Virus record (IMG/VR): IMGVR_UViG_3300032173_000016
Span: 1 to 38,160 of that record
Strand: one strand, 5' to 3'
DNA from: a virus
DNA: 38,160 nucleotides
Shown: piece after piece, positions 1 through 38,160 of the stretch
Numbering within the stretch: the first letter of the stretch is position 1
Layout of the letters: the number at the start of each line of letters is the position of its first letter
Program-made: the position numbers and the translations under genes
Notes under the pieces: generated by a model
What the model saw: only the letters and a program-made list of their open reading frames with translations
What the model was told of the DNA's origin: nothing
Databases searched by the model: none

Positions 1-1951
1 AATCCTTTAAATACTCGTATTGATTGGTCGTGCCGATAAACACACACTGGCGTGGGTGATCCTTGGATACGCGGTCGTAGGGCGCGCGGTAGCTGTCAGT
101 TGAGGATGAAATGAAGGCCTTTGTGCGGGTCGATTCCGAGCGATTGAATGACTCCAGCTCGGCCAGCTCATAAGCCCACTTACCGCGCAGACCGATAAAT
201 GAATCCTTGTCGCCCATCACGAAGGTGGTATCTGAAAACCACTCGCCGGCCAGCGCCTTAGCGATGGTGCTCTTACCTTCGCCCTGCAAGCCTTCCAGAA
301 TCAGAGCCGTATCCATCTTGCAGCCTGGGCGATAGATACGCGCCACCATGCCGATCAGGAACAGCCTGCCTATAAGAGACGAGTAAGGTGTCTTTGCGAC
401 CCCCGCATAATCCGTCAGCCAATCATCAAGGCGCGGCGTACCGTCCCACGGCAACCCCTCCAGCCACTCGCGCACGGGGTGGTAGGCATTGGCCTTAGCT
501 GTCGCCCGCACGCCCTCAGAAATCACGCCAGAAGACTTGATAAACAGCCGGAATGCTTGCGCCATCCACAGCCCAAGCTTGAAGTCCTGATCTTCGTCCC
601 ACACCTCTCCCGCCTTTTGGCCGAGCGGCGTGTCCTTCCTGATGCGAATCACATTCGCAAAATCATCCATCGCCAGACAACCCTGCCACGCAGGAAAGTG
701 CTGCAGAATCTGAAACACATTCTCGCGGCACTCACGCAGGCGACCGGCTTTCCAGAAGCATTGCTTGCGCCAGATTGGCTCATCATCATCCTCTGCGCCA
801 GCGGCATTTGCGGTAGAAATGCTTTTCTCAGCTTCCGGCAAAGCTGCAGGCGGGCGCATATTGTTTAGGACGAATCCCTTAATCTCATCTGCCGTCCAGC
901 CGTCTGCGATCGCGTCCGCAACATCCCACCCATCCGGCTTCTCGCCAGGTGCAGGAATCTGCACAAGACGAACAATGCAGCCGCGCGCCTGCAACTTCGC
1001 GGCGATCTTCTCAGCTGTAGAGATGCCCGGCTGCTTCTGTTCAGGCAAGAGCGGCTTACTGTCCTTTGAAACATTCGCGGCCTGCTCTTCCTTCGTCAGC
1101 TTCTCCCGCTGCGCATCACAGTCCGGCCAGATGACGACCTTGTCGCCCTCTTCGAAACGCGACCAATCAACCTTCTCGATGGCTTTGCCTCCGCCCGGCC
1201 ACGACACCACATCAAATTGGTCGGCCACCAGCGCATGCGCGGCATCTGAACACTTCTCGCCCTCGACGATCAGCTTGGTCACGCCTTCGCGCAGTGCAAT
1301 GCCAGGGACATACAGCGGTCGCGGCTCGGCGAACTGGATGTTGCGCCATTCCTGCGCGCCCGTTACCGAGTGCCGGCAGAACGTGAAAGGCACGATCTCC
1401 TTACCGCCCGATGAATTGATGAAGCGCCAGATGTACCCGAGCAGCCTCCCCTCAGCATCGTAATAGGCCCATGTGCGCTCAGGCTTGCCTCGCTTGATAT
1501 GAGCCAGCGGAACTGGCGGCGCAGCATCTGGAACAGGAGAAATCGGAACCCAATTTGGTTCTTTTTCGGGCTCCTTTGCGGCCGCCGTCGAAGGAGCTTC
1601 TACCCCTTGACTCGCTTGCGCGGGCGCTGGTTTTTTAGAGCGCTCGATATGAATCCCGACCTGCGAAGCGACCTCGATAGCCGCGTCGAGCGGCTCTAGG
1701 TTATTAATATACCCATAAAGGCTTATAAGGTCGCCGCCCTTGGCGGCGTTATCTGCGTCTGCGAAATCAGCCCAACGGCCATTGGTCAGGTTGATGGAGA
1801 AACTGCCTACCCTTTGATCGGCGCGATTCGGGTTCAGTGCCTTGTACTCGTGCCCCTCGCGCTTGCCACCCGGTAGCCATGCACCGAGAAGATTCTCGAT
1901 ACGATCGAGCGCCGCCGAAGCGATCTGCTTGAAGTCGACGCGGTCAGCCAT
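1..1951 (-). CDS. Primase-helicase (Toprim + VirE/P-loop), partial
   Basis: About 650 codons are visible and the C-terminus lies beyond the left window edge. The N-terminal 90 residues resemble the primase-type domain of phage and plasmid replication proteins. A Toprim-like core follows, with VEGEKCSD near residue 229 and PDCD near residue 275. A P-loop helicase half of the virulence-associated E type has GEGKST near residue 556 and an acidic ELAELE near residue 598. Such proteins prime and unwind DNA for phage replication. The start ATG overlaps the stop of the CII-like gene (TAATG), so the two are probably translationally coupled in a leftward early operon. The family call is from motifs read by eye; the fold is likely but the exact subfamily is not certain. 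Confidence 0.85.
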   Translation of the reverse strand, partial: MADRVDFKQIASAALDRIENLLGAWLPGGKREGHEYKALNPNRADQRVGSFSINLTNGRWADFADADNAAKGGDLISLYGYINNLEPLDAAIEVASQVGIHIERSKKPAPAQASQGVEAPSTAAAKEPEKEPNWVPISPVPDAAPPVPLAHIKRGKPERTWAYYDAEGRLLGYIWRFINSSGGKEIVPFTFCRHSVTGAQEWRNIQFAEPRPLYVPGIALREGVTKLIVEGEKCSDAAHALVADQFDVVSWPGGGKAIEKVDWSRFEEGDKVVIWPDCDAQREKLTKEEQAANVSKDSKPLLPEQKQPGISTAEKIAAKLQARGCIVRLVQIPAPGEKPDGWDVADAIADGWTADEIKGFVLNNMRPPAALPEAEKSISTANAAGAEDDDEPIWRKQCFWKAGRLRECRENVFQILQHFPAWQGCLAMDDFANVIRIRKDTPLGQKAGEVWDEDQDFKLGLWMAQAFRLFIKSSGVISEGVRATAKANAYHPVREWLEGLPWDGTPRLDDWLTDYAGVAKTPYSSLIGRLFLIGMVARIYRPGCKMDTALILEGLQGEGKSTIAKALAGEWFSDTTFVMGDKDSFIGLRGKWAYELAELESFNRSESTRTKAFISSSTDSYRAPYDRVSKDHPRQCVFIGTTNQYEYLKD

Positions 1952-2469
1952 TACTTAACCAACCCCGCCTTCTTCGCAGCCAGATGCTGCGCATGGTATT
2001 GCTCGCGCGTCTCGACGATCTTCTCCATCGCCTCGTTGCAGGCATTCTCGATACGCTTCCACTCCTTGGAATTGATCATCTGTCCATCGGCCTTGCTCGG
2101 GTCGGTCGCATCGGAGAGCTCCTTGGCGATCACCGAGACCTCTTCCATCAGAACGCTGACCTGCCTCAGCCCATCGGTTGAGCCCCCACGCAATGCTCTC
2201 GGAATTGGAATAGCCAGGTGGTCGTGGATATGGCAGAACACTAGGATCGGATGATCCCAGTCGGAAACATCCCGGCTACGGAGAAAATTCAGGATCTCGT
2301 CCACCTCATCCGGAGACAAGGGATAGCCCTTTTCGCCGCGCAACTTGGCATACAAGGTAGACCGCTTTACATCCATATCCTTGGCGAGCTGATCGATGCC
2401 ACCCGGATACCGCTTAGCCGCGCCATACAAAGCCCCTAATGGCGTGGACTGATCAACCGGTAACGTCAC
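1951..2469 (-). CDS. CII-like phage regulatory protein
   Basis: This 172-residue protein resembles the phage regulatory CII/CP76 family, DNA-binding regulators found beside phage repressor genes. The N-terminal half has an HTH-like stretch: GGIDQLAKDMDVKRSTLYAK at about residues 24-43, followed by the phrase LSPDEVDEILNFL. The C-terminal third is helical and charged, which fits oligomerisation. It lies between the Cro-like gene and the primase gene, all reading left, so it is probably the second gene of the early operon. Whether it activates a promoter as lambda CII does cannot be seen from sequence. Family assignment is from recall of the family's sequence pattern. Confidence 0.75.
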   Translation of the reverse strand: MTLPVDQSTPLGALYGAAKRYPGGIDQLAKDMDVKRSTLYAKLRGEKGYPLSPDEVDEILNFLRSRDVSDWDHPILVFCHIHDHLAIPIPRALRGGSTDGLRQVSVLMEEVSVIAKELSDATDPSKADGQMINSKEWKRIENACNEAMEKIVETREQYHAQHLAAKKAGLVK

Positions 2470-2631
2470 AATAAATTTCCTCTCCGATTACTGTTTTTCT
2501 TCTCGTTGCCACCCTGTAACTTTCGTCACATGGGGAGCGGCACACCTGCCGCTCTGAAAAAGGTGGAGATCCACGACCGTGCTAGACTTTGAATTCCCCA
2601 ACCCAAAATCCAAACCCGAAAGGAACCCCCA

Positions 2632-2829
2632 ATGCCAACTGCCGTGCAGGGCGACAACTTCGTCCACACCTGCCAATACTGCGGACACCCACAAACCGAG
2701 CGCCGCGACAAAAACCTGCCCTTCATGTTCAACGGCTACCGCTGCAGCAGATGCGGCCGACCGCTGGACGATCTCGACTACGAATTACTTATCAATCAAT
2801 CCACAACTCACGAAAAGGGAGCGCCATGA
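2632..2829 (+). CDS. Small zinc-ribbon protein
   Basis: The 65-residue product has two CxxC knuckles, CQYC and CSRC, separated by about 22 residues. That is the usual layout of a zinc ribbon. An AAAGGAA ribosome-binding site precedes the ATG at good distance. It lies on the plus strand inside an otherwise leftward early operon (Cro-like, CII-like, primase), so it would need its own promoter, and none is obvious. Overlapping ORFs in other frames lack such motifs. Function is unknown; small zinc ribbons in phages often bind nucleic acid or host proteins. The call rests on the cysteine pattern and the ribosome-binding site. Confidence 0.55.
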   Translation: MPTAVQGDNFVHTCQYCGHPQTERRDKNLPFMFNGYRCSRCGRPLDDLDYELLINQSTTHEKGAP

Positions 2830-2857
2830 GCAAAGCTCACTGAGTAGGGCCAGCGCA

Positions 2858-3112
2858 TCACGCGGCCTCCTGAAGTTTGCCGAACACATCAGACCGCAGG
2901 TCATGCGGCATGCCGTCGGATGGATGTGGGTAAATATCAGGACGGAGATCGTGCGGGGATACTTTCCATTGCGCCTCCTCGCATATCGCCAGGACGTGTT
3001 CTGGCGGGATTACGCCAACTTTTTCCCACTTGTAAACAGCTTGCACACTGATACCGCACACATCTGCAACGCGGCGCACTTTTAATCCTTTGGTAATTTC
3101 TTCGATTTCCAT
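2858..3112 (-). CDS. Cro/YdaS-like HTH regulator
   Basis: An 84-residue protein with an HTH at about residues 15-29 (VADVCGISVQAVYKW). The next part, VIPPEHVLAICE, is typical of YdaS/Cro-like phage regulators. The repressor encoded divergently contains the same 11 residues CGISVQAVYKW, so the two proteins probably recognise the same operators. The C-terminus holds a short internal duplication (PHDLRPDIYP and PHDLRSDVFG). It is the first gene of the leftward operon, and its predicted promoter carries two operator copies. The expected role is Cro: shutting off repressor synthesis on entry to lytic growth. Confidence 0.8.
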   Translation of the reverse strand: MEIEEITKGLKVRRVADVCGISVQAVYKWEKVGVIPPEHVLAICEEAQWKVSPHDLRPDIYPHPSDGMPHDLRSDVFGKLQEAA

Positions 3113-3119
3113 GGAAACT

Positions 3120-3161
3120 ATTAAACCACAGTTTATTATCTCAATGCAACCCCAGTTTAAT
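3120..3161 (-). promoter_or_regulatory. Early leftward promoter with operator pair
   Basis: On the minus strand a TTGCAT -35 element and a TTTAAT -10 element are separated by 18 bp, upstream of the Cro-like gene. Two copies of the 14-mer AACCACAGTTTAAT (read on the plus strand, each with one mismatch) begin at 3124 and 3148, exactly 24 bp apart. One overlaps the -35 region. The other fills the spacer and touches the -10. The same arrangement occurs at 4941-4984 in the opposite orientation. Repressor binding here should block the leftward operon. The copies are seen directly; the identity of the binding protein is inferred. Confidence 0.7.
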
Positions 3162-3185
3162 AGCTTACGGTTAACATCCTCAACT

Positions 3186-3527
3186 ATGAGTACATTGGCT
3201 AAAAGAGTTACAGAAGCAATAAAGGAATCTGGCGTTGATGTGACTGCGGTAGCAAAAGCATGCGGAATCAGCGTGCAGGCGGTCTACAAATGGATGAACG
3301 GGATGTCAAAGACTATTGCCGGAGAGCCGCTTGTCGAATTAGCGCGACTCACTAACTATGAGGCACGCTGGATCATCAGCGGCAAGGGCGAAAAGAGAAA
3401 AGACCCAAAAGCTGTTGTTGTTTATCAGGCCATGCAAAACATGCCGGAGTACAAAAAAGACGTGCTGGTACAAACGAGCACTGCGCTTGCTGAACAGCCA
3501 AAACCGAACCACAACGGCACGCAATAA
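3186..3527 (+). CDS. CI-like HTH repressor (short form)
   Basis: The 113-residue protein has an N-terminal HTH with VAKACGISVQAVYKW at residues 22-36, then GEPLVELARLTNYEARWIISGKGE, a pattern of phage repressors of the lambda cI/Cro fold. It lacks an S24 peptidase domain, so it is a short repressor without the self-cleavage module. I chose the ATG at 3186 because an upstream in-frame start would run through the operators. It diverges from the Cro-like gene across a 73-bp operator region. The likely role is maintaining lysogeny by binding the paired operators here and at the distal promoter. How it would be inactivated without a cleavage domain is not visible. Confidence 0.8.
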   Translation: MSTLAKRVTEAIKESGVDVTAVAKACGISVQAVYKWMNGMSKTIAGEPLVELARLTNYEARWIISGKGEKRKDPKAVVVYQAMQNMPEYKKDVLVQTSTALAEQPKPNHNGTQ

Positions 3528-3588
3528 TGTGATCCAACTGCAAATACAACTAAAGTTCGATTTCGATTAAATAGGAGGTGCGAAATAG

Positions 3589-3987
3589 ATGAAGCTATGG
3601 ATTATAAAATTCGCCCGATTTATTTTTCGCGCGTGGGCCATATTTATGGCTTTCGGCGCAGTTGTGGGAATTTTTCAAGGTGAATTTGCAATGGCGGCCG
3701 CCCTTATTTTCAGTTCCATCTTGGCTTGGGTAGTAACCGCCAAGGTTCCTCAGGAGACTCAAGATCAGCCCAGCAAAAGACGACAAAACGGCAAGAATAT
3801 CAAAGTCGATTGCAGTCTCCATATCACGTACGAGGATGGCGAAGGCGCAGTCACAGAACGAGATATCCATATATTTTCCTACGAGCCAAAGTCCAAATAC
3901 ATTCAAGCTCGCGACTCCATAGCCAGGGCAAATCGCACATTTCGAGTTGACCGAATTCAAGAGGCTATCGATCTAGAATCCGGCTAA
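3589..3987 (+). CDS. Membrane-anchored WYL-like protein
   Basis: A GGAGG ribosome-binding site precedes the ATG. The 132-residue product has two hydrophobic helices at about residues 11-29 and 33-51. A soluble C-terminal part (about 72-128) has the layout of a WYL-type beta barrel: ITYEDGEG, then ERDIHIFSYEP, then YIQARD and RTFRVDRI. WYL domains usually sense ligands in transcription factors or in defence-system regulators, and membrane anchoring without an HTH is unusual. It follows the repressor gene in the same direction, so it could be expressed in the lysogen. The membrane segments are clear; the WYL match is a by-eye inference. Confidence 0.6.
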   Translation: MKLWIIKFARFIFRAWAIFMAFGAVVGIFQGEFAMAAALIFSSILAWVVTAKVPQETQDQPSKRRQNGKNIKVDCSLHITYEDGEGAVTERDIHIFSYEPKSKYIQARDSIARANRTFRVDRIQEAIDLESG

Positions 3988-4072
3988 CTGATCGAAAATA
4001 ATTCCATTCATGGATGGATACTTAGGCAGCAAGCATGAGCCACCTACCGCAACGTTTAGCCAAGGAGTAAAA

Positions 4073-4552
4073 ATGATGAATCACTTTAAAAAGTTAGCCC
4101 TCACCGCTGCGTTGGGCATTCCTTTGGCAGCCTTTGCTGGATGCCCCAAAGGCGAACTCTACGCCGGCTGCCCCTGGAATGCGAAAGCCGCCTCTCACGG
4201 CGGACGGTTCGCCATTGAAGAGATGGCACCCGAAATTGCAGCGCCGCTTTTGAAGCGATACAACCATACACCCAATGGTTGCGGGAGCCCTGCCAACCGC
4301 ATTATTGGAGCCTACAGCCGGTATGAAGACGGCCAAGTCTTCTACTTGCACGGCAACACCCTTGTGCAAGCGGAGATGTTGGATCGGGTAATGCTGCGCG
4401 ATATGCTGGACAAGAAGACTAAGATCGATATCGCAAAGGTGAGCTTGATCGACTGCAAACATGCAGCCGACTACTTTCCAACACCCCAGACATACAAGAT
4501 GCCTGAATACACACCGAGCGGCGAAAGCACACCGAACAGCGAGAACAAATGA
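4073..4552 (+). CDS. Exported protein with signal peptide
   Basis: The product is 160 residues, starting at the ATG that follows AAGGAG; the next codon but one is also ATG. The N-terminus is a signal peptide: a KK pair, a hydrophobic stretch, then AAFAGC with cysteine at about residue 24. It could be a lipoprotein (an atypical FAGC lipobox) or be cleaved after AFA. The mature part has several cysteines and no domain I recognise. It overlaps the following gene by an ATGA junction, so the two are probably coupled. Placed after the repressor region, it could be a lysogeny-expressed surface protein, but that is inference. Confidence 0.6.
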   Translation: MMNHFKKLALTAALGIPLAAFAGCPKGELYAGCPWNAKAASHGGRFAIEEMAPEIAAPLLKRYNHTPNGCGSPANRIIGAYSRYEDGQVFYLHGNTLVQAEMLDRVMLRDMLDKKTKIDIAKVSLIDCKHAADYFPTPQTYKMPEYTPSGESTPNSENK

Positions 4553-4815
4553 CTGAAAAACAACTCGCGACCATCATCGCCCTGCTTTCAGCGAATCAAT
4601 TTGCCATTGTGCACCTTGCAAATGTCATTGCACAACACCATCAAATCAGCCCCGAAGAGTTCGCCACATCCTTTGAACAAACTGGCGAAGCATTCCCCAA
4701 CGGTGTCGCCAACAAGGAATTGATCCAGATGGTGATGCGCCAGATCGCCGCCGGGATACGCAACAGTTCCGACGGGCCTGAATACGAAGCACTTCTTTCC
4801 CGTCTACTCCATTAA
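4549..4815 (+). CDS. Hypothetical small helical protein
   Basis: The 88-residue product starts at an ATGA overlap with the preceding secreted-protein gene. Its sequence is mostly helical, with a hydrophobic N-terminal half (ATIIALLSANQFAIVHLANVIAQ) and a polar second half; it lacks a clear signal peptide. A rho-independent terminator follows about 90 bp downstream, so it probably ends the transcript that begins near the repressor. Function is unknown. Opposite-strand ORFs over the same DNA are rich in Arg, Ser and Cys and look like shadows. Confidence 0.55.
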   Translation: MTEKQLATIIALLSANQFAIVHLANVIAQHHQISPEEFATSFEQTGEAFPNGVANKELIQMVMRQIAAGIRNSSDGPEYEALLSRLLH

Positions 4816-4902
4816 GCAACATCCTCACATATTCCTGGCTATCGTTCACTACCCATGCCGGTACAACCGTAGGCCTTAGCTTCCCCATGATTCACTCCAT
4901 TT

Positions 4903-4934
4903 AAGCCGCAGGACAACCCTGCGGCTTTTATTTT
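4903..4934 (+). terminator. Rho-independent terminator
   Basis: A perfect 10-bp stem, AAGCCGCAGG with CCTGCGGCTT, has a 5-nt loop and is followed by TTATTTT on the plus strand. It closes the transcript of the repressor-side genes just before the second repressor-controlled promoter. Confidence 0.85.
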
Positions 4935-4940
4935 GCCACA

Positions 4941-4984
4941 AATTAAACTGTGGTTGACATTATTAATTAAACTGTGGTTCAATT
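4941..4984 (+). promoter_or_regulatory. Second operator-controlled promoter, rightward
   Basis: Two identical 15-mers, AATTAAACTGTGGTT, lie at 4941-4955 and 4965-4979, 24 bp apart. A consensus TTGACA -35 (4954-4959) overlaps the end of the first copy. After 18 bp a TTCAAT -10 overlaps the end of the second. The same elements, spacing and operator positions occur in the promoter of the Cro-like gene. It drives the genes from 5016 onward. Repression by the CI-like protein is inferred from the shared sites. Confidence 0.75.
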
Positions 4985-5015
4985 CTCTCCGTGCCCACCC
5001 AAACCGGAGTCGACG

Positions 5016-5294
5016 ATGGTAAACAAAGCAAACGAATTTTCAGCACTCATCGAGCAATCGAATGCTGCGTGGACCGATTACAAATCGGCTCAGTCATTGC
5101 ATTACTGCTATCTCAAGACGGTTCGCGAATACCTCAAAGAAGGGCCAGCTCCTGAAAGAACATTAGCGCTGGCTGACGCACAAGGCGAGCGTGCAGAACA
5201 AGCTTATGCAGCCTGGTGTGCCATTTCCAACAAGATGGCAGATATTGCCAAGTCGTGGAACGACGAATCCATTCCGGCTGCGGCAGAAGCATGA
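5016..5294 (+). CDS. Hypothetical phage early protein
   Basis: This 92-residue, largely helical protein is the first gene behind the second operator-controlled promoter. I chose the ATG at 5016 because CCGGAGT precedes it, and an earlier in-frame start would overlap the promoter itself. It has no signal peptide or motif I recognise. The heptad-like spacing of hydrophobics in the middle (LHYCYLKTVREYL and the AYAAW region) suggests a helical bundle. It joins the next gene by an ATGA overlap. Position suggests an early lytic function; the product is not recognised. Confidence 0.6.
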   Translation: MVNKANEFSALIEQSNAAWTDYKSAQSLHYCYLKTVREYLKEGPAPERTLALADAQGERAEQAYAAWCAISNKMADIAKSWNDESIPAAAEA

Positions 5295-5516
5295 ACCTCA
5301 CCGCCGAACGCCAAACCATCACCGCAGACGAATTGCGCGCTGCATTCAAAGCCTCGCGCCTGAAATTCACCAAGGGTTACGGACTGCTCACAGCACTGCA
5401 AAAACCGCTTGTGCGCTGGTCGCTGGAAATGCAGGCGCTGGCGATGCGCGGCAAAAAAACAACAGCAACACGGCAAACCTGCGCCGGAGCAGCAGGCATT
5501 GAACAGGGAGAAATGA
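5291..5516 (+). CDS. Phage early protein, frame broken at an A7 run
   Basis: The gene begins at an ATGA overlap with the previous one and encodes MNLTAERQTITADELRAAFK and onward, a style common in small phage proteins of unknown function. At an A7 run (5453-5459) the reading frame is odd. In the given frame there is no stop, and translation runs on into the acyl carrier protein, giving a 251-residue fusion ending at 6046. If one A is skipped, the protein continues with KPAPEQQALNREK and stops at TGA 5514-5516, exactly overlapping the ATG of the next gene. A sequencing indel or a +1 slip in the A run would both explain this. The coordinates follow the skipped-A reading. Confidence 0.5.
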
Positions 5517-6046
5517 TGAACAATGAATCTCGCATACCGCAAGCCTCAAACGAAGCCCGCATCCTGAAAATCATCGCCGAAAGTTCCAGCGTCAATGAAA
5601 GCTGCATTGAGCTGACCCATTCCATCGTGACGGATCTGCATTGCGATTCGCTGGACCGCGCAGGAATCATGGTGGAACTTGAAGTGCAGTTTGACATCGA
5701 GATCGATGAGGACGATTTTGCCAAGTGCGTCACCGTGCAACAGGCGATCGATTACGTTGCAGACGTCTGTACACGTAAAAACTCGCCAGCCACTTCTTGC
5801 GTATCCCACCACCATGCGTGCGAATGCCGCGAACAGAAGATCGCCACCTTCAACAAGGCGTCGCTCGATGCTGCAATGGAACTGGACTGGCTCAAGAACG
5901 AGTTCGATATCCCCGAGGACAAGCTTGACGCGATCACGCTGACCAGCAGCCGGGTCTATACCGCCAGCGCTGCGCTTTACCCCCAGGAAGACCCGATCGA
6001 ACAAATGCGCCGGCTCATCGTCACCGAAACCGAGGTGACGGCATGA
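5513..6046 (+). CDS. Acyl carrier protein with C-terminal extension
   Basis: The N-terminal 85 residues have the acyl carrier protein pattern. Helix 1 is followed by the phosphopantetheine attachment motif D-S-L (residues 45-47), then VELEVQFDIEIDEDD and a closing VQQAIDYV helix. Ser46 is the expected 4'-phosphopantetheine site, so the protein would be loaded by a host holo-ACP synthase and carry an acyl group. About 90 further residues contain HHHACEC, a possible metal site, and a helical end I do not recognise. AGGGAG precedes the ATG. The start is shared with the TGA of the preceding gene in its alternative frame. The partner enzyme and substrate are unknown. Confidence 0.7.
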   Translation: MMNNESRIPQASNEARILKIIAESSSVNESCIELTHSIVTDLHCDSLDRAGIMVELEVQFDIEIDEDDFAKCVTVQQAIDYVADVCTRKNSPATSCVSHHHACECREQKIATFNKASLDAAMELDWLKNEFDIPEDKLDAITLTSSRVYTASAALYPQEDPIEQMRRLIVTETEVTA

Positions 6047-6198
6047 ACCACTACCTGATCACTCTCAATAGTGCGACCGGCCTGATCGAATGCGAAGAGT
6101 TTTCGGTCAGCCCATTTGCCGCCATCTGCAAGATGCTGCGCTCGATCCACCAGCTGCCGAACGGCATGTTTCGGCTCACCTGCAAAGCCATCGCTTAA
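6043..6198 (+). CDS. Small phage protein (51 aa)
   Basis: The ATG overlaps the stop of the ACP gene (ATGA). The 51-residue product begins MNHYLITLNSATGLIECEEF. It has no recognised domain, but the look is that of a compact beta-rich phage protein. Its first codons matter: a 28-bp stretch (6053-6080) recurs at 9314-9341 with two silent differences. The duplicated copy is in the region where the cassette array ends. Translation coupling supports a real gene; function unknown. Confidence 0.6.
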   Translation: MNHYLITLNSATGLIECEEFSVSPFAAICKMLRSIHQLPNGMFRLTCKAIA

Positions 6199-6211
6199 GA
6201 ACGGAGGAATC

Positions 6212-6388
6212 ATGTTCTACGGAACTCTCGTATCTCAACGTAATAAAAATCGCCGCAATCCGAATTGGCTTTTGCGCTTCGCGCGCTGGATAGGCAGAAC
6301 CCTGCGGCACATCGGCCTGTATCAGTTCTATCGCGGCCGGAATCACTCGCACCGCGAGGCGTGGGACAAGGCCGAGCGAACGCTCTGA
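6212..6388 (+). CDS. Small basic protein (58 aa)
   Basis: A GGAGG ribosome-binding site lies six bases before the ATG. The 58-residue product is strongly basic, with many Arg and aromatic residues (NKNRRNPNWLLRFARWIGRT), and no cysteines. This could be a nucleic-acid or membrane-surface binding peptide. It is the last clear phage gene before the first attC site. The opposite-strand ORFs across this stretch run on into unrelated genes and look like shadows. Confidence 0.5.
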   Translation: MFYGTLVSQRNKNRRNPNWLLRFARWIGRTLRHIGLYQFYRGRNHSHREAWDKAERTL

Positions 6389-6401
6389 TGCGTGGCAGCG
6401 A

Positions 6402-6500
6402 ATGACGGAATTGGAAGATGCAATTATTGCCATCGTCAGCCATGCGCCGGAATCGGATTTATTGAGGGCGAGAAAATTGGTCGAACAGGTAGGGGCATAA
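6402..6500 (+). CDS. Tiny ORF ending inside the first attC
   Basis: An ATG opens a 32-codon ORF (MTELEDAIIAIVSHAPESDL and onward) whose TAA is part of the first attC core GCATAAC. Ending within the attC 5' core is typical of cassette ORFs, and ORFs at 7807 and 8087 end the same way. There is no convincing ribosome-binding site, so it may be weakly expressed or not at all. It could be the remains of a cassette or of a phage gene into which the array was joined. Confidence 0.35.
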   Translation: MTELEDAIIAIVSHAPESDLLRARKLVEQVGA

Positions 6501-6608
6501 CGTGCAAGGTGAGGCGCTGCCCACCGCAAAACAGGAGACAAAGCTGTGACAACTGAAACCGCAAACGAACACGATGTAGGGCAGTCGCGCTCGACCGATG
6601 GGTTGGGC
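6495..6608 (+). repeat. attC site A (integron-type)
   Basis: Outer cores are GCATAAC and GTTGGGC. The arms GGTGAGGCGCTGCCC (from 6508) and GGGCAGTCGCGCTCGACC (from 6579) pair over 15 bp, leaving three unpaired bases, one after each 3-bp step. The loop is long, about 56 nt, and holds the ribosome-binding site and start codon of the methyltransferase ORF. This is the leftmost site of the array. Confidence 0.7.
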
Positions 6609-7157
6609 ATCACTCCCCGCCGTGTGCTCGACCCCTGCTGCGGCAGCCGGATGATGTGGTTTGACCGGAAGCACCCGGATGTTATTTTTGGCGATAAGCG
6701 AAGCGAAACCATCGTTGTAACCGACCGCTCGAATGGAAACGCTAGCGGGACTCGGACGCTGCGGATTGAGCCGGACATGCTGATTGACTTCAGGGCGTTG
6801 CCATACCCGGACGGGTCGTTCAAGCTTGTGGCGTTCGATCCTCCACACCTACACACGGCAGGGCCGCGTTCGTGGATGGCAGCGAAGTACGGAAAGCTCG
6901 GCACCAATTGGCGCGCTGACTTGCGCCAAGGCTTCGCGGAGTGCTTCCGCGTTCTTGACCGGGACGGTGTGCTGATTTTCAAGTGGAACGAAACCCAGGT
7001 GAAGGTGCGCGAGGTGCTGGCGCTGACACCGGTGCCGCCGCTGTTCGGACACATTTCCGGGCGCAAAGGGCTGACGCACTGGATGGTTTTCATGACGCCC
7101 AACGTTCAAATTGAGGGGATGGCCGTCACCGGACTTGGCCGGCCCCCCGAAAGTTGA
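6546..7157 (+). CDS. SAM-dependent methyltransferase cassette gene
   Basis: The 203-residue class I methyltransferase has motif I LDPCCGSRMMWF near residue 28, an FDPPHL motif (DPPY-like, seen in N6-adenine or related enzymes), then FRVLDRDGVLIFKWNE and a C-terminal HWMVFM strand. It probably methylates phage DNA or another nucleic acid to evade restriction; the target is not visible. The start is GTG behind AGGAG, which lies inside the loop of attC site A. A start at TTG 6603 would make it wholly internal to the cassette. The C-terminal 20 residues read into attC site B. Confidence 0.75.
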   Translation: MTTETANEHDVGQSRSTDGLGITPRRVLDPCCGSRMMWFDRKHPDVIFGDKRSETIVVTDRSNGNASGTRTLRIEPDMLIDFRALPYPDGSFKLVAFDPPHLHTAGPRSWMAAKYGKLGTNWRADLRQGFAECFRVLDRDGVLIFKWNETQVKVREVLALTPVPPLFGHISGRKGLTHWMVFMTPNVQIEGMAVTGLGRPPES

Positions 7158-7217
7158 TAAACCACAGGCCGTGAAAAGCCCGCATACGGCCAGTCCCGCT
7201 CGAATGTAGGGTTAGGC
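7097..7217 (+). repeat. attC site B
   Basis: Cores are GCCCAAC and GTTAGGC, a good complementary pair. The arms ATTGAGGGGATGGCCGT and ACGGCCAGTCCCGCTCGAAT pair with the same three unpaired positions as the other sites, apart from one mismatch near the third. The central region is about 60 nt long and includes the stop of the methyltransferase gene. It closes a 609-bp cassette. Confidence 0.75.
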
Positions 7218-7242
7218 GGCATTGATAACTACGGAGAACAAT

Positions 7243-7464
7243 ATGGGATTTCCAAACGGAATTTACCGGACGAAAAATGGTTCGATGATGGAAATCAGCG
7301 GCAAGCACAGCGGAATAAGCAAGGTTGATTTTGACTGGCTCGAAGAGGGCGCATGTTGCGACTGCGCTCCAGATGTATACGAGCAACACGGGCAGCTGGT
7401 GTGGCACTGTGACGAATGCGGGGGCGGCAGCGCGGAACTGTTTCCGGTTGCGCCTAACGACTAA
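7243..7464 (+). CDS. Cassette gene: small Cys-rich protein
   Basis: The 73-residue product has CCDC and CDEC clusters about 20 residues apart, suggesting a zinc ribbon at the C-terminal half. The N-terminal half (GIYRTKNGSMMEISGKHSG) is polar and beta-prone. The ATG at 7243 follows ACGGAG; an in-frame upstream start lies nearer the cassette edge but lacks a ribosome-binding site. The stop falls six bases past the 5' core of attC site C. It is a single-gene cassette of 291 bp. Function unknown. Confidence 0.6.
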   Translation: MGFPNGIYRTKNGSMMEISGKHSGISKVDFDWLEEGACCDCAPDVYEQHGQLVWHCDECGGGSAELFPVAPND

Positions 7465-7508
7465 ATTAAGGGGCTGCGAAGCAGTCCCGCTTGAATGCCT
7501 TGTTAGGC
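7452..7508 (+). repeat. attC site C
   Basis: Cores GCCTAAC and GTTAGGC are perfectly complementary. The arms ATTAAGGGGCTGC and GCAGTCCCGCTTGAAT pair around a GAA loop, leaving single unpaired bases at the three positions seen in the other sites. At 57 bp it is the most compact and most classical site of the array. Confidence 0.85.
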
Positions 7509-7526
7509 GTGGAACTGGAGATAGAA

Positions 7527-7805
7527 ATGGCACATGGGCGACTTATTGAAATGGGGCAATTGACTACGATTGACCAGGATGGATCGAAGACAGAATACAA
7601 GATGGCGCTGGTAATTGAATTCCCCAGCACTGATGAAATAAGGAAGGCGATCAAAGACGGGAAGTGCGATTTCACATGGGGCGAGATTCCGACGACGCCT
7701 AACGTGGAGCTAAGGGGCTGCGCGCTTTTGCGCAGTCCCGTGGAGGCCGAAGGCCGGAACGAACTTGAGCGGAGGGTTATGCCCCGCCTTAACTACGGAG
7801 AATGA
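7527..7805 (+). CDS. Cassette gene: small protein read through attC
   Basis: The 92-residue product starts at an ATG after TGGAG. The first 57 or so residues (MAHGRLIEMGQLTTIDQDGS and onward, then TDEIRKAIKDGKCDFTWGEIP) look like a compact domain with no recognised family. The rest is translated attC site D. Compared with site E, site D carries 23 extra bases. Without them this ORF would stop at an in-frame TGA in the attC 3' arm, so the C-terminal tail is probably a by-product of that insertion. Its stop overlaps a non-used ATG just before the next cassette gene. Confidence 0.5.
   Translation: MAHGRLIEMGQLTTIDQDGSKTEYKMALVIEFPSTDEIRKAIKDGKCDFTWGEIPTTPNVELRGCALLRSPVEAEGRNELERRVMPRLNYGE
7697..7782 (+). 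repeat. attC site D with 23-nt insertion
   Basis: Cores are GCCTAAC and GTTATGC. The first 36 bases after the core match site E almost exactly, including the GGGGCTGCGC stem and the CAGTCCC of the 3' arm. Then 23 extra bases (7740-7762), holding a GGCCGAAGGCC mini-hairpin, interrupt the arm before ACTTGAGCG resumes. Without the insert the arms pair as in site E. Confidence 0.7.
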
Positions 7806-7806
7806 A

Positions 7807-7986
7807 ATGCAAATTGTGAATGTATCGGTGTTGGACGGAAAAGGCCTCATCTCAATTGTCGTAGCGGATGATAAAGACAGGATTCGGATACAGGATTATT
7901 TTCGGAAATCGTCAGAATTGATTATCGAGGCCGATGAATTTGAGGCCGCGAGACAACGGCACCTTGCAATAGAGCGAGGGGCCTAA
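7807..7986 (+). CDS. Cassette gene: 59-aa protein
   Basis: GGAG lies six bases before the ATG. The product (MQIVNVSVLDGKGLISIVVA and onward) is a small alpha-beta protein with a charged C-terminal helix (IIEADEFEAARQRHLAIERG). Its TAA is supplied by the 5' core of attC site E, as is usual for cassette genes. The leader AACTACGGAGAA is nearly identical to that of the Cys-rich cassette gene, suggesting a shared 5' cassette design. Function unknown. Confidence 0.6.
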   Translation: MQIVNVSVLDGKGLISIVVADDKDRIRIQDYFRKSSELIIEADEFEAARQRHLAIERGA

Positions 7987-8043
7987 CGTGTAGCTAAGGG
8001 GCTGCGCGCTTTTGCGCAGTCCCACTTGAGCGTAGGGTTAGCC
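7981..8043 (+). repeat. attC site E
   Basis: Cores are GCCTAAC and GTTAGCC, the latter with one base off the usual GTTRRRY. The arms GCTAAGGGGCTGCGC and GCGCAGTCCCACTTGAGC pair with three single unpaired bases at 3-bp intervals, around a GCTTTT loop. It is 63 bp and closes a 261-bp cassette. Confidence 0.8.
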
Positions 8044-8086
8044 CAGCACCCTTTATTGGCTGGGCAAAAAGCAAAGGAAAATATCC

Positions 8087-8254
8087 ATGAAAATTGAACT
8101 GAAGCAAAACGTAACAATTGTTGAAAGCGGAGAGCAGGGAACGGTAATTGGCCGTGCCGAATACACGACATCAGACCCTTGCTACTTGGTGCGTTACAAG
8201 TGCGCCGATGGACGGGCAGTTGAATCATGGTGGACTGAAAGCGCGCTGGCATAA
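8087..8254 (+). CDS. Cassette gene: 55-aa SH3/KOW-like protein
   Basis: AAAGGAA precedes the ATG. The product runs VTIVESGEQGTVIGRAEYTT, then YLVRYKCADGRAVESWWTESAL, which is the pattern of a small SH3/KOW-like barrel with a conserved-looking WW. Proteins of this style are frequent as tiny phage and cassette genes. The TAA is part of the 5' core of attC site F. A hairpin, GCCCAG with CTGGGC, lies in its leader (8041-8066). Function unknown; a fold match would need a profile search. Confidence 0.6.
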   Translation: MKIELKQNVTIVESGEQGTVIGRAEYTTSDPCYLVRYKCADGRAVESWWTESALA

Positions 8255-8309
8255 CGTGAGAAGTAACCGGCGTGCCGAAGGCACGTCCGAGTTGACTGAC
8301 GGGTTATGC
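8249..8309 (+). repeat. attC site F
   Basis: Cores GCATAAC and GTTATGC are perfectly complementary. The arms AGTAACCGGCGTGCC and GGCACGTCCGAGTTGACT pair fully except for three single unpaired bases, again after each 3-bp step. The stem sequence differs from sites C-E while the pattern of unpaired bases is kept. It closes a 266-bp cassette. Confidence 0.85.
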
Positions 8310-8321
8310 CCCGGCGACTAG

Positions 8322-9251
8322 ATGACAGCCTACTACAACGAACACGACCCGTATGCCGCGCAATGGCTGCGGAACCTGATAACAGCGGGACATATAGCGC
8401 CCGGAGAAGTTGATGAAAGGAGCATTGAGGATGTTTTGCCTTCCGAACTCGCCGGCTACACGCAATGCCATTTCTTCGCCGGCATCGGTGTTTGGTCACT
8501 CGCGCTTAGACGCGCAGGTTGGCCCGACGATCGACCTGTTTGGACAGGTTCCTGCCCGTGCCAACCTTTCAGCGCGGCAGGCAAAGGACTTGCTTTTGCT
8601 GACGAGCGGCACCTATGGCCAGCGTGGCACCACCTCATTACCCAGCGAAAACCTCCGCAGTTTTTTGGCGAGCAAGTTGCAAGCAGTGACGGCTACGCTT
8701 GGCTCGACCTTGTTCAAATTGACGTGGAAGCAGCAGGTTACGCCTTTGGGCCGGTCGTTCTCCCTGCTGCGGGCTTCGGTGCGCCGCACGGACGCCACCG
8801 GATTTTCTTCGTGGCCGACGCCGACAAGCAACAATGGAACGGGGGTCGGAACATCGGGGCGGGAAGGCGGATTAAATCTGCAATCAGCAGCTCAGCTTTC
8901 CGGGTGGCAGACGCCAACATGCCCGAGCAGGACGGCGGACGGGCACCAAGCGGGGAACAACCGATATGTGACAAGCGTGACGGATGCTCTAGCACCGTGG
9001 AGCACGCCGAGGGCGAACAAGCGCGGGTTTCTAGACTCGCACGGCAGCGACGAGCGACCGGCGGACATTGGGCTGATGCCGATTGGCTACCGTGCCAGGG
9101 CGGAAAGTGGAGGCCCATTGAACCCGGAACATTCCCGTTGGCTCATGGGATTGCCTGCCGAATGGACAAGCTGCGCGCCTTTGGAAACGCGATCAGCCCT
9201 CAAGTCGCCGAAGCGTTCATCCGGGCTTTTAGCGAAAGCAGAAAATGGTAG
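8322..9251 (+). CDS. DNA cytosine-5 methyltransferase
   Basis: The 309-residue protein has the C5-methyltransferase motifs in order: FAGIGVWSLALRRAG (motif I), GSCPCQPFSAAGKG with the catalytic cysteine (IV), FGEQVAS in place of the usual ENV (VI), APHGRHRIFFVAD (VIII) and LRAFGNAISPQVAEAFI (X). The target-recognition region is short. It would methylate cytosine in phage DNA, probably against host restriction. It is the last cassette of the array, behind attC site F. The ribosome-binding site is weak. A second long ORF in the +1 frame covers nearly all of it. The EQV variant of motif VI occurs in some phage enzymes of this type. Confidence 0.85.
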   Translation: MTAYYNEHDPYAAQWLRNLITAGHIAPGEVDERSIEDVLPSELAGYTQCHFFAGIGVWSLALRRAGWPDDRPVWTGSCPCQPFSAAGKGLAFADERHLWPAWHHLITQRKPPQFFGEQVASSDGYAWLDLVQIDVEAAGYAFGPVVLPAAGFGAPHGRHRIFFVADADKQQWNGGRNIGAGRRIKSAISSSAFRVADANMPEQDGGRAPSGEQPICDKRDGCSSTVEHAEGEQARVSRLARQRRATGGHWADADWLPCQGGKWRPIEPGTFPLAHGIACRMDKLRAFGNAISPQVAEAFIRAFSESRKW

Positions 9252-9300
9252 GAAGGCCCATGAGGGGCATAACGCAGAGTTGAGGGGGCGCGCACTATGA
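8413..9300 (+). CDS. Overlapping ORF in the +1 frame of the C5 methyltransferase gene
   Basis: A 295-residue ORF lies in the +1 frame over the methyltransferase gene. It has its own strong GGAG ribosome-binding site six bases before the ATG. The protein has organised features rather than shadow-like composition: STLFKLTWKQQVTPLGRSFS, the repeated phrases SSWPTPTSN, SGWQTPT and PWSTPRA, and a C-terminal NPEHSRWLMGLPAEW. I recall proteins with these WPTP and NPxxxRWLMG phrases in other phages and proteobacteria beside or over this type of methyltransferase. Function is unknown. The alternative is that the frame is open only because of codon bias in the methyltransferase. Confidence 0.55.
   Translation: MKGALRMFCLPNSPATRNAISSPASVFGHSRLDAQVGPTIDLFGQVPARANLSARQAKDLLLLTSGTYGQRGTTSLPSENLRSFLASKLQAVTATLGSTLFKLTWKQQVTPLGRSFSLLRASVRRTDATGFSSWPTPTSNNGTGVGTSGREGGLNLQSAAQLSGWQTPTCPSRTADGHQAGNNRYVTSVTDALAPWSTPRANKRGFLDSHGSDERPADIGLMPIGYRARAESGGPLNPEHSRWLMGLPAEWTSCAPLETRSALKSPKRSSGLLAKAENGRKAHEGHNAELRGRAL
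9267..9295 (+). repeat. attC half-site G
   Basis: A GCATAAC core and a GTTGAGGGGGCGCGC 5' arm look like the left half of an attC. The expected 3' arm and GTTRRRY core are missing. Instead the sequence changes to phage DNA that repeats the start of the gene at 6043. The last cassette has therefore lost the right half of its attC. Confidence 0.5.
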
Positions 9301-9313
9301 ACGACAAACAAAA

Positions 9314-9341
9314 ACCTGATCACCCTCAATAGCGCGACCGG
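9314..9341 (+). repeat. Duplicated fragment of the 6043 gene
   Basis: Twenty-six of 28 bases match 6053-6080, the beginning of the 51-residue phage gene. In that reading frame the copy encodes NLITLNSATG, and both differences are silent. The frame stops soon after. It marks the join between the cassette array and the phage backbone. Confidence 0.7.
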
Positions 9342-9379
9342 AGCTGGAGCATGAGCCAGCAACGGAGAGGGTCGCCCGA

Positions 9380-9445
9380 ATGAAAGCCATCGAGCGAGGC
9401 GAGCCATATATCCCTCAACCACAACCAAGAAGATTCGGAATCTAA
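9380..9445 (+). CDS. Possible 21-aa peptide
   Basis: A 21-codon ORF (MKAIERGEPYIPQPQPRRFG and one more residue) starts at an ATGA overlap with a 10-codon ORF from 9351. It stops two bases before the DUF4224-like gene. GAGAGGG upstream could serve as a ribosome-binding site. The length makes chance possible. Confidence 0.3.
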   Translation: MKAIERGEPYIPQPQPRRFGI

Positions 9446-9447
9446 TC

Positions 9448-9660
9448 ATGAGTCTCTTCATCACCCCCGAAGACCTGAAAGAACTGACCGGCTTCACCGT
9501 CAAGGAAAAGCAGATCAAGCAGCTGCGCCGCATGGGCATACCGTTCTTCGTGAACGGCTGTGGCCGCGCTGTGGTGGCCGTGTCGGCAGTGGAAGGCAGG
9601 AAACAAGACGAACAGCCGAAACAAGGCTGGAAGCACGCCGTATTGCAGGGCGGACGATAA
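9448..9660 (+). CDS. DUF4224-like protein next to integrase
   Basis: The 70-residue product begins MSLFITPEDLKELTGFTVKE, then KQIKQLRRMGIPFFVNGCGR. This is the DUF4224 pattern, a small HTH-like protein usually encoded directly upstream of phage tyrosine integrases. An excisionase-like or integrase-helper role is often assumed from that position, but I know of no proof. Here an attC-type site (H) and a half-site (I) lie between it and the integrase gene, so the normally tight pair is separated by about 180 bp. Confidence 0.75.
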   Translation: MSLFITPEDLKELTGFTVKEKQIKQLRRMGIPFFVNGCGRAVVAVSAVEGRKQDEQPKQGWKHAVLQGGR

Positions 9661-9665
9661 GGAGG

Positions 9666-9732
9666 AATCAACGCAAAAGCTGTGGGGCTGGACGCCGCAG
9701 GCGGACAGTCCCACACGAGCGACGGGTTGGAG
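9666..9732 (+). repeat. Degenerate attC site H
   Basis: The arms GCTGTGGGGCTG (from 9679) and CAGTCCCACACGAGC (from 9706) pair with exactly the three unpaired positions found in sites A-F. The outer cores AATCAAC and GTTGGAG each depart from consensus by one base. It begins five bases after the stop of the DUF4224-like gene, as if that gene were a cassette. Confidence 0.6.
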
Positions 9733-9766
9733 GGCTAGGCGTGAGACTTGATGTGCGCAGCAACGC

Positions 9767-9800
9767 ATAGCTAAGGGGCGCGCGCAGCGCGCAAATGGGT
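9767..9800 (+). repeat. attC-like half-site I
   Basis: CAACGCATAGCTAAGGGGCG resembles the core-plus-5'-arm part of attC site E (AACGTGTAGCTAAGGGGC). A small CGCGCGCAGCGCGC palindrome follows, but there is no 3' arm or second core. It lies just before the integrase gene and is probably the remains of another attC. Confidence 0.35.
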
Positions 9801-9841
9801 GGTGCGCCATCAGTTTTACAGCAGCTACAAGGGGATATAAT

Positions 9842-10975
9842 ATGCGCGCCATGGGACGCCGACCAACCAAGAACCTCAACCTACCGCCACGCATGCGCGC
9901 ACGTGAGCGGCGTGGAGTGGTTTGGTATTACTACGACGCCGGCGGCAAGCCGCGCAAAGAGATCCCGCTAGGCAAGGACTACACCATCGCAGTTGGCAAA
10001 TGGGCCGAGCTAGAAGGCGACCAGACCTGCACCAGCAAGATGCTGCTCTTCAAAGACGCCGCTGATCGCTACATGCGCGACGTTCTGCCAACCAAGGCAG
10101 AGCGCACCCGGCGTGATAACCTGGTCGAACTCGACTGGCTGCTAAAATTCTTCAATAACCCTCCCGCACCGCTGTCCAACATCGACCCGATCCACATCCG
10201 GCAATACATGGATTGGCGCGTCGAACAAACAAAATTGCGGCTGCAAGCAGACAATGAGCAGCGCATCAAAGATAAAAAGCCCACGCTTGAACTGACTGGC
10301 CGCGAAGGTAAGGTCCGCGCCAATCGTGAAAAGGCGCTGTTCTCCCATATCTGGAACAAGGCCAGAGAATGGGGGCTGACCGACCGCACTAACCCATGCG
10401 CCGGCATTAAAGGCTACAGCGAGACCGGACGCGACATCTACATCGAAGACGAGATATTCGAGGCCGTATGGCAGGCAGGATGCCAGCCTATGCGCGACGC
10501 GATGGATCTGGCCTACCTATCTGGACAGCGTCCGGATGACGTGATCTCCGCGAGCGAGACCGACATCAAGAATGGCGCGCTGGAATTCAACCAGGGAAAG
10601 ACCGGCAAGAGACTACGCATCGAGATTATTGGCGAGCTGGATACCCTCATCAAACGCATCAAGGCGCGCAAGGAAGGCTACAAAGTACACACCCTGGCAC
10701 TGATCTGCACCGAAACCGGCAGACCACTCACCCCCTCTGCATACCGCGACCGCTTCGACAAAGCCCGCACCGCCGCCGCCAAAGCCAATCCGAAACTAGC
10801 GGAGGAAATCTGGAAATTCCAGTTTAAGGATTTGCGCGCCAAAGCAGGAACCGACAAAGCCGAATCATCCGGCGACATTCGCCAGGCACAAAAACAGCTT
10901 GGACATACCACCGTCACCATGACCGAACACTACACTAGAGATCGGCGCGGGGATCTGGTAAAGCCGACGAAATAA
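9842..10975 (+). CDS. int: Phage tyrosine integrase
   Basis: The 377-residue tyrosine recombinase has an N-terminal arm-binding-type part (RRGVVWYYYDAGGKPRKEIP), a core-binding part, and catalytic residues Arg230 (SGQRPDD), Lys253, Arg332 (FKDLRAK), His355 (LGHTTVT) and Tyr364 (EHYTR). Lys329 stands where box II usually has His. It lacks the extra alpha-helix region expected of integron IntI enzymes and looks like an ordinary phage integrase, so it probably acts on the attP near 15.7 kb. AAGGGG precedes the first ATG; a second in-frame ATG three codons later is also possible. The att site is unusually distant, about 4.7 kb downstream. Confidence 0.9.
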   Translation: MRAMGRRPTKNLNLPPRMRARERRGVVWYYYDAGGKPRKEIPLGKDYTIAVGKWAELEGDQTCTSKMLLFKDAADRYMRDVLPTKAERTRRDNLVELDWLLKFFNNPPAPLSNIDPIHIRQYMDWRVEQTKLRLQADNEQRIKDKKPTLELTGREGKVRANREKALFSHIWNKAREWGLTDRTNPCAGIKGYSETGRDIYIEDEIFEAVWQAGCQPMRDAMDLAYLSGQRPDDVISASETDIKNGALEFNQGKTGKRLRIEIIGELDTLIKRIKARKEGYKVHTLALICTETGRPLTPSAYRDRFDKARTAAAKANPKLAEEIWKFQFKDLRAKAGTDKAESSGDIRQAQKQLGHTTVTMTEHYTRDRRGDLVKPTK

Positions 10976-10991
10976 ATATTTTCCTAAACGC

Positions 10992-11020
10992 TTGACTTGT
11001 TCCGAAAACGGAATTATTAT
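10992..11020 (+). promoter_or_regulatory. Strong sigma70-like promoter with palindromic spacer
   Basis: TTGACT and TATTAT are separated by 17 bp, upstream of the cargo operon starting at 11070. The spacer contains the palindrome TTCCGAAAACGGAA, a likely operator. Its GTTCCG half resembles the GTTCCGCAA repeats around attP. It stands between the integrase stop and the first operon gene. Confidence 0.75.
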
Positions 11021-11069
11021 ACCGTTCACGGTTGGCAATCAAGCAAACCGAACTCTCAAGGAGAACATC

Positions 11070-11321
11070 ATGAGCAACTTCAAACGAATCCTCTTCTTCG
11101 CAAAATTCACCTCCCGCCAAGTTGATGAACTTGGTCTGAACATCTTCGAAAACAACTGCTACTCGCGCATTGCTCGCGCCGGTGATGGGCATGTGAACGA
11201 GATCATCCGCCGCGTTCAGGATGCTGGCGTGACATGCAAGTTCATCATCATGGATGAGAACGACTTCGCCGGCGGGAACGGCGTGATCGCCAAGGACGTG
11301 ATCGTTGGAGGTGAAAAATGA
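11070..11321 (+). CDS. Hypothetical cargo-operon protein 1
   Basis: AAGGAG precedes the ATG. The 83-residue product (MSNFKRILFFAKFTSRQVDE and onward) looks like a small alpha-beta protein without membrane segments and matches no family I recognise. It is the first gene behind the promoter at 10992 and overlaps the next gene by ATGA. An in-frame start at 10992 is inside the promoter and was rejected. Operon position suggests it works with, or is simply transcribed with, the helicase and IbrA/IbrB-like genes. Confidence 0.65.
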   Translation: MSNFKRILFFAKFTSRQVDELGLNIFENNCYSRIARAGDGHVNEIIRRVQDAGVTCKFIIMDENDFAGGNGVIAKDVIVGGEK

Positions 11322-11704
11322 AAGCCATCGTCGCCCATTGCATTAAATCAGTTCGCCAGGTCAACACCAAGTACGGCCCGAAGTGCGTCGCCGAGGTCGA
11401 AGTGCAAGGCCAGCCGCAGAAAGAATTCTGGATGTCGCTCAAGCAGGGCGACAAGCTCTCAGACTGCTTCGACCAATTGCAGAACAACGGCGGTTTCAGC
11501 AGCAAGCGCGGAGAGTGCCACATCGTCATCGACGACAGCGAAGACAAGGAACGCTTCGTCTGGTGCGGGATGCACACCGGCCAGCGTTCCGACCTGCCGT
11601 TCCTCGAAGAGAAATTCGGCGTCACCTGCGAAAGCCCGTACATCGGGCGGCAGGAGGCGGCAGACTTTGCCGAGGCCGACCCTCAACTAGTGGACGGGGA
11701 ATAA
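11318..11704 (+). CDS. Hypothetical protein, possibly OB-fold
   Basis: The 128-residue product starts by ATGA overlap. The phrase VRQVNTKYGPKCVAEVEVQG, then KEFWMSLKQGDKL, resembles OB-fold proteins of phages that bind single-stranded DNA or accompany replication and repair enzymes. The second half contains a cysteine pair (VWCGMHTG, VTCESP) and an acidic tail (AADFAEADPQLVDGE), as found in some SSB-like proteins. It sits two genes ahead of the SNF2-type helicase, which fits a DNA-handling role. The fold is inferred from pattern only. Confidence 0.55.
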   Translation: MKAIVAHCIKSVRQVNTKYGPKCVAEVEVQGQPQKEFWMSLKQGDKLSDCFDQLQNNGGFSSKRGECHIVIDDSEDKERFVWCGMHTGQRSDLPFLEEKFGVTCESPYIGRQEAADFAEADPQLVDGE

Positions 11705-11706
11705 TC

Positions 11707-11922
11707 ATGGGAACGCGATATGCGGCACGCCAACCTAGCACGATTGGGCACAAAGAGCAGCTTGCTGGAGTAGATGACAGGAATACATTCTGGAAAGAAT
11801 TGATCCCGGTATTCCAGCAGCAAGGAACCGAGGCTGGGATGGTGGCGTGGCGCAAGAAGGTGAATTCCGCCATTCGTCGCCGGGTGAAATCCGGTCAACT
11901 CACTTTACTCTACTCATGCTGA
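11707..11922 (+). CDS. Hypothetical basic protein (71 aa)
   Basis: The ATG lies two bases after the preceding stop and follows GGGGAA. The 71-residue product is basic at both ends (MGTRYAARQP and NSAIRRRVKSGQ) with a helical middle. Its stop overlaps the helicase start (ATGCTGA), so the operon is continuous. The longer in-frame ORF upstream from 11383 is an Arg/Pro-rich shadow of the previous gene and was not used. Function unknown. Confidence 0.5.
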   Translation: MGTRYAARQPSTIGHKEQLAGVDDRNTFWKELIPVFQQQGTEAGMVAWRKKVNSAIRRRVKSGQLTLLYSC

Positions 11923-13325
11923 CCCAAGCCATGCTCCATCAGACCAAAGCCGCCGATAAACTCGATGGCCTCAAGGTCGGCCTGCTGCTCATGGAGATGG
12001 GCACGGGCAAGACGCGCACCTATCTCGACATCGCGCTGCGCAAGATGCGCGCGGGCAAGGCCAGCCGCGCCGTCATCCAGTGCCCGGTCGCGGGCAAGGA
12101 TCACATCGCCGACGAGGTGCTGAAGCACACTGGCCAAGCCGCTGTGGTGCATGGCGGCGACTACCGGCAGCCGCCTGGCGCGTTCAACATCATCGGCATC
12201 GAGAGCCAGTCCAGCAGCATCCGCGCGATGAACAAGCTGGCCGAGTTGTCGCAAGATGCCGTGGTTATCTGCGACGAATCGCAGCTCATCAAGAACCGCG
12301 ACACCAAGCGCACCAAGCACATCAAGCAGGCCACATACGGATCGCGCTACCGCTACCTGTCCAGCGGCCTCGCCATGCCGAACGGCATGGAAGACCTGTA
12401 CAGCCAATGTGAGTGGCTATCGCCGCTGGTGCTCGGCTACAACAGCTACAGCGAGTTCGCGCGCTGGCACTTGAAGCACGCGCTGGACGACCTCGGCATG
12501 CACGGGCAGGGGCGCATCACCGGGCGCTTTAACACCGATCTGATCGCGGCCAAGCTCGCGCCCTATTCGTTCGAGGCGCGCAAGGCGGACTGCCTCGATC
12601 TGCCGCCCAAGACCTACAACTACTACACCGCCGAACTCGGCGACGAAGCGCGCGAAGCCTACGACGATGCCAAGCGCCGCATCCTGCATGGCAAGAAAGC
12701 GTTCGAGGTGGACGATGCCACCATCTACCGGCTGTTCACCGCGCTGCAACTCATCAGCTCCGGCGTGGCGCCGGAATGGCTGTACGACAAGGACAAGGGC
12801 GAGCGCCCGCCGACGCTGTCCAACGCCAAACTGCCGCTGCTACGCACCGTGCTGGGCAACACCAGCGGCAAGCGCGTGGTGTGGTGCAAATACCGCGCCG
12901 AGGCGGATCAGGCCGAACAAACACTGATCGCGGCGGGCATCCGCTACGAGCGCATCGACGGCAAGGTGAAGCCAGCCGAGCGACGTGTGCGCCTGCGTCG
13001 CTGGAAGGAAGAATCCGATGTGCTGATCAGCACCATCCAGGTGGGCGGAATGGTACATGACTGGGGCTTCGCCGACTACGCCATCTACCTGAGCAACAGC
13101 TTCGACTACATGCTGCGCGCGCAAAGCGAAGACCGCACCCACCGCGCGATGATGACCGGCAAGGCTCACTACATAGACCTGCGCGCCGACTGCGGCATCG
13201 AGAAGCGCATCAGCCGTTCGTTGGGGCACAAGGAACACGCGCTCAAGGCGTTTCAGGACAAGATCAGGCAGTTACGGATGCAGCAGAACAAGGATGCTAT
13301 TGTGCTGGAATTGGAGGCGCTATGA
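11916..13325 (+). CDS. SNF2-type DEAD/DEAH-like helicase
   Basis: The 469-residue superfamily 2 ATPase has Walker A GTGKT at residues 29-33, a Walker B variant CDESQ (Asp120), SGLAMPNGMEDLYSQ (motif III region), and a C-terminal half with ISTIQVGGMVHDWGFADYAI and QSEDRTHR (motifs V and VI). This layout matches the SNF2-like helicases of phages, which translocate on double-stranded DNA. I chose the ATG at 11916 because it overlaps the previous stop; the ATG at 11847 lies inside that gene. It overlaps the IbrA-like gene by ATGA. The role may be replication, recombination or remodelling linked to the next two gene products. Confidence 0.8.
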   Translation: MLTQAMLHQTKAADKLDGLKVGLLLMEMGTGKTRTYLDIALRKMRAGKASRAVIQCPVAGKDHIADEVLKHTGQAAVVHGGDYRQPPGAFNIIGIESQSSSIRAMNKLAELSQDAVVICDESQLIKNRDTKRTKHIKQATYGSRYRYLSSGLAMPNGMEDLYSQCEWLSPLVLGYNSYSEFARWHLKHALDDLGMHGQGRITGRFNTDLIAAKLAPYSFEARKADCLDLPPKTYNYYTAELGDEAREAYDDAKRRILHGKKAFEVDDATIYRLFTALQLISSGVAPEWLYDKDKGERPPTLSNAKLPLLRTVLGNTSGKRVVWCKYRAEADQAEQTLIAAGIRYERIDGKVKPAERRVRLRRWKEESDVLISTIQVGGMVHDWGFADYAIYLSNSFDYMLRAQSEDRTHRAMMTGKAHYIDLRADCGIEKRISRSLGHKEHALKAFQDKIRQLRMQQNKDAIVLELEAL

Positions 13326-14605
13326 ATGTGCATGAAGCCGCGTTGCGGCGGCTTGATTACATCTTCAATGAGTTCGACAACGTGTATGTGTCGCTGAGCG
13401 GTGGTAAGGATAGTGGTGTACTGTTGAACCTTGTGCTCGACTACATGCGCACCAACGGCATCAAGCGCAAGGTAGGCGTATTCTTCGTTGATCTCGAAGC
13501 CTTCTATAAGTCCACCATCGAATTCATCGAGCGGATGATCCTTGACAACAGCGACCTGATCGATCCGTACTGGGTATGCCTGCCCATGCTATCTATAAAC
13601 TCGGTATCCATGTACGAGCCGTGGTGGATGTTCTGGGAAGAAGCTAAACGTGACAAGTGGGTGCGCACCATGCCGGCGCATCCATTCATCATCAACAGCG
13701 AAAATAATCCGTTCGAGTTCTGGCGAGAACGCATGACGTTCGAGGAGTTCATCGAACACTTCGGCAAATGGTACGCACAGAAGCACGGAGGACGAACGGC
13801 CTGCCTGGTAGGAATTCGTACACAGGAGAGTCTGAACCGCTGGCGCGCCCTTAACCGTGAAGACAAGGGAATGTGGAAGGGCTGCGCTTACTCGACCAAA
13901 AAAGCGGATGACGTGTTCAACTTTTACCCAATCCATGATTGGCTGGTTGAAGATATCTGGACGTACAACGGGAAATTCCAGAAGCCATACAATCGAGCTT
14001 ACGACCTGTTTCATCAGGCGGGCGTACTATTGAGTAAGATGCGTATCTGCGAGCCATTCGGGGACGAACAGAAGGCTGGGCTTAACCTGTTCCGGTTCGT
14101 CGAACCGGAAACATGGGCGCGGGTTGCTGATCGTGTAAGCGGTGCGAATTTTGGAAATATTTATTGCGGAACGAAAGCGATGGGCATGAAATATTTTCCA
14201 CTACCAAAAGGCCACACTTGGAAAAGCTATTGTAAATTTCTGCTGAAAACGCTTCCCGATGATACCCGCAAGACTTACTTGCGCCGGTTCGTCAAGTTCA
14301 TCAAATATTGGCATCGCGAGGGAACGCCGACGATAGATGAGCATATCAATGCGCTACCGCAGGACGCTATCATCAATACCGGGCAATTCAGCGTGCGCGG
14401 CAAGGGTGACAAGCATGTGGTGCGGTTCAAACGCATTCTGGATGAGCTGCCCGGACTTGATACTAAAGCCGACTTCCCGACATGGAAGCGGATGTGCCTG
14501 ACGATCCTAAAGAACGACATCACCTGCAAGAGCTTGCATTTCGGCCTGACCAAGTATGAATTGGACAAGCGCGCAACAACGATTCGCAAATATCAATCCT
14601 ATTGA
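13322..14605 (+). CDS. IbrA-like PAPS-reductase-family protein (DUF3440)
   Basis: The 427-residue protein has the PP-loop SLSGGKDSGVLL at residues 24-35, used by PAPS-reductase and ATP-pyrophosphatase enzymes. It then has ACLVGIRTQESLNRWRA and a long C-terminal region typical of the IbrA/DUF3440 family. IbrA is encoded with IbrB in E. coli, where the pair affects expression of eib genes; the chemistry is not known. DndC, the sulfur-transfer protein of DNA phosphorothioation, belongs to the same superfamily, so nucleic-acid modification is possible but unproven. It overlaps the helicase gene and is followed after 7 bp by the ParB-domain gene. Confidence 0.8.
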   Translation: MNVHEAALRRLDYIFNEFDNVYVSLSGGKDSGVLLNLVLDYMRTNGIKRKVGVFFVDLEAFYKSTIEFIERMILDNSDLIDPYWVCLPMLSINSVSMYEPWWMFWEEAKRDKWVRTMPAHPFIINSENNPFEFWRERMTFEEFIEHFGKWYAQKHGGRTACLVGIRTQESLNRWRALNREDKGMWKGCAYSTKKADDVFNFYPIHDWLVEDIWTYNGKFQKPYNRAYDLFHQAGVLLSKMRICEPFGDEQKAGLNLFRFVEPETWARVADRVSGANFGNIYCGTKAMGMKYFPLPKGHTWKSYCKFLLKTLPDDTRKTYLRRFVKFIKYWHREGTPTIDEHINALPQDAIINTGQFSVRGKGDKHVVRFKRILDELPGLDTKADFPTWKRMCLTILKNDITCKSLHFGLTKYELDKRATTIRKYQSY

Positions 14606-14612
14606 GGAAATC

Positions 14613-15119
14613 ATGAATACAAGCCCGGTTTATAACGTGCAAGCAGTGCCCATCGAGAAGATCAGGGCGAACGCCTACAACCCGAACGCCGTCGCGCCGC
14701 CGGAAATGAAGTTGCTGGAGATCAGCATCTGGGAAGACGGCTACACCATGCCTATCGTGTGCTACTACCTACCGGACGAGGATGTGTATGAGATCGTGGA
14801 CGGCTACCACCGCTACACCGTGATGCTGACCAGCGTCCGCATCTACGAACGCGAACGCGGCATGATGCCTATCGTGGTGATAGACAAACCGATCAGCGAC
14901 CGCATGGCCTCCACCATCCGCCATAACCGCGCGCGCGGCACGCACAGCATCGACTTGATGGTAAACATCGTCGCCGAGCTAGTCGAGGCCGGAATGGGCG
15001 ATGCGTGGATCATGCGCCATATCGGCATGGACATGGACGAGCTGCTTCGTCTAAAACAGATCAGCGGGCTGGCGGCGCTATTCAAGGACAGACAATTTTC
15101 AACATCACATGAATTATGA
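14613..15119 (+). CDS. IbrB-like ParB-domain protein
   Basis: A GAGGAAA ribosome-binding site precedes this ATG; the earlier in-frame start would overlap the previous gene. The 168-residue protein has a ParB/Srx N-terminal domain: VQAVPIEKIRANAYNPN, then DGYTMPIVC, the DGYHRY box at residues 63-68, then the NRARGTHSIDLM motif. ParB-type folds bind CTP, ATP or DNA. Next to an IbrA-like protein this matches IbrB. The C-terminal part (MRHIGMDMDELLRLKQISGL) could be an HTH. It overlaps the next gene by ATGA. Expected partner: the IbrA-like protein. Confidence 0.8.
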   Translation: MNTSPVYNVQAVPIEKIRANAYNPNAVAPPEMKLLEISIWEDGYTMPIVCYYLPDEDVYEIVDGYHRYTVMLTSVRIYERERGMMPIVVIDKPISDRMASTIRHNRARGTHSIDLMVNIVAELVEAGMGDAWIMRHIGMDMDELLRLKQISGLAALFKDRQFSTSHEL

Positions 15120-15586
15120 ATAATCTGGAACTTCAAGCCCTGCGCCGCCTCCTGTTTTTTTCGGTACCGGAAGCGGCGCTACTCGTGGCTGCATCGGACG
15201 AGCGCATTGATGGAGTCCAGGAACGCACATGGCGGCGCTGGGAAGACGGCACGCTGATCGTGCCGGCGAACATTGCTGAGCGAATGCTGGCGTTGTGCAG
15301 CTGGCGCGATCAGGCATTGGATGCGGTGCGCGGCGCGATTTCCGATGCCAGCGCCAACCATGGCGAGCTTGACCTCGTGATGGTCTGGTATGAGTCTCTG
15401 GATGGATGGCTGACGCTGAACGGTCGGGAGCCAGTGCTGTGGAGGCCGCAGTGCTCGGTTATGGCCGAGGCCGTAGCAATGGGGGCGTGGCTGGTCAAGT
15501 TCGATTCGGTCAGCTATGCCAAGTGGCTGGGCAAGCAAACAGATTCGGAGCAAATGCGGGGAGCCTGGGCGTCTAAACAGACTTAA
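15116..15586 (+). CDS. YdiL-like (DUF1870) HTH protein
   Basis: The 156-residue protein begins MNNLELQALRRLLFFSVPEA, then ERTWRRWEDGTLIVPANIAERM. This is the HTH of the YdiL/DUF1870 family of predicted DNA-binding proteins. The rest (WYESLDGWLTLNGREP, then AVAMGAWLVKFDSVSYAKWLG) also fits that family. It is the last gene of the cargo operon and lies directly before the putative attP. It could regulate the operon promoter, whose spacer holds a palindrome; that link is speculation. No other DNA-binding protein is encoded in the operon. Confidence 0.65.
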   Translation: MNNLELQALRRLLFFSVPEAALLVAASDERIDGVQERTWRRWEDGTLIVPANIAERMLALCSWRDQALDAVRGAISDASANHGELDLVMVWYESLDGWLTLNGREPVLWRPQCSVMAEAVAMGAWLVKFDSVSYAKWLGKQTDSEQMRGAWASKQT

Positions 15587-15702
15587 ATTGCGTTCCGCAA
15601 AAATCCACACCCCCCACGTAGATAGGGGCTTACAAGGGTGCGATTTTTAAGTTTTGCGGAACGGAAACTAGCCTGAAGCCCGCGCCAATACTAGAAATCT
15701 AT

Positions 15703-15765
15703 GCTGGACTTAAAATCCGTCGGCTTGAAAAGGCCGTACCGGTTCAATTCCGGTCTCGGGCACCA
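15703..15765 (+). other. tRNA-Leu(UAA) 3' fragment, likely att core
   Basis: From the anticodon region (CTTAAAA loop, anticodon TAA at 15711-15713) through the variable arm, the T arm (GGTTCAATTCC) and CTCGGGCACCA, the sequence matches a tRNA-Leu. The 5' part does not: no D arm with GG is present, and the anticodon stem has a C-T mismatch. So it is not a functional tRNA gene. It is the sort of 3' segment a phage carries to restore the host tRNA on integration. Confidence 0.75.
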
Positions 15766-15770
15766 TATAG

Positions 15771-15806
15771 AATAAGGCTTGCAGCGATGCAAGCCTTATT
15801 ATTTTT
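15771..15806 (+). terminator. Rho-independent terminator after the tRNA fragment
   Basis: A perfect 13-bp stem (AATAAGGCTTGCA with TGCAAGCCTTATT) and a GCGA loop are followed by ATTTTT. It would end transcripts from the cargo operon. On integration it would lie just downstream of the restored tRNA-Leu. Its symmetry also allows some termination from the other side. Confidence 0.85.
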
Positions 15807-15861
15807 GGCACCAGTTTGTTCCGCAATCATCGATTTGTTCCGCAATTCAAATTTTTTGGAC

Positions 15862-15900
15862 GAAAAAAAAGAGCCGGCCCGCGCCAATAGCACGAGCCGG
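15862..15900 (-). terminator. Terminator of the leftward late operon
   Basis: On the minus strand CCGGCTCG and CGGGCCGG form an imperfect hairpin (one mismatch), followed by CTCTTTTTTTT. It is the first terminator met by leftward transcription after the spanin genes. Confidence 0.65.
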
Positions 15901-15930
15901 ACATCTTGTTTGAGACTAACGCTCTGATGA

Positions 15931-16092
15931 GTTACTTACCTTGCTGCCGATCTCAAGCACCTCGATGCCACACTCAAACTATTTGCGCCGGAGATCGACC
16001 TGCGCACTCTCGGTTCAAAGCGCGTGCGCAAATCCGGCATGGGCGGACTCTCAAGAGACAGAAGACGGGATTTAAGCTGCTTTGAGTTTTGA
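15931..16092 (+). pseudogene. Recombinase-like C-terminal remnant
   Basis: After two stop codons, a 53-codon frame reads YLAADLKHLDATLKLFAPEI, then DLRTLGSKRVRKSGMG. This resembles the C-terminal part of recombinase/resolvase-family proteins with a D-x-x-H-x-D-A-x-x-x-L-F pattern. No start codon or catalytic domain is present. It is probably a leftover of a gene cut by past recombination at this site. The family match is from memory and weak. Confidence 0.35.
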
Positions 16093-16105
16093 TGGATTGG
16101 CAACG

Positions 16106-16234
16106 TCAGGGATAATAAGTTTTTTGCCCATCAAGCAAATCGTTCTCTTCAAAAACCAGCTTGATGAAATTTGTCAGCTTGGCTTTCCCGCCTGGATACC
16201 GCAATGGTGTGTTGAATTGCATGCCGTTCTCCAT
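16106..16234 (-). pseudogene. Truncated DNA adenine methylase (D12 class) N-terminus
   Basis: A 42-codon frame reads MENGMQFNTPLRYPGGKAKL, then TNFIKLVFEENDLLDG. This is the start of D12-class N6-adenine methyltransferases, including the SAM-binding YPGGK segment. In full-length enzymes the next residues would be of the YVEPYAGG type; here the frame changes to QKTYYP and stops. Everything catalytic is missing. It faces the recombinase-like remnant tail to tail, leaving only 13 bp between them. Confidence 0.6.
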
Positions 16235-16265
16235 AGCCTATGAAGCGATGTTAGCAATTTAACTC

Positions 16266-16640
16266 TTATCTGTCCAGCACTATATTTGCATCATTTTTCA
16301 TTGGCCTTTTCATATGTATAGGCCCGATGTTGATTGGATCGGCGTTGACCCAATCCTGCAGCTCAGTTAGCCGATCGACGCAGCCGCGATATTGCTGGGC
16401 GGCATTGACGTAGCCTTTGAAGATGCCGCCCAGCGTCGGGTCGGTCTGATGCGGCAGCGGATAGAGGCGCACCATGTCGGCTGCCGGCGGATGACGGTCG
16501 ACGTGCTCAACCAGTGTCGCTGTACCGCAGCCAGCGAGCGAAAAGACGATCCCCAGGAACAGCCAAAGCAGAACAATGCGCACCCACGTTGGAATGTCGT
16601 TAGACGTGAGGGACGTTATCAGGTCATTTTCCTTTAGCAT
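16266..16640 (-). CDS. Outer-membrane spanin-like lipoprotein (Rz1-like)
   Basis: The 124-residue protein has an N-terminal hydrophobic segment (VRIVLLWLFLGIVFS) ending in a lipobox LAGC, with cysteine at about residue 38. The remainder is soluble and has prolines early (HPPAADMVRLYPLPHQ), as is common in o-spanins. It overlaps the preceding i-spanin-like gene by 17 bp, the usual Rz/Rz1 arrangement. After release of the lytic enzyme, the pair would fuse the inner and outer membranes. The sequence before the signal segment is rather long. It is the last gene of the leftward late operon. Confidence 0.65.
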   Translation of the reverse strand: MLKENDLITSLTSNDIPTWVRIVLLWLFLGIVFSLAGCGTATLVEHVDRHPPAADMVRLYPLPHQTDPTLGGIFKGYVNAAQQYRGCVDRLTELQDWVNADPINIGPIHMKRPMKNDANIVLDR

Positions 16641-16959
16641 CGATGCCTCCTATAGCCTGATTAAGCATATCCAGATCGTCCGGCTTGAGCTGGCAGGTGT
16701 GGTAGTCCGGTGCAGCAGCCGCCAAGGCAACTTGCTGGATGATGACGCGGTCGTGCGTCTCCATTTGCGCGCGCTTGGTCTCATGCACCTGCGCCGACTT
16801 TGCATCTGTGGCGTTCTGCAGGTTGCCCTGCTTCACTTCCTGTTTTTCCACCTTCAATGTGGCAGCTGCATCTGCATTGCCTTTCAGATGCCAACCCACC
16901 CCCAAACCTGTCACGAACATGCACGCCAGGAGAAGTAATTTAATCGCGAGCTCTTCCAT
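16624..16959 (-). CDS. Inner-membrane spanin-like protein (Rz-like)
   Basis: The 111-residue protein starts MEELAIKLLLLACMFVTGLG, a single N-terminal membrane anchor. A long charged helix follows, rich in Ala, Lys, Glu and Gln (ADAAATLKVEKQEVKQGNLQ), giving coiled-coil potential, the layout of an i-spanin. I chose the inner ATG rather than the upstream one at 17283, because the upstream part is a Gly/Arg-rich shadow of the holin gene. It is just downstream of the holin gene and overlaps the Rz1-like gene, completing the lysis cassette. Confidence 0.7.
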   Translation of the reverse strand: MEELAIKLLLLACMFVTGLGVGWHLKGNADAAATLKVEKQEVKQGNLQNATDAKSAQVHETKRAQMETHDRVIIQQVALAAAAPDYHTCQLKPDDLDMLNQAIGGIDAKGK

Positions 16960-16961
16960 GG

Positions 16962-17240
16962 CTATTTGTCCGCGATGCGGCCGGAGGTCTTGAAGCGCAA
17001 GATCACGTTGATGACGTTGAACGCCATCGTGACCAGCGTCAACACCTTCGGGCTCAGCAAGCCATCCAGCTGCGGCAATGCTGCTTGTGCCTGTGCCATG
17101 ACATCCGGGTTCGCCATCAGATAAAGCCATGCACCGCCGAGGCTGGCGCTGATCGCGTTGATCACCACCGTCCAGGACTTGTACGCCTTGGCCGCATCTT
17201 CCCGGATACGTTTCAACAGGTCTTGCATCCATGCTTTCAT
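16962..17240 (-). CDS. Holin-like small membrane protein
   Basis: The 92-residue protein has an amphipathic, basic N-terminus (MKAWMQDLLKRIREDAAKAY). Two hydrophobic helices follow at about residues 22-44 and 65-82, separated by a polar loop with LDGLLSPK. The size and two-helix layout fit a class II-type holin, and phage proteins of this look are often annotated as holins. It is next to the endolysin gene. It would control the time of lysis by permeabilising the inner membrane. Two other membrane proteins in the cassette could share this role. Confidence 0.65.
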   Translation of the reverse strand: MKAWMQDLLKRIREDAAKAYKSWTVVINAISASLGGAWLYLMANPDVMAQAQAALPQLDGLLSPKVLTLVTMAFNVINVILRFKTSGRIADK

Positions 17241-17254
17241 AAATTGCCCTCCAG

Positions 17255-17863
17255 TTAAGCCAGCACAGTGCTGGCTTTTTCATTCAATGCGACGCGCTCA
17301 TCCAGGCCGTTGAAGCCCCCGTTGATCGCGTGAGTGATGCCGTGGATGTCGCCGGCATCGGCCATAGCGTTGCAGCCGTGCGAATCCCAGTACCATGCGG
17401 CGGAAAGCGCAGCATAGTCACGCGTCGTCAATAGATCCGGGTTTTTCACCAGATCGATGCCGAGCGCGTTGCCGGCTGCTGCATAATTGTTATGAAAGGT
17501 GATCTGGATCAGGCCACGACCGCGATACTTCCAACCGTCGCCGCTCGCTTCGTTGCCATTGCCGAAGCGGTTGGCATAAACGCGGCAGGCGATGGCCTCA
17601 GGCTTGCGTGCAAACGGCTTCGCATCGTCTTCCGAGAAGTGCTTCGGGAAGATGGAAAGCAGCCCGCTATAGGAATAGTTCAGGTTCTCACTCACGCGGC
17701 TCAGCATCGCCGACTCGTGGCCAACCTGCGCCAGGAACGCTGCCTCGCGCTTGGGCGTGTTGATGTCGTAGCGCGCCATGGCCTTATTCAACGAATCAAC
17801 CCATTGCTGGGCGCGTGCAAATTGAATGCCGAAGATATCGGACAGCTGCTGTGCGGTGATCAT
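17255..17863 (-). CDS. GH19-family endolysin
   Basis: The 202-residue protein matches the glycoside hydrolase 19 type of phage endolysin. Motifs are FLAQVGHESAML with the likely catalytic Glu50, RVSENLNYSYSGLL with Glu59, the YRGRGLIQITFHNNY segment of the active-site cleft, and a final NGGFNGLDERV. It has no signal peptide, so it needs a holin. It would cleave glycan strands of peptidoglycan. Its start overlaps the stop of the membrane-protein gene upstream (ATGA). Length is normal for the family. Confidence 0.9.
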   Translation of the reverse strand: MITAQQLSDIFGIQFARAQQWVDSLNKAMARYDINTPKREAAFLAQVGHESAMLSRVSENLNYSYSGLLSIFPKHFSEDDAKPFARKPEAIACRVYANRFGNGNEASGDGWKYRGRGLIQITFHNNYAAAGNALGIDLVKNPDLLTTRDYAALSAAWYWDSHGCNAMADAGDIHGITHAINGGFNGLDERVALNEKASTVLA

Positions 17864-18114
17864 GAGTTACTCCTACGGTCAAAAATCATCCAGCCCGCAA
17901 AGCCGATCAGCAGCATCGCCGGCGCCTGGTCCCAGCCAAATAAAATACCCACGGAACCGCCCGCTGTGAGCGCGATCGAGATCGAGAAGCCGCCGAACAT
18001 ATAAGAATGGCCGAACCACATCTTGCGGTTGAGGTGCGCCACCAGGTTGATGCAGCGCATCATCACAACGATGGTTGAGGCCAGCACTAGGATCGTCACA
18101 AAGATATTCATCAT
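17860..18114 (-). CDS. Small membrane protein of lysis cassette
   Basis: The 84-residue protein has three hydrophobic segments: an N-terminal FVTILVLASTIVVMM, a middle SYMFGGFSISIALTAGG, and a C-terminal AMLLIGFAGWMIF. It lies between a putative holin gene and the endolysin, overlapping both by ATGA-type junctions. A holin, antiholin or pinholin function is possible from position and topology. No charge-rich cytoplasmic domain is present apart from the last few residues (DRRSNS). I do not recognise a specific family. Confidence 0.6.
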   Translation of the reverse strand: MMNIFVTILVLASTIVVMMRCINLVAHLNRKMWFGHSYMFGGFSISIALTAGGSVGILFGWDQAPAMLLIGFAGWMIFDRRSNS

Positions 18115-18476
18115 GATTGACCTCCTGCCTTGCGGCCGAATGCCCTGATCGCGATCGGGACAGCAGTGGGAGCCAGCGATCCGATGATCAAAGCCATGGT
18201 CACTCGCAAAGAGTCAGAGCTGCCTATTCCCGTGACTGTTGCGGTAACCAATTCCGCCGCAACTGGGGAACCATAGCCGGACAGCAATGCGGAAAAGATT
18301 ACCGCCGCCGTCGCCTTGGTCTTGTTGTCGATCGTATCCAGCCAGATCGACACCAGGATCGCAGCCGCAAGACCCGCCGCCAACGCATCTACCTGCGCAC
18401 CCAGCAGCAGAGTGACGGAGCTGAGCGCCGCCCCCTGTGCCGCCCCTGCTGCTACCGTCAAATGCGGCTCTGCCAT
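18111..18476 (-). CDS. Putative holin (hydrophobic, Ala-rich)
   Basis: The start at 18476 is preceded by AGGAG; an in-frame ATG eight codons earlier has no such site. The 121-residue protein opens MAEPHLTVAAGAAQGAALSS and has about four hydrophobic stretches separated by short polar loops (IDNKTKATA). It resembles a family annotated as putative phage holins in phages with Mu-like tails. It is the first gene of the lysis cassette, just after a terminator. Which of the three membrane proteins is the true holin is not decidable here. Confidence 0.6.
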   Translation of the reverse strand: MAEPHLTVAAGAAQGAALSSVTLLLGAQVDALAAGLAAAILVSIWLDTIDNKTKATAAVIFSALLSGYGSPVAAELVTATVTGIGSSDSLRVTMALIIGSLAPTAVPIAIRAFGRKAGGQS

Positions 18477-18501
18477 GTCATCTCCTATGTTTTCAGGCAA
18501 T

Positions 18502-18524
18502 AAAAAACCCGCTCAAGGCGGGTT
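18502..18524 (-). terminator. Terminator between tail and lysis genes
   Basis: On the minus strand AACCCGC and GCGGGTT pair around CTTGA, followed by TTTTT. Transcripts from the tail genes would partly end here. An almost identical element lies at 29758-29785. Confidence 0.75.
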
Positions 18525-18548
18525 GATGGTTGGTGATGTTGTTATTGG

Positions 18549-18881
18549 TTATTGCTTCAAAGCCGCACAGTGATTCGGCTGAATGACGTTCAGCACCCGG
18601 CAGACACTTCGCGCCCATCGTCCACGGAAGGTCGTGTCATTTACCAGCGAATTGCAAAGCTCAGTGACGGTGATGGTTTTGACGGATGGCGGAATTTGGA
18701 ACAGAGCCCAAAAGATCGTGCAGCGCACGGCCACATCGGCGAACCAGAACAGTGCCAGCGGACATAGGATCACCTTCCACTTGGTGTCTAGCTGGCGCCA
18801 TACCGGCTTCAATGCCGAATAGCACAGGAAGCCGATCACGAGCGCGTAGAATTCAGACAGAAGAAATAGAATAATTTTCAT
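18549..18881 (-). CDS. Membrane protein after tail fibre genes
   Basis: The 110-residue protein has two hydrophobic segments: MKIILFLLSEFYALVIGFLC at the N-terminus and KVILCPLALFWFADVAVRCT in the middle. Its C-terminal soluble tail has three cysteines. The ORF extends 22 codons further upstream, but that part overlaps the preceding gene, so I chose the inner ATG. It has a weak ribosome-binding site. It lies between the tail fibre genes and the terminator, where phages often carry morons or superinfection-exclusion proteins; that role is only a possibility. Confidence 0.55.
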   Translation of the reverse strand: MKIILFLLSEFYALVIGFLCYSALKPVWRQLDTKWKVILCPLALFWFADVAVRCTIFWALFQIPPSVKTITVTELCNSLVNDTTFRGRWARSVCRVLNVIQPNHCAALKQ

Positions 18882-18885
18882 ATCA

Positions 18886-19281
18886 TCACCACGGGGCAGC
18901 CGGAAGAAGCGGTTGGAGTTGTGCCCATGTTGTCGAGGGCGTTGCACTTGTGGCGTTCATGAAACAGTAACCCCATACGGCATCGCGCCATGAGTTCATG
19001 GCTACCGCATCTGCCTTCCAAGTGGCGTTGGAACTATTCAGATAACTAAGGCATGAAGCGGCGCTATCGTACCCTTTGGCCGTGGCCTTGGAGTCGATAT
19101 ACGCTTGTACGTCTGTATCCAGCACGGCTTGCACTTGCGCTTGAGTCAAGGATGGATTCTGTATTGCCTGAACCTGAGCCGCTGTCGCTTGAGTCATTCC
19201 TTTAGGCCATGAAGGCAGGGTCAGAGCGTCCCCGTTCATGTCATCATGTAAATAGCCATTTATATCAATCCAGAGTGTCAT
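18886..19281 (-). CDS. Tail fibre assembly-like protein
   Basis: The 131-residue protein has an N-terminal YLHDDMNGDALTLPSWPKG, then a helical part with KGYDSAASCLSYLNSSNATW followed by VAMNSWRDAVWGYCF. This resembles the C-terminal part of tail-fibre assembly or DUF4376-type proteins (K/R-GYD and WRDAVW phrases). It directly follows the tail fibre gene, the usual place for a fibre chaperone. It may help trimerise the fibre or be a minor component of it. There is no signal peptide. Confidence 0.6.
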   Translation of the reverse strand: MTLWIDINGYLHDDMNGDALTLPSWPKGMTQATAAQVQAIQNPSLTQAQVQAVLDTDVQAYIDSKATAKGYDSAASCLSYLNSSNATWKADAVAMNSWRDAVWGYCFMNATSATPSTTWAQLQPLLPAAPW

Positions 19282-19292
19282 TTTAATTTCCT

Positions 19293-20174
19293 TTATCTCA
19301 TTTCAAGCCAACTTGTTAATGCACCCGTAGACAGCGAATAACTCGCACCGGGTGGGACAATAACCGTAGGCAGTGTCCCGCTCCCCGCCGGTATACTTAC
19401 CCCTGCCACGTTGACTGTAGGGGTAGCTGAAGAAGAGAGAATTGATACCTGAATAGGTTTGCCCGTCGTATTGTAGTAGACGGTAACAGCAGCGCGGCTT
19501 GCGGTTAAGTTCTGCCACGTCTGACCAAGGCCAAGAGCCTGACCAAAATTAACCGCATGGCTGGCTGCTGTCGCATTTCCCACGCTGAAAAGCTGAGTCG
19601 ATAGACCGGCAAGGGCTGCGTACCGGGCGTCGGCAGCAGTTTGACTTAAAGCCTGCGATGGCACCAGCGAATTGATCAGGAATGCGTTTGCAACGGTATC
19701 GAACGATGCCGACACGACCGTTCCCGCCGGCAGATCGCCAGTCACCAGCGCAGCGCCCACATCGTTCAAGAGTGAAACCACTCCACCGCCTGCATTCAAT
19801 GTCGATGCAGCAGAGTTCGCGTTGGCCACGCGGAACCTGACAGTCATACCATTGGTATAAGCCGTGATCGCCGGACTCAGCGCTATCACATAGGCATTCG
19901 CCACGCCGGTGTCGAGCGCATAGTTACCAGCCCGTGCCTCGATCAGGTTCTCGATCGCTAGCAACATTTGATTGTAGGTTGTCTTTGATGGCGTTTGCCC
20001 GCCGCCAGTCACGACGTTCATCATCTCCATCATGAGCATGTTCATGAAGTCGGCGTCAACAATCGTCGCGGGAATTCCGCTGGCCGGATTGCCATTGGTA
20101 AAATAACCTTGAGTTCCCGGCGCTGCAGGAGTGGGCAAGGATGCCGCAGCAGTCGCTTGATCTATCTTAAACAT
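19293..20174 (-). CDS. Tail fibre / tail collar protein
   Basis: The 293-residue protein opens with a collar-type part (MFKIDQATAAASLPTPAAPG, then DADFMNMLMMEMMNVV). A Ser/Thr/Ala-rich beta region follows, and the end (VYYNTTGKPIQVSILSSS, then IVPPGASYSLSTGALTSWLE) looks like a short fibre tip domain. It is encoded after the YmfQ-like gene at the end of the tail cluster, so host recognition is expected. It is short for a fibre, and the C-terminal tip probably determines host range. No diversity-generating template repeat or reverse transcriptase was seen near it. Confidence 0.7.
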   Translation of the reverse strand: MFKIDQATAAASLPTPAAPGTQGYFTNGNPASGIPATIVDADFMNMLMMEMMNVVTGGGQTPSKTTYNQMLLAIENLIEARAGNYALDTGVANAYVIALSPAITAYTNGMTVRFRVANANSAASTLNAGGGVVSLLNDVGAALVTGDLPAGTVVSASFDTVANAFLINSLVPSQALSQTAADARYAALAGLSTQLFSVGNATAASHAVNFGQALGLGQTWQNLTASRAAVTVYYNTTGKPIQVSILSSSATPTVNVAGVSIPAGSGTLPTVIVPPGASYSLSTGALTSWLEMR

Positions 20175-20183
20175 GTAAATTCC

Positions 20184-20780
20184 TCATTGGTAATTGAAAT
20201 TCGGGATGGTGTGCGCTGGAACGATCTCAGACATTTCTATTCCGAGGATCAGGTTATTCCAGTAATTCAGGGGCTCACCGACGGCAGATTGCCCGGCGCG
20301 AAAAGTTCTTTCTGCATTCGATGGACTATTTATAGACCAGGTAAAAAACCAATCTTGTGTTCCAAGAGGTTGTCCAACATAACTTTGCCCAACACGAAAC
20401 GGAGCATTGTTATTGATCGTGATGGTGTAACCTATCTGGGCGGCCTGATTGATGAAGTACGCGGCCGACTGCCCGCCGGTATTGGCAAAATTCGAAACGA
20501 CTGCGCCGCGACGTGCCTGTATGGTCGGCAGTTGTCCAATGGCGGGATCTGGCAAGCCGAGCGTCGATTCCCACTCGTACAGCAGCTCCACTGCGCCAAC
20601 GGGGTTGGACTCGGCCAACAGATTGTTGGCGCGCTGCACCAATCTCACATTGGATTGCACCAATCCCGAAAGTGCTTGCGTCTGCACTGCATCCGGATCT
20701 CGCGGCCAAACCGCTCCGCGAGGCAAAAGGGATTGCAGCGCTTGCAGAAAATCTGCAGCGGAATAAACAGGGGCGGCCAT
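20184..20780 (-). CDS. YmfQ-like tail protein (DUF2313; Mu gp48-like)
   Basis: The 198-residue protein starts with a phrase typical of the YmfQ/DUF2313 family: AADFLQALQSLLPRGAVWPR, then NLLAESNPVGAVELLYEWES. In Mu-like phages this protein lies after the gp47 baseplate protein and before the fibre, as here, and is part of the baseplate edge or fibre attachment. Length agrees with the family. Opposite-strand ORFs across this region are shadows. Confidence 0.85.
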   Translation of the reverse strand: MAAPVYSAADFLQALQSLLPRGAVWPRDPDAVQTQALSGLVQSNVRLVQRANNLLAESNPVGAVELLYEWESTLGLPDPAIGQLPTIQARRGAVVSNFANTGGQSAAYFINQAAQIGYTITINNNAPFRVGQSYVGQPLGTQDWFFTWSINSPSNAERTFRAGQSAVGEPLNYWNNLILGIEMSEIVPAHTIPNFNYQ

Positions 20781-20783
20781 GGA

Positions 20784-21938
20784 TCAGGTGTATGAAATAA
20801 TGCCCAGCAGCGGCAGCTGGCCGGTGGTGTTGGTGATGTTTCCAGAGGGTGTCGTGATGACAAACCCAGCCGTGCCCGGGATCGCCGCAATGCCCGATTC
20901 GATATACGACAGGCCGATGGTACCGGCGCCGGTCAATGGATTGCCTTGCTGAACAAACACGCCAGCAATAGCCATTGCAATCGCAGCCTTTGTCGCTGCT
21001 GACGCGCTGGAAATACCACTGATTGTGAAATTGACAACATTTGAAGTTGGGGCCACCGCATATACCAGCGCCGTCACTGGCTGCGGCACGATGATGAAGT
21101 TCGCCACCGTCAACTGGTCGCCGGTTGCGATCGTTCCGCGCGGCAAGCCGTTCGCGCCTTTGTCGTTTTGCGATACGCCGTTCGAGCCCTGCGGGAAGCC
21201 GTTATATGCCGCCTCGGTCGCGTCCAGCATCACATAGACCACAACCGTACCCGCACCGAAGCCATTCGGCGCGCACCAGGCGCGCGTCACGCCGGGAACT
21301 TGCAGCGCCCAACTCACATAATCATTTTGCGCGCCGCCCTGCGGCGGATTCTGGTAGGCGAACAGCATGCGCGCGCGCAGGCTGGTATCGAGCTCAAGAT
21401 CGGCGCCGTTGGTGAACGCTGTCGCCACCGCGCCACCGGATTGAATGCCCGCGATGGCCTGGCCGAGTGTCAGCACTGTGCTGATCGCGCAATTGCCGAA
21501 TGCACCAGTGAGTCCAGTCGGATCGGCAACTGCCGTGGCGGCGACCGTCACGGTACCGCCGCCACCCACTGTGCCCTGCGCATTGGTGGTGTATTCGACA
21601 CCGTCGCCGCGCACCAAGGTCGTCCCCGCCGGCAGGATCGCCCCGACATTGCCGGAGACTGTCACTGTGCCATTGCTGGACGCGACCGCCGGCTTGCGGA
21701 ATACATTCTTGAGTGCCGCCCATGCTTCCAGGAATTCATCGGTACAAGCGAACGGATTGCACTGCATGGCGATCCAGTCCAGATAGTCATACTCCAGATA
21801 AGAGAGCCCCGCCTGCGCGTCGCCCAATATTTTCAGATTGGAGAACCGCAAGAGCGAATCGGAGCCGGGCAGTCCGGCAGCAATATCCTGCGCGACCTGG
21901 TTGCGCAGTGCGGTTAATGTCTTCCTTGCGAATGGCAT
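20784..21938 (-). CDS. Baseplate J-like protein (Mu gp47-like)
   Basis: The 384-residue protein matches baseplate J/gp47 wedge proteins. It has an N-terminal [20 protein letters not shown], the Ala/Gly/Thr-rich middle ([20 protein letters not shown]), then [20 protein letters not shown] and [20 protein letters not shown], which are the family hallmarks. It forms the wedge of the contractile-tail baseplate. Its start codon overlaps the stop of the gp46-like gene upstream. Length is normal. Confidence 0.9.
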
Positions 21939-22381
21939 CAGTTAATCCCTTTCCATGCCCAGGCAAAATTCAATGCCTCTGAAGTTCCGTCTTGTCTGCG
22001 GGCAATGATCTGCATGCCCAACACCGATGCGCGCGTCCACTCGACCAAGATGTCAAAACTGAGTACCACGCCATCGTCGATCATCCATTGCAGTGCTTCG
22101 GCGATGTAATCCCGCGCACGTCCCAGCGTGTCCTGATTCTGCTTGGCGCGTTCGAGCAACCACAAGCGCGAGCCCACCGGATACTGACCGTCATCACCCC
22201 ACCAGCCGCGCGGATCGCCGGAGCCATCCAGAATCGCATCGTCGGCGTTGGCGACTCTGTCCGAAAACAGGCTGATCAATACCGAGGTTAACAGGTCGCT
22301 GCCGGATTGCAGTTGCGTGCCGGAAAATGACCAATCTCCGCGCCCTTGCGGGGTAACCCAAATCGTTTGAATGTCTGACAT
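21938..22381 (-). CDS. Mu gp46-like baseplate protein
   Basis: The 147-residue protein carries the GP46-family pattern. It has an N-terminal [20 protein letters not shown], then [20 protein letters not shown] and [20 protein letters not shown], all typical of Mu gp46, a wedge protein related to gp25 of T4. It lies between the gp45-like and gp47-like genes, as in Mu. No oddities seen. Confidence 0.9.
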
Positions 22382-22389
22382 GAATAGTC

Positions 22390-23094
22390 CTAGTGCGGCC
22401 CTGCCGTATTGCCAGAGCCGGTCGTAACGCCACCGTGCACATGCGTCTTGAGGCTGATGCCATCGGCGGTGACATCGCCGCCGGTGATGGCGATATTGCC
22501 CGCTACAGAAGAGGCTCCGGCGAGTCCGGTGGAGGCCAATCCGCCAACCGTTGCCATGCCGGCGACGTTCGCGGTGGACTTCATCGTCACCGCGCCATCG
22601 GCCTCGACCGTGCTCTTCATCACCACAGCACCATCGACCTGCAGCGCGCCGGTCAGGTGCGTTGTGGGGGTGTTCAATGTCACCGAGGTGGTGGCATTCA
22701 CCACTACCGTAGAGGCATCGTTCACCGTTACCGACTGCCCGGCAGCCTCGACCACGATGCCGGTTTGCGACAATTTGACGTACTTGCCGAAGGCGTCGTA
22801 AAGCGCCACCTCACCGGGAGCGAGGTTCTTCAAGCGAAAGGTTTGGTTGCCGGTAGCAATCACCACACCGCTTGATCTATCGCCGCGTAAAAAAACCAGA
22901 ACTGCATCTGAACCCGGCGGCGGCATTGAGGTAAAACCAAATTCTGCCAAACGCGGTGTGTTGTCCCGTACCTCATCGGCACCAAGCTGCACCTGCAGCA
23001 TTTGCACGACACCGCTATCATTTCCGGTCGCGACTTTGCCGATGCCGATCATCATCATGATGCGGCGATAGAGGCGTTCGATTGCTTCCAGCAT
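22390..23094 (-). CDS. Mu gp45-like baseplate spike protein
   Basis: The 234-residue protein has an OB-fold N-terminal domain (VQMLQVQLGADEVRDNTPRL, then EFGFTSMPPPGSDAVLVFLR) and a C-terminal beta-helix with VTVNDASTVVVNATTSVTLN repeats. It ends in a histidine motif (KTHVHGGVTTGSGNTAGPH) that often binds iron at the spike tip. This is the central spike of the contractile tail, like Mu gp45 and P2 gpV. The first 28 codons are repeated, nearly unchanged, in the chimeric ORF just upstream. Length is usual. Confidence 0.9.
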   Translation of the reverse strand: MLEAIERLYRRIMMMIGIGKVATGNDSGVVQMLQVQLGADEVRDNTPRLAEFGFTSMPPPGSDAVLVFLRGDRSSGVVIATGNQTFRLKNLAPGEVALYDAFGKYVKLSQTGIVVEAAGQSVTVNDASTVVVNATTSVTLNTPTTHLTGALQVDGAVVMKSTVEADGAVTMKSTANVAGMATVGGLASTGLAGASSVAGNIAITGGDVTADGISLKTHVHGGVTTGSGNTAGPH

Positions 23095-23145
23095 TGTTCA
23101 GGCGCCAGATTTCACATCAGGGAACGAGGGGAACAGCAGCAACGG
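23009..23145. repeat. 137-bp direct repeat, copy 1
   Basis: Matches 23309-23445 at an offset of exactly 300 bp with one mismatch (A at 23109, G at 23409). It spans the first codons of the gp45-like gene, the 3-bp intergenic join, and the last codons of the P-like gene. Confidence 0.95.
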
Positions 23146-23394
23146 CGTTTTCAGGATCTCGTCCAATGCGTCCCAGGTTGCGGGCAATGCTGGATCTCCA
23201 TGGATGACATGGTAATCGATCATCCAGCGTTCCATGCCCTCACCCCAACCCTGTATCTTGAGCTCAAGGCGGTTATCCTGCGTGTCGACAGCTGCCGTGA
23301 GGATAATCACACCGCTATCATTTCCGGTCGCGACTTTGCCGATGCCGATCATCATCATGATGCGGCGATAGAGGCGTTCGATTGCTTCCAGCAT
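23098..23394 (-). CDS. Chimeric ORF: gp45 start, terminase fragment, P-like end
   Basis: The 98-residue ORF joins three pieces in frame. Its start MLEAIERLYRRIMMMIGIGK is identical to that of the gp45-like gene. The middle (GWGEGMERWMIDYHVIHGD and neighbours) is identical to terminase sequence at the right end of the window. The end FPSFPDVKSGA copies the C-terminus of the P-like gene with one change. A stand-alone function is unlikely. It is the product of a 300-bp duplication with a foreign insert, or an assembly chimera. Confidence 0.6.
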   Translation of the reverse strand: MLEAIERLYRRIMMMIGIGKVATGNDSGVIILTAAVDTQDNRLELKIQGWGEGMERWMIDYHVIHGDPALPATWDALDEILKTPLLLFPSFPDVKSGA

Positions 23395-23445
23395 TGTTCA
23401 GGCGCCAGGTTTCACATCAGGGAACGAGGGGAACAGCAGCAACGG
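23309..23445. repeat. 137-bp direct repeat, copy 2
   Basis: Second copy of the repeat at 23009-23145. Between the copies lies DNA identical to terminase DNA: 23139-23265 equals 38034-38160 base for base, and the similarity probably continues to about 23308 beyond what the window can show. Confidence 0.95.
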
Positions 23446-24480
23446 TTCGACGTTGAATGCTTCCGGCGGCATGATGATGAGTTCCGCCGTTGTTCCGGCA
23501 TCGTCACGCTTGTACGATACTTCGCTGATCAGCCACTCGGCAGTAGCAATGTGCAACGAGGGTAGCTCCAGCTTGACCAGCGTGTTGGGCGTCCACAAAA
23601 CGCCAGCCGAATCGCGCCAGTTGTCAGTCGTTAAACGTACCTGAGATGAGCGACCAGCACGGCGCGATGCCTCCCATGCGCCCCGCTGCAGCGCTACATC
23701 AGCGCCGGCGGTATCACCGTTCTCGGCAATGATGTAGCGGCGGCGGTGACGCTTGATCTGCGGGTCTGGAAACGTCTGCAAGATGTCGCCGCCGATGCCG
23801 GTGCCGGCAAGATTGTCCGTATTCATCCGACGTACTACATATTCGCTGTAGCGCTGATCGGCAGAGAAAACGATAGAGGCGCTCTGTACGTTCACTCCCT
23901 CTTGAAATCCACACGCCGCCTTTTGTGTGCCGACACCGGACAGCACCAGATTGCCATCAGGCGCGTCGTACACCAGCAATGCACGGTAGCGGCAGACCCG
24001 CTCGATGATCTCGAACGCCGTCTCGCCCCACATAATATTGAATTGCGGGATGGCCGCGCCGACCGGCCCAATGGCCGATGCAGAAAGTCCGGTATAGGGC
24101 TTGCACAGTTTCTGCGCAATTGCCAAGGCCGAAACACCGCTCATCTGATTGCTCGACCATTCCGCTGCACAATCCACCAGGTCGGCACATTTGCCGCGAC
24201 CGGACACCTGGATGGAATGTTGCGCAGAGCCGCCGCTGGCAGCGTAGCTGGGCGCGAAGCGATCCACATAGCCGGTCACCACGACATCATTGCCAAGCTT
24301 GACCTGGCAGGCATCGCCGGGTGTGATTACCGCGGCACTCAACTCGCCCGGATAGCGTTCGGTCATGGTGAACTCAAAATCGCTTGGGCAGCGCTCGATG
24401 CCGCGCGTGACGCGCAAGGAATTCCAGCCGGAGATCGTCAGCCCCCCAACCACCAGGGAGAGATCATCAGTATCAGTCAT
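23398..24480 (-). CDS. Mu gpP-like baseplate hub protein
   Basis: The 360-residue protein resembles Mu gpP (gp44), a hub protein of the gpD/gp27 type. Hallmarks are an N-terminal ISGWNSLRVTRGIERCPSDF, then GDACQVKLGNDVVVTGYVDR and SGRGKCADLVDCAAEW, and the PQFNIMWGETAFEIIERVCR phrase. A C-terminal half has VRLTTDNWRDSAGVLWTPNT. The hub connects the tail tube to the spike. It follows the DNA-circularisation-type gene as in Mu. Its last codons take part in the 300-bp duplication. Confidence 0.85.
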   Translation of the reverse strand: MTDTDDLSLVVGGLTISGWNSLRVTRGIERCPSDFEFTMTERYPGELSAAVITPGDACQVKLGNDVVVTGYVDRFAPSYAASGGSAQHSIQVSGRGKCADLVDCAAEWSSNQMSGVSALAIAQKLCKPYTGLSASAIGPVGAAIPQFNIMWGETAFEIIERVCRYRALLVYDAPDGNLVLSGVGTQKAACGFQEGVNVQSASIVFSADQRYSEYVVRRMNTDNLAGTGIGGDILQTFPDPQIKRHRRRYIIAENGDTAGADVALQRGAWEASRRAGRSSQVRLTTDNWRDSAGVLWTPNTLVKLELPSLHIATAEWLISEVSYKRDDAGTTAELIIMPPEAFNVEPLLLFPSFPDVKPGA

Positions 24481-24492
24481 CGCAATTCAAAA

Positions 24493-25881
24493 TCAGGAAG
24501 ACAGCGCGCTAAAACACGTCGGCATGAACGCCGGATGAACCGGCGCGGCGCGCCCGATCAATTCGTCGGCGCGAGTCGAGTCTTGGTACAGTCGCTGCGC
24601 CAACACGAGCGCTGGCAATGGGGAGGGCGTCTTCACCGTCATCAATGTCGGCAGCCCTGCACTGCGCTGGGTTAAGTCCTCTACGACGGCCGCGCGCACA
24701 TCGCGCAAGGCCTGATAGCTGCCCGCATCACCGCCATCGGCTGCAATGAGGATCTCCGCATCCAGCAAGCCGCACACCAGCGACCGGACCGCAACGGCAT
24801 CTTGCTGCGATGTTGGCTGATAGGTCGAGCTGGCCTGCGCGAGTGTCACCACCGCAGCCCGGCGGAACAAATTCGCCGAGGCAGTTTGCATGGCGTTCAT
24901 GGCCACGCCGATCTGCGACGCATCGGCGATGGGCGACGGTGTGAAATTCGCCAGGCTGGACAGCAGACGCAAGGAATCCGCCGGCGCTGCCGAAGCGCTC
25001 AGCAGTGCATCCGTCACCGCTTGTGCTGTGCTGCCATATCCACCTGCCGACGAGGCGGACAGGTTCGTTGCCGCTGAATTCAATCCTGACGATGCCGTAG
25101 CAATGTTTTGCAGATTGACCGAAGTTGTGGCAACCGCACCCGACACCGATGACGAGGAGCTGGAAGAATGACTGGGACCGCCCAGCGAAAACCGCCCGTA
25201 TGCACCCGGCAGCGTCTTGGCTAGGTTCGCGATGCTGGTCGCATCGTTCGCCAGTCTTTGCGCGGTCTTGTACCAGGCTGTTGCGGTTTGAACGGCCTGA
25301 TTGACCACGGCGGCTCCTGCCTGCAGGGCAGTCACGGCATTCTTTGCAAAATCAACTGCGGCAGCCAGTTTTGAAACTTTCGCCTTATCGGCAACGTTCG
25401 CGGTCGTCGAAGTCTTGGTGGTTGGGTAAAGCCGTTGGCCAGCTTCGATGAAACTGAAAGACAGCTCGAACACCCGACCGTGATCCCAGCGCTCGGTAAT
25501 GGCAACCGGGCTGAGCATGCTGACCTTGAGCCTGCCAAACGTCGGGTGCACCAGTTCTGCATCGCCGGGGGCTTCGCACACCTTGATCAACTTGTCGCGC
25601 TGCGCGATGCAATCGTCGCCGATCAAAAAACCGGTGAGGTTGAACTTTCTGGCCGAGCGCCCAAGATCTTCCGACCAAGCCGTATCGCGGAACGGATACT
25701 CGTGCACCGCCTTACGGCGACCGAAGTGCGAATCCCCGCCAAACACACCAAACGGAACGCCACGATATTTCGCCGGCTGCAACTGCTCCCAGAAGGAGCC
25801 GCCCGCGATGCGGCCAAGGGTGTCGGCGATGCCGGTGGTGGTATTGCCAACCCCCGCCAATGAAGATCCAGGAAGAGTCAT
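24493..25881 (-). CDS. Mu gpN-like DNA circularisation/tail protein
   Basis: The 462-residue protein starts with the domain called DNA_circ_N: FWEQLQPAKYRGVPFGVFGG, then GRRKAVHEYPFRDTAWSEDL. This is typical of Mu gpN, a protein of the baseplate hub-tail joint; the older name comes from a proposed role in DNA circularisation. The middle is a long Ala/Ser-rich helical segment, probably coiled coil, with a Ser run (SSSSSSVSG) that looks like a linker. It overlaps the tape measure gene by four bases. Confidence 0.85.
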   Translation of the reverse strand: MTLPGSSLAGVGNTTTGIADTLGRIAGGSFWEQLQPAKYRGVPFGVFGGDSHFGRRKAVHEYPFRDTAWSEDLGRSARKFNLTGFLIGDDCIAQRDKLIKVCEAPGDAELVHPTFGRLKVSMLSPVAITERWDHGRVFELSFSFIEAGQRLYPTTKTSTTANVADKAKVSKLAAAVDFAKNAVTALQAGAAVVNQAVQTATAWYKTAQRLANDATSIANLAKTLPGAYGRFSLGGPSHSSSSSSSVSGAVATTSVNLQNIATASSGLNSAATNLSASSAGGYGSTAQAVTDALLSASAAPADSLRLLSSLANFTPSPIADASQIGVAMNAMQTASANLFRRAAVVTLAQASSTYQPTSQQDAVAVRSLVCGLLDAEILIAADGGDAGSYQALRDVRAAVVEDLTQRSAGLPTLMTVKTPSPLPALVLAQRLYQDSTRADELIGRAAPVHPAFMPTCFSALSS

Positions 25882-27365
25882 CCTGCCACCATCGTCGGCA
25901 TCGAATAGTTCACGCGCGTGGGCAAATAATCACCCATACCCGTCTTGGCCCTGACTTGTGTTCCGTGCGGCATATTCTTGGCATCGATCTCGATGTGTAC
26001 TTTTTGCGGTTGTGAACTGGCCGTCGATGCGGCGGCAGATTGCTGTGCGGCAGACGGCAGTGTTGCGCTTGGAGCGGCAGATGCGCCACCGATGGGCACA
26101 TCCAGCCCCAGCGTATGGATCAGCCCGGCAGGCAGTACCGATTTCATTCCATCAACCAGTCGCTGGATAACGCGAATACCGGCCGCCGACAGATCAAAAT
26201 CGAACAGCCATTTCACCAGACCATTCATGATGTCCATCAACAACGAAACCGGATTGAATTCCTTGATCACCTTCACGATGCCGCCGATGAAGCCCTTATC
26301 GAACGCCGCCTTCACCGCATTCAATTTGTCCGTGAAAAACGCCGCGATGCCGTCCCAGTGGCTATAGATCAACGCCACCGCCGCGACAGCCGCGACAGCC
26401 ACACCGGCGATGACGCCGGCGATCAAACCGAACGGGATAGCAATGGCTACGGCAATGCCCGCCACGATCGCCAGCGACACGCCCAGCTCGGTGATGTTGG
26501 CCGCTGCCTCACGGTGCTTGGAGATCCAGGTGGTGAGCCCTTCGATGATCGGCTGAAACTTCGGGATCAGCCGTTGCTCGATGACATTGCCGACACCGCC
26601 GATGGCGACGCCGAGTTTGCTTTGAGACTGCCCAAAATTGGCGGCAGCCTGCAGCTGCTGCTCGGTCGCGCCGCCGAGCTCCTGAATCTGACGCTTGTAC
26701 TCGGCCACGCCCGCGCTGCCTTTGCGCAGCAGGGGCAGCTGATCTTCCAGCCCGAATTGCCGGGCGATGAGACCTTGTGTCTGCGGGTTGTCTTGTTTCG
26801 CGATTGCATCGGCCAGATCGGAAAAAGCACGCTCGGCATCGACAGCGCCATCGGCGGTGTGATGGATGCTGACGCCAAGGCGGTTCATCAGCACCAGCGC
26901 CTGCTGGTTGCGGCCATAGAGCGCATCCTGCATGGTATCGCCAAGGGTTTTGAGCCCTTTGGTCATACCTTCGGAGGATGTGCCGGCCAGTTTCGCAATG
27001 CCCTGCATGGTCGAGAGCCTCTCGGTGGATATGCCGATGCCGGCAGCTGCATTCGAAGCCTCGATACCGAGCCTGCCCCACTCGGACGCCAGTGCCGCGA
27101 TTCCAGCGATGCTGGTGGCGCCGCCAATCGCGGCCATGGGGCCCGACAGCACGCCGAGTTTGGTACCCACTTCTGCCCCGCTTCTGCCGACCATCATGAA
27201 ACTGCCCGCCAAATGGCTAAGGCCGGTCTCTTTGGTAAAGCTGGAAACGGATTTTTTGATCGTGGAGATCGGGCGCACGACGCTGGAGATGGAATTCTTG
27301 ACGCCACGGATCGTCTTGGTGGCCTGATCGACCGCGCTGATCGTGATCTGGAATTTATTTGCCAT
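25878..27365 (-). CDS. Tape measure protein
   Basis: The 495-residue protein lies between the frameshifted chaperone and the gpN-like gene, the position of the tape measure in Mu-like tails. It has a helical N-terminus (KFQITISAVDQATKTIRGVK), long amphipathic stretches, and a membrane-like hydrophobic block (VSLAIVAGIAVAIAIPFGLI, then AGVIAGVAVAAVAAVALIY). The C-terminus has a low-complexity Ala/Ser/Pro linker. It sets tail length and may enter the cell membrane with the DNA. At 495 residues it predicts a comparatively short contractile tail. Confidence 0.85.
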   Translation of the reverse strand: MANKFQITISAVDQATKTIRGVKNSISSVVRPISTIKKSVSSFTKETGLSHLAGSFMMVGRSGAEVGTKLGVLSGPMAAIGGATSIAGIAALASEWGRLGIEASNAAAGIGISTERLSTMQGIAKLAGTSSEGMTKGLKTLGDTMQDALYGRNQQALVLMNRLGVSIHHTADGAVDAERAFSDLADAIAKQDNPQTQGLIARQFGLEDQLPLLRKGSAGVAEYKRQIQELGGATEQQLQAAANFGQSQSKLGVAIGGVGNVIEQRLIPKFQPIIEGLTTWISKHREAAANITELGVSLAIVAGIAVAIAIPFGLIAGVIAGVAVAAVAAVALIYSHWDGIAAFFTDKLNAVKAAFDKGFIGGIVKVIKEFNPVSLLMDIMNGLVKWLFDFDLSAAGIRVIQRLVDGMKSVLPAGLIHTLGLDVPIGGASAAPSATLPSAAQQSAAASTASSQPQKVHIEIDAKNMPHGTQVRAKTGMGDYLPTRVNYSMPTMVAG

Positions 27366-27821
27366 TTGAAGTTTCCTTCGCCGCCTTAATCATCCGTTCA
27401 GCCTGCTTGTTCCACCAATCCAGCTCCGTCAAGGTGAGCGACCACGCATCGCGCGGCCCCCAGCCATAGAACTTCGTCAGTTCTGCGACGACGTCTGCCC
27501 AATTGGCCGGGAGACGTCGTTGAAACGGTCGAAAAAATCGGCGGCTTCCTTCAGATCGCGCTGGCTGAGCTGGTCAATCGCAATCTTCGGCACCTTGGCG
27601 ATGCGCGAGATGAGCGCGATGGCCTGCTCGACATCGTTGCCCGCTTTAGATGCCTCGGCCAGATCCTTGGCCGTCGGCTCGCGCAGGTCCAGATGATCGT
27701 AGGTGACATCTCCCACTTTCAGCGGCTTGCGCAAGGTGATGGTTTTTTCGTCAGCCAGCATCACCGCCGGAAGTGCTTCTCCCGGGAGAAGCTGTTCGGT
27801 ATTTCCGTTGTTGTCAGCCAT
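27355..27821 (-). CDS. Tail assembly chaperone with -1 frameshift
   Basis: The short product (114 residues, stop at 27477) is Mu gp41-like: KTITLRKPLKVGDVTYDHLD, then AIALISRIAKVPKIAIDQLS. Near its end TTTTTTC (27531-27537) is in phase for a classic X XXY YYZ slip. A -1 shift there continues through RPFQRRLPANWADVVAELTK, FYGWGPRDAWSLTLTELDWW and KQAERMIKAAKETSNGK, with no stop until 27355, inside the first codons of the tape measure gene. Such a gp41/gp42-type (lambda G/GT-type) fusion is expected for tail chaperones. The coordinates cover the fused product. Confidence 0.8.
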
Positions 27822-27825
27822 GCTC

Positions 27826-28194
27826 TTATGCCTCCTCGACGCTGAAACCTTCCCACTTCACTTCGAAGGTGGCTTCGGCTGTTTTGACTTCCTGGGATTC
27901 GACGGTCCACATGTTGCGACCCACGACGGTCTTGCCGTTGGCCAGCTCGGCGACGACCGTGACATAGGTCATCGCGTTCAGGCTGGCCACGGTCAGCTGG
28001 CCGGAGTCGCGCAAGGTGCCGGAAATGGAACCGGCGTGCGGTTTTTCGCTGTAGCCGTGGACTCTGTCCTGCCCGACAAGCGTTTCGCGGGTGACTTTGG
28101 ACGAGCTGTAGCTCAGATCGCCCGACAGCATGTAACTCTGCCCATCGACGGTGAGGTAAGCGACGCCGGCGAGGCGGTTGGTTGTATCTGCCAT
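27826..28194 (-). CDS. Tail tube protein (Mu gpM-like)
   Basis: The 122-residue protein carries the tail-tube pattern RLAGVAYLTVDGQSYMLSGD, then ETLVGQDRVHGYSEKPHAGS and GTLRDSGQLTVASLNAM. This is the inner tube of contractile tails of Mu type. It lies between the sheath gene and the chaperone gene as expected. The ribosome-binding site AGGAGAC is four to eight bases from the ATG. Length agrees with the family. Confidence 0.9.
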   Translation of the reverse strand: MADTTNRLAGVAYLTVDGQSYMLSGDLSYSSSKVTRETLVGQDRVHGYSEKPHAGSISGTLRDSGQLTVASLNAMTYVTVVAELANGKTVVGRNMWTVESQEVKTAEATFEVKWEGFSVEEA

Positions 28195-28206
28195 GGTTCA
28201 GTCTCC

Positions 28207-29718
28207 TTATTGCAGACGGAATTGCGCGAGCAACGCGAAAATCCGGAGTTGATTGATCAGGGTGCCTGGCCACAACACATCCACGCGGTTCGGGTTGCTG
28301 CTGTTTTGCTGCACGATCAGTCCAGCTTTGAAGGCATCGCCGTTTTGCACCATCCCGCGGAATTCGAGTTCGCGGTATGCGGCGATCAGGTCGGCACGGA
28401 TCACGTTCGGCGTGACGATGGCCGAACCGGCGGCAAAGTGTGTACCGTTTGCGGCCAGCTTCATGCGCGAATACTTGCTGGTGACCATCGTGCGCATGTA
28501 GCGCAGCACATAGACCAGCGTGAACAGGGTCTCGACTTCCAGATAGCTGTTGTCCGCCTGACCGAATGCGTTCTTCTGGTAGGTGGTGATCAGGTTCTCG
28601 ATGCGCACCACGCCCGCATCGTCGACGGTGAAGGTGCTGATGCCGTCGTAGAGCAGCGTATTGCGGTCGGTGAGCGCGAAGCGCGACTGCAGCGGCGGCG
28701 CCAGCACGCCTTGCAATACCAGCGTTTGCGCCGGCAGCGCAGGATCGGCACGCACGCTGACTGCATCCGCACCGGCCAGCGCGGCCGCCCATATCCAGCT
28801 CGGTGTGGGCGAGTCGTTGAAACCCATCACCGATGCGTGCTGATCGTTGCGTGCCGTGCCAAAGGTGGTCTGGTTGCCGAGTGTGCCGCGATAAGCGGCA
28901 TAGACGTGGCCGTAGATCTGCAAGTCCCAGCTCCAGCGACCGGTGGTGTCGTTAAGCAGGGTTTGCAGCGCATTCAGGCTGGTGGTATCGGTGTAGGGCA
29001 TGACGATGAAGTCGAATGTCTGGCTGCCGAGGTTGGCCAGCGCGGTGGTCAGCGTCGGCGCCGTTGCGCCGCTCGTCATCGCGGTGATGGTCACTGCGAG
29101 GCCGGTCGGCATCACTTCGCCGCCGAGCGTGCCCTGGTAATTCAGGCGCAGGTCGATGTCGTTACCGGCAGGGCCTTTGTTGATGGCCGTCAGGTTGACC
29201 TTGGAAGTGACCACACCATCGACCGCCGCAGTCACCGGCAGATTGGGCGTGGCGTTGATCGTGGCCGCCAGGGCGGTGGCGATCTGCGCGGCGGTCTGCG
29301 TGCTGAGGATGGGCTGCGCAACACGGACGCCGCCGATGTACAGATACAGCGTGCCGTTGGCGGTTGCCGGTGCTGTGAAGTTCAGCGCACCGGCGGCAGC
29401 CGTGGCAGCGCCATCTTCAGCCAGCGGCAGGTACCACACTTCGCCGAAGGTATCGTTGAGGCGGTAGGCCTGCGTCATCAGGTGCAGCATGGAGCCGGGA
29501 CCGCCCATTGTGGCGGCGTCTGCAACGCCTTGCGAAATGACGGGCACGTTGGGTGTCGCGGTGCCGGCCGGGATGCTGTTCGGCAATGCGGCAGCATTGA
29601 TCTGGCCGATGATCAGCGCACGCTGGTTGGCTTGCGCCGAGTTGGCCTGCGAATTGTCCACCTCCGCGTAAAACAACGGCACCCGGATGGTGGATGGGAC
29701 GTTTTTGAATGGAATCAT
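28207..29718 (-). CDS. Tail sheath protein (Mu gpL-like)
   Basis: The 503-residue protein is a contractile sheath of the Mu gpL type. Its N-terminus is MIPFKNVPSTIRVPLFYAEV, with the RALIIGQINAAALPNSIPAG phrase and a middle beta domain (NGTLYLYIGGVRVAQPILST). A C-terminal NSYLEVETLFTLVYVLRYMR is followed by KYSRMKLA, the conserved sheath core. It makes the phage a myovirus. A terminator-like hairpin lies between its start and the preceding gene, so it may have its own promoter or rely on read-through. Confidence 0.92.
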   Translation of the reverse strand: MIPFKNVPSTIRVPLFYAEVDNSQANSAQANQRALIIGQINAAALPNSIPAGTATPNVPVISQGVADAATMGGPGSMLHLMTQAYRLNDTFGEVWYLPLAEDGAATAAAGALNFTAPATANGTLYLYIGGVRVAQPILSTQTAAQIATALAATINATPNLPVTAAVDGVVTSKVNLTAINKGPAGNDIDLRLNYQGTLGGEVMPTGLAVTITAMTSGATAPTLTTALANLGSQTFDFIVMPYTDTTSLNALQTLLNDTTGRWSWDLQIYGHVYAAYRGTLGNQTTFGTARNDQHASVMGFNDSPTPSWIWAAALAGADAVSVRADPALPAQTLVLQGVLAPPLQSRFALTDRNTLLYDGISTFTVDDAGVVRIENLITTYQKNAFGQADNSYLEVETLFTLVYVLRYMRTMVTSKYSRMKLAANGTHFAAGSAIVTPNVIRADLIAAYRELEFRGMVQNGDAFKAGLIVQQNSSNPNRVDVLWPGTLINQLRIFALLAQFRLQ

Positions 29719-29757
29719 TGCTGGTCTCCCTCATGGAAGGGTTAAAAAATCTGTGCC

Positions 29758-29785
29758 ATAAAAAAACCCGCTCAAGGCGGGCTTT
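29758..29785 (-). terminator. Terminator-like hairpin upstream of the sheath gene
   Basis: On the minus strand CCCGC and GCGGG pair (with A-T pairs outside one mismatch) around CTTGA, followed by TTTTTTT. The sequence AAAAAACCCGCTCAAGGCGG also occurs at 18502-18521. It stands inside the late operon and could lower transcription of tail genes relative to head genes. Confidence 0.65.
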
Positions 29786-29804
29786 ATCTCGTGGCTCGTA
29801 ATGA

Positions 29805-29975
29805 CTAATCGGCGTTTCTGCCTGCCGACTTTTTCGGTTGGACAAGCACGACATCGTTGTCGCGAATGCGACGGTGCCAATAGTCCGTTTCCGGCACGTC
29901 GCGGCCTTCGTCGGGGATCAGGTCTTTCAAGTCCGGATCGCGAATCTTCAATCCTGGTGCTGGCTTCACAAACAT
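29805..29975 (-). CDS. DUF2635 protein (Mu gp38-like)
   Basis: The 56-residue product reads MFVKPAPGLKIRDPDLKDLI, then DVPETDYWHRRIRDNDVVLV. This is the DUF2635 pattern found directly before the sheath gene in Mu-like phages. AAGGAG stands six bases from the ATG. Its precise role is not known; it is thought to belong to tail assembly. It is followed by the terminator-like hairpin. Confidence 0.85.
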   Translation of the reverse strand: MFVKPAPGLKIRDPDLKDLIPDEGRDVPETDYWHRRIRDNDVVLVQPKKSAGRNAD

Positions 29976-29987
29976 GGTTCATCTCCT

Positions 29988-30659
29988 TCAGGTTAATGGA
30001 AGACTGAGCGCCGCTTCGTCTCGGCCATCCGGTCCGGTGGTACGCGGTGCAGCGACTGGTGTGTAGGGCGGCGAATCTGCCGGCGGCGTGTAGGTGCCGG
30101 TTGCATCGAATGTACCCGCCAGATCCAGATGGATACCGGCGCTGGCGAGCGTCACGATGGCGGCCTCTACTGCGGGCCATGTCGTTTGCGTTTGCGGCGC
30201 AATGCCCGGGTCGAACATCTCAACCATCTCGAACGTGATCGCCATCTTGATGCCGCCCAGATGACGCTTGCCTTCGGAGGTGATCTCGATCTCTTCATCG
30301 ACCGAGGTCACCTGCTGCACCATGCCGATCACGTTGTAATCGGTGAAGATGGCATTCTCGACGGCATAAGCAAGCGCCTCGATCGCATCTTGCGCAGCAG
30401 CTGCAGTGGCTGCCTCTACCCTCGCCTCGATCTCGATGACGATGGCAGTATTGAATTCCGCCATCCCTTTCGTGAGCGAATCTCTGCGCCCCCTGCCCGA
30501 GCGCATCAGCACTGCAGGCAATTTCTCCGGCGGCGTATTCCAATCGCCGGGAGAGTCGATGGTGGCGATCTGTGCAGACGTCTTGACAGCATTGATCGCG
30601 CCGAGCACGGCCAGCCGCAGCTGGCGCCGGGCGAGCATGGGTTGCATGGGAGCGGCCAT
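29988..30659 (-). CDS. Mu gp37-like tail protein (DUF1834), tail terminator candidate
   Basis: The 223-residue protein contains LAVLGAINAVKTSAQIATID and LPAVLMRSGRGRRDSLTKGM, then ALAYAVENAIFTDYNVIGMV and HLGGIKMAITFEMVEMFDPG. This layout fits the gp37/DUF1834 family. Proteins at this position between head-tail connectors and the sheath are tail terminators or completion proteins. The C-terminal 60 residues add a Pro/Thr-rich extension (DATGTYTPPADSPPYTPVAA). There are no signs of truncation. Confidence 0.7.
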   Translation of the reverse strand: MAAPMQPMLARRQLRLAVLGAINAVKTSAQIATIDSPGDWNTPPEKLPAVLMRSGRGRRDSLTKGMAEFNTAIVIEIEARVEAATAAAAQDAIEALAYAVENAIFTDYNVIGMVQQVTSVDEEIEITSEGKRHLGGIKMAITFEMVEMFDPGIAPQTQTTWPAVEAAIVTLASAGIHLDLAGTFDATGTYTPPADSPPYTPVAAPRTTGPDGRDEAALSLPLT

Positions 30660-30660
30660 A

Positions 30661-30981
30661 TCAGGGGCTCAGATAGTTCAACATCAGCAGGACAGACCCA
30701 TGGCTATCCGGGCGCACTTCCTTGACCACATAGGTCGAGGTAGTGCGCAGGATGGTCAGCTGGTCGCCCTGCGTGGGTAAATTCGGGAATTGGGACAGGC
30801 GAACGCCCACCACCGGCGTGACGGTGGTTACTCCCATGCCACCGGCAAGATCGACTTCCTTGTAGGCCTCGGCGAAAATGCCCGTGATCGAGAAAGCCGC
30901 GCCGACGGCCGGCAGGTACTGCACCGGCTCGCCGAACACGTTTTCCAACGGAGCGAGAACGTTTTTGTCCCAATCGATCAC
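30661..30981 (-). CDS. Head-tail joining protein
   Basis: The 106-residue protein (MIDWDKNVLAPLENVFGEPV, then YLPAVGAAFSITGIFAEAYK, and QGDQLTILRTTSTYVVKEVR) has the look of head-tail joining proteins of the lambda FII type. They are small beta-barrel proteins encoded between capsid and tail genes. It overlaps the gene upstream by ATGA. The inference rests on size, position and the PTQGDQLTI phrase. Confidence 0.7.
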   Translation of the reverse strand: MIDWDKNVLAPLENVFGEPVQYLPAVGAAFSITGIFAEAYKEVDLAGGMGVTTVTPVVGVRLSQFPNLPTQGDQLTILRTTSTYVVKEVRPDSHGSVLLMLNYLSP

Positions 30982-31205
30982 GCGGCGACCTTGATACTTG
31001 GGCCGGATTTCGCATCGAAGGACGGACCGTCAGCGCGGGGGATCTCCGGCGCATTGGGATCAACCAGAAAACCGCCTGCAGCCAGTTTCCTGATCTCGTC
31101 AGCCGGAAGAGAAACTTCTTTTCCCGGCCCGACGTTTCTTTCCCCAACCATCACGGTACGGCCTTTTGCAACGATGGCTTTAAAAAGCTTTTCGTCGTTA
31201 GCCAT
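30978..31205 (-). CDS. Small head-gene-cluster protein
   Basis: The 75-residue product (MANDEKLFKAIVAKGRTVMV, then GKEVSLPADEIRKLAAGGFL) lies between the major capsid and head-tail joining genes. The phrase with VSLPADEIRKLAAGGFLVDP is typical of small phage proteins at this place whose function has not been settled. It may be a head completion protein like lambda gpFI. Coupling to both neighbours is tight (2-bp gap and ATGA overlap). Confidence 0.6.
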   Translation of the reverse strand: MANDEKLFKAIVAKGRTVMVGERNVGPGKEVSLPADEIRKLAAGGFLVDPNAPEIPRADGPSFDAKSGPSIKVAA

Positions 31206-31207
31206 GA

Positions 31208-32383
31208 TTAAATGACCTGAGCAAACAGACCGGCGTTGACGCGGCTCGGGATAACAATCGGCGACGACTGCATCATGATGAAACGCTGTGCGGGGTCTTG
31301 TTCTACCCAGGTCTTTGGCGCATAAGGCATCGGACCGTAATTGAACGCTGGGTCCATGATTGCGCCAAACGCACGGGTACCCATCAGGTCGGCGCCGGAC
31401 ATAACGACACCACCATCTGGAATCATCGGCTGTTCGACGTTATTGTCGTCGACGTACCAGTCGTTATAGACCCACAGATCGAATTGACCCCAATGCCCTT
31501 TGTAAACTGCGCCGCGTTGCGTTTGCGCGCCAATCTGGATGGTATTGCCCTGTCCGGAGCCCGGATACCAGATACCTGCCTTTACCACTGGATCTAACAG
31601 GAACTGTTTCCATGCGCCAACCGTGAAGATGAGATCTGTCGCCACACCACCGGATTTTTTCAATACCAGTTGGCTCCAATCTTCGATGTTTGCCGAAGGA
31701 ACGATGTTGGCTTGTCCCCAACGATTACCGCCAGTTAATGCAACGGACAATGCTGCGTCGCGACCGAAATCCACGACCACAGTCGGAAAGCCATCGCCGG
31801 AGATCGTGACGGAGCCACCGATCAGCGCTTGTGCTGCCATCCATTCCAGACGACGATCAACCATATCGATCTGGTCTGTCATTTCAAATTCCAAATTGGC
31901 TTGCATGCGCTCTTCGGCAGACATATCGCCGCCGATGCGCTCGCCGATCATACGGCGAACGGGCTTGCGCAGATCAGGTGCGCGCTTGTCCTTGATGTAG
32001 GCCGGTTTGAATACGTTGGTTTGAATGCGACGTTGCTCGACCAGTTTACCTTCGACCAGCGGAGAAACGAACGGCGACATGCGGCGTTTACCGACATCCA
32101 CATCGATACTCACATATTCAGTGTCGCTGGTGACGATGTTCGGGAAGAACTTGTCCAGCAAAAACTTCTGCGCACGCTTCAAGTTGGGGACAACCTGAAC
32201 CAGGACGTTGGTGTCATAGACGAAGGGATTCGCCGTAATGCCGATTGCTGCAATCATCAGATTGCCGGGATCGGCAGGGATAGCGCCGGGATGCATACTG
32301 CCGCCGACGGCAAGGCACAGCACCGCAATGGCCGCGAAGGCGACCACCAAGGCGATGCGGGAGAACGATTTGCTGAGTTTCAT
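31208..32383 (-). CDS. Major capsid protein (lambda gpE-like) with N-terminal hydrophobic segment
   Basis: From about residue 50 the protein follows the gpE family: NPFVYDTNVLVQVVPNLKRA, FFPNIVTSDTEYVSIDVDVG, RRMSPFVSPLVEGK, then LLDPVVKAGIWYPGSGQ. The first 43 residues are unusual: MKLSKSFSRIALVVAFAAIA, then VLCLAVGGSM, which resembles a signal anchor. AAGGAGCG directly precedes this start, whereas the next in-frame ATG (32257) lacks a good ribosome-binding site, so I keep the long form. The extension might be a removed delta-type part or guide prohead assembly at the membrane. Total 391 residues. Confidence 0.85.
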   Translation of the reverse strand: MKLSKSFSRIALVVAFAAIAVLCLAVGGSMHPGAIPADPGNLMIAAIGITANPFVYDTNVLVQVVPNLKRAQKFLLDKFFPNIVTSDTEYVSIDVDVGKRRMSPFVSPLVEGKLVEQRRIQTNVFKPAYIKDKRAPDLRKPVRRMIGERIGGDMSAEERMQANLEFEMTDQIDMVDRRLEWMAAQALIGGSVTISGDGFPTVVVDFGRDAALSVALTGGNRWGQANIVPSANIEDWSQLVLKKSGGVATDLIFTVGAWKQFLLDPVVKAGIWYPGSGQGNTIQIGAQTQRGAVYKGHWGQFDLWVYNDWYVDDNNVEQPMIPDGGVVMSGADLMGTRAFGAIMDPAFNYGPMPYAPKTWVEQDPAQRFIMMQSSPIVIPSRVNAGLFAQVI

Positions 32384-32417
32384 ATTGACGCTCCTTGTAA
32401 AAATTGCGAAACCAATA

Positions 32418-32443
32418 ACAAAACCCGCATGAAGCGGGTTTTG
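32418..32443 (-). terminator. Hairpin between decoration and capsid genes
   Basis: A perfect 9-bp stem, AAAACCCGC with GCGGGTTTT, has a 5-nt loop and is followed by GTTATT on the minus strand. It can act in both directions. It stands just upstream of the capsid gene, where a separate promoter or read-through would be needed. Confidence 0.7.
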
Positions 32444-32464
32444 ATCGTGGAGGGTTAGTTTGGG

Positions 32465-33475
32465 TTAGTTGGGATCTGCAGCAGACATCGCCGTTTTGAC
32501 GTAGATGCTGAAGTAGGCAAGCGCAGCCTTGACAGCGGCAATCGTCATACCGGCGCCCAGCGTCAATGCATTGGCATTGAATTCGCCGCCGATGTAGATC
32601 GGTGCAATCACGTTGCCAGCAGATGGGTCAGCATAGTCAGCCAGAATGGCAGCCGGATTTTCGGTACCGTCAACCGCGCTGGCAGTGCACAACGCATAAG
32701 CGCCGGAACCTTTAGCGGCCGCCAGTACAAATGTATCTCCGGCCGCGCAAGGAGTACCGCCTGCTGTGATCGTAAAATTGATTTGTCCTGATTTGAATGC
32801 AGTTCCGAAAGTTGCCACACCAAGCTCTTCGCTGTTCGGCGAATAAACCTGGGCGGTCGTCGCAGTCAAACATACGGCGGTATAATTGCCTGGTACCACC
32901 TGCTGACTGACGGACATGGCGCTGGCCGTCGCATTGCCAGTGTTGGCCACGCCGCCGGTCAGAGTTGCACCGGACAGGGTGATCGCCACCGCGTTGGAAG
33001 TTACCAAGGTCAGCGAGTTACCACCGGTACCGATCACAGCTGCCGTTGCAGTAACGACTGCGCCATTGATCGAGTAGGTGAACTTGATCAGATTGGTATC
33101 GGTAGATCCCGCCAGGAAGGCTTCGAGATTCTGTGCAGTTGCGGCCGCTGTTGCGCCGATCAGCACCTGGTTGCCTACTGGATTGGCAGCAACAAAAGTA
33201 ACGACAGTACCGCCGATGGTGATGGTGTCGCCTGCGGTCGGAACAGCTGCAAGCGTGATGGTGCCCGCGGCGAACGCAGTACCTGTGCTAGCAGCGACGG
33301 TGCCAAAGGCTTGACGTCCCAGCACGCTGCCGCGTTGCAAAGCAGCAGCGCCTGTCAGGGTGATCGAGTCAGTGATGAGTGGATGGCGACCGGCAACCAG
33401 CTGGTCTGGAATATAGGCATCTGCGAAGACGCCGGGTGTTTGGGGATTATCCCCAATCAAGTTGACTGGCAACAT
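32465..33475 (-). CDS. Head decoration protein (gpD-like) with inserted beta domain
   Basis: The ends match gpD-type decoration proteins: [34 protein letters not shown] and, at the C-terminus, [11 protein letters not shown]-like [14 protein letters not shown]. Between about residues 66 and 185 an added beta-rich domain ([20 protein letters not shown], then [16 protein letters not shown]) resembles a domain also found in sheath and other phage surface proteins. At 336 residues it is much longer than lambda gpD. The inserted domain is probably displayed on the capsid. It would stabilise the expanded head. Confidence 0.75.
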
Positions 33476-33532
33476 ATTTTAGCTCCTAAAAATGTGAATG
33501 AAGGGATTACGAACTGAACTGGAACAGCCTGT

Positions 33533-34156
33533 TTATTCCTTTTCGCCGCGGGCTTTTGCTGCAGAAGCAATGATACGGTCGGCAACTGCCTTGGCAGCGG
33601 CCTGCGGATCGCTCGGGTCGTGACTTGCGGGTGCATCGGCCCCAACTTTAACGACGTTCACTCCTGCCATGCGCTGGCCTAAGCCCGGTCCCTTTGCTCC
33701 ACCATCCAGCTTCGAAGCGCTCAGTGCACCGATTGCTTGCGAAACAGACATGGAAGTATCGAAGGCAAACACGCCGGCCTGATTGACGCAGCCATTCTTG
33801 ATGCCGTGGGCGATGATCTTGGCGCAGCGTGCACGTTCGATTTGGCGAGCCGCCTTGGCTTCTTCGCTGCCTTCGTCCGCAGATGCGTCGTCGTCAGCTT
33901 TTTCGCCTTTGGCTTTTTTGTCGTCTTCCTTGTCCATCTCTTCCATGCGCTGAGCATAGTCGTCATCGGATTCGCCGTCCTTCTGCTTGCGATCGTCGTC
34001 GGTCTCGGCTTTTTTCGCCCAATCGGCGCGCTTGGCTTCGTCCTTTTTCTTTTGCTCGTCGTTGTCGTTCGTTTCGGATTCGGCATGAATGCCAAGCAGA
34101 TGTACAAATGGCACTACGCCTGCCTTTGCCATCATCTTCTTCACTAAATTACTCAT
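33533..34156 (-). CDS. Capsid scaffold-like protein, highly charged
   Basis: The 207-residue product has a long acidic and lysine-rich middle (EQKKKDEAKRADWAKKAETD, then DDDYAQRMEEMDKEDDKKAK) typical of scaffold proteins. Its helical C-terminal part has ARQIERARCAKIIAHGI. It lies between the S49 protease and decoration genes, the place where lambda has the Nu3 scaffold. In lambda the scaffold overlaps the protease gene; here it is a separate gene. Assignment is from composition and position. Confidence 0.7.
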   Translation of the reverse strand: MSNLVKKMMAKAGVVPFVHLLGIHAESETNDNDEQKKKDEAKRADWAKKAETDDDRKQKDGESDDDYAQRMEEMDKEDDKKAKGEKADDDASADEGSEEAKAARQIERARCAKIIAHGIKNGCVNQAGVFAFDTSMSVSQAIGALSASKLDGGAKGPGLGQRMAGVNVVKVGADAPASHDPSDPQAAAKAVADRIIASAAKARGEKE

Positions 34157-34177
34157 CTAATTTCTCCTGTTGAAGAA

Positions 34178-35053
34178 TTAACCCAGTGTTTCCACAAGGG
34201 CACGAAAGGCGGCGTCAGGAGCCATGACCGCATCGGCCAGGCCCATTTCGACGCCAGTTGTACCCAGGTATGTTGACGCCTGGGTTGCCCGAACCTTTTC
34301 AGGATCGAGCGATCTGTTGCGGGCGACGGTGCTCACGAAGAGCTCGCCCATGGTGTTCATATCTGCCTGGAAGCGCGCGAGCGCTTCGGATGACAAAGGT
34401 AATTCAGCGGCGCCATCAGCCTTGCGATCGCCGAAGGTGATGAACGTCACCTTGAGACCGGCATCAGTCAATGCCTGCGACCAGTCGACGTGCATGGCGA
34501 TCACGCCGACCGATCCGGTGCCGCCAGTACGCGGGACGGTAATATGATCGGCAGCCGAGGCGATGGCATAGCCAGCGGAAAACGCCATTTCGTCGACGAT
34601 GGCCCAGATCGGTTTGCTGCCGCGTGCGCGGTAAATCGTATCCACCAAGTCGAAGCATCCGGCGACTTCTCCTCCGGGAGAATCGATATCGAGCACGATC
34701 GCTTTGACGTCCGGATTGGATACCGCCATCAACAGATTCTGGCGGATGCCGTCATAGCCGGTCATGCCGCTATAGGGACGCAAGGTCCCGAGTTTTTGTA
34801 CCAGAGTACCGGATACCTGAATGACAGCAACGCCGGCCACCAGGTCATAGCCCGCACGCGGATTGTTTCCCGGCGCATTGAATCCTTCGTCATCCCAGGC
34901 GCTCGCCATCGGTTGAATGGCATGTCCATCCATGCGGACGATGCGGCTGATACCAAGGCGTTCCGATAATGCAGCCATCACCACCTCAGCCTTGCCGGGA
35001 TGGATGGCCAGAGGCACGTTGAACAGGCGCTGTGCCAGGTGGGCAAATTGCAT
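34178..35053 (-). CDS. S49-family prohead protease
   Basis: The start at 35053 overlaps the portal stop (TAATG); the longer form from 35107 would reach into the portal gene. The 291-residue protein has the SppA/S49 fold: GVAVIQVSGTLVQKLG, then VKAIVLDIDSPGGEVAGCFD and IVDEMAFSAGYAIASAADHI, where the Ser of FSAGY is the likely nucleophile, then TGSVGVIAMH. It would cleave the scaffold and possibly the capsid protein N-terminus during prohead maturation, like lambda gpC. No scaffold domain is fused to it. Confidence 0.9.
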   Translation of the reverse strand: MQFAHLAQRLFNVPLAIHPGKAEVVMAALSERLGISRIVRMDGHAIQPMASAWDDEGFNAPGNNPRAGYDLVAGVAVIQVSGTLVQKLGTLRPYSGMTGYDGIRQNLLMAVSNPDVKAIVLDIDSPGGEVAGCFDLVDTIYRARGSKPIWAIVDEMAFSAGYAIASAADHITVPRTGGTGSVGVIAMHVDWSQALTDAGLKVTFITFGDRKADGAAELPLSSEALARFQADMNTMGELFVSTVARNRSLDPEKVRATQASTYLGTTGVEMGLADAVMAPDAAFRALVETLG

Positions 35054-36684
35054 TATTCGATCTCCTGCGGTTGTATGACTTCTTTGGCTGTCTGCATGCC
35101 GGCCCATGTGGGTGGCGTCAATCCACGCTCACGATAGGCTTCCAGCTCGCGTGCGCGTTGATCGAGGTTTTCTTCCCAGTCTTCGCCGCCGTTTTCGGCA
35201 CATTCCTGTTCCAGTGTGGAAAGGCCTGAATCCATGCCCAGCACAGCGCCCTGGCGTTCCTTGACGATATCGATCCAGCCGCGACCGGGGCCCATCCATT
35301 TCGCTGCCGAGTAAGCTGTGCGGCACTCCATGAAATCGGGAGCGCCGTTCGGCAACGGCAGGTTGTCCACCTCGAATTGCTCTTCCATGTGCGCCGCCCA
35401 GATCGGCTGGCCAAAGCCGTGGCCGAAATCGATACGGCGGCGGTTGAGCGTCTTCCAGGCTTCCAGCAATGCGCCGCGCGCACTGGAATAGTTCACGTCG
35501 CTCCAATTGTTGGATATCTGCTGCGCCGACAGGCCGGTCGCCGCAGAAGCATTCCGCAGCACAGCACCTTCGAAGTCACCGAAGTTCGATGTCGGGCGCG
35601 CTGCGTTGACTGTTTCGATCTTCTCGCCGGGATACAGGATCGGCATGCGCGAATCGCCCAGCTTCAGTTTGCGCTCATTGTGAAACTCCGAACGGCCTTG
35701 CTGATAAGCATTGAGCTCTGATCCATCGCCGCCCAGCGCCTGCTCGACGAATTGCGCGTCGAACGGGCTTTCGACGTATGCGCTGAATACGGCGTTGATG
35801 ATGGCCGCATCCAGTTCAGCCGAGTCGTAGCGCACCAGCATCTTGAGACGCTGCAACACCGGCGCCAGGATTCCTGCGCCGCCGCGATGTTGCGCAGCAC
35901 GGTCATGGTCGAAGTCGTGCACGATGATGGGGCGGCCCCAATCTGTTTCGCGCGGGATGCGATCCCACGTCACGGATTTCGCGGCCGAGAACCAATCGCC
36001 CTGATGCGCACGGCGAATATGGTAAGCAACAGCCGCACCAAGCTCGTCCACTTCAACACCGCCGCGCATGGTCATCTGATCGAAACGCAATTGCGGATTG
36101 CTCAGACGGTCCGGATCGATCACCTGGATGGTGGTCGCATAACGCGCGCGACCAAGGCCAACGCGTTCCGGCAACCACATCACCTGTCCCAGCGCATCAC
36201 CGTCGACGATCTTGTGCCGGAATGCCAGGCGCATGATCTGCGCCATTGTCATGCAGCGCTGCGCGTCGCAATACCGTCCGGGATCGTTTGACCAAATACG
36301 CCAGTTTGCTTCTGCAGCGCGGCCGAATTCGTCCGCCCACTTTGCATCGAATGCTTTGTTGCCGGTGTAAAGCGCCAGTGCGCGATAGTCCGGCTTGGCG
36401 ATCGGTCGAAAGTTCGCACCGATGGCATTGTCGAGCGTGCGTGTTACTGCGCCGGAGGCCCATCCGTCATTGCGCACCAGGTCGCGCACCCGCGACACGA
36501 TGCGGTCGCGGTACATATTGAGTTCGCCGTCCGGGCTCCATAGGTACGGCTGCCAGTCGGCCATGGCACCGCTGTAGATATCCGCAGCATCATAGGGCGT
36601 GCGCCCTCCACCGTTCAGCATCGAGGCGCGACTGGGCGCCAGCGGCTTGCCGTTGGCGCCGAGGATGGAAACAGTTTTTTGCAT
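35053..36684 (-). CDS. Portal protein (lambda gpB-like)
   Basis: The 543-residue protein follows the lambda-family portal pattern. It has YDAADIYSGAMADWQPYLWS and RDRIVSRVRDLVRNDGWASG near the start, then VIDPDRLSNPQLRFDQMTMR, HDFDHDRAAQHRGGAGILAP, and near the C-terminus GGEDWEENLDQRARELE. The dodecameric ring is the DNA entry point of the head. Length is close to lambda gpB (533). It overlaps the protease gene by one base at the stop. Confidence 0.92.
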   Translation of the reverse strand: MQKTVSILGANGKPLAPSRASMLNGGGRTPYDAADIYSGAMADWQPYLWSPDGELNMYRDRIVSRVRDLVRNDGWASGAVTRTLDNAIGANFRPIAKPDYRALALYTGNKAFDAKWADEFGRAAEANWRIWSNDPGRYCDAQRCMTMAQIMRLAFRHKIVDGDALGQVMWLPERVGLGRARYATTIQVIDPDRLSNPQLRFDQMTMRGGVEVDELGAAVAYHIRRAHQGDWFSAAKSVTWDRIPRETDWGRPIIVHDFDHDRAAQHRGGAGILAPVLQRLKMLVRYDSAELDAAIINAVFSAYVESPFDAQFVEQALGGDGSELNAYQQGRSEFHNERKLKLGDSRMPILYPGEKIETVNAARPTSNFGDFEGAVLRNASAATGLSAQQISNNWSDVNYSSARGALLEAWKTLNRRRIDFGHGFGQPIWAAHMEEQFEVDNLPLPNGAPDFMECRTAYSAAKWMGPGRGWIDIVKERQGAVLGMDSGLSTLEQECAENGGEDWEENLDQRARELEAYRERGLTPPTWAGMQTAKEVIQPQEIE

Positions 36685-36690
36685 GGGCTA

Positions 36691-36951
36691 TCAGAAACGG
36701 AAACGGGCAGGCCTACGGCCACGAGTGACAACACCGAGCTGCATCTGCAGGGTGCGGATCAGCGCGGTAAGGGCCCCGAGATTCGCCTGGGTGTAAGTGA
36801 CGGACTTCGAACCGTCACCTTGGGTGTAACTGTAGCTTTCCCCTTTCGCGCCGGTGCTGAGATCGATATAGGCCTGTTGTGCGTTGGCCAGATCGGTCTG
36901 CAGCTGCGCGGTCGGGCGGCCGGCCAGCAGCGAAGTGGTTGGATCGAACAT
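36691..36951 (-). CDS. gpW-like head-tail connector
   Basis: The 86-residue protein has the gpW pattern QLQTDLANAQQAYIDLSTGA, followed by VTYTQANLGALTALIRTLQM and a basic C-terminus (TRGRRPARFRF). In lambda gpW lies between the terminase and portal genes and completes the head for tail joining; here it has the same position. Length is slightly above that of lambda gpW (68). Confidence 0.88.
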   Translation of the reverse strand: MFDPTTSLLAGRPTAQLQTDLANAQQAYIDLSTGAKGESYSYTQGDGSKSVTYTQANLGALTALIRTLQMQLGVVTRGRRPARFRF

Positions 36952-36962
36952 GGTGGCGGCAA

Positions 36963-37370
36963 TCAGAACAGGTGCTTCAGCGCAGCAAACACGCGGGCTT
37001 CAAGGCTGTGCAGTTCTTCCGGTAGACTTTCCCGAATAGCCAAGATGCTGTTTTTCTTTTCAGTCAGCGCAGCGATCTCGCCATCGATGCCCGCTGTTTG
37101 ATTGCTCTGCAAGCGACGAATGAAATCGGAACGGATATCATCTGAACCAAGCAATGAATCTTTTCTTTCGCTCAGCGCGTCGATTTGTGTGTCAATGGCG
37201 GCTGCTTGTGCCTCGACATGTTCGGCGATGGTGGGCTCGCCTTTAGCAATAACCTCAGGGGGGTTCGCAGTGCAACCTGCAGGAGTTTCCCCGGTTCCCT
37301 TGTTCTCCGATACTTTGGAAGGCGCGCTTTGAGTATTCTGTTCTTGCGTTTGTTCGTTTTCTTGTTCCAT
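36963..37370 (-). CDS. Coiled-coil protein between terminase and gpW
   Basis: GGAG lies before the ATG at 37370; a longer ORF from 37400 overlaps the terminase stop and lacks a ribosome-binding site. The 135-residue product begins with an acidic Gln/Glu/Thr-rich segment (MEQENEQTQEQNTQSAPSK). Two coiled-coil-like stretches follow (VEAQAAAIDTQIDALSERKD and EIAALTEKKNSILAIRESLP). I do not recognise a family. Position suggests a head assembly or packaging accessory. The central Cys is single. Confidence 0.55.
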   Translation of the reverse strand: MEQENEQTQEQNTQSAPSKVSENKGTGETPAGCTANPPEVIAKGEPTIAEHVEAQAAAIDTQIDALSERKDSLLGSDDIRSDFIRRLQSNQTAGIDGEIAALTEKKNSILAIRESLPEELHSLEARVFAALKHLF

Positions 37371-37380
37371 GCGCTGCTCC

Positions 37381-38160
37381 TTATGCAAGTTTGCTGACAA
37401 GAAATTTCTTGCTTTCAGTACCTGGTTGTGAATTTGTTGCTGCCGGGGCCGGCGGTGTCACAATTCCAGGTTTCCATTCCGGTACGGACGTCTGCACAAA
37501 CAGATCGCCCTGCGGCGGATTCACTTTCAGCCGTTCACGTGCCCAGTCATTTTCGCGAAACTTATGCAGCCCCAGGCGATGCGCAGCCGCAAGGTTGTAC
37601 ACGCTCAAGTCCAGCGCTTCATTGCGATCACCGCGGGCCTTGATCCATTCAAAGCGCTTGTGCCCCTTGATGTATCGCGTCTGTCGCCGTTCGCTGCATA
37701 TCTGCGTATAGAAATCGTCCGGCAGATCCACAGAGAAGTGCACGCCACCCGGACCGCTGGCGATCTTCCAGCGGCTATGCAGCCAGTCCTTGGCGGTGTC
37801 GGTACCGACACTCCATAGCTCGGCGCCGCCCTTCTCGACCTTGCCGCGCCGGTTGATATCAACCTTGCTTGGGGTTGCCGATACGACTGGCCGCCCCGGC
37901 TTGCTGGCGCCCTTGATCGCGAACACCATGCGGTATTTGCGCTGCCGGACGAATTCGTAAACTTCCTGCGTGTAGTGACCGCCTGAGTCAATCGCCGTCG
38001 CTCGAATCGTCATGTTCAGGCCATTCGCGCGGCGCAACGGCGTTTTCAGGATCTCGTCCAATGCGTCCCAGGTTGCGGGCAATGCTGGATCTCCATGGAT
38101 GACATGGTAATCGATCATCCAGCGTTCCATGCCCTCACCCCAACCCTGTATCTTGAGCTC
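37381..38160 (-). CDS. Terminase large subunit (GpA-like), partial
   Basis: About 260 C-terminal residues are visible; the ATPase half lies beyond the right edge. Recognisable parts are the nuclease domain of lambda GpA-type terminases: DALDEILKTPL, AIDSGGHYTQEVYEFVRQRK, FAIKGASKPGRPVVSATPSK and ALDLSVYNLAAAHRLGLHKF. The reading frame runs through the window edge, so the ATG at 38130 is internal. It cuts concatemers and packages DNA into proheads. A stretch of this gene (38034-38160 and probably more) is copied at 23139-23308. Confidence 0.9.
   Translation of the reverse strand, partial: ELKIQGWGEGMERWMIDYHVIHGDPALPATWDALDEILKTPLRRANGLNMTIRATAIDSGGHYTQEVYEFVRQRKYRMVFAIKGASKPGRPVVSATPSKVDINRRGKVEKGGAELWSVGTDTAKDWLHSRWKIASGPGGVHFSVDLPDDFYTQICSERRQTRYIKGHKRFEWIKARGDRNEALDLSVYNLAAAHRLGLHKFRENDWARERLKVNPPQGDLFVQTSVPEWKPGIVTPPAPAATNSQPGTESKKFLVSKLA

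What the first reader, a model, noticed from the sequence alone, without database searches (positions are those of the whole stretch)
6495..9800. Integron-type attC array (CALIN-like) inside a phage genome, with no IntI in the window
Six complete attC-like sites (A-F), one degenerate site (H) and one or two half-sites separate small rightward ORFs, several of which stop inside the next site's 5' core. Cassette sizes between crossover points are 609, 291, 274, 261 and 266 bp. The flanking genes are phage genes on both sides (ACP operon; DUF4224 and integrase). Clusters of attC lacking an integrase are known in chromosomes; finding one in the accessory slot of a tailed phage would make the phage a carrier of cassettes and a substrate for a host's IntI.
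Basis: partly seen in the sequence, partly recalled or inferred. Interest (0 to 1): 0.92.

Follow-up and report, generated by a model that had tools for sequence, protein, structure and literature searches.

The report
Integron gene-cassette array inside a phage
A temperate bacterial virus carries a row of swappable integron gene cassettes, including two DNA-methylating enzymes of ordinary phage families, without the enzyme that moves them; integron cassettes in phages were already known, but here a likely host with the missing enzyme can be named and a sister phage carries a different cassette set.

Summary
Cassette sizes are exactly as stated. No intI is on this (incomplete) contig. The same attC type lies beside intact intI in chromosomal integrons of Gallionella, Sulfuricella and relatives. 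The phage's attP copies 59/60 nt of the tRNA-Leu(UAA) of Gallionella sp. STA_17, which has intI and this attC type; attP is uninterrupted, so the array lies inside the phage. Ordinary phage methyltransferase homology stops at the attC edges. A sister phage (L009, integrase 77% identical) carries a different array in the same slot; L002 (80%) has none. Best reading: a genuine CALIN whose cassettes were gained with IntI supplied by the host. CALINs in phages, methyltransferase cassettes and recombination of phage attC by IntI1 were published in 2023 (Qi et al.), so this is a new, unusually informative member of a known kind. Recombination itself is not shown.

The parts
6402..6500 (+). small ORF (32 aa) whose stop codon is the TAA of the R'' core of attC A; possible remnant of a preceding cassette
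   Evidence: read from sequence; no other support
6495..6608 (+). attC A (114 bp, R'' GCATAAC, R' GTTGGGC)
   Evidence: R2 E 3e-10
6546..7157 (+). cassette 1 gene: DNA methyltransferase (phrog_954)
   Evidence: 1.5e-67; dN/dS 0.08 against L226
7097..7217 (+). attC B (121 bp, long loop); 80-82% identical to chromosomal attC of Sulfuricella sp. T08 and others
   Evidence: R2 E 1.5e-10; blastn
7243..7464 (+). cassette 2 gene, 73 aa, no family match; leader ACTACGGAGA..ATG
7452..7508 (+). attC C (57 bp, perfectly paired cores)
   Evidence: R2 E 2e-11; folds as expected
7527..7805 (+). cassette 3 ORF, no family match, reads through attC D
7697..7782 (+). attC D (86 bp, 23-nt insertion on the L' side)
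   Evidence: R2 E 9e-7
7807..7986 (+). cassette 4 gene, 59 aa, no family match; same leader as cassette 2
7981..8043 (+). attC E (63 bp), near consensus of the Gallionella/Nitrosomonadales type
   Evidence: R2 E 1e-19
8087..8254 (+). cassette 5 gene, 55 aa, phage family phrog_8618
   Evidence: 5e-23
8249..8309 (+). attC F (61 bp, perfectly paired cores)
   Evidence: R2 E 1e-10; fold z -4.2
8322..9251 (+). cassette 6 gene: C5-cytosine DNA methyltransferase (phrog_363, PF00145)
   Evidence: 2e-82, 1.5e-17
9267..9296 (+). 5' half of a truncated attC (R'' GCATAAC plus L'' arm); its R'' pairs perfectly with the R' of F
   Evidence: sequence
9448..9660 (+). excisionase-type DUF4224 protein of the phage
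   Evidence: PF13986 3e-16, phrog_8896
9666..9732 (+). attC H, degenerate cores; 3' half shared with the int-proximal attC of sister phage L009
   Evidence: R2 E 2e-7
9757..9799 (+). possible second half site before the integrase
   Evidence: by eye only
9842..10975 (+). phage tyrosine integrase, not an IntI
   Evidence: phrog_1 7e-43; 16.5 bits to the IntI model, cut-off 265
15706..15765 (+). attP core: copy of the last 60 nt of tRNA-Leu(UAA)
   Evidence: 59/60 to Gallionella sp. STA_17 tRNA-Leu(taa); conserved in L002 and L009

Best explanation
The region is a genuine integron cassette array without an integron integrase (a CALIN) in the accessory slot of a temperate phage, beside its excisionase and integrase genes. 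SHOWN: seven attC sites in one orientation, six cassettes, three of the six cassette genes being of phage families (two methyltransferases and one small protein), no intI on the contig, the array inside the phage genome, and the same attC type beside intact intI in a likely host. INFERRED: cassettes entered when the phage was in a cell whose chromosomal IntI recombined folded single-stranded attC bottom strands, and they are replaced in the same way; the phage supplies sites and cargo, the host the recombinase. The methyltransferases probably protect phage DNA from host restriction; expression is probably by read-through from the upstream phage operon, using ribosome sites carried by the cassettes.
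For: R2, trained without window sites, finds all seven sites and nothing else and is specific. Ten of eleven genomes with this attC type carry an IntI over the cut-off, and several have it within 1.5 kb of such an attC. Core sites pair perfectly in circular form for cassettes 1, 2, 3 and 6. Homology of cas1, cas5 and cas6 to ordinary phage genes ends at attC borders, while attC B is 80-82% identical to chromosomal attC. attP is unbroken and matches tRNA-Leu of Gallionella sp. STA_17, which has IntI and this attC type. Sister phage L009 has a different array at the same place and L002 none. Homologues of cas1, cas5 and cas6 lie beside attC in other viral contigs. Phage attC of the same general kind were recombined by IntI1 in the published assay (PMC9892861).
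Against: No recombination event is seen directly; no closely related pair differing by one cassette was found. Sites A, D and H fold poorly as single strands, H has mismatched cores and the last cassette's attC is truncated, so part of the array is decaying. Only one of 91 integrase-flank loci of relatives has a comparable array. The host is inferred from attB and attC, not from a linked prophage. Two of the seven sites (C and E) contributed the pattern with which training sites were collected.
Confidence: 0.8

Rival explanations
1. Fossil CALIN: a stretch of chromosomal integron was picked up once by ordinary recombination and has been inherited as a block; no IntI has acted on it inside the phage.
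For: Degenerate H, truncated last site and poorly folding A and D. A 35-bp repeat of a phage gene lies on both sides of the array (6046-6080 and 9307-9341), as non-IntI recombination might leave. Arrays are rare among relatives.
Against: Half of the cassette genes are of phage families, not a sample of a host integron; sister phage L009 has entirely different cassettes in the same slot while sharing the H-type attC; C, E and F look intact.
Confidence: 0.3
2. The array is chromosomal integron DNA flanking a prophage end, or an assembly chimera, and not part of the phage.
For: The source is a metagenome contig with duplicated stretches at 23.0-23.4 kb and at its right end.
Against: attP at 15.7 kb is unbroken with phage genes on both sides; the array has the phage ACP gene on its left and the excisionase and integrase on its right; an independent contig, L009, has an array at the same place; the duplications are 13 kb away from the array.
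Confidence: 0.04
3. The hairpins are ordinary terminators or phage repeats that only resemble attC.
For: attC are imperfect hairpins, and D and E share 43 bp at 98%.
Against: Model built from chromosomal attC, many beside IntI, fits all seven including both core boxes; no T tracts, and the terminator scan found no + strand site in the region; no such hits in 743 kb of other phage DNA.
Confidence: 0.01
4. The phage's own tyrosine integrase moves the cassettes, so the phage carries a self-sufficient integron-like system.
For: The array lies beside int in the window and L009, and in L097 about 0.6 kb upstream of a different integrase.
Against: The integrase scores 16.5 bits against the IntI model, cut-off 265; relatives of it mostly have no attC nearby; attP is of tRNA type with repeated TTCCGCAA elements unlike attC.
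Confidence: 0.03

Closest known systems
CALINs in phage genomes (Qi et al. 2023, PMC9892861): Tetrasphaera phage TJE1, Polaribacter phage P12002L, Pseudoalteromonas phage PH101, myovirus MW202573
   Same: Array of attC cassettes without intI in a tailed phage; DNA methyltransferase cassettes; host IntI proposed as the recombinase, and IntI1 shown to recombine five of six phage attC tested
   Different: Here seven attC in a temperate phage beside int/xis; a candidate host with IntI, matching attC type and matching attB can be named; cassette borders between phage gene and host-type attC are resolved; a sister phage has other cassettes in the slot
Complete integrons in temperate phages (V. anguillarum phage Va_90-11-286_p16, Shewanella prophage M16-3; PMC9892861)
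   Same: attC cassettes in a temperate phage
   Different: Those carry intI and are pieces of the host's chromosomal integron or lie in a cryptic prophage; here no intI on the contig, and half of the cassette genes are phage families
Sedentary chromosomal integrons of Gallionella, Sulfuricella, Nitrotoga and relatives (loci)
   Same: Same attC type; attC B 80-82% identical in full to chromosomal sites; shared cassette leader ACTACGGAGA in L169
   Different: Those are chromosomal with IntI; the window's cassette genes were not found in them (one gene, cas2, searched in 200 genomes without a positive control)

Membership tests
CALIN (cluster of attC sites lacking an integron integrase) | at least two attC sites within a few kb | tested here: met
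   Seven sites in 3.2 kb
CALIN (cluster of attC sites lacking an integron integrase) | no intI nearby | tested here: met
   None on the 38-kb contig; contig ends are missing
CALIN (cluster of attC sites lacking an integron integrase) | attC with R''/L''/L'/R' boxes and an imperfect hairpin | tested here: met
   A, D and H weaker
CALIN (cluster of attC sites lacking an integron integrase) | cassette genes in one orientation ending at the next attC | tested here: met
   All on +; four stops inside the next attC, cas3 reads through
CALIN (cluster of attC sites lacking an integron integrase) | called by IntegronFinder or HattCI | not testable with these tools
   Own models R1 and R2 used instead
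Functional attC sites | recombined by an IntI | not testable with these tools
   Published for other phage attC (PMC9892861)
Complete integron | intI on the element | tested here: not met
   for this contig
Complete integron | attI site | not tested
   No general attI model at hand

The most novel reading that the evidence does not exclude
This phage lineage keeps a resident attC beside its integrase as a docking site and uses the host's IntI to collect and swap cassettes: an integron run on a borrowed recombinase, holding a phage-specific pool (methyltransferases and other phage genes fitted with host-type attC). The 3' half of the H-type attC beside int is shared by the window and L009 and by no other viral contig of 2.9 million, while the cassettes differ.
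Probability: 0.25. Interest if true: 0.75.

Novelty: new member of a known kind. Interest (0 to 1): 0.52.

Why it matters
It is a natural case in which phage, candidate host, host IntI and matching attC type can all be named, so exchange of cassettes between phages and chromosomal integrons becomes directly testable. Cassettes with sharp borders between phage gene and host-type attC also bear on the open question of how cassettes arise, and the methyltransferases suggest that integron recombination can supply phages with anti-restriction genes.

Tried and rejected
Rfam scan: no match at gathering score. A strict core-pair regex found only C plus overlapping or chance pairs, hence the covariance models. 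The narrow model R1 missed B and the ends of A; R2 recovered both. Cassette 2 protein in 200 genomes of the Gallionella order: nothing, without a positive control. PADLOC, NCBIfam and Pfam gave nothing usable for cas2, cas3 and cas4. The array against the phage and plasmid collections matched, in the rows listed, only at the methyltransferase genes. Promoter and terminator scan no better than shuffles. Joining the contig ends to test circularity did not give one terminase frame. The hypothesis that the phage integrase moves the cassettes was rejected on the family scores. Structure prediction of the small cassette proteins was not tried.

Full report
OBSERVATION. The window is a 38,160-base IMG/VR virus record with no intI; its best hit to the integron-integrase model is 17.5 bits, in the phage integrase, against a cut-off of 265. 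It encodes a lambda-family portal, S49 protease, capsid protein E, tail sheath, baseplate J and a gpA terminase nuclease domain, plus a tyrosine integrase and an excisionase-type DUF4224 protein: a temperate phage with a contractile tail. The terminase is cut off at the right end, so the genome is not complete.

To test the attC claim without window sites, a pattern seen in two of them (C and E) was used to fetch similar sites from 84,980 bacterial and archaeal genomes: 110 loci, mostly Gallionella/Gallionellaceae, Nitrosomonadales, Sulfuricella, Thiobacillus, Nitrotoga and Methylobacter. A model (R1) from 43 of these showed compensatory changes in the R and L boxes. R1 drew 191 matches from the chromosomal loci, and 150 of them made the broader model R2. 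R2 on the window gives exactly A, B, C, D, E, F and H and then nothing better than E = 0.086. R1 and R2 also find attC in a class 1 integron, a Vibrio phage and phage TJE1, and R2 finds nothing in 743 kb of methyltransferase-bearing phage loci. Reservation: C and E supplied the seed pattern, so those two are not wholly independent tests; A, B, D, F and H did not (D shares 43 bp with E).

ANATOMY. Cassettes between crossover points are 609, 291, 274, 261 and 266 bp; a sixth runs from F to a truncated site at 9267. Core sites pair perfectly in circular form for cassettes 1, 2, 3 and 6, with one and two mismatches for 4 and 5 (and the sequence for cassette 6). Stops of cas1, cas2, cas4 and cas5 lie inside the next attC. 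Bottom strands of C, E and F fold into the expected hairpins; A and D fold no better than shuffles. Cassettes 2 and 4 share a leader ACTACGGAGA..ATG that recurs in only five of the 442 loci held, among them L009, L097 right after an attC, and the chromosomal locus L169 right after an attC (with positions).

ORIGIN OF THE PARTS. Cas1 is a phage methyltransferase whose DNA similarity to dozens of phage copies runs from about 6611 to 7107, the borders of attC A and B. AttC B is 80-82% identical over its length to chromosomal attC in Sulfuricella sp. T08 (beside its IntI), a Comamonadaceae MAG and a Nitrosomonadales MAG. Cas5 similarity stops at 8248, one base before F; cas6 similarity to phages without detected attC starts at 8309, the last base of F. 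So phage genes are joined to host-type attC at attC borders. Homologues of cas1, cas5 and cas6 lie beside attC in other viral contigs (L226, L235, L319, L011), though most phage homologues do not.

IS IT REALLY IN THE PHAGE? At 15,706-15,765 is a copy of the last 60 nt of tRNA-Leu(UAA), conserved in the related phages L002 and L009 and flanked by repeated TTCCGCAA elements. It differs by one base from the tRNA-Leu(taa) of Gallionella sp. STA_17. This attP is unbroken and has phage genes on both sides, so the contig is the excised form and the array is not chromosomal flank. Gallionella sp. STA_17 (genome G001, locus L174) carries an intact IntI (469 bits) beside the same attC type, so a plausible host supplies the missing recombinase. 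That it is the actual host is inference.

RELATIVES. L009 (integrase 77% identical in its best segment, homologous flank near the ACP gene, homologous attP) has three good attC and one partial, with different genes, upstream of its integrase. L002 (80%) has no attC and lacks the ~160 bp holding H between excisionase and integrase. The 3' half of H is shared with the int-proximal attC of L009 and with no other viral contig searched, which suggests a resident site. Of 91 integrase-flank loci only L009 has a comparable array. In other attC-bearing viral contigs the array often lies near recombination genes: after a RecE-like exonuclease in L097, L100 and L103, and upstream of an integrase in L097.

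MECHANISM. Shown: array, sites, no intI on the contig, position in the phage, host-type attC, phage-type cargo, different slot contents between relatives. Inferred: IntI of the host recombines folded bottom strands during infection or lysogeny; methyltransferases guard against restriction; read-through expression. A single capture followed by decay is the main rival (0.3); it shares the CALIN identity and differs only in whether IntI has acted in the phage.

KNOWN OR NEW. Qi et al. 2023 (PMC9892861) reported 17 CALINs, 3 complete integrons and one In0 in phages, methyltransferase cassettes among them, and showed IntI1 recombination of five of six phage attC tested. The present case is a new member of that kind. 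What it adds is a candidate host with IntI, matching attC and matching attB, resolved cassette borders, a sister phage with other cassettes, and several more array-bearing viral contigs.

Noticed in passing
window 23009-23145, 23309-23445, 23139-23265, 38034-38160: A 137-bp stretch of the tail region is duplicated (99%) and the last 127 bp of the contig recur exactly at 23139-23265; this looks like an assembly-graph artefact and means the contig is not a clean complete genome.
   Followed up: partly
L002:2393-3820 with L002:1190-2053; L009:4438-5978: In sister phages the same accessory slot holds tandem proteins ending in a near-identical ...CECRARPVRR or ...SECRARPVRR stretch with variable residues before it, and in L002 a reverse-transcriptase-like ORF (YVDD motif): it looks like a diversity-generating retroelement.
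   Followed up: no
window 13322-15119: PAPS-reductase/DUF3440 gene followed by a ParB-like ORF, reminiscent of the IbrA/IbrB pair (ParB likeness and Ibr comparison from memory).
   Followed up: no
window 6046-6080 and 9307-9341: A 35-bp piece of the start of a small phage gene is repeated (86%) on the other side of the array, a possible trace of how the array entered.
   Followed up: no
window 7228-7245 and 7792-7809; L009:6075-6092; L097:10031-10050; L169:6021-6038: A shared cassette leader ACTACGGAGA..ATG just after attC, in phage and chromosomal cassettes alike; absent from 437 of 442 loci held.
   Followed up: partly
L097, L098, L100, L103, L048: Further viral contigs with five or six attC of the same kind in a few kb; in L097, L100 and L103 the array follows a RecE-like exonuclease gene, and a methyltransferase cassette occurs in L103.
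   Followed up: partly
L319:3465-6501: A viral contig with five attC sites of another, longer kind; a cas5 homologue sits between two of them. It might be a misclassified chromosomal integron.
   Followed up: no
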